Virus record (IMG/VR): IMGVR_UViG_3300046167_000002
Location: 1 to 24,117 of that record
Length of the DNA stretch: 24,117 bases
From: a virus
Direction: 5' to 3' (one strand)
Shown: positions 1-24,117 of the stretch, in pieces
Position numbering within the stretch: the first letter of the stretch is position 1
Layout of the letters: each line of letters begins with the position of its first letter
Made by a program: the position numbers and the translations under genes
The notes under the pieces: model-generated
The model's database searches: none
What the model saw: the letters and a program-made list of their open reading frames with translations, nothing else
Told to the model about the DNA's origin: nothing

Positions 1-763
1 CACCACCAATCTCTTGAATAGTGTCACCATTGATACAACCAATACGATCCGTAATAGGTGATACTGCAAAGTCTGCAGCGCTACTACCAGTCAGCCTCTT
101 AATGCTGTCCTGAGTAAAGATAATAAGTTGTTCACGAAAGACTGCTAACCCAGTAATGTCATTAGCTACGTTAAAAGATCCCGCACCATTAGCAACACTA
201 AAATCATCTACACTAAATGGAGCAGTAAAGAATAAGTTACTACCCTTAGCGTAGAATGCAGTATTCTTAAATATAGCTACCTGCTCTGCACCACTAATAT
301 CTGTACTGTCTGAGGCAGTCATAAACGACATAGTGTTGCCGTTAGTGTTATAGATAGCTGGATAGTTAGTACCATCTACGAACAGTACTTTATCATCACC
401 ATCTAAGTTATACAGAACGTGTCTAGCTTTACCACCGTTAGTACTGGCACTAGTAGCCATACTATTCCAAGAGTTACCTGTGCTGTAGTAATACTGGGTA
501 AGGTTACTACCATTCTTACGAGCAGCCACTACTCTACCAGAGCTAATAACTTTAAGAGCTAAAGTAGGTCCAGAACCGGGAAGAGTTGAACTAGTGAACT
601 TCTCAAAGCCTTTAATCTTAGAGTAGCCACCTTCTTTATTAGCTTCAAAGTTCTGTAAAATAGTAGCAGATCCAACAGCATTAGTACCATGTTGTAAAGG
701 TGAGAGGTTAGAGACTAACCCACCCTTAAACTCAATAGGAAATGTTGTCCACTGCGTTGCCAT
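1..763 (-). CDS. Tail nozzle / tail tubular protein B-like protein, C-terminus cut by window edge
   Basis: An open frame runs from ATG at 763 to the window edge without a stop, giving the first 254 residues (start MATQWTTFPIEFKGGLVSN). The sequence is beta-rich, with repeated turns such as FVDGTNYPAIYN, VAIFKNTAFYAKG and VFRDQLIIFTQDSIKRLTG, and ends at TIQEIGG. This pattern of phage beta-propeller tail proteins (T7 gp12-like nozzle, or P22 gp10-like stabilisation protein) is recalled from family knowledge, not searched. Its start overlaps the stop of the adaptor gene by one base (TAATG), so the two are probably translationally coupled, matching the adaptor-then-nozzle order of podoviruses. 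It could be another beta-propeller tail protein; the missing C-terminus prevents a length check. Confidence 0.6.
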   Translation of the reverse strand, partial: MATQWTTFPIEFKGGLVSNLSPLQHGTNAVGSATILQNFEANKEGGYSKIKGFEKFTSSTLPGSGPTLALKVISSGRVVAARKNGSNLTQYYYSTGNSWNSMATSASTNGGKARHVLYNLDGDDKVLFVDGTNYPAIYNTNGNTMSFMTASDSTDISGAEQVAIFKNTAFYAKGSNLFFTAPFSVDDFSVANGAGSFNVANDITGLAVFREQLIIFTQDSIKRLTGSSAADFAVSPITDRIGCINGDTIQEIGG

Positions 764-1452
764 TAAAAGTGTACTCTCGTATCTCTAATATATTCAGTTC
801 TGTTAATGTTCAAGCTACGCATATGCTTAATACCTTGCAAGAACTTCTGTTGGGATAACTGTGCTGTCTGAGTATCACCTCTAAACAAGTAAACATAATA
901 CATTGCACCATCTACAATAGCGTGTTTGTATTCCTCTGGTACAGAAGGTACATCTGTAGCAAGATCCATATCAACACCAACAGTGTAATACTCATACACA
1001 ACCTCATAGGCTTTATCAGGTGCTGGTACAAAGATTAACTCTCTGCTAGGCGTTCTTACAACATACTTAGGAACTGCTCTAGTATTAACATCAGAGTTAT
1101 ACTCGTAATCTATGTATTTGTCAAGGTATTCTTCGTAGTTAAGTAACTTTAATCGTTGAGTTTCTACACTTAAACTTGCATCCCTACGGATACGAAAGGA
1201 GTTCATGTTAACAGTCTTAGCATCGTAAGGCATGCTGTAGCGAACTTCACCTGGTAAAAGTACTTCACTCTCTTCTGCGTGGTTCCAAGGCCACTCAAAC
1301 TCTTCTTGATGTATGTGACGGATAGAGGCATTAACTGAGTCTTTACTGAGGTTATAGTAACCTGTAGCTGTAGAGAAGTTAGATGAAGTAAGTTCAACCT
1401 CATTCAAGCGTCTGTTAACGTCATTAACTAAGCCTATAAAGTTATAAGACAT
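763..1452 (-). CDS. Head-tail adaptor / tail tubular protein A-like protein
   Basis: A 229-aa soluble protein starting MSYNFIGLVNDVNRRLNEVE. The N-terminal helical part (about residues 1-55) is followed by a beta segment (LPGEVRYSMPYD, then TPSRELIFVPAPDKAYEVVYEYY) and a C-terminal helix with EEYKHAIVDGAMYYVYLFRG and a long amphipathic tail. This helix-beta-helix layout, with the EYKHAI...YLFRGD segment, is typical of phage gatekeeper/adaptor proteins of the T7 gp11 class that join portal to nozzle. It lies directly before the nozzle-like gene, sharing one base with it. No membrane segment or signal is seen. The exact family is inferred from pattern and position. Confidence 0.6.
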   Translation of the reverse strand: MSYNFIGLVNDVNRRLNEVELTSSNFSTATGYYNLSKDSVNASIRHIHQEEFEWPWNHAEESEVLLPGEVRYSMPYDAKTVNMNSFRIRRDASLSVETQRLKLLNYEEYLDKYIDYEYNSDVNTRAVPKYVVRTPSRELIFVPAPDKAYEVVYEYYTVGVDMDLATDVPSVPEEYKHAIVDGAMYYVYLFRGDTQTAQLSQQKFLQGIKHMRSLNINRTEYIRDTRVHF

Positions 1453-1454
1453 TC

Positions 1455-1772
1455 TTACTTCTCCTTAACACGTAGAAAGACAGAACGCTCATACTGTAGA
1501 CCTTCTGTAGTTGTTATCTTACAAGAGATACGATACCTAATGTTGTTAGTACCAAGTGAGAACCTAATAGTAGAAACACTTGAAGTATTAGTCTGTTGTA
1601 CCATCTGTAAGCCGTTGACTACAGAGGCAGGACTAACAGCAGTCTTTACACCATCAGCGTCATCTACATACCAAGACACACCCACAATAGTATCATCACC
1701 TAGAAAGCGTGACCAATCTATGTTGTAGTCTAGTATTTCATCTTTATCTTTATCAGGCCACTTATATGACAT
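1455..1772 (-). CDS. Fiber-tail adaptor-like small beta protein
   Basis: A 105-aa protein whose N-terminus (KWPDKDKDEILDYNIDWSRF then LGDDTI) fits the proteins annotated as phage fiber-tail adaptor. In that family a K/D-rich start, the DYxxDWS segment and a GDTI strand precede an Ig-like beta domain. Here the rest is beta strands (VGVSWYVDDADG, STIRFSLGTNNIRYRISCKI, LQYERSVFLRVKEK). It ends two bases before the adaptor gene ATG and sits between the fibre genes and the adaptor, as expected for a part that docks an appendage to the tail. The family assignment is from recalled motifs, and the docking role is inferred. Confidence 0.5.
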   Translation of the reverse strand: MSYKWPDKDKDEILDYNIDWSRFLGDDTIVGVSWYVDDADGVKTAVSPASVVNGLQMVQQTNTSSVSTIRFSLGTNNIRYRISCKITTTEGLQYERSVFLRVKEK

Positions 1773-1783
1773 GTACGTATTCC

Positions 1784-2461
1784 TTACGCTGCAATTCTTA
1801 TTGTGTTGTCTCTGTCAATAGCTGCAATGCTAACAGTTCTTTGCTTCTTATCTGATGGTATAGCCACTGTGTATGTCTGAGGTGTACCCGCTATAAATAA
1901 AACTCTCTTACGGTCATAACTATCTTTTAAAGAGTCGTAGTCAAAGTTAGTAGCTACGACAGTAACACTGTTAGTGTTAATAGTTAAAGCTGGTGAAGTT
2001 ATAGGTATAACGTTACTGGTTCGTGTAGTTAAGAACCCTATAGATCCAGTAAGAGATACACCCGTTGGTACGACATTAGCTGCAGCAGTGGCATTAACTA
2101 CGCCTATACCTACAGTAAGCGCTGGGCTACTAATAGATAAGTTAGCATCACCAACCACTACAGTTGTACCTATAACGCCTGTAGAGTAAACCCCCGTTGG
2201 TACAACATTAGCTTCTGCTACTATGCCTACCGTGTTAGTAGAACCCGTAGCTGATACACCTGTAATGGCTGTATTAGCCTCTGCTACAACTACAACAGAT
2301 CCAACACTAGATGTTAAGGTAGGCGTTGTAACTGGTACATCTGATGCAGCAGTAACGGTAACAGTATTGGTAGCACCAATCGCACTTACACCGTCGATCA
2401 GAAAAGTTATCTCTGACTGTGACGCAAAGGGTGTAGATGCGAATGGGCTAAAGCCTAACAT
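1784..2461 (-). CDS. Repetitive Ser/Thr/Val-rich virion appendage protein
   Basis: A 225-aa protein built from about six degenerate repeats of roughly 23-25 residues between residues 20 and 175. They alternate GVSxTGSxxxVxVxAxAN units with SPALTxxxxSVxVxA units (for example NVVPTGVSLTGSIG, NTAITGVSATGSTN, NLSISSPALTVGIG). The composition is almost only small and beta-branched residues, suggesting a stacked beta fibre. The C-terminus (from about YDSLKDSYDRKRVLFI) is different and charged, ending RTVSIAAIDRDNTIRIAA, a type of end I associate with marine phage structural proteins. It starts inside the stop of the preceding 60-aa gene (TAATG). No enzymatic motif is seen. Confidence 0.5.
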   Translation of the reverse strand: MLGFSPFASTPFASQSEITFLIDGVSAIGATNTVTVTAASDVPVTTPTLTSSVGSVVVVAEANTAITGVSATGSTNTVGIVAEANVVPTGVYSTGVIGTTVVVGDANLSISSPALTVGIGVVNATAAANVVPTGVSLTGSIGFLTTRTSNVIPITSPALTINTNSVTVVATNFDYDSLKDSYDRKRVLFIAGTPQTYTVAIPSDKKQRTVSIAAIDRDNTIRIAA

Positions 2462-2643
2462 TAGTCTGCCTCTGCAATCGTTAGTGTGCCAGCCTCAACC
2501 TGCCGCATGATTTCAGCATAGTGGCGGTTGGCTGGGTCCAATGGGACGAATAACTCTTGTCCGTCTATTGTGGCACGGATGATGGTGTTGGTGCCTTCCA
2601 TGTCTACCATATACTGTGCTGATGTGATTTGCATGTTGTTCAT
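2461..2643 (-). CDS. Small conserved phage protein of unknown function (60 aa)
   Basis: A 60-aa acidic protein, starting MNNMQITSAQYMVDMEGTN, containing RATIDGQELFVPLDPANRHY and ending in EAGTLTIAEAD. I recognise this general form from marine phage fibre regions, where it is unassigned. It is reminiscent of small tail-fibre accessory proteins. It lies three bases after the 355-aa fibre gene and overlaps the next gene by one base, so it is part of the fibre transcription unit. No domain with a known activity can be named. Confidence 0.6.
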   Translation of the reverse strand: MNNMQITSAQYMVDMEGTNTIIRATIDGQELFVPLDPANRHYAEIMRQVEAGTLTIAEAD

Positions 2644-2646
2644 GGG

Positions 2647-3714
2647 TTATAACTCCGCATCTATATAAAACAATCCATAGTCGGCGGAGTCCTGCCTAAC
2701 AAAATAACTGCTATATGCACCATTGTTTATGTAAAACTGGCCCCCCACGGTCCGTAAGTTCTGCACCCCAACCGTCACGCTACTATGCGCACCCTGTCCA
2801 GACCCATACGCAATAAATAATCCACTTTGAGAGGCTGTTGGGGTAGATCTCTTTTCAACCTTCCAAGATATGTTCCCGTAAGCATAAGTTGAATTGTACT
2901 TTGAAAAAATATGATCGTGAGGATAGATGACCTCAAAATACCTCTGGCACTTAGCCAATGTATCCCCGTAGCTCTCATGCGGGAAGTCGATAGCGCTGTC
3001 GCCCACGTTCAGGCAGACGCCTGTGATTTGCCAGTAGTTGTTTATTGCATCAAAAAGATTAACAGATTGACCTACAGCACGATGAGTACTTGATGTTGAC
3101 CAAGTGTTTGACGAGCCAGATGATCTGTCACTATTTGCACCAAGCGTAAACCAAACTCGTAATCCTTCGCTTATATCACTGCTATTAAATCCCGCAGAAG
3201 TATCCGCAGAAAAAGTAAGTGTTTTATATTCCCATGTTCCTGACGAGTTTATAGTATAGCCTTGGCTTATAGTGTTGCCTGACAGCCCTCCTTTATAAAG
3301 CCCCAAAGAATAGCTGCCTGTTTTATTTGACTTTACCCAAAAAGATACAGTCGCTTGTTTAGCCTCGACTGTTCCATGAGCCAGTTGACGTACATCTTGA
3401 GCCTCAAGTCGTGTACCAAGTCGAATATGCGTACCCGCTGGTAAGCTGGTGTCGGCAGTAGTAACAAGTATTTTAGTGGAGTATTTAAACCCCGCAGGGG
3501 CATCATTCTCTTGTGACATAGTGATGACTTCTGTTCCATCACGATTATATGTCCAACGGTCGCAAACATGGTATCCATTAGTGCTAATACTTGCTACGCT
3601 ATTTGAGCGTTGTGCCACGGTCATCGCCCCGTTAATCACCATGTTGGTGCCAGTGATAGCCCCATCATCAACCTGATTGCCAAGATCGGCTAGTTGCCTT
3701 GCCTTACTGCTCAT
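2647..3714 (-). CDS. Tail fibre protein with jelly-roll-like domain
   Basis: A 355-aa protein. Residues 1-40 hold a short fibre-type opening (SSKARQLADLGNQVDDGAIT, then TNMVINGAMTVAQRS), a combination typical of marine phage fibres. The central part contains CDRWTYNRDG, then QATVSFWVKSNKTGSYSLGL, and a WEYKTLTFSADTS strand pattern. These resemble carbohydrate-binding jelly-roll modules attached to fibres, followed by the segment DSAIDFPHESYGDTLAKCQR that commonly closes such domains. A variable C-terminus (about 285-355) probably forms the tip. Binding to a host surface glycan is inferred from family behaviour; no catalytic residues are evident. Confidence 0.65.
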   Translation of the reverse strand: MSSKARQLADLGNQVDDGAITGTNMVINGAMTVAQRSNSVASISTNGYHVCDRWTYNRDGTEVITMSQENDAPAGFKYSTKILVTTADTSLPAGTHIRLGTRLEAQDVRQLAHGTVEAKQATVSFWVKSNKTGSYSLGLYKGGLSGNTISQGYTINSSGTWEYKTLTFSADTSAGFNSSDISEGLRVWFTLGANSDRSSGSSNTWSTSSTHRAVGQSVNLFDAINNYWQITGVCLNVGDSAIDFPHESYGDTLAKCQRYFEVIYPHDHIFSKYNSTYAYGNISWKVEKRSTPTASQSGLFIAYGSGQGAHSSVTVGVQNLRTVGGQFYINNGAYSSYFVRQDSADYGLFYIDAEL

Positions 3715-3725
3715 AAACTAATACC

Positions 3726-4109
3726 TCACGGTTTTGTAGGCCAAGTCACATCATCTAGTGATGTCGCACTTGCAGTTATATCTCTGAGCGCTTGGCGATA
3801 CGCTGTCTGCTCTGCTGTCATTGTACGATCTGAGCCAGCCCACCAGTCTGTAGCTGCAATCAGACGGTCACGCTCTGCACGAAGCTCTTTCATAGGTTCT
3901 GCTGCAATAAGTTCGTCACGCTTGGCTTCTACTGCTGCCCAAGTTGTACCCCAGTCTGCAGGGTCAGAGCTTTCGATAGCTGTGCCATTGGCGTCTGCGC
4001 CAGTGACCTTGGCAAACATAGTGCCAAACTCTGCTTCTGTTGTAGGCTCTCCACGGAGTACCCACTCTGTAATGCCTAGTTCTGTTAGTGCTGTTGAAAC
4101 TGTTGTCAT
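3726..4109 (-). CDS. Tail fibre assembly / phage tail assembly chaperone-like protein
   Basis: A 127-aa protein. Its C-terminal half, beginning LRAERDRLIAATDWWAGSDR and followed by MTAEQTAYRQALRDITASA and VTWPTKP, matches the pattern of the phage tail assembly chaperone family (R-x-x-L-x-x-T-D-W, YRQALRDI and a terminal WPxKP). The N-terminal half (residues 1-55) is beta/alpha and less typical. Position between two fibre genes agrees with a role in fibre folding or attachment. The upstream GGAGGC before ATG is a good ribosome-binding site. Confidence 0.65.
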   Translation of the reverse strand: MTTVSTALTELGITEWVLRGEPTTEAEFGTMFAKVTGADANGTAIESSDPADWGTTWAAVEAKRDELIAAEPMKELRAERDRLIAATDWWAGSDRTMTAEQTAYRQALRDITASATSLDDVTWPTKP

Positions 4110-4122
4110 TGTGTTGGCCTCC

Positions 4123-4638
4123 TTAGCCAGCGATTTCGTAAATGGTTATACTAGAAGTACTGCCACCAAGATTAACTGCGAAGCGGTTCATCGAACTCTG
4201 ATATAGGCGACCGTAAAGGGTAAATGTAACTTGAGACAAACTTGTATTGTCGTAAGCATGTTGAGACGCATATGGCCCATACATGTCAGTGGTAGTGGTG
4301 TTCGCATGACTAGCATATACATTATAGGCAGGGTAACTTGTGACTTTCACAGAATCTTTGTAAAGATGATACACACCCCCCGCAGAAACTGTGTTGGAGT
4401 TTACATTACAAGCTATCTTCATATCCACTAAAATTCGACTGTTGGTAGATTTCGGAGTAAACGAAATACTACTTCCCGTAATAAAAGTTTCAGTAGTTGT
4501 TGAGACCGTGCTTTGGTTGGAAAACTGAAGGTCTTTAGCCTGAATAATAGTACCAGTAACATTCAACCCAAGATCAGCCGCAGTAGGTACACCACCCGCA
4601 GCCGTTTGTAGAGTATCGACTTTGATTATGCTGGTCAT
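4123..4638 (-). CDS. Fibre/appendage protein, paralogue 3 of a tandem set
   Basis: A 171-aa protein. The start (MTSIIKVDTLQTAAGG) is a short fibre-type cap. Residues about 45-171 form a beta-rich domain with ISFTPKSTNSRILVDMKI, an internal HLYKDSVKV strand and the ending SITIYEIAG. The two following entries share this plan (SITPxSTSSKI and a terminal ITxMEIA), so the three look like a tandem gene family. Its ATG overlaps the stop of the neighbour by four bases (ATGA), which favours translational coupling and a fixed ratio of the products. Receptor binding is inferred only from class and position. Confidence 0.6.
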   Translation of the reverse strand: MTSIIKVDTLQTAAGGVPTAADLGLNVTGTIIQAKDLQFSNQSTVSTTTETFITGSSISFTPKSTNSRILVDMKIACNVNSNTVSAGGVYHLYKDSVKVTSYPAYNVYASHANTTTTDMYGPYASQHAYDNTSLSQVTFTLYGRLYQSSMNRFAVNLGGSTSSITIYEIAG

Positions 4639-5126
4639 TGTGCGATCTCCATTACAGTAATGTTCCCCAACTTGTTATAGTTGACACGAAAGTTTCTAGA
4701 CCCCGAACTGCTAATGAAAGCTGCTTGCCCTTTGTAGGTAACTGTCGATGTCGTGTTGGGGCTGTCCTCGTACACAATACTAGTCATAGAGGCAGCCTGT
4801 TGCCCCCCTCGTGATGCAATGAAAGAACCGCCTGGCGTGTCTTCTGCTATTATTTCGGTTGTACCTCTAAGAAGACGGCATCTACCTCTAACGTCAGTAC
4901 TGTCTACATCAACGTCGCCTTGGAAACTTTCGTTGTAAAAGATAATAATCTTACTTGAAGTAGAAGTCGGTGTAATAGAAACCGTAGCCCCCGTATCCAT
5001 CCAACCCGTTGTCTGGGTGTTAAGGTATGACGTGTTTTGGTACGTCACCACCTGCACCACATGCCCTGCCGCCATGACACGGCTACCCAAGTTAGGCTGG
5101 AGATTATCTACGTAGAGTGTACTCAT
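4635..5126 (-). CDS. Fibre/appendage protein, paralogue 2 of a tandem set
   Basis: A 163-aa protein. I chose the ATG at 5126 (MSTLYVDNLQPNLGSRV) because it overlaps the stop of the preceding paralogue as ATGA and begins with the same xxLxVxNLQ cap. A longer frame to 5156 would add ten unrelated residues. Domain signs are GHVVQVVTYQNTSY, VSITPTSTSSKIIIFYN, RCRLLRGTTEI and the end NITVMEIAQ, each with a counterpart in the 5123-5653 protein. The gene in turn overlaps the next paralogue by four bases. Probable trimeric beta appendage; function is inferred. Confidence 0.6.
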   Translation of the reverse strand: MSTLYVDNLQPNLGSRVMAAGHVVQVVTYQNTSYLNTQTTGWMDTGATVSITPTSTSSKIIIFYNESFQGDVDVDSTDVRGRCRLLRGTTEIIAEDTPGGSFIASRGGQQAASMTSIVYEDSPNTTSTVTYKGQAAFISSSGSRNFRVNYNKLGNITVMEIAQ

Positions 5127-5653
5127 CCTGCAATCTCCATAAGTGTAATTACCCATTCACCATTATCAGCCTCCGTAAGGTGAAGGTTGTTTGTGCCAGC
5201 TTCAATTCGTACTTGAGCGTAGTAAGTAATGGAATTTGTTGTTGAAGGGGTATCAAGTTTTACCATACTAGAACTAGAAGCTTTAATATGTCCTGTCGCT
5301 TCACGATACCAAAAGGATCTTAAATACTGGATTTGAGTATCTGTCCCTCGTAGTATCCTTGCATTTCCTTTAACTTTCGCTTCTGCACCCCCGTATCCGG
5401 GGCAACTAACAGAAACATAAATTTTACTAGTTGAAGACTTAGGAGTAATACTAGTAGAGACAACAGTAGTCCAAGATGTGGAGTTAAATGAAGAAATGCC
5501 TGCTTCATTAGTAACAACTTGCAAAACGCTACCCGCAGGGGCAACGAACCCGTTACTAGCATCTAGCGTCTGACCACTTGGTATGATCACCTTGTTCGCA
5601 TTAGCCCCGCTAGTCGGCCCCTGCAAGTTCTGTACTGTTAGTGTTCCTACCAT
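5123..5653 (-). CDS. Fibre/appendage protein, paralogue 1 of a tandem set
   Basis: A 176-aa protein starting MVGTLTVQNLQGPTSGANAN, with KVIIPSGQTLDASNGFVAPA, a Gly-rich cap widely seen in marine phage fibres. The main domain has GSVLQVVTNEAG, TSITPKSSTSKIYVSVSCPG, NARILRGTDTQIQY and ends WVITLMEIAG. It aligns along its whole length with the next gene, but with a different central variable part (SFWYREATGHIKASSSS), the expected pattern if the tip diversifies while the scaffold is kept. It directly follows the 150-aa SGYIG protein with no gap. Confidence 0.6.
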   Translation of the reverse strand: MVGTLTVQNLQGPTSGANANKVIIPSGQTLDASNGFVAPAGSVLQVVTNEAGISSFNSTSWTTVVSTSITPKSSTSKIYVSVSCPGYGGAEAKVKGNARILRGTDTQIQYLRSFWYREATGHIKASSSSMVKLDTPSTTNSITYYAQVRIEAGTNNLHLTEADNGEWVITLMEIAG

Positions 5654-6106
5654 CTATACCACCGTTAAGTTGCCGTTGACGGTGAGTGTCACACCAGTGG
5701 CTAGGGTAAGAGGCCCAGCGCATGAGGCATTCTCATCTGCGTCTATCGTTGTATTTGTATTGAGGGTTTGCTCATTAATGCGAAAGATGTCACCAGCCCT
5801 AGAGCCAACTGTACCATTGTCGCCCTTGAACATGCCACCACCTGAGACGTTAGCTACTTCAAACGTAGTATAGGCAACAACCTCAAGTACGTCACCAGAA
5901 GAAGCACCTACTGTAAGGATAACATCAGAGCCATTACCTGCAGTGTAGTCTGTACCATTATTCAGGAAGATACCATTGAGATACACATCCAAGAACTGCG
6001 GTGTGTAGCCACCCGTAGCAAAGCTAGTCTGACCTGCTGTGCAAGTAAAGCTATCTCTTGTTTGTGTAGCCTGTGGTACTGGCTGTGTGCCTATGTATCC
6101 TGACAT
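5654..6106 (-). CDS. SGYIG-type fibre base protein, short form
   Basis: A 150-aa protein starting MSGYIGTQPVPQATQTRDSF. Residues 18-90 form a recognisable fibre N-terminal module: FTCTAGQTSF, PQFLDVYLNGIFLNNGTDYT, VILTVGASSGDVLEVVAYTT. The same module opens the 382-aa fibre at 6414-7562. After it come NVSGGGMFKGDNGTVGSRAG and a short beta end (GPLTLATGVTLTVNGNLTVV), where the longer protein carries a large tip. It may be a truncated relative of the longer protein or a connector. It overlaps the preceding small gene by one base. Confidence 0.6.
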   Translation of the reverse strand: MSGYIGTQPVPQATQTRDSFTCTAGQTSFATGGYTPQFLDVYLNGIFLNNGTDYTAGNGSDVILTVGASSGDVLEVVAYTTFEVANVSGGGMFKGDNGTVGSRAGDIFRINEQTLNTNTTIDADENASCAGPLTLATGVTLTVNGNLTVV

Positions 6107-6360
6107 TAAAGTGTCTCCTGTGCCTCAAGATGCGCTGTATATGCGTCTTTGACAGCCTGTGTATGTACTGCATTACAGATGGCTTGCACCTCTGCGCTTT
6201 CGCCTGTGATGTCATCGTTAGGTGCAACTACATGGCGTGAGAAGCTGCGGCTGATCTCTGTGCCGTCACGCTTGATGACTACTGCGGAGCGCACCTGAAC
6301 GTGCTTGAAGTCGCCTACGATCTCTATTTTGTCTTGTACTGTTTCTTCTGTTAGTGCCAT
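6106..6360 (-). CDS. Small fibre-linked protein of unknown function (84 aa)
   Basis: An 84-aa alpha/beta protein: MALTEETVQDKIEIVGDFKH, then VQVRSAVVIKRDGTEISRSF, then a helical end HTQAVKDAYTAHLEAQETL. It is the second of two small genes, each placed just before an SGYIG fibre gene or following one. Both end in EAQETx, and both share a 16-base stretch around their stop. The ribosome-binding site AGGAG lies 8 bases before the ATG. I recognise the type as a common unassigned gene among marine phage fibre genes but cannot name a function. Confidence 0.6.
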   Translation of the reverse strand: MALTEETVQDKIEIVGDFKHVQVRSAVVIKRDGTEISRSFSRHVVAPNDDITGESAEVQAICNAVHTQAVKDAYTAHLEAQETL

Positions 6361-6391
6361 CGTTTATCTCCTGTGATGGTTGGACTGACTA

Positions 6392-6409
6392 CCCTACGAT
6401 CCAGTAGGG
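6392..6409 (-). other. Short intergenic hairpin between fibre genes
   Basis: In the transcript, CCCTAC and GTAGGG form a perfect 6-bp stem with a 6-base loop (TGGATC), just after the stop of the 382-aa fibre gene and before the ribosome-binding site of the 84-aa gene. No U-run follows, so it is unlikely to terminate transcription strongly. It could stabilise mRNA 3' ends or be chance. Confidence 0.3.
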
Positions 6410-6413
6410 GTGG

Positions 6414-7562
6414 TTATGAAACGGGATATGAAAGCTGAAATGTCATAAAGCTGCCTATGGCATTTGCGGGGACAGCACTATCATCTGCGTATTTTAGGTC
6501 TAATGTGGACGAAACCGCATATGCTCTAATGTAAACTGTGCCTGTCCCTGCTCCCTTATTTAATATAGCAGGCGACCATCCATGTGATGGCACCGCAAAA
6601 GGCAACCCGCCAATTAGCATAAAGGAAGCTGAAGGTGACGAAATGCCAATATACGCTTGAAGGTGAACCATATTGCCTGTTTTTGTGTATCTGGAGGCAT
6701 GTGCAGTTATAGATGCTTGCGCACAAGTAGGCGTCCAAGTCCCCTCCTCATAGTCATCCAGCTTATTTGAGCTACCTGTCCCGCCCAGATAGGCACCGCC
6801 AGACAGGTAGATGTTTTTGAAGCGCTCATTGTCGCCACCTAAATTGATAGCTGCATCACGGGCTACACCGTTAGCATCAGAAGGATGAATTTCGTTTGGG
6901 CCGCAATCAAAGATAAGACCAACGTCTAATGTTGTTGAAGATGATGTCCCAATGTACAGTGCTTTTTCACCTGAAGTCTGACTGTCTACAGTCCCAATAC
7001 TCCCCACAGTGGAGCCGTCTTTGGCAAACAATGCAATGTCGCCATCAGAAGTTTTACGATTGAACGCCGCCGCAACACCTCCGTCACGAGTAGCCCAGAA
7101 TTTACCTTTGTCTGCATTACCAAACAGTTCAAAGCCAGCAGTATTAAAAGCTGTACTCGTCTTACCCACCAGCAAGTTACCGCTCGCATCCAACGTCATC
7201 GCAGTGCTTGTGGCGTTATCGTCAATGCCTTGTGAGGTAAACGCACCAGTAAAGTTTACATCTCCTGTAAACGTACCACCAGCACTAGAAGACACAGTAT
7301 CACTTGTCTGGAACCCACTATAAGACACAACAACAACTTGGTCATCTGCTAAAGCACCTACTGTAAGTGTAAGGCTGTTACCATCAGTAGCTGTATAGTC
7401 TGTACCATCTACAAGACGCACACCATTCTGGAATACGTGAACCCTGTTAGGTGAATACGTTAAGCCTGTAAAAGAAGTCTGTCCAGCCGTAGCCGTAATA
7501 ACTTTCTTATTCTCTACACCAGAGCTTACTACAGAAGCTTTAGACCCAATATATCCAGCCAT
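6414..7562 (-). CDS. SGYIG-type tail fibre, long form
   Basis: A 382-aa protein. Residues 1-90 repeat the module of the 150-aa protein (AGYIGSK, TATAGQTSF, YSPNRVHVFQNGVRLVDGTD, LTLTVGALADDQVVVVSY). Residues 90-270 are a fibre shaft (GTFTGDVNFTGAFTSQGIDD, LDASGNLLVGKTS, INLGGDNERFKNIYLSGGAY). At about 268-280 the signature LDDYEEGTWTPT, very common in marine phage fibres, starts the C-terminal tip domain (about 280-382), with SRYTKTGNMVHLQAYIGISS. That tip is likely the variable receptor-contact part. Directly precedes the hairpin and the 84-aa gene. Confidence 0.65.
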   Translation of the reverse strand: MAGYIGSKASVVSSGVENKKVITATAGQTSFTGLTYSPNRVHVFQNGVRLVDGTDYTATDGNSLTLTVGALADDQVVVVSYSGFQTSDTVSSSAGGTFTGDVNFTGAFTSQGIDDNATSTAMTLDASGNLLVGKTSTAFNTAGFELFGNADKGKFWATRDGGVAAAFNRKTSDGDIALFAKDGSTVGSIGTVDSQTSGEKALYIGTSSSTTLDVGLIFDCGPNEIHPSDANGVARDAAINLGGDNERFKNIYLSGGAYLGGTGSSNKLDDYEEGTWTPTCAQASITAHASRYTKTGNMVHLQAYIGISSPSASFMLIGGLPFAVPSHGWSPAILNKGAGTGTVYIRAYAVSSTLDLKYADDSAVPANAIGSFMTFQLSYPVS

Positions 7563-7835
7563 TTAAGGTGTCTCCTGTGCCTCTGCTTCAGCTTGTACTT
7601 GTGCGGCTGTCTTAGCCCAGCCTCGTGTAAAGGCATCAGCTACAATAAGCTCACGTGTCGCCGGTATAGCTACGCCTTCATCTAACGCACGGGTTGTGTA
7701 CATTGAGATGATTTCATCGTTAGCAATACGGCAGCGTTCTGTTACCGCATTCTCAGCCCAGTCTTGTGGGTCTAAGGCGGCGTACTGTAAGCCTTTTAGC
7801 TGAGTGTCTGTAAGTGTTATTGTGATGTTTGGCAT
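7563..7835 (-). CDS. Small fibre-linked protein of unknown function (90 aa)
   Basis: A 90-aa mostly helical protein starting MPNITITLTDTQLKGLQYAA, with LDPQDWAENAVTERCRIAND and ending WAKTAAQVQAEAEAQETP. The ending and the DNA around its stop match those of the 84-aa gene, although the rest differs. It abuts the 382-aa fibre gene (stop then ATG with no spacer). Small helical proteins in this place may assist assembly of the adjacent fibre, but this is inference from position. Confidence 0.6.
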   Translation of the reverse strand: MPNITITLTDTQLKGLQYAALDPQDWAENAVTERCRIANDEIISMYTTRALDEGVAIPATRELIVADAFTRGWAKTAAQVQAEAEAQETP

Positions 7836-7847
7836 TGTTGCCCCCTA

Positions 7848-8855
7848 TTATCCTAAAAGATGACCGCCGAACCAAGTATGACGGCTACCCTCTACCGAAA
7901 GGTTTGTGTCTGAACTGCTTGAGTTTACTTGAACATTTACGGTGTCATTTGCAGCACAGTTTCTAGTTGTGTAAATCTTCAAGGTTTCTTCTGACTGTGA
8001 GCCATCAAATTTACGAGTTACAGCTTGGCGAGTACCGTTGATGGCGATTGCTAATTGGATGTCGCCCCAACTACCGTAGTAAGTTTCTTCTCGAACATTA
8101 ACAAAAAAGGCATAAACACCAGCTACAGGACAGGTAAATGTGTCAGTGGTTGTATTAAAATGATTTCCTATGTCGTGATGCAACTGGTTAAATACTGCCA
8201 AGTTAGCCCATGAACTTTGAGCGGCTGTAAAACCTATATCACCACTAGCATGGTACAGAAAGCTGGGCTGATACGGCATAGTGACACGGCCAGCACTGTC
8301 GATGCGCATACGTTCTGCGCCGTTGGTGTTGAAAAACATATGATTGGTGCTGTGTGAGTAACCAACTTTACCAACAGTACCATCTGCACTGTCTCCAAAC
8401 AAAAGCTGGCCGTTGTCATTGCCTGTGCTTTCTAGAAGCAACAAGGCTGCACCACTATTGCTTACGGTAAGCTGGCGTGCTGGCGAAGTCGTACCAATGC
8501 CAACGTTACCGCTGCTGTCGATGCGCATGGCTTCAGACCAAGAGATTGCACTTCCCGCAGACCCGCTTGCAGCATATGACCAACGGTGAAGCCCACTTCC
8601 TTGCTCATAACGAGTTGCTTCATCTGCGTGTATTCTAAGCCAACTTGTTGCCCCACTATTTAGGTAGGCATTGTTTGCCATCATAATTGTATTTGTGTCT
8701 GATGTAGTGCGGTTGCTCCATATAGAACCCGAAGCACCTAAGTCTAAAGCAGTATACCCTGTGTAATGGCTCTGGGGTGTCGTACCAATCCCAACATTAC
8801 CAGAGTCTACAGTAATTGTATCTGCAACCTGTGCTAACTCTGTTTGCTTACTCAT
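7848..8855 (-). CDS. Tail fibre with C1q/TNF-like C-terminal domain
   Basis: A 335-aa protein from ATG at 8855, chosen because it overlaps the previous stop as TAATG and gives MSKQTELAQVADTITVDSGN. A shaft of SGNVGIGTT repeats (at about 18-25 and 115-122) and RIDSxG motifs (about 111 and 184) runs to residue 190. Residues about 195-335 look like a C1q-type jelly-roll: NHFNTTTDTFTCPVAGVYAF, then IQLAIAINGTRQ, NDTVNVQVNSS and the end HTWFGGHLLG. These parallel the F-x-C-P-x-x-G-V-Y-x-F, Ng and FxGxLL landmarks of that fold. A trimeric receptor-binding tip is inferred. An extra upstream start at 8885 is less likely. Confidence 0.65.
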   Translation of the reverse strand: MSKQTELAQVADTITVDSGNVGIGTTPQSHYTGYTALDLGASGSIWSNRTTSDTNTIMMANNAYLNSGATSWLRIHADEATRYEQGSGLHRWSYAASGSAGSAISWSEAMRIDSSGNVGIGTTSPARQLTVSNSGAALLLLESTGNDNGQLLFGDSADGTVGKVGYSHSTNHMFFNTNGAERMRIDSAGRVTMPYQPSFLYHASGDIGFTAAQSSWANLAVFNQLHHDIGNHFNTTTDTFTCPVAGVYAFFVNVREETYYGSWGDIQLAIAINGTRQAVTRKFDGSQSEETLKIYTTRNCAANDTVNVQVNSSSSDTNLSVEGSRHTWFGGHLLG

Positions 8856-9208
8856 TAGGTTTGCTCCATGTAAGACATGATACATGACACTTTATCTGCC
8901 ACTGAGCAGTCAACCTTAATAATGTCACCCGCATTTAAAACAATCTTACCTGCTAGTATATCAAGAGATGCCCCTGCAGGAATAGCAACATCCTTAATTA
9001 AGTTTGCTGTAGTGTTCTGTGTTTGACTTGTTTGAGTGGTAGTGCTTACCAGAGTCACAGATGCTGTTATTTGAGAAGTGTGTACGTTAGCTAGTGTAAG
9101 GCCAATTACAACAACAGTACTACCTGACTGAACCGTGTACAGCGTTTCAGGAGTACCTGCAGAGGCTGGCATTACATCTCTTGTAATGACTTTAAATGTG
9201 TTTGCCAT
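8855..9208 (-). CDS. Small beta-rich virion structural protein (117 aa)
   Basis: A 117-aa protein: MANTFKVITRDVMPASAGTP, then ETLYTVQSGSTVVVIGLTLA, ITASVTLVSTTTQTSQTQ, and the end ASLDILAGKIVLNAGDIIKV followed by SYMEQT. The order (soft N-terminus, beta strand on a G-S-T-x-V pattern, V-A-I-P-A-G, L-x-x-G-D-x-I-K-V) is typical of small cupin-like or jelly-roll virion proteins found next to fibres in marine phages. The 121-aa protein at 20778-21143 has a similar plan (HAGDKI near its end). Structural role is inferred from context. Confidence 0.55.
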   Translation of the reverse strand: MANTFKVITRDVMPASAGTPETLYTVQSGSTVVVIGLTLANVHTSQITASVTLVSTTTQTSQTQNTTANLIKDVAIPAGASLDILAGKIVLNAGDIIKVDCSVADKVSCIMSYMEQT

Positions 9209-9224
9209 GTCGTTATCCTATATC

Positions 9225-10171
9225 CTACCCAAGGGCGATTGCCAGAGCCACCGCACTACCAGCGGGGTCAAAGTCAGTAGAGTCTAAACCATCTAATGTG
9301 TCAGCGTCTACATTTAAAGCATCTACAAAACCCTTAGTGACTCGTGTATCAATATCACCGTTTACTCGTGCAGTAGTATAGTACAGGTTTGTACCCTCTG
9401 CAAGACCTGTCGTAGACTTAGCACTGAACGCTGTATCAAAGCGTCCCTGTGTGTAGTACAGGTTAGTGCCTTCGCTTAGATCTGTTGTACTGTGATTGCT
9501 TATGTCTGATACTTGACCTGTAACATTACCTACAACGTTACTTTCTAGGTCTTTGTTCATAACCCAGCGATCTGTTGTAGCGTTGTATGTAAATGTAGCA
9601 GAGGCACCATCCACTGTCAACCCTGCACCGTTAGCTGCAGCAGCATTAGCTGCACCACTAGCTAAGACAAGGTTCTTATCATCTATTGTAACTGTAGTAC
9701 TGTTGATTGTGGTGGTTGTACCATCTACCTGCAAGTTACCAGCGACAACAAGAGTACCTGTATCATCGCCATGTGCGGCAGGGTCAATAGTAAAAGTAGA
9801 TGGTCCTCTGAGGTAGCCACTTGTACTAATGTTACCTACAGACAGTACATCATTAGCATCTAAGTATACTGACTTCTCAGCAGGGTAAGTGATGAATATG
9901 TCTTTAGTGCCAGCAGTAAAGTTAACTGCACTACCACTGTTACTACTCTCTAAGACAGTAGTACGTGTAAGAGTACTTGAACTGTAAGTACCTAAACCTA
10001 CTTCAAACTCAGCAGTGTTCCTATGTACGATAGCAGTAATATGTAGTATCACTATCTGAAAGAACACCACTGAAAGCTTTGAAAGCCAGCTACTGCGCCA
10101 GCAAGAGTTATAGCACCTGTGCCTGTAGTTGTAGTAGTCTCTTTTACTCTATCCTTGACAACAAGAGCCAT
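9225..10171 (-). CDS. Phage tail fibre protein, broken by two single-base frameshifts
   Basis: The ATG at 10171 has a GGGAG site upstream and starts MALVVKDRVKETTTTTGTGA, the standard start of a marine phage fibre N-terminal domain. The frame shifts after residue 33 (extra base near 10072) and again about 12 codons on (extra base near 10035). Omitting both bases gives a continuous 314-aa protein reading through FSGVLSDSDTTYYAIVHRNT into AEFEVGLGTYSSSTLTRTTV. The shaft continues with VLESSNSGSAVNFTAG, TTTTINSTTVTIDDKNLVLA and two copies of EGTNLYYT, ending SAVALAIALG. The first internal frame alone would give an implausible hydrophobic start (MVFFQIVILHITAIVHR). Sequence error is likelier than a true pseudogene. 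Confidence 0.65.
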
Positions 10172-10183
10172 AACTATGCTCCC

Positions 10184-10621
10184 TTATGCGATACGAATAA
10201 TTGCAGTAGATGCTGCTGCTGCTGGGAATTGTACCACAAAGTCACCATTAGTAGATGTCTTAGTACCACCAAAGTCAATAGTAGCAATAGATTTGTTTGC
10301 TTGTGAAGTGTTATAGATGATACAACCGTCTGCTGATACTGTAGCAGATGCCCAAGTTGTATCTGTAAAGTCTATGATAGCCGTAGAGCCATCTAGTGAA
10401 ATAGTAGCGCCAGCCAGAGTGTTGCCACCTGTAGTGTAGTTAGTACCAGTAGCCTCATCTGAGTTACCTGTAACGTCACTATAATTAGTTGTAGCTGCAC
10501 CATACGTACCCGTAGGAGAAGCCTTGATAAGAGCAATTTTAAGTGTGTTGGTATCTAAATCGTGAACGCCCCCAAGTAGCTCTTGCTTGAAGCTGTTACA
10601 CATCGCTGTAGTGATTGCCAT
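10184..10621 (-). CDS. Virion structural protein downstream of major capsid (145 aa)
   Basis: A 145-aa protein starting MAITTAMCNSFKQELLGGVH, with DTNTLKIALIKASPTGTYGA and a Thr/Ser/Ala-rich beta body (GNTLAGATISLDGSTAIIDF, TWASATVSADGCIIYN), ending VVQFPAAAASTAIIRIA. I recognise the MAITTAMCNSFKQELLGG type of start from marine phage structural proteins, where its exact place in the virion is unsettled. It is the first gene after the capsid hairpin and leads the fibre region. It may be a capsid decoration or tail protein. Confidence 0.55.
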   Translation of the reverse strand: MAITTAMCNSFKQELLGGVHDLDTNTLKIALIKASPTGTYGAATTNYSDVTGNSDEATGTNYTTGGNTLAGATISLDGSTAIIDFTDTTWASATVSADGCIIYNTSQANKSIATIDFGGTKTSTNGDFVVQFPAAAASTAIIRIA

Positions 10622-10635
10622 AGGAGTGTCCCTTT

Positions 10636-10672
10636 AAAATAAGCACAAAGGGGCCAGCATGTAGCCAGCCCC
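10636..10672 (-). terminator. Terminator-like hairpin after the major capsid gene
   Basis: In the minus-strand transcript GGGGCUGGC pairs with GCUGGCCCC across the loop UACAU. This is a 9-bp stem (two G-U pairs in the middle), at 10650-10672. It is followed by UUUGUGCUUAUUUU, a U-rich but imperfect tail. It sits 16 bases after the capsid stop. A partial terminator after the major capsid gene would raise capsid mRNA over fibre mRNA, as T7 does with its late terminator; that function is inferred. The plus-strand form pairs less well, which supports the minus direction. Confidence 0.55.
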
Positions 10673-10688
10673 CATGTTTATAGGTGTA

Positions 10689-11760
10689 TTAAGCAGCGTT
10701 GTATACTGCAGTAACCAGAGCCTCTGGACGTAGAATTTTACGCCCGTAAAGGTGCATACCGCGAACAATATCAGCGAATGAATCTGGGTCACGGTAAGTC
10801 TCAACTTTGTTGAGTTGCTGTGCAGAAGCAACAGCAGAATCGTGTCCAGCTACAATAACGCCATAGTTATCGTCCTGTGCAGTTACGCCTGTAGTACCAG
10901 CGCCAGTACCCTTCGCAGGAAGGTTGTTTGACTGATAGATACGGAAGCCATGCAAGTTGTTAAGTACCAGACCGTTTTGCAGTCCTGCACCACCGAAGTC
11001 AGCGTTCAAAACGCGAGAATCTTCGTCTTTTAATAGCTCCATGAATACCGGGTCAACACACAGCCAACGCCCACGAGTATCAACATTAGCCTGATCAAGT
11101 ACACGGCTCATACGAGCTACGACTTGCAAAGGTGTTGCTGTGGTTGCTGATGCAGCAGTTGCACCGCCAAAGCGAGGGAGCCAACGGAATTGAGTCACCA
11201 GTTGTACCTGCAGAAGCAGAAGTAGTGATGTTTCCGAAGTCTGACATATCCAACTTGTTAGCAGTCAGAAGTTCACCTGTCAAGTCACCCGCTGTTTGGT
11301 GTGAAGCAGTGCCGCTTACAGCACTAATTACCGCACCAGCAGTAGTGTAACCAGACATGTATGACAATACGTCAGCATCCATAGCATCAGCCATTTTATA
11401 GGCTGCACGATCAGATGATAAACGCATGAAGTCATGGTGGGCTTGCTGCTCTTCAATATCGTCAAGCTTGAAGGCAAAGTAGTTGGCTTTGTCGATAGTC
11501 AACTGAAAGTCATTATCAACGAGGTCTTGCGCCGAAACGGTAGTACCACGTAGCAATGCATTCACTGTGATATCAGGCTCTTTAAGAATGCGAACCGTAT
11601 CACCTTGGTTTGCGATCTCCCCGAAATACTCAGAGTTAGTAATCGCTTGAGTTGTAGCAGCCTTGCGAAACGCAATTTGTGCTTGCTTTGAATAGATGAC
11701 GCTAGAGAATACTCCGTTGTCAAGGTTGGTATAGCTTCCAGCTTTTCCAAATGCAGCCAT
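10689..11760 (-). CDS. Major capsid protein, broken by one +1 frameshift
   Basis: ATG at 11760 is preceded by AAGGAG. The first frame gives residues 1-195 (MAAFGKAGSYTNLDNGVFSS, SKQAQIAFRKAATTQAITNS, NALLRGTTVSAQDLVDNDFQ, IEEQQAHHDFMRLSSDR), then derails after GDSIPLAP. Skipping the T at 11175 continues RFGGATAASATTATPLQVVA, then VDTRGRWLCVDPVFMELLKD and ends GRKILRPEALVTAVYNAA, total 356 aa, a normal length for an HK97-fold coat. Layout after scaffold and before a terminator-like hairpin agrees. The shift site reads CCC-T-CGC, a possible +1 slip site, but insertion error is simpler. The unshifted product would end at 221 aa. Confidence 0.85.
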
Positions 11761-11814
11761 AATAAATCTCCTTATAGATATGACCGTTAAAGTTATAGAT
11801 CATCATATCCACAG

Positions 11815-11895
11815 CAGAGGCCAAACTTATCTGAGTAGTCTGTTATTTAGGTATGCCTACCTGTGTAACAGAGGTCAAACGTATTTGGGTAGTCT
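11815..11895. repeat. Two 27-bp direct repeats in the capsid leader
   Basis: Positions 11815-11841 and 11869-11895 match at 23 of 27 bases (both begin CAGAGG and end GTAGTCT), with a 54-base period. They lie in the untranslated leader of the capsid mRNA, between the putative promoter and the ribosome-binding site. They could be protein-binding sites, duplicated promoter relics, or RNA elements. No protein is encoded here. Confidence 0.5.
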
Positions 11896-11955
11896 AGTAG
11901 TGGCTAGAGTCTTAGTTAAAATACACATTAACTCATTAAAGTGTACTCAATACAA

Positions 11956-11983
11956 GTTATATGCAACTCGTACCTATTGTCAA
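11956..11983 (-). promoter_or_regulatory. Sigma-70-like promoter upstream of major capsid gene
   Basis: On the minus strand TTGACA (11983-11978) is followed after 16 bases by TATAAC (11961-11956), a perfect -35 and a 5/6 -10. It lies just after the scaffold stop and about 200 bases before the capsid ATG. An inverted repeat TTGTCA/TGACAA (about 11979-11997) overlaps the -35 and could be an operator. The same hexamers and spacing recur at 23738-23765. Activity is inferred. Confidence 0.6.
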
Positions 11984-11986
11984 TAG

Positions 11987-12936
11987 TTATTTTGACAAAT
12001 CATATACAAACTTACCAGCTTTCTGAGCTTCATGTATCTCTTCGTGGTGCTTCTCAAACTCTTTGTCACTCATTTTAGCAACAGTAGATTCACGCCAGAA
12101 GTTCTTACTATCATCTCCATTTACGGTAGTTCTGCTTTTACTCTTTACAGAAGAGGCTGCTGCCTTATCTGCGCTGTTATTAGGTTTAGACTTAATACCC
12201 TTGTGGGACTTATACAAGTCGATAGCTACTGCTACAGACTTAGCATCCTCAGAGTTCTCGTATAGAGCATCCTGTACAACTTTAGGTTGTTTCTCTGCCC
12301 AGTTATGAAACTCATCTGAGGAGCGGATCTCTTCAAAGTCAGGGTGTAAAGACATAAGCTCTGCTTCAGCTTTTTCTTTCTTAGCTTGTGTGCGTAGCTC
12401 TTCTATTTCTTTGAGGCGACTATCCAAAGAAGGAAGCTTTTTCAGCAGCTTTATTCTCTGCGATAGCTTCAACAATACCAGCGACATCAGGGTACTTAGA
12501 TGACCAAGCCTCAATCTCTTCCTTAGACTTGGGAAGAACCAGTTCATTCTTAGTAGCTTTATCAAGTTGACCCTGTAGCTTTTCAAACTTGGCATCCCAG
12601 TCCTTTTCTTTAGTTTGTAGGAGTTTACGGATATCACCATAGCGCTTCTTGAAAGACTTCTCTTCAGCGCTTAATCCATCTGACTCTGTATCAACTTCTT
12701 CAGACTCTTTGGATTCCACAGACCGTGTTTCTTTTTGTTCCGTATCACTCTCATCTGAAACTTGGGTGTTCTCAGCGCTTTGGCTATCGGGTTCCTGATT
12801 ATCTTCTGCTTCTTCATCGACCTGCTCACCCTTGATGAGTGCCTCTAGTTCGCGTTCCTTCTTTCTCAAGCAACTGTTGGTTGCGATCATGTGCGTAGCT
12901 GTCTGCTTTAATAATAGTTTGTTCTGCCATTGACAT
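11987..12936 (-). CDS. Scaffolding protein, broken by two +1 frameshifts
   Basis: The likely start is ATG at 12936 (MSMAEQTIIKADSYAHDRNQ, AAAGGA upstream). The frame must shift once after 25 codons (near 12861: GAG AAA G AAG) and again near 12431. With both extra bases removed a 315-aa protein results. It is highly acidic early (GEQVDEEAEDNQEPDSQSAE), followed by helical, charged sequence (KSFKKRYGDIRKLLQTKEKD, SSLDSRLKEIEELRTQAKKE) and a basic helical end (KEFEKHHEEIHEAQKAGKFV). Acidic N-terminus, coiled coil and basic C-terminus suit phage scaffolds, and the gene directly precedes the capsid gene, as in T7 (gp9 before gp10). Confidence 0.75.
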
Positions 12937-12960
12937 AGTTGTAGTTCCTTTATGTTGGGG

Positions 12961-12976
12961 CCAGCATTATTGCCGG
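12961..12976 (-). other. Short hairpin between internal protein gene and scaffold gene
   Basis: In the transcript CCGGCA and TGCUGG pair (6 bp, one G-U) across AUAA, 24 bases before the scaffold ATG. The adjacent plus-strand string GGGGCCAGCAT (12957-12967) also occurs in the capsid terminator-like hairpin (10650-10660). It may be an RNA processing or stabilising element; there is no U-run. Confidence 0.3.
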
Positions 12977-12991
12977 GTAGCCTTATAGTTA

Positions 12992-15421
12992 TTACGGTGT
13001 AGGTTCGTCTTCCTCTGATGTATCATTTACTTCTGAGCTAACATCTTTAACAAAACCTGTTGGAGTAGCTGTGTACCCTGCAGCTTTCATATCTTCTTGG
13101 TACTGTCTTGAAGCCACTTCGTGAAAATTTCCGCTAGTTATAGCTTGAGAGCGTTCTGTATTCTTTTGAACTTCTCGCTCTTCTGGTGATATAGCTTTAT
13201 TACTTGATCCGTAAACACGTTTACCTTTTATCTCAGTCGATGGGTCAAACAATGGACCTGTACTGTTTTTAAAGTTTCTATAAGCAGTTGTTAGACCTTG
13301 GTTAAGATTTTCAGCAGTGTCTTTTATGCCACCTAAGATATCAAGACCGCCCTGCTCATCTTTACCCTCTAACTTATCAAGTAAACCTTGAACTCTTGAT
13401 TTATACTTATCATCTTCACCTAAACCACTTAAAGCCTCAGTTAATTGTTCCTTCATAAACTTCTTATGTTGAGCTTGAGCTAACCCAATGATAGGAACAC
13501 CTAGACCAACTGAGTTTCTAGAACCTGTAATGTCTTCTTCTACCCTATTAAACCAGTCCTCTTCTTTACCCTCTGTAATAGTAGAATAGTCTACTAACTC
13601 TTTACGTTCAGTTTTAGGGTCAAATATAGGATCATCTTTATCTGAACTTCCTGTCTGAGTAGTAGGAGTCTCAGCGCTTTCTTTACCTACCTCAGTATAC
13701 CCTGCTGGTATTGCAACTGTAGGTTGACCATTAACAAATCTAATCGTCATTGTCAAGCCCTGTTCGTTAACGTAAGTCTTATACTCTTGTGTTTGACCTG
13801 CGCTGGGCAATGTGTAACCTTGCATGAAGTCAGGCTGTGTCATGGTTGTAACATCACCACCCTCGTTCATCATCATAGGCTCATCTTGAATGTCCTCTGC
13901 TTGTAACTCTGAAACGTCAAACGGTAAGCCACCCTCTGCTGGTACAGGCTCTCCACCGATGCGACCATTAGCTTCCATATCAGAAAAGCCCATCTTAGCT
14001 TGTGTACGTAGGTCTTCAAAGAACTTAACACCAAAGAATCGCACAACATCAGCAGGTACGACATACTCACCTTCACTTAGTCTAGCATCAATGTTATCAC
14101 GTACTTCTTCTGGTAATGACCCAGTAGGTACTTCATTACCTGAGACTGGATCTACTTCTTCTACAGAGCCGCCCAGCGCAAAGGCCATTTCCATTTGTTC
14201 ATTCATAGCCATTCCACCTTCGTTAAACATTCTGATTTTACCATCTGCTGTTTTTACTGCCATCTCTTTCATTTGTGAAATAGTAGGCTTCTTTACATTT
14301 TTAGCTAATACGAGAGGGCCAACCTGTATAACTTCATCAGCTTCAAATACAGGCATCCCTGTCTTCTTGTCGTAAAATGCACTACCACGATAAGGATTCA
14401 TACCTACCTGTGTCCACTCATCTGAGCCCGATGCAATAATATCTGCTGCTTGTTTTTGTAACTCATAGGGATCTTCTGGGACGTATTCACCAAAAACACG
14501 CGCTATTGTAGATTTACCCATAGGTTTATCTTCTCCTGCAGGTGTTCTACGTTTACCTCTAGCAATATCTAAAGCTTCTTTTGACTTGGAACCAAATCTA
14601 ATACCTTTTAAACGTATAGCTTGTCCAAACCCAACAACACTACCCGCATCTTTAGTACCATCATGTATAGATACAACCCAAGTATCATAATTGTTATATG
14701 CAGGAATATCTAAACGAGAGGATACTTTTTGACCTGCCTCTAGACCAAAACCCTTTACACCAAGTATTCCAAACTTACCTGCTTTCTTACCAAGTGAACC
14801 CGTTACCTCTGTAACAGTTGGCATCATCTCCATAACTTCTTCTGCAGTAAACTCTTTAGGTTCTGGTATGGAGTCTGCTATCTTTTTTCTAGCTTCTTTA
14901 GATGTTATATTACCTTCAAATAATTCCTGCGCTGCTGCCTGTGAATCTACAGGGTTTGCCTGTCTTTTTGTTTCAGGTAACTTGTTTTCTTCTTGCCATG
15001 ATTTTAAAGCAGAAGGGTCATCTAATAATTTCTCTGCGTCTGAAACATCTTGATTAACTCTAGACACCACAGGTATATTAGTAGCACCCTCTATAGCAGT
15101 ATCAGTCTGTTTAGATAAATCTGCACCCTTACGTATCATACTCTTTGCTACTGGGCCAAGAGCAGGTATACTTCCTAAAGCCTCAACTCCTGCAAGCATA
15201 CCAATCTTTAGATAGTCAGGCTCTTCTTTCTGTAACTCCTTTTGTACTTCTACTACTGAGTCTACTGGTGTAGCTAAACTTACGGCTGTATCAGCAGCGG
15301 TGACTGACATAGGTTCTTCTGTTCTATCTCCAAACACTTTAGAGAAGTTATCTGCAGCAGGGGCTACCTCTGCCTTTTCTTCTGGAGTCATATCAACTAA
15401 GCGTTTACGGTAGTCAACCAT
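12992..15421 (-). CDS. Large internal virion protein with polyvalent-type domain
   Basis: An 809-aa protein. Residues 1-200 are charged and helical, with a weak Gly/Ala hydrophobic part at about 72-93. Residues 245-378 form a conserved-looking module: DTWVVSIHDG, VGFGQAIRLKGIRFGSKS, EALDIARGK, then KSTIARVFGEYVPEDPYE, WTQVGMNPYRGSAFYDKKTG and ADEVIQVGPLVLAKNV. I recall this arrangement from polyvalent-type phage proteins. Residues 440-490 contain DNIDARLSEGEYVVPADVVR, then FFGVKFFEDLRTQAKMGF and a GRIGG tail, a motif repeatedly seen in marine phage virion proteins. The C-terminal 250 residues are acidic and disordered. It probably enters the cell with DNA or works inside the head. No catalytic site is certain. 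Confidence 0.55.
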   Translation of the reverse strand: MVDYRKRLVDMTPEEKAEVAPAADNFSKVFGDRTEEPMSVTAADTAVSLATPVDSVVEVQKELQKEEPDYLKIGMLAGVEALGSIPALGPVAKSMIRKGADLSKQTDTAIEGATNIPVVSRVNQDVSDAEKLLDDPSALKSWQEENKLPETKRQANPVDSQAAAQELFEGNITSKEARKKIADSIPEPKEFTAEEVMEMMPTVTEVTGSLGKKAGKFGILGVKGFGLEAGQKVSSRLDIPAYNNYDTWVVSIHDGTKDAGSVVGFGQAIRLKGIRFGSKSKEALDIARGKRRTPAGEDKPMGKSTIARVFGEYVPEDPYELQKQAADIIASGSDEWTQVGMNPYRGSAFYDKKTGMPVFEADEVIQVGPLVLAKNVKKPTISQMKEMAVKTADGKIRMFNEGGMAMNEQMEMAFALGGSVEEVDPVSGNEVPTGSLPEEVRDNIDARLSEGEYVVPADVVRFFGVKFFEDLRTQAKMGFSDMEANGRIGGEPVPAEGGLPFDVSELQAEDIQDEPMMMNEGGDVTTMTQPDFMQGYTLPSAGQTQEYKTYVNEQGLTMTIRFVNGQPTVAIPAGYTEVGKESAETPTTQTGSSDKDDPIFDPKTERKELVDYSTITEGKEEDWFNRVEEDITGSRNSVGLGVPIIGLAQAQHKKFMKEQLTEALSGLGEDDKYKSRVQGLLDKLEGKDEQGGLDILGGIKDTAENLNQGLTTAYRNFKNSTGPLFDPSTEIKGKRVYGSSNKAISPEEREVQKNTERSQAITSGNFHEVASRQYQEDMKAAGYTATPTGFVKDVSSEVNDTSEEDEPTP

Positions 15422-15602
15422 TAACCATCTCCCTGAGTAGCTTTAACCGTCTTAGCGTACTAATAGAACCCTGTGCTGAATACACTTCTTGTACAGAACC
15501 AGCCTGTTCCATAGTCCTGTGTTGTGTAGCTATAAGTTCATCAATTAGTTGATTAAACTCATCCATAGCTTGTTTGTTGTTAACGAGTTGCTTAAGCGAC
15601 AT
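15414..15602 (-). CDS. Small helical protein between portal and internal protein (62 aa)
   Basis: Start chosen at ATG 15602 (MSLKQLVNNKQAMDEFNQLI), inside the end of the portal gene (11-base overlap). An upstream extension to 15623 would lie deeper in the portal frame. The whole protein is predicted helical: DELIATQHRTMEQAGSVQEV, then GSISTLRRLKLLREMVNG. It overlaps the next gene by 8 bases. I recognise similar short helical ORFs beside the portal in marine phages, function unknown. Tight overlaps on both sides suggest co-translation with the portal. Confidence 0.6.
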   Translation of the reverse strand: MSLKQLVNNKQAMDEFNQLIDELIATQHRTMEQAGSVQEVYSAQGSISTLRRLKLLREMVNG

Positions 15603-17706
15603 TACCAGTAAACCCTTGCTCACCTGGAGTTGGTGCTGTACCTATACCCATCTGTGATCCACCACCGCCTGATGTATCTGCTACACCCTGTGGGCCTTGA
15701 CCTTGTGGTGCTTGTACACCCTCTGGTCCTGCAGGTGGTTGTTGTGGTGCTTGGAAAGCTTTCAAGATCTCAGCCTGAATAGCTGCGTCCTGCATAGAGT
15801 TAGTCACCTTAGAGGGGTCAAGATCCATAGACTTAGCAATCTCACGAATGATGTAATCCATCTTAGCAAACGGTGCTAGTGTTGGGTTCTGTGCTACCTG
15901 CAAGAACTGCATCAAACGTTGTGAGCGTACCTCATTAGCCATAAGGCTCTCTGTACCAGATGCACGTACCTCTAGGTCACCACGAATATCTTCATCAAAG
16001 TCAAACTGCATGTTAAATGCAAAGAAAGACTTACCTAGTGGCCGTATGAGGTAATCATCAACGTTCTTAACAACATTTCGTATGCTACCATTAGCTGCAG
16101 ACATAAGCATAGAGATGCCAGAAGCAGTTCGCCCCACTCCACTGACGCCTGTTTGACCATGTGCGAAACTTGGGAAGCCTGTGCTTTCATCTGCTAATAC
16201 CCTAGCCTTATCAAATAGTTGTAGGTTCTCTTGTGCTACATTGGGAAACTTGGTCCCAAAAATGCCTTGGCCCGGGGCACCCCCCTGTCTCCGAAACACT
16301 TTTCCAGGGTACACACTTAAGTCCTGCCCGGGCACCAAATTGGTTTCATCAACCTCTATGATTAGATTACCAGATAATGCAGCATTGTCAATAGCCATAC
16401 GCATAAACCCATTCATAAGAGTTTGCGTATCATCCATATTCTCCGCTATACCTACCCCAAAGAATGAGTAAGGGTTATGTTCGTATGGTGTTGCATAATA
16501 AGGTATAGTTGCTGGCTTAAAAGGATTAAGCACAAAGCGTAGTACTTCACCGTTACACACCCAGATGTTACAGCTAAGTTCATCTAAGTCTTTGTAGTCT
16601 TTAGGAATAGATACACCATTCTCTTCTAGTAACTCTACATCGACAAAACCCCAGAACTCTAAGACTTCCCAGCGCTCTGTAGTAGCCTCAGTCTCGTTGT
16701 CTTCCATAGTCTGTTCCCAGTACTTCATATCGTAGTCTGGGCCTTTATCTACAGCAAGCTCAACAGCATCCTTCATAAAGTAGGGACGGTTCTTTAAGCT
16801 ACGCAGTTGTGTGCGGGACATCTTATGACGCTCCACTACATACTCCGCATCATCCATACTTGACGCCTCTGGGTCAGGATAGAAGTTCCATAGAGATACG
16901 TGACTAGTAGAGGGTACAGTCTTGACCAGAGGGTCATACTCACCATCCTCATTCCAGTTAGGGTACTCTTTATCTACAGCAAATGGACCCTTCATAACAC
17001 CAGTACCTAGAAGAGCCATCTCAAATGCCATAGAGCGTAGATGCTTATTAGCGCCTGACTCTACAAGCTGGTCATGGATCTTCTTCTCCATCTTCTTAGC
17101 GGCCACCATAGCGGGGTGAAACGTTACTGTGGTAGGGGTGGTGCCATCACCCTCAATAACCTTATCACTGACTGGCCCTAGCTTCTCCTCTAGCGGTCCT
17201 AGTCGGTTCTTAAGGTCAGCCATAGTCTCACCGGGCTTTAACTCAGTGTCAGGTCCGATTAAGTAAGGCTTAGGGGCTGCATCTCGTGTAACATTATTTA
17301 GTTCATCCCCAGCCTGTTCAGCATTAGGGTCAATGTTAATGTGTACTGACTCAGCTACACCATCTGGTAAAATAGAGGGATCAATAGTAAGTGGGAACTT
17401 ATTGTTACCAAACAGTACGTCTACAATCTGACCATAAGCAGCGAGTGTCTTTGTCTTAGTGACCTTAATAAACACACGAGACTTCTCTGTGTCAGTGAAT
17501 TGTACATCTGATCCGTAGATACCACGATAGTTACGATATGCACGTAACCAGCGTGTCTCATCACCATAACGTGAATCTTCAGACCGTTTAAATCTTTCGT
17601 TCACAAATGCAACAACACTAGATACAGACTCAAAGATGCTATCTTCTGCATCCTCTGCTGCGGTTACTTCATCTGTTTCAAACATGAGTTCGTCTTGTTC
17701 TGCCAT
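15592..17706 (-). CDS. Portal protein
   Basis: A 704-aa protein of the length expected for podovirus portals. Features in order: an acidic N-terminus (MAEQDELMFETDEVTAAEDA), KRSEDSRYGDETRWLRAYRN, VFIKVTKTKTLAAYGQIVDV, a stem-type part with MRMAIDNAALSGNLIIEVDE, LSVYPGKVFRRQGGAPGQGI, and GVSGVGRTASGISMLMSAAN with the following VVKNVDDYLIRPLGKSF. The last 60 residues are Pro/Gln/Gly-rich (APQQPPAGPEGVQAPQ). It starts two bases after the TerL stop and ends overlapping the 62-aa gene. It forms the dodecameric DNA channel at the head vertex (family knowledge). A short stretch at 16260-16336 has unusually high GC for the gene. Confidence 0.85.
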   Translation of the reverse strand: MAEQDELMFETDEVTAAEDAEDSIFESVSSVVAFVNERFKRSEDSRYGDETRWLRAYRNYRGIYGSDVQFTDTEKSRVFIKVTKTKTLAAYGQIVDVLFGNNKFPLTIDPSILPDGVAESVHINIDPNAEQAGDELNNVTRDAAPKPYLIGPDTELKPGETMADLKNRLGPLEEKLGPVSDKVIEGDGTTPTTVTFHPAMVAAKKMEKKIHDQLVESGANKHLRSMAFEMALLGTGVMKGPFAVDKEYPNWNEDGEYDPLVKTVPSTSHVSLWNFYPDPEASSMDDAEYVVERHKMSRTQLRSLKNRPYFMKDAVELAVDKGPDYDMKYWEQTMEDNETEATTERWEVLEFWGFVDVELLEENGVSIPKDYKDLDELSCNIWVCNGEVLRFVLNPFKPATIPYYATPYEHNPYSFFGVGIAENMDDTQTLMNGFMRMAIDNAALSGNLIIEVDETNLVPGQDLSVYPGKVFRRQGGAPGQGIFGTKFPNVAQENLQLFDKARVLADESTGFPSFAHGQTGVSGVGRTASGISMLMSAANGSIRNVVKNVDDYLIRPLGKSFFAFNMQFDFDEDIRGDLEVRASGTESLMANEVRSQRLMQFLQVAQNPTLAPFAKMDYIIREIAKSMDLDPSKVTNSMQDAAIQAEILKAFQAPQQPPAGPEGVQAPQGQGPQGVADTSGGGGSQMGIGTAPTPGEQGFTGNVA

Positions 17707-17708
17707 AT

Positions 17709-19307
17709 TTAATATCCAAAGCTGGGGTCAGAGGCTTGAAACCCTGATCGTTGAGTTGCAGGGTTGTAGTCCCATATAGAACTTCTAGGTCTTGTCATTA
17801 TACCATACCTTAGAGCGTCATACAAGTGGTCTTCTGCATTTGTATCAACGTCCTCTGGGTTTCTTTTATCTAGAGGGATAGAGGGTAGTTGAGCTATTGT
17901 GTTGGTACAGTTAGCGAAGAATACAAGTCTAGGCTCTTCTGTATGCTCATCTACCTGTAACCGCCTGTGCATCTCGTTCTTACCTGCTACACGAGAGCCT
18001 CTAGATCTATCTGAGGGACGCCAGCGGCAACCCTTCATATTCATTTGTTCAGCCAATGACGGGCCAGTATCACCACGCTTGTGCCATAGAGAACTATCCA
18101 AAACACCATATCTAATTGTGCCATCTTCTGCCTCTGCATCTAGTATCATGTCAGCTAAATCAGTAGCTGTAACCTTAGAACAATATAACTCTCTGTAGAC
18201 AACAAGCTGCTCACTGGGTGATACAGCAATCCAGACAACGCCTGTGTAGCTTCCGTAACCGTAGTCGCAAGCTCTAAACTTAGTCCAGCTTGAGGGAATT
18301 TTAAAAGGCTCCACGACATGTATGGCTCTGTTCCACTCAGGAAAGGCTGCACCTTCATTGACATCCCAGTTACCTTCTAGTAGTTGCTTACGTTGATGCT
18401 CTGGTAGCGACAGAAGCATTGCCTCATAGTCGCCACTCTCTGCTAAGTAAGGGTTATCAAATAAACTAGCAGGTATAAACCTACGCTTAAACAGTGACTG
18501 CCCAGCCTTAGAGTGACCCGCTGGATACTTAATCTCTTCACCTGTCTCGATATTAGTAGCCCAGAAAGCCTCACCATACTTAGCAGGATCAATAAACATC
18601 TTCTTAACCCATGAGTGACCGCTGCCACCGGGGTTAGTTGTCGCTCTCATGTAAAGACCTAACTCCATTGAACTAGCAGATCTCAAGCGACTCCTCATAT
18701 AATCCCAAGCGAAAGGTGTAGGCCATTGAGTAAGTTCATCGAACCCAATCCAGTTAAACGCCTGACCCTGATATCTCGTAACGTCCATGTCCTTATCAAG
18801 ATATGACATCCACAGTCTACCACCTCTAGGTGAAATCCACTGAGACTTACGTTCAGACCACTTGATTCCCGGTACAGCACGAGGATATAACTCCTGAGAT
18901 TTTTGTATAAGTTCCCTTAGTTCTTCTGTAGTGTGTCGTACTAACAACCCGCTAAAGTTGGGGTGGTTTAAACCATGTAGAGGGTCAGCAAGCATAGCAT
19001 ATGACTTACCACCCCCAGCACTACCCCCATATAAAACTTCACGCTCAGATGAACTAAGAAAGTCTGTCTGAGGGCCGGGGTTAGGTTTAAACACGACATC
19101 CTGTGCTACCTCGACATCAAACTCAGGAGCCTTAACCTCTGCAGGAACAGTTGTAGGGGGAGTAGCGACTGTCTCTGTCTGGTTAGCTTTCTTCTGAGTA
19201 CGCCCCGACCCTGCCTTTTTCAAGCTTCTCGATTTCCGCGAGGGTTTCTTGGAGCCTTTTGGCAAGTCTGCGTTTAATAATAACTGCTTTTTTACGTCTT
19301 CTGTCAA
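17709..19307 (-). CDS. terL: Terminase large subunit
   Basis: A 532-aa frame as drawn. The ATPase has QTDFLSSSEREVLYGGSAGG with Walker A GGSAGGGKS (94-102), Walker B NWIGFDE (185-191) and coupling motif ATTNPGG (222-228). The RNase H-like nuclease has CDYGYGSYTG (Asp348), GVLDSSLW (Asp404) and EDHLYDALRYG (Asp493 and Asp497). It cuts and translocates DNA into the prohead. The start is unsure: 19307 is a TTG inside the previous gene, and no ATG precedes Walker A. A GTG at residue 72 is possible, or the frame could join the preceding ORF after one removed base. Portal follows after two bases. Confidence 0.92.
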   Translation of the reverse strand: MTEDVKKQLLLNADLPKGSKKPSRKSRSLKKAGSGRTQKKANQTETVATPPTTVPAEVKAPEFDVEVAQDVVFKPNPGPQTDFLSSSEREVLYGGSAGGGKSYAMLADPLHGLNHPNFSGLLVRHTTEELRELIQKSQELYPRAVPGIKWSERKSQWISPRGGRLWMSYLDKDMDVTRYQGQAFNWIGFDELTQWPTPFAWDYMRSRLRSASSMELGLYMRATTNPGGSGHSWVKKMFIDPAKYGEAFWATNIETGEEIKYPAGHSKAGQSLFKRRFIPASLFDNPYLAESGDYEAMLLSLPEHQRKQLLEGNWDVNEGAAFPEWNRAIHVVEPFKIPSSWTKFRACDYGYGSYTGVVWIAVSPSEQLVVYRELYCSKVTATDLADMILDAEAEDGTIRYGVLDSSLWHKRGDTGPSLAEQMNMKGCRWRPSDRSRGSRVAGKNEMHRRLQVDEHTEEPRLVFFANCTNTIAQLPSIPLDKRNPEDVDTNAEDHLYDALRYGIMTRPRSSIWDYNPATQRSGFQASDPSFGY

Positions 19308-19599
19308 TTTCTACTCGCTTCTTTAAGCCCATGTGAGATATATACCTATCAGTGTGCTTTGTCAACCAAATTGCAACTTCCCTGTAGGAATATTGTTTTA
19401 AGTGTCTCTTTGCAAGCTCAAGCGCTTCTAGTTCATGTGGTATCGGTACTAGCAGTCTTTCATTGTCGGGGTGTAACTCATAGCCAAAAGGTATCGTTTG
19501 TGATACCCTAGCTACCGTGTGCCATTCTTTCTCTTTTCCCTTGTTAGGTTTGGGTAATTCCCAGAAACCCAAGTCTCTCTTGTAGTCAATTTGTGGCAA
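19183..19599 (-). CDS. Helix-turn-helix-like protein beside terminase (138 aa)
   Basis: A 138-aa protein in the same frame as TerS, starting at a TTG two codons after the TerS amber stop; there is no ATG near. Sequence signs: DYKRDLGFWELPKPNKGKEK, HTVARVSQTIPFGYELH, then HLKQYSYREVAIWLTKHTDR and YISHMGLKKRVEIDRRRKKA, resembling a resolvase-type DNA-binding helix pair with a basic tail, then a charged helix RLAKRLQETLAEIEKLEKGR. It overlaps TerL by 125 bases in a +1 relation, so it may be the N-terminal part of a longer TerL. Position suggests a role in packaging-site recognition; unproven. Confidence 0.6.
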   Translation of the reverse strand: MPQIDYKRDLGFWELPKPNKGKEKEWHTVARVSQTIPFGYELHPDNERLLVPIPHELEALELAKRHLKQYSYREVAIWLTKHTDRYISHMGLKKRVEIDRRRKKAVIIKRRLAKRLQETLAEIEKLEKGRVGAYSEES

Positions 19600-19602
19600 G
19601 GT

Positions 19603-19974
19603 CTACTCATTCTTCCCTTCTTTGGGGGGTAAGTAAAATATACCGCCGCCTCCTGAAGTTACATCAACCTTGTCTACCTTGCCTAGCCCAGCGCGATCAA
19701 GTAAATCTTTCGCTGCAGCCATCTTATCACGAATACCTAACTCAGTAGGGTCATACAGTGCCTGTGTCATAGCCATAGCTGCTTTAGGTGCAGTACGAGC
19801 AAACCAAGTACGTGTCTTCTCACCTATCTCATCCTTTAGAGACTCGACAATAAGAGAAGTGGAAGTACCATCTCCATAGCCAGCTAACTTCTTAGCCTGT
19901 ACAACATCTCCATTAGCCTCATCAAAGAGAACCTCTAGAAACTTCTGTTGTTTATCTGTCAATGATCTTGCCAT
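19603..19974 (-). CDS. terS: Terminase small subunit-like protein
   Basis: A 123-aa protein starting MARSLTDKQQKFLEVLFDEA, with NGDVVQAKKLAGYGDGTSTS. This is the L-T-x-K-Q-x-x-F-x-x-x-L...A-x-x-A-G-Y signature of TerS helix-turn-helix domains (residues about 5-45). Helices ESLKDEIGEKTRTWFARTAP and ELGIRDKMAAAKDLLDRAGL follow, then a Gly-rich end with GIFYLPPKEGKNE. It binds the packaging site and regulates TerL (family knowledge). ATG overlaps the previous stop (TAATG). It ends in TAG directly before the helix-turn-helix-like gene. Confidence 0.75.
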   Translation of the reverse strand: MARSLTDKQQKFLEVLFDEANGDVVQAKKLAGYGDGTSTSLIVESLKDEIGEKTRTWFARTAPKAAMAMTQALYDPTELGIRDKMAAAKDLLDRAGLGKVDKVDVTSGGGGIFYLPPKEGKNE

Positions 19975-20435
19975 TATAACGTCCTTAAGTAAATCAAACC
20001 TACAAAGCTACCTGTAATAACTAGGAACAACACAAAACCTGCTGTCCACTCTACAATCTTACGCTTCATCTCTATACGTTTGTGATCATGTTCTTTCTTT
20101 TGTTTGCGGATATCAGCCTCAATACGTAGAAGCTCTTCCCAATGTGAAGGCCCATACATTACACATATGTAATCCTTGAGTTCCTTCCTCATAGACTCAG
20201 CTTTCTTCTTAGCTGCGAATATCTCCATTGCTTCTGCTTGAACGCCACCACCAAGGGTTTTATACCAAGGTGGTTTAGCGTTCTGTCTATCAGCAAAGTC
20301 TAAGTCACTTATGGCACCAGCCCACTGTGTAAGCTGACCACCCATGTCTTGTAAGTCTTTACCTACCGCAATACCCTTCTTAAGAGCATTAAATGCGGTT
20401 GTGGCTAAACCTATAGCGGTTACTGGATCTATCAC
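19974..20435 (-). CDS. Membrane-anchored protein next to TerS (153 aa)
   Basis: I choose GTG at 20435 (MIDPVTAIGLATTAFNALKK) because AGAGGGGG lies about 9 bases upstream and DPVTAI starts of this type are known in marine phages. An ATG at 20498 would add 21 residues without a clear ribosome-binding site. Helical stretches are GKDLQDMGGQLTQWAGAISD, AAKKKAESMRKELKDYICVM, and RIEADIRKQKKEHDHKRIEM. One membrane segment (TAGFVLFLVITGSFVGLIY, about 130-148) is near the C-terminus. The gene sits in the place of lysis genes in T7, but topology (C-terminal anchor) is unlike a usual spanin or holin. Function unknown. Confidence 0.65.
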   Translation of the reverse strand: MIDPVTAIGLATTAFNALKKGIAVGKDLQDMGGQLTQWAGAISDLDFADRQNAKPPWYKTLGGGVQAEAMEIFAAKKKAESMRKELKDYICVMYGPSHWEELLRIEADIRKQKKEHDHKRIEMKRKIVEWTAGFVLFLVITGSFVGLIYLRTL

Positions 20436-20550
20436 TGTAGGAACCCCCTCTTCTAAGTCCACTACCTGTTTGTCTATCTGTATCACCTGATGATACATTA
20501 GCTAGAACAGTAAGGCTTAGAATAAGGGGTAATTCCTTAACTAGGTTCAC
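20389..20550 (-). CDS. Small secreted-looking protein overlapping the membrane protein gene (53 aa)
   Basis: Starts at GTG 20550, which overlaps the DUF1127 stop as GTGA. Residues 1-17 (MNLVKELPLILSLTVLANVS) look like a signal peptide; the rest is polar, Ser/Arg-rich (SGDTDRQTGSGLRRGGSYSD, ending FSHNRI). It overlaps the start of the membrane protein gene in another frame by about 47 bases. No Cys is present, so it is not a lipoprotein. Nested secreted and membrane proteins recall Rz/Rz1 layouts, but the missing lipobox argues against it. I recognise no family. Confidence 0.45.
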   Translation of the reverse strand: MNLVKELPLILSLTVLANVSSGDTDRQTGSGLRRGGSYSDRSSNRYRFSHNRI

Positions 20551-20696
20551 TGTTTAATGCCATAAACACGACCGTATATCTCCCCTCTTGAGATACCCAT
20601 ATCATGTAGTTCTTTGTCTCTCATGTTCATCAGAATCCAGTAGTCTGCTCGACGCTGTTGATGATCCTGAATACGTGTTAGTAAGTTCTTAAACAT
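20547..20696 (-). CDS. Phage-encoded DUF1127 (YjiS-like) protein, 49 aa
   Basis: ATG at 20696 with GGAG 8 bases upstream; the product is MFKNLLTRIQDHQQRRADYW, then ILMNMRDKELHDMGISRGEI, then YGRVYGIKQ. The pattern R-x-x-x-x-x-L-x-x-M-x-D-K-E-L-x-D-M-G-I-S-R-x-x-I is the DUF1127 domain (Arg-rich, in many proteobacterial small proteins, some of which bind RNA and affect small-RNA metabolism or stress response). The gene is preceded by a hairpin that includes the ribosome-binding site and is followed, with overlap, by the 53-aa ORF. A phage copy might reshape host RNA handling or metabolism; that is inference. Confidence 0.7.
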   Translation of the reverse strand: MFKNLLTRIQDHQQRRADYWILMNMRDKELHDMGISRGEIYGRVYGIKQ

Positions 20697-20699
20697 AGC

Positions 20700-20730
20700 A
20701 CTATCTCCTTATGTTGTGTGCGGAGATAGT
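20700..20730 (-). promoter_or_regulatory. Perfect 9-bp hairpin masking the DUF1127 ribosome-binding site
   Basis: In the transcript ACUAUCUCC and GGAGAUAGU form a perfect 9-bp stem with a 13-base loop (GCACACAACAUAA). GGAG of the Shine-Dalgarno lies wholly in the stem, and the AUG starts three bases after it. This should reduce initiation unless unfolded by a ribosome, protein, or temperature. It could double as a 3'-end stabiliser for the preceding gene. Structure read by eye. Confidence 0.55.
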
Positions 20731-20777
20731 TATACTTATTTATGGGTTGAGTAGTAGATACAAAATGTGCATACCCG

Positions 20778-21143
20778 CTATCTGTTAGGGTTATAGTACT
20801 GCCTTACTGAGATAAACGCCTCTAAGCTACTAGAAGCACCATCAAATGCTAAGATTTTATCACCAGCATGTAGGTGTATCCTATCAGAGCCTATAACATT
20901 ATATACGTCCTTACCAGCTATAGACTTATCATTTATCAAGTGGTGGTACGTACTTGTGTCTGCGTGATACCACTGAATCGTAACATTCTGAGTAGATGTA
21001 GACCCATTCGTTACATGTAGAAAGTCTATGGTTGCATCGTGATTAGGTGGACACGTATAAATCAAGTTAGCACTAGCACCACCTGAAGTAGCAGTAATGG
21101 TTACTGATTCTGTATCTGTTGTAAAATCACGAGTGGTAACCAT
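20778..21143 (-). CDS. Small beta-rich structural protein (121 aa)
   Basis: A 121-aa protein: MVTTRDFTTDTESVTITATS, GGASANLIYTCPPNHDATID, FLHVTNGSTSTQNVTIQWYH, then HLINDKSIAGKDVYNVIGSD, IHLHAGDKILAFDGASSSLE and AFISVRQYYNPNR. The beta-sandwich pattern (CPPNHDATIDFLHVTNGS, LHAGDKI) resembles small virion proteins such as the 117-aa one at 8855-9208, so it may decorate the capsid or tail. It lies at the end of the small-gene string, four bases after the 99-aa gene. Function inferred by pattern only. Confidence 0.5.
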   Translation of the reverse strand: MVTTRDFTTDTESVTITATSGGASANLIYTCPPNHDATIDFLHVTNGSTSTQNVTIQWYHADTSTYHHLINDKSIAGKDVYNVIGSDRIHLHAGDKILAFDGASSSLEAFISVRQYYNPNR

Positions 21144-21146
21144 TTA

Positions 21147-21446
21147 CTAGGCTTTCTTCTTAGCTGGTTTCTTCTTAGGAGTCACAGCCTTCTTTACTTT
21201 AGTAGTCCATGCTTCATTCTCAGGTGTACTAGGGTCATCCTTAATATAGTGACCCTTATCGTTTCTAGCACGTACAACTTCTACTTCCTGTGTACACACC
21301 TTCTCGACAAACTCATCTTTATACCAAACGACACCATAAGCACCTTCACCAGCAATAGGGTTACCACCAGCATTACGTACAGTATCAGACTCTACTGTGT
21401 ATCCAGCCTTCTCTAGGGCTGCTTTATGCTCTGTGAATACACTCAT
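21147..21446 (-). CDS. Small basic protein with Lys-rich tail (99 aa)
   Basis: A 99-aa protein: MSVFTEHKAALEKAGYTVES, then DTVRNAGGNPIAGEGAYGVV and a Lys-rich tail (KKAVTPKKKPAKKKA). The N-terminal part looks compact and acidic/neutral; the tail is like histone or nucleic-acid-binding tails. It overlaps the previous gene by one base (TAATG). DNA or RNA binding, perhaps in the virion or in genome organisation, is possible but not shown. No known family is recognised. Confidence 0.55.
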   Translation of the reverse strand: MSVFTEHKAALEKAGYTVESDTVRNAGGNPIAGEGAYGVVWYKDEFVEKVCTQEVEVVRARNDKGHYIKDDPSTPENEAWTTKVKKAVTPKKKPAKKKA

Positions 21447-21634
21447 TACGTCTTGATACCTCGTGTACCTGCTTGTGAAGGCTTATTAGATGCACCACAG
21501 GCTAGACCACCCTTATTGTAGCCCATCTTCTTCTTAGCCATACCACCACCCATGTAGCCCATTTTCTTAGCTACAGCAGGTGCTTCTTTCTTAAGTGCTG
21601 CCATACCAGCATTCATTGGTTTCTTACCCATCAT
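21446..21634 (-). CDS. Short Lys/Gly/Met-rich protein (62 aa)
   Basis: Starts at ATG 21634 (or the second ATG at 21631), overlapping the stop of the 27-aa peptide as TAATG. A longer frame to 21655 would run inside that peptide. Sequence: MMGKKPMNAGMAALKKEAPA, VAKKMGYMGGGMAKKKMGYN, KGGLACGASNKPSQAGTRGI and KT. Repeated K-K-M-G-Y and glycine-rich short repeats resemble small, basic, probably flexible proteins in marine phages. The function is not known; nucleic-acid or virion association is possible. Confidence 0.55.
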   Translation of the reverse strand: MMGKKPMNAGMAALKKEAPAVAKKMGYMGGGMAKKKMGYNKGGLACGASNKPSQAGTRGIKT

Positions 21635-21717
21635 TACTTCTTCCCCTTCATACACTTTTTAGCTTTTTTACATTTGGCGGGAGTAGGACATCCCTTACAA
21701 GGTACTTTACTAGGCAT
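21634..21717 (-). CDS. 27-aa Lys-rich peptide with four cysteines
   Basis: Frame MPSKVPCKGCPTPAKCKKAK then KCMKGKK, stop TAA. Cysteines at 7, 10, 16 and 22 (CxxC-x5-C-x5-C) with ten Lys. ATG lies inside the last codons of the previous gene and the stop overlaps the ATG of the next (TAATG), as elsewhere in this cluster. Such overlaps and the cysteine spacing favour a real gene despite its size. A metal (zinc) knuckle binding nucleic acid is possible. No known family can be asserted. Confidence 0.5.
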   Translation of the reverse strand: MPSKVPCKGCPTPAKCKKAKKCMKGKK

Positions 21718-21931
21718 TACGTTTCCTTCCTGATGCTGTTGTTGACCACTTAACCTTCTTAGGGCCAGTCTTCTTAGCGGCCTCTTTCTTACTAATCTTA
21801 CTAGCTACAGCTTTGGGTCTACACGCAGGATAGCCACGCTTCTCACCAGAGGAACGACCACAGGGTTTACCTGTCTTAATGTCGGTCCACTCTTCACCGA
21901 ACCACTTACCTAAGCCACCCTGTTTAGCCAT
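21710..21931 (-). CDS. Small basic protein, WFGEEW type (73 aa)
   Basis: A 73-aa protein: MAKQGGLGKWFGEEWTDIKT, GKPCGRSSGEKRGYPACRPK, then AVASKISKKEAAKKTGPKKV and a basic end (SGRKRNA). The pattern GGLGKWFxExWxDxKTGKPCGR...YPxCRP is one I recognise as widespread in marine phages and related genomes but not assigned. Two Cys are 16 residues apart and may bind metal. It overlaps its neighbours by one base upstream and eight bases downstream. Confidence 0.6.
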   Translation of the reverse strand: MAKQGGLGKWFGEEWTDIKTGKPCGRSSGEKRGYPACRPKAVASKISKKEAAKKTGPKKVKWSTTASGRKRNA

Positions 21932-22107
21932 TATGTCTTCTTAACCTTGTTAGCTTTAGTTCCACTGTATGTACCACCAGCAGCCTTATACGCCTTAGTC
22001 AACCAAGCACTACCATAAGCGCTGGGCCATACCTTGAACTTCTTCTTAGCTTCAGCCTTCTTACGGGCATACAACTTCTTGTTTGTTGGGGTAGGTGATT
22101 TACTCAT
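21931..22107 (-). CDS. Small basic protein, WPSAYGSAW type (58 aa)
   Basis: A 58-aa protein: MSKSPTPTNKKLYARKKAEA, KKKFKVWPSAYGSAWLTKAY, KAAGGTYSGTKANKVKKT. The K-x-F-K-V-W-P-S-A-Y-x-S-x-x-L-x-K-x-Y-K-x-x-G-G-x-Y pattern is a recurring motif in small basic marine phage proteins. ATG overlaps the previous stop (ATGA), and its stop overlaps the next ATG (TAATG). Nucleic-acid binding is likely from the charge but unproven. Confidence 0.6.
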   Translation of the reverse strand: MSKSPTPTNKKLYARKKAEAKKKFKVWPSAYGSAWLTKAYKAAGGTYSGTKANKVKKT

Positions 22108-22346
22108 GCTATTATAAAGTCCACTATCTGTCCGTCTGGCATACGGAGTTTATTAGGGTCAGGATGATAAGCATACATCTGATTAACTAACTTAAGATCC
22201 TCTACAGGTGTGTCAGGAGTAACCTTATTAGTATCCTTCTTATTAACCTGCTTCTCTACTGGCTCACCTACACCATTCTCAAACACAATATTAACGTGAG
22301 TCTGAAAAGGCATACTAGGTAGAGGTAGATGAGATATCAGACTCAT
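22104..22346 (-). CDS. Unassigned small protein (80 aa)
   Basis: An 80-aa protein: MSLISHLPLPSMPFQTHVNI, VFENGVGEPVEKQVNKKDTN, KVTPDTPVEDLKLVNQMYAY, and HPDPNKLRMPDGQIVDFIIA. There is no membrane segment; the middle is disordered and charged. ATG overlaps the previous stop as ATGA and the stop overlaps the next ATG the same way, so it is strongly linked to its neighbours. I recognise no family. Confidence 0.55.
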   Translation of the reverse strand: MSLISHLPLPSMPFQTHVNIVFENGVGEPVEKQVNKKDTNKVTPDTPVEDLKLVNQMYAYHPDPNKLRMPDGQIVDFIIA

Positions 22347-22612
22347 TCAGGTACAGGCTCCTTAGTGCCAAATACTCTCTCATAGGTCATATCACTACTG
22401 TACTCTTCAGCCCACCTATTCTCAGTAAAGGTAGCAAACTCTATCAGAGCCTCTAGGTCAAGATCCATAGAGTTCATATAAGTCTTCATATCCACAACAT
22501 CCTGCTGTAGCACTTCAATAGTGTGGGCCTGTTTAGATACCCACCATACAGCAGCTACAAGCTGTACAGCCATAGCTATAACTAGAGCGACAGGAAGTTT
22601 AAGATCAGTCAT
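22343..22612 (-). CDS. Single-span membrane protein with coiled-coil tail (89 aa)
   Basis: The start at ATG 22612 gives MTDLKLPVALVIAMAVQLVA; upstream frame to 22738 is in conflict with the neighbouring gene. Residues 6-24 form one membrane segment followed by WWVSKQAHTIEVLQQDVVDM, a coiled-coil-like stretch, and an acidic tail (SSDMTYERVFGTKEPVPE). N-terminal anchor with a periplasmic helical domain is the plan of an i-spanin or a holin-associated protein; with no partner lipoprotein identified this remains a guess. It starts two bases after the preceding stop. Confidence 0.6.
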   Translation of the reverse strand: MTDLKLPVALVIAMAVQLVAAVWWVSKQAHTIEVLQQDVVDMKTYMNSMDLDLEALIEFATFTENRWAEEYSSDMTYERVFGTKEPVPE

Positions 22613-22613
22613 A

Positions 22614-22898
22614 CTACCACGCCTTACAGGACCAGTACCTAGCAGTAAACTTATCCTTGGCAGTATCACAGTTATGTCTAGCCCTAAAGTTACTACGACG
22701 ATCAGGCTGATCCTTCTTGATCGACATATTAGGGTCACCGAAACGAACTACTTTAACTTGGTCACCCTTCTTAGCTAGTACAGCACTCTTCTTAGAGCCA
22801 CCAGGAGTACGCTTAGGTTTGTTGTAACCAGGATAAGTTTCACCCCGGTACTTCAACTTACCACTAGGTAAACGCTCTACATCTTTAGTTGTAGCCAT
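22614..22898 (-). CDS. Conserved marine-phage protein with FRARHxC...RYWSC motif (94 aa)
   Basis: A 94-aa basic protein. N-terminal part MATTKDVERLPSGKLKYRGE and YNKPKRTPGGSKKSAVLAKK, then DQVKVVRFGDPNMSIKKDQP, and the signature FRARHNCDTAKDKFTARYWS followed by CKAW. The F-x-A-R-H-x-C-D...K-x-x-A-R-Y-W-S-C-x-x-W block with Cys and His could bind metal. I know it as a domain of unknown function that recurs in marine phages. Start is one base after the previous stop. Confidence 0.65.
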   Translation of the reverse strand: MATTKDVERLPSGKLKYRGETYPGYNKPKRTPGGSKKSAVLAKKGDQVKVVRFGDPNMSIKKDQPDRRSNFRARHNCDTAKDKFTARYWSCKAW

Positions 22899-22899
22899 A

Positions 22900-23145
22900 C
22901 TACTTCTTTCCAGCTTTACTATTACGAGGGAAACTACGGTTAGCCTTCTTAGTCGTTACACGTAGGTTAGACTTAGAGTTATCGTGAGGGTTACCATTCT
23001 TATGGTCAACATCCTTACCGTCACCCTTCTTAACTTTACCAGCAGCCTCTAACTTACGTCGAGCCTTCTTACGGGCAGCATTACGAGCCAACTCTCTAGG
23101 AGTACTCTGTAATTGTCGCTCTCTCTTGTAGTCTCTACCTGCCAT
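22900..23145 (-). CDS. HNH-like (His-Me finger) small protein (81 aa)
   Basis: An 81-aa basic protein: MAGRDYKRERQLQSTPRELA, RNAARKKARRKLEAAGKVKK, then GDGKDVDHKNGNPHDNSKSN and LRVTTKKANRSFPRNSKAGK. The part D-V-D-H-K-N-G-N-P-x-D-N-S-x-S-N-L-R-V matches the HNH motif core (DH...N...N). HNH proteins next to terminases in other phages assist cleavage of packaged DNA, but this one is small and may be degenerate. ATG lies inside the end of the previous gene (11-base overlap). Confidence 0.65.
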   Translation of the reverse strand: MAGRDYKRERQLQSTPRELARNAARKKARRKLEAAGKVKKGDGKDVDHKNGNPHDNSKSNLRVTTKKANRSFPRNSKAGKK

Positions 23146-23392
23146 AGTCTCGCTCTCTATCAGGGTCTAACACTTCGTAACGCTTAAGGTGACCCTCTAA
23201 ATACATAGCTCTCTCAACGTGATCCAGAGAGTACCTCACACCAGTGTCAGCCTCAATAGCTGCCCTGACATAAAAGACATCACTCTTAGGAATGTGGATC
23301 TTTTGTACGGCTTTACCATTATTGCTAACAAGAGCTTTGTAAAACTCTTCTATAACACTATCAGATGCATACAGTTGTACGGACTTTTTCAT
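23135..23392 (-). CDS. First gene of the cluster, unassigned alpha/beta protein (85 aa)
   Basis: An 85-aa protein from ATG 23392 (MKKSVQLYASDSVIEEFYKA); a TTG at 23404 is possible, and no clear ribosome-binding site precedes either. Further sequence: LVSNNGKAVQKIHIPKSDVF, YVRAAIEADTGVRYSLDHVE, RAMYLEGHLKRYEVLDPDRE and DYGR. The ASDSVIEEFYKAL start and the ERAMYLEGHLKR helix could be a small DNA-binding fold, but I recognise no family. It is the first gene after the promoter and leader structure. Confidence 0.6.
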   Translation of the reverse strand: MKKSVQLYASDSVIEEFYKALVSNNGKAVQKIHIPKSDVFYVRAAIEADTGVRYSLDHVERAMYLEGHLKRYEVLDPDRERDYGR

Positions 23393-23431
23393 ATAAGTCA
23401 ACACTTAATTTAATGAACGACAAGGAAAAGA

Positions 23432-23515
23432 GGTATGTGTAAGCTAGTGAGTCTAACTTAAGAGGGAAGAGGGAGACACAAGAGGGAGTTAAACTCTAAA
23501 AGCTTAACACATACC
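23432..23515 (-). promoter_or_regulatory. Leader inverted repeat before the first gene
   Basis: 23432-23445 (GGTATGTGTAAGCT) and 23501-23515 (AGCTTAACACATACC) are inverted copies with a single-base bulge, 14 pairs. The loop is 55 bases, and on the transcript it is pyrimidine-rich, with three CCCTCTT copies (about 23462-23488). It lies between the promoter at 23561-23589 and the first ATG at 23392. It could regulate translation or RNA stability; not a classic terminator since no U-run follows. Confidence 0.45.
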
Positions 23516-23720
23516 AACTAGTTTATGATTGTTATTGTTATTATCACATAAACTGTAGTTAGTTTACACTATCTTCTACTTGTTGTCAACTATTATTTCA
23601 CTTAACGACAGAAGAAAGTCTCTACTACATAGTTAAACTCTCTAAGTTAAACTCTATCAAGTGTTTAGATTATAGAAGAAGTTTAAGATAGTAGATGTTT
23701 AACTTTAAAAGTTTAACTCT
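23486..23720. repeat. Cluster of AGTTAAACTCT-type repeats in the control region
   Basis: Copies: GAGTTAAACTC (23486-23496, a near-perfect palindrome), AGTTAAACTCT (23631-23641 and 23645-23655), inverted GTTTAACT (23697-23704) and AGTTTAACTCT (23710-23720). Four of the five lie between the two promoter candidates. Spacing is irregular. Multiple short palindromic sites near promoters suggest binding by a dimeric protein or an origin-type array. Confidence 0.5.
23561..23589 (-). promoter_or_regulatory. Sigma-70-like promoter P2 of the gene cluster
   Basis: On the minus strand TTGACA (23589-23584), 17-base spacer, TAAACT (23566-23561), a perfect -35 and a 4/6 -10. A start near 23554 would give a leader of about 160 bases to the first ATG. 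It is nearest to the operon, so may be the main promoter. Confidence 0.5.
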
Positions 23721-23737
23721 GCTGCTACTGCTACGCA

Positions 23738-23765
23738 GTTATACACATCTGTGACCCTCTGTCAA
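23738..23765 (-). promoter_or_regulatory. Sigma-70-like promoter P1 of the gene cluster
   Basis: On the minus strand TTGACA (23765-23760), 16-base spacer, TATAAC (23743-23738): the same -35, spacer length and -10 as the capsid promoter at 11956-11983. Between P1 and P2 lie the AGTTAAACTCT repeats. The sharing suggests both promoters use the same host (not phage T7-type) RNA polymerase. Confidence 0.55.
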
Positions 23766-24089
23766 GTGCTTTTCTTTAGAAGCTATACTTAATAGTCACT
23801 CTATATATACTAAAGGATAGGTATTACACTTTACAGAGCAAAAAACCCCGTGTGTGTATTTGTGTATATATAACGTACTGGTATACCCCCAGTGGCCCTT
23901 GCCCCCTACCCCTTTAGGTTGCATTCACCTGGTCATTTTCTACTTCAGGTTGTGTTTTTAGAGCTATTCTAACCGAATTGTGTCGTTTTTAGGATATGGC
24001 AATAGGTAAAGCCTTGAAATCATTACAAAAATAAACTGTTTGATTGTCAGATATCCGTAAAATATGTCGCAAAAAGCCTACCCCCTCAG

Positions 24090-24103
24090 TTTGTGATCAC
24101 AAA
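24090..24103. promoter_or_regulatory. 14-bp perfect palindrome
   Basis: TTTGTGATCACAAA is a perfect palindrome with TGTGATCACA in its core, resembling a binding site for a dimeric helix-turn-helix regulator (compare TGTGA half-sites of CRP). It lies near the right edge, away from any ORF of this window, so any partner gene is outside. Chance cannot be excluded. Confidence 0.35.
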
Positions 24104-24117
24104 ACAGCCTAACGGAT

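Follow-up and report, generated by a model that had tools for sequence, protein, structure and literature searches.

The locus studied here raises the question as to why a marine phage should carry a 49-aa DUF1127 gene just ahead of its terminase genes, and how the expression of this gene might be controlled. The window, i.e., the whole stretch of 24,117 nucleotides analyzed, is a 24-kb virus record. Since its TerL is 83–85% identical to those of the Roseobacter phages CRP-603 and CRP-2, the window is a fragment of an HMO-2011-type podovirus; the two features defining membership of this group, close TerL kinship and a shared gene order around TerS/TerL, were both found, the gene order being that of the HMO-2011-type CRP roseophages (PMC9038755). 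Phages of this type have been reported as a marine viral group that is dominant and widely distributed (PMC9038755). No mention of DUF1127 was found in that paper on the CRP-series roseophages, and none of the papers searched deals with a phage DUF1127. The features of the locus are listed in Table 1.

Table 1. Position of the features of the DUF1127 locus and of the neighboring terminase genes in the window.
Feature	Position	Strand	Basis and remarks
Terminase large subunit (TerL), marking the HMO-2011-type group	17709..19307	minus	Profile and identity matches
Terminase small subunit (TerS)	19603..19974	minus	phrog_2538
DUF1127 gene, 49 aa, ATG start	20547..20696	minus	ORF list; PF06568 above cut-off; homologues
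Hairpin 3' arm, GGAGATAGT, including the Shine-Dalgarno sequence	20700..20708	minus	Fold z = -3.8
Hairpin loop, 13 nt	20709..20721	minus	Folding; length differs among relatives, which sometimes carry a nested hairpin
Hairpin 5' arm, ACTATCTCC, ending at the predicted +1	20722..20730	minus	Folding and comparison of leaders
-10-like box TATAAC (octamer TATAACTA)	20729..20734	minus	Fixed spacing to the CGGG box; predicted +1 near 20722
Upstream box CGGGKWTGCA (window: CGGGTATGCA)	20768..20777	minus	Conserved DNA element, directly 3' of the upstream gene's stop

A DUF1127 gene ahead of the terminase genes

A sequence-only reading had proposed that the 49-aa ORF encodes a DUF1127 protein, that it has a good ribosome-binding site and that it is easily missed, without giving its strand. 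The Pfam search bore out the identity: the protein (MFKNLLTRIQDHQQRRADYWILMNMRDKELHDMGISRGEIYGRVYGIKQ) matches PF06568 along the whole profile (1–37 of 37; E = 1.6e-5; 25.0 bits as against a curated cut-off of 23.3), and it also matches PHROG 26566, a group of unknown function (E = 3.3e-4). The Shine-Dalgarno (SD) sequence AAGGAG located 8 nt 5' of the ATG agrees with the second claim, and the fact that the CRP-13 copy sits in an unannotated gap illustrates the third. In that reading, the gene was placed between structural and terminase genes; it does adjoin the terminase genes, while the structural nature attributed to the upstream neighbor (20778–21143) was not upheld. The late expression assumed in that reading is putative; what the sequence gives is the position in the leftward arm, immediately ahead of TerS/TerL.

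Homologues were identified on hundreds of IMG/VR contigs, 285 relatives being recovered in a single protein scan, and PF06568 was matched by all 50 diverse relatives analyzed. All 11 CRP isolates surveyed carry exactly one gene with a match above the cut-off, always upstream of the terminase genes, and the search for stop codons in the relatives, which would have spoken against the gene, yielded none. Purifying selection on the phage gene is indicated by its pN/pS ratio (about 0.19–0.22 in 67 sequences). In 60 diverse phage sequences, the L-x-D-[IM]-G-[IL]-x-R core is present with L30, D32, and G34 invariant, and D27, R37, and I40 are kept in at least 90%. The window protein adds a new member to a family already known, and one relative has been annotated as such before: among the relatives inspected, the GenBank label "DUF1127" occurs only in CRP-603, most of the others being labeled "hypothetical." In the complete genome of CRP-603, the replication genes run rightward (1–20 kb), and the arm with the terminase and structural genes starts at the opposite end and is read leftward, with DUF1127 about 4 kb into this arm and right before TerS and TerL. 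DUF1127 is absent from HMO-2011, ctYwJ313, the two SAR11 phages HTVC033P and HTVC115P, phiM6, and RHph_N3_19.

The window protein resembles the bacterial DUF1127s (CcaF1 of Rhodobacter sphaeroides, the SDPs of Agrobacterium tumefaciens, and YjiS of Salmonella and Escherichia coli) in the extension of the domain over the full profile, its size class, its D-[IM]-G-[IL]-x-R core, and its richness in arginine, but it is phage-encoded, has a different regulatory leader, shows only 33–47% identity with the closest bacterial copies recovered, and stands apart from the bacterial rows in a weakly resolved tree. These last two points led us to reject a recent pick-up from the host. DUF1127 was found in 97 of 241 alphaproteobacterial genomes, those listed without a match being often small; a link between the DUF1127 content of the phages and that of their hosts is only suggestive.

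Several other features of the window and its relatives were noted. A 53-aa GTG ORF (20389–20550, minus) shares nucleotides with the stop codon of DUF1127 and with the start of the following gene (19974–20498), and many relatives have a counterpart within 0–18 nt on the 3' side of DUF1127; this may possibly be a coupled or overlapping gene, or merely shared sequence. A small HNH endonuclease gene (22900–23145, minus) lies upstream of DUF1127 in the same arm, and the ORF at 21147–21446 (minus) shows a sub-threshold Pfam match (18.7 vs. 27 bits) to Tad6, an inhibitor of type I Thoeris. The ORF at 11095–11760 (minus) matches a major head protein profile at its N-terminal part only and overlaps its neighbor (10689–11198); from their sequences, these look like a single coat-protein gene split between frames, as does the stretch at 11987–12890, and the splits may be either frameshifts in the record or real. 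In the marine myophage Melnitz, a Methylophilales phage (L304), DUF1127 is grouped with other small genes that follow ribonucleotide reductase and is not accompanied by the CGGG element described below.

The promoter-like element

The sequence-only reading had passed over the most unusual feature of this locus, namely a hairpin which covaries, occludes the ribosome-binding site and has a 5' strand coinciding with a DUF1127-specific promoter-like element. Although the genes of the CRP isolates are otherwise packed, a noncoding gap occurs 5' of DUF1127 in every one of them, and these gaps share CGGG(T/G)(A/T)TGCA, about 33 nt, and TATAAC. In 90 non-redundant leaders, the distance from the start of the CGGG box to the -10-like box is 42.7 ± 0.55 nt, whereas that from TATAAC to the ATG is 44.8 ± 10.3 nt; since the former is fixed and the latter variable, TATAAC is placed like the -10 box of a promoter, and the CGGG box lies at about -55 to -46 relative to the predicted +1. 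The octamer TATAACTA recurs in TTGACA-N16/17-TATAACTA promoters of other genes in related phages. No promoter was called at the element in a consensus promoter scan of the window, and most of the leaders lack a clear -35 box, so that the promoter activity of the element is assumed. In the subgroup consisting of CRP-1, -9, -13, and -345 and their relatives, a second TATAAC occurs about 15 nt upstream at sigma70 spacing (TTGCAT-N17-TATAAC).

The element proved to be specific to DUF1127. When 13 complete phage genomes were scanned with the relaxed pattern CGGGKWTKCM-N28-37-TATAAY, exactly one copy was found in nine of them, always right 5' of DUF1127; CRP-212 and CRP-235 carry near variants, the pattern was absent from the DUF1127-less genomes of HMO-2011 and ctYwJ313, and the reversed pattern, used as a control, gave zero matches. 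A DNA-only scan of 2.9 million IMG/VR viral contigs yielded at least 120 matching stretches, and a DUF1127 ORF lies immediately downstream in 110 of the 120 matches listed, the ten others looking like unrelated chance matches in coding sequence. The pattern did not occur in any of 240 alphaproteobacterial genomes. With this specificity among the matches listed and the genomes scanned, a general phage or host promoter is rejected, and missed DUF1127 genes can be traced by using the element as a signature in the DNA.

It might be asked whether the element is a plain promoter of the late operon, serving the terminase and structural genes, with DUF1127 as a passenger and the hairpin merely insulating the first cistron. 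DUF1127 does head the leftward run of these genes, and TerL lies downstream of it in 163 of the 164 loci for which enough sequence was available. However, such a promoter would be expected to stand before other genes at times, which is at odds with the IMG/VR scan and with the lack of the element in the two phages devoid of DUF1127, and in many phages several genes separate DUF1127 from TerS. We therefore regard this explanation as unlikely.

The CGGG box (20777–20768 in the window, and in the relatives) is often an imperfect palindrome (GCATAnCGGGTATGC) located exactly at the stop codon of upstream genes which differ from one phage to another, and might therefore serve in addition as an activator site or mark a boundary of recombination.

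The hairpin and the switch proposed

In the leaders, the strand running from the -10-like box to the predicted +1 is complementary to the SD sequence and often also to the start codon. The arms of the window hairpin (ACTATCTCC / GGAGATAGT) have their equivalents in CRP-212 (TATAATTACCTTCA / TGGAGGTAATTATG), CRP-9 (CTACTCCT / AGGAGTAG), and leader L130 (GACATGGTATAACT / AGTTATACCATGTT); CRP-235 is an exception, its 5' arm being upstream of the -10 box, which is itself in the loop. Helices reached p ≤ 0.05 in comparison with shuffled sequences in 65 of the 90 non-redundant leaders, and a strong single helix was not found in about 25. In most of the 90, the 5' arm does not extend beyond about +1; in some (e.g., L007, L084, L136, L157, and L165), it runs 2–7 nt past the predicted +1. 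When SD regions were swapped between these leaders, the own pairs stood out (z = 14.5) only for the segment around TATAAC, while z ranged between -1.2 and 0.5 for four control segments. At offsets 8–12, compensatory changes (TA/CG/GC) were observed. The stem sequences and the loops vary freely and the pairing alone is kept. These sequence comparisons establish the covariation of the hairpin and its register with the -10-like box. In four complete genomes with about 60–66 SD-preceded ORFs, DUF1127 ranked first by SD-helix score in three and second in the remaining one.

According to the folding predictions made on 89 leaders, the pairing of the SD amounts to 0.86 in read-through RNA, 0.37 in RNA starting at the element, and 0.58 when the arm is shuffled, and the SD is more open in the locally started RNA in 81 of them. 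In the window, it is predicted to fall from 0.9996 in read-through RNA to 0.28 in RNA starting at the predicted +1. In the stretch separating DUF1127 from the upstream gene, no terminator-like site was seen on the minus strand. A known RNA family or riboswitch in the window was also considered and rejected, as no Rfam family was found there at gathering threshold.

The explanation that we favor, with moderate confidence, is that the DUF1127 gene has a dedicated regulatory unit which keeps read-through mRNA silent, translation being confined to mRNA begun at a promoter of the gene itself. The promoter-like element of fixed geometry (CGGG box, about 33 nt, TATAAC) stands 5' of the gene, its -10 to +1 strand doubling as the 5' strand of the hairpin which hides the SD and often the start codon. 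Transcripts continuing from genes upstream in the leftward arm would carry the two strands and fold, leaving DUF1127 untranslated; in RNA begun at the element, the 5' strand would be wholly or mostly gone, the SD would be open, and DUF1127 would be made. We infer the activity of the element as a promoter, the time at which it fires in infection, the existence of read-through transcripts, and the switching in vivo.

A precedent exists in T4, where gene e (lysozyme) and I-TevI have a late promoter inside the 5' strand of a hairpin sequestering the ribosome-binding site (review PMC3014915). Here too, a hairpin of this kind has a promoter-like 5' strand, and in silico, read-through would yield a silent RNA and the local start an open one. 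As regards the hiding of the SD/AUG in read-through RNA, the predictions agree with the T4 arrangement (z = 14.5; 0.86 vs. 0.37), and as regards the position of the putative promoter, the -10-like box is at a fixed distance from the CGGG box and the arm ends at about the predicted +1, apart from the second upstream -10 in one subgroup. The gene and the phage are unrelated to those of T4, however; the -10 looks sigma70-like (TATAACTA), while that of T4 late promoters is TATAAATA, and the phage DUF1127 unit adds the upstream CGGG box at a fixed distance. In Sinorhizobium meliloti, duf1127_1 is likewise under the control of a leader RNA, but the mechanism is a uORF-dependent transcription attenuation (PMC12218461), as against an SD-occluding hairpin in the phages, and no uORF was seen in the leader of the window gene. 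As far as our searches show, a DUF1127-specific promoter/hairpin unit has not been described so far; it is well supported by the sequence comparisons.

The main weak point of the switch is the second TATAAC of the CRP-1 subgroup, since RNA starting there would keep the hairpin. This keeps autoregulation alive as a rival: the hairpin might be a constant part of the DUF1127 mRNA, at which DUF1127 itself (or RNase E/III) would bind or process the RNA, with feedback control like that of T4 gp32, gp43, and RegA and that of CcaF1 on its own transcript. The almost exclusive association of the element with DUF1127 would fit such feedback, and CcaF1, an RNA-binding DUF1127 protein, processes the RNA of its own operon with RNase E (PMC10253847). 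On the other hand, the freely varying stems and loops hold no conserved loop motif, feedback does not require the 5' arm to stop at the predicted +1, as it usually does, and the -10-like box keeps a fixed distance to the upstream box and not to the ATG; autoregulation therefore seems improbable to us. That the inverted repeat might be a DNA operator bound by a repressor or activator, with incidental RNA pairing, is highly improbable: although it overlaps the -10/+1 region, a common place for operators, and the CGGG box is clearly a motif at the DNA level, the arms have neither a common half-site sequence nor the fixed spacing of half-sites, the loop sometimes contains nested hairpins, and the position of the 3' arm follows that of the SD and the AUG.

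A DUF1127-like gene preceded by a predicted SD-occluding hairpin (CCTTTTTGGT.../ACCAAAAGG) and devoid of the CGGG element was observed upstream of position 1501 in the unrelated T4-like Sinorhizobium phage phiM12 (L305), as a single case.

Possible roles of the protein

Reports on bacterial members of the DUF1127 family describe binding to RNA or to sensor proteins (PMC10253847, PMC12501420). CcaF1 of R. sphaeroides binds RNA and acts in RNA turnover (PMC10253847), whereas no evidence for RNA binding was obtained with YjiS of Salmonella (PMC11707872). The phage protein, in which 6 of the 49 residues are arginines, may be an RNA-binding protein of the CcaF1 kind which alters the RNA turnover of the host (or of the phage) at a sharply timed dose, although we put forward this role with low confidence: it is taken over by analogy from a single relative, and for others it is disputed. 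Such a role in RNA turnover, toward which the sequence-only reading had pointed in suggesting that a phage copy could redirect host RNA metabolism, is made plausible by the fact that the related isolates infect Rhodobacteraceae, the family to which R. sphaeroides belongs. CcsR-like sRNA genes directly 3' of DUF1127, which are a trait of CcaF1/CIN1, were not found in the window, where there was no Rfam match and protein-coding ORFs follow.

By analogy with other bacterial members, the phage protein might instead bind the host sensor kinase PhoR and set the phosphate uptake of the host, since the DUF1127 proteins of A. tumefaciens and E. coli bind PhoR and those of several species complement an A. 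tumefaciens mutant (PMC12501420). The related phage CRP-603 also encodes a phosphate starvation-inducible protein. However, phoH is widespread in marine phages anyway, and PhoR binding strikes us as rather unlikely.

Returning to the switch, the conservation of a single DUF1127 copy, together with a covarying lock on its expression, suggests a dedicated factor for host takeover, the timing of which is important to the phages, and a counterpart of the T4 hairpin-promoter trick in an unrelated marine phage lineage. As a tentative proposal, this widespread marine phage group may have evolved, independently of the T4 examples, a one-gene cassette inseparable from DUF1127, in which the promoter -10 is also the strand of a translational lock, and which would deliver a phage-timed effector that reprograms the RNA turnover (or Pho signalling) of the host and would do too much harm if expressed by read-through. 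Since cultured roseophage–host pairs exist, there is a direct handle on the function of DUF1127 proteins.

The AlphaFold model of the phage protein, the input for which left out the isolate proteins, consists of a long helix and two further helices (H2–23, H27–32, and H37–48; pLDDT 82). This looks like a helix-turn-helix, but such a fold is not claimed, as the Foldseek search against the PDB gave zero matches at E ≤ 0.001; a profile search of the PDB sequences yielded only weak matches to SAM-domain and L19 proteins. The subgroup including CRP-1 (L093) and CRP-345 (L005) carries a conserved C-terminal extension ending in SWRQYIYSKLGWELHKANHA.
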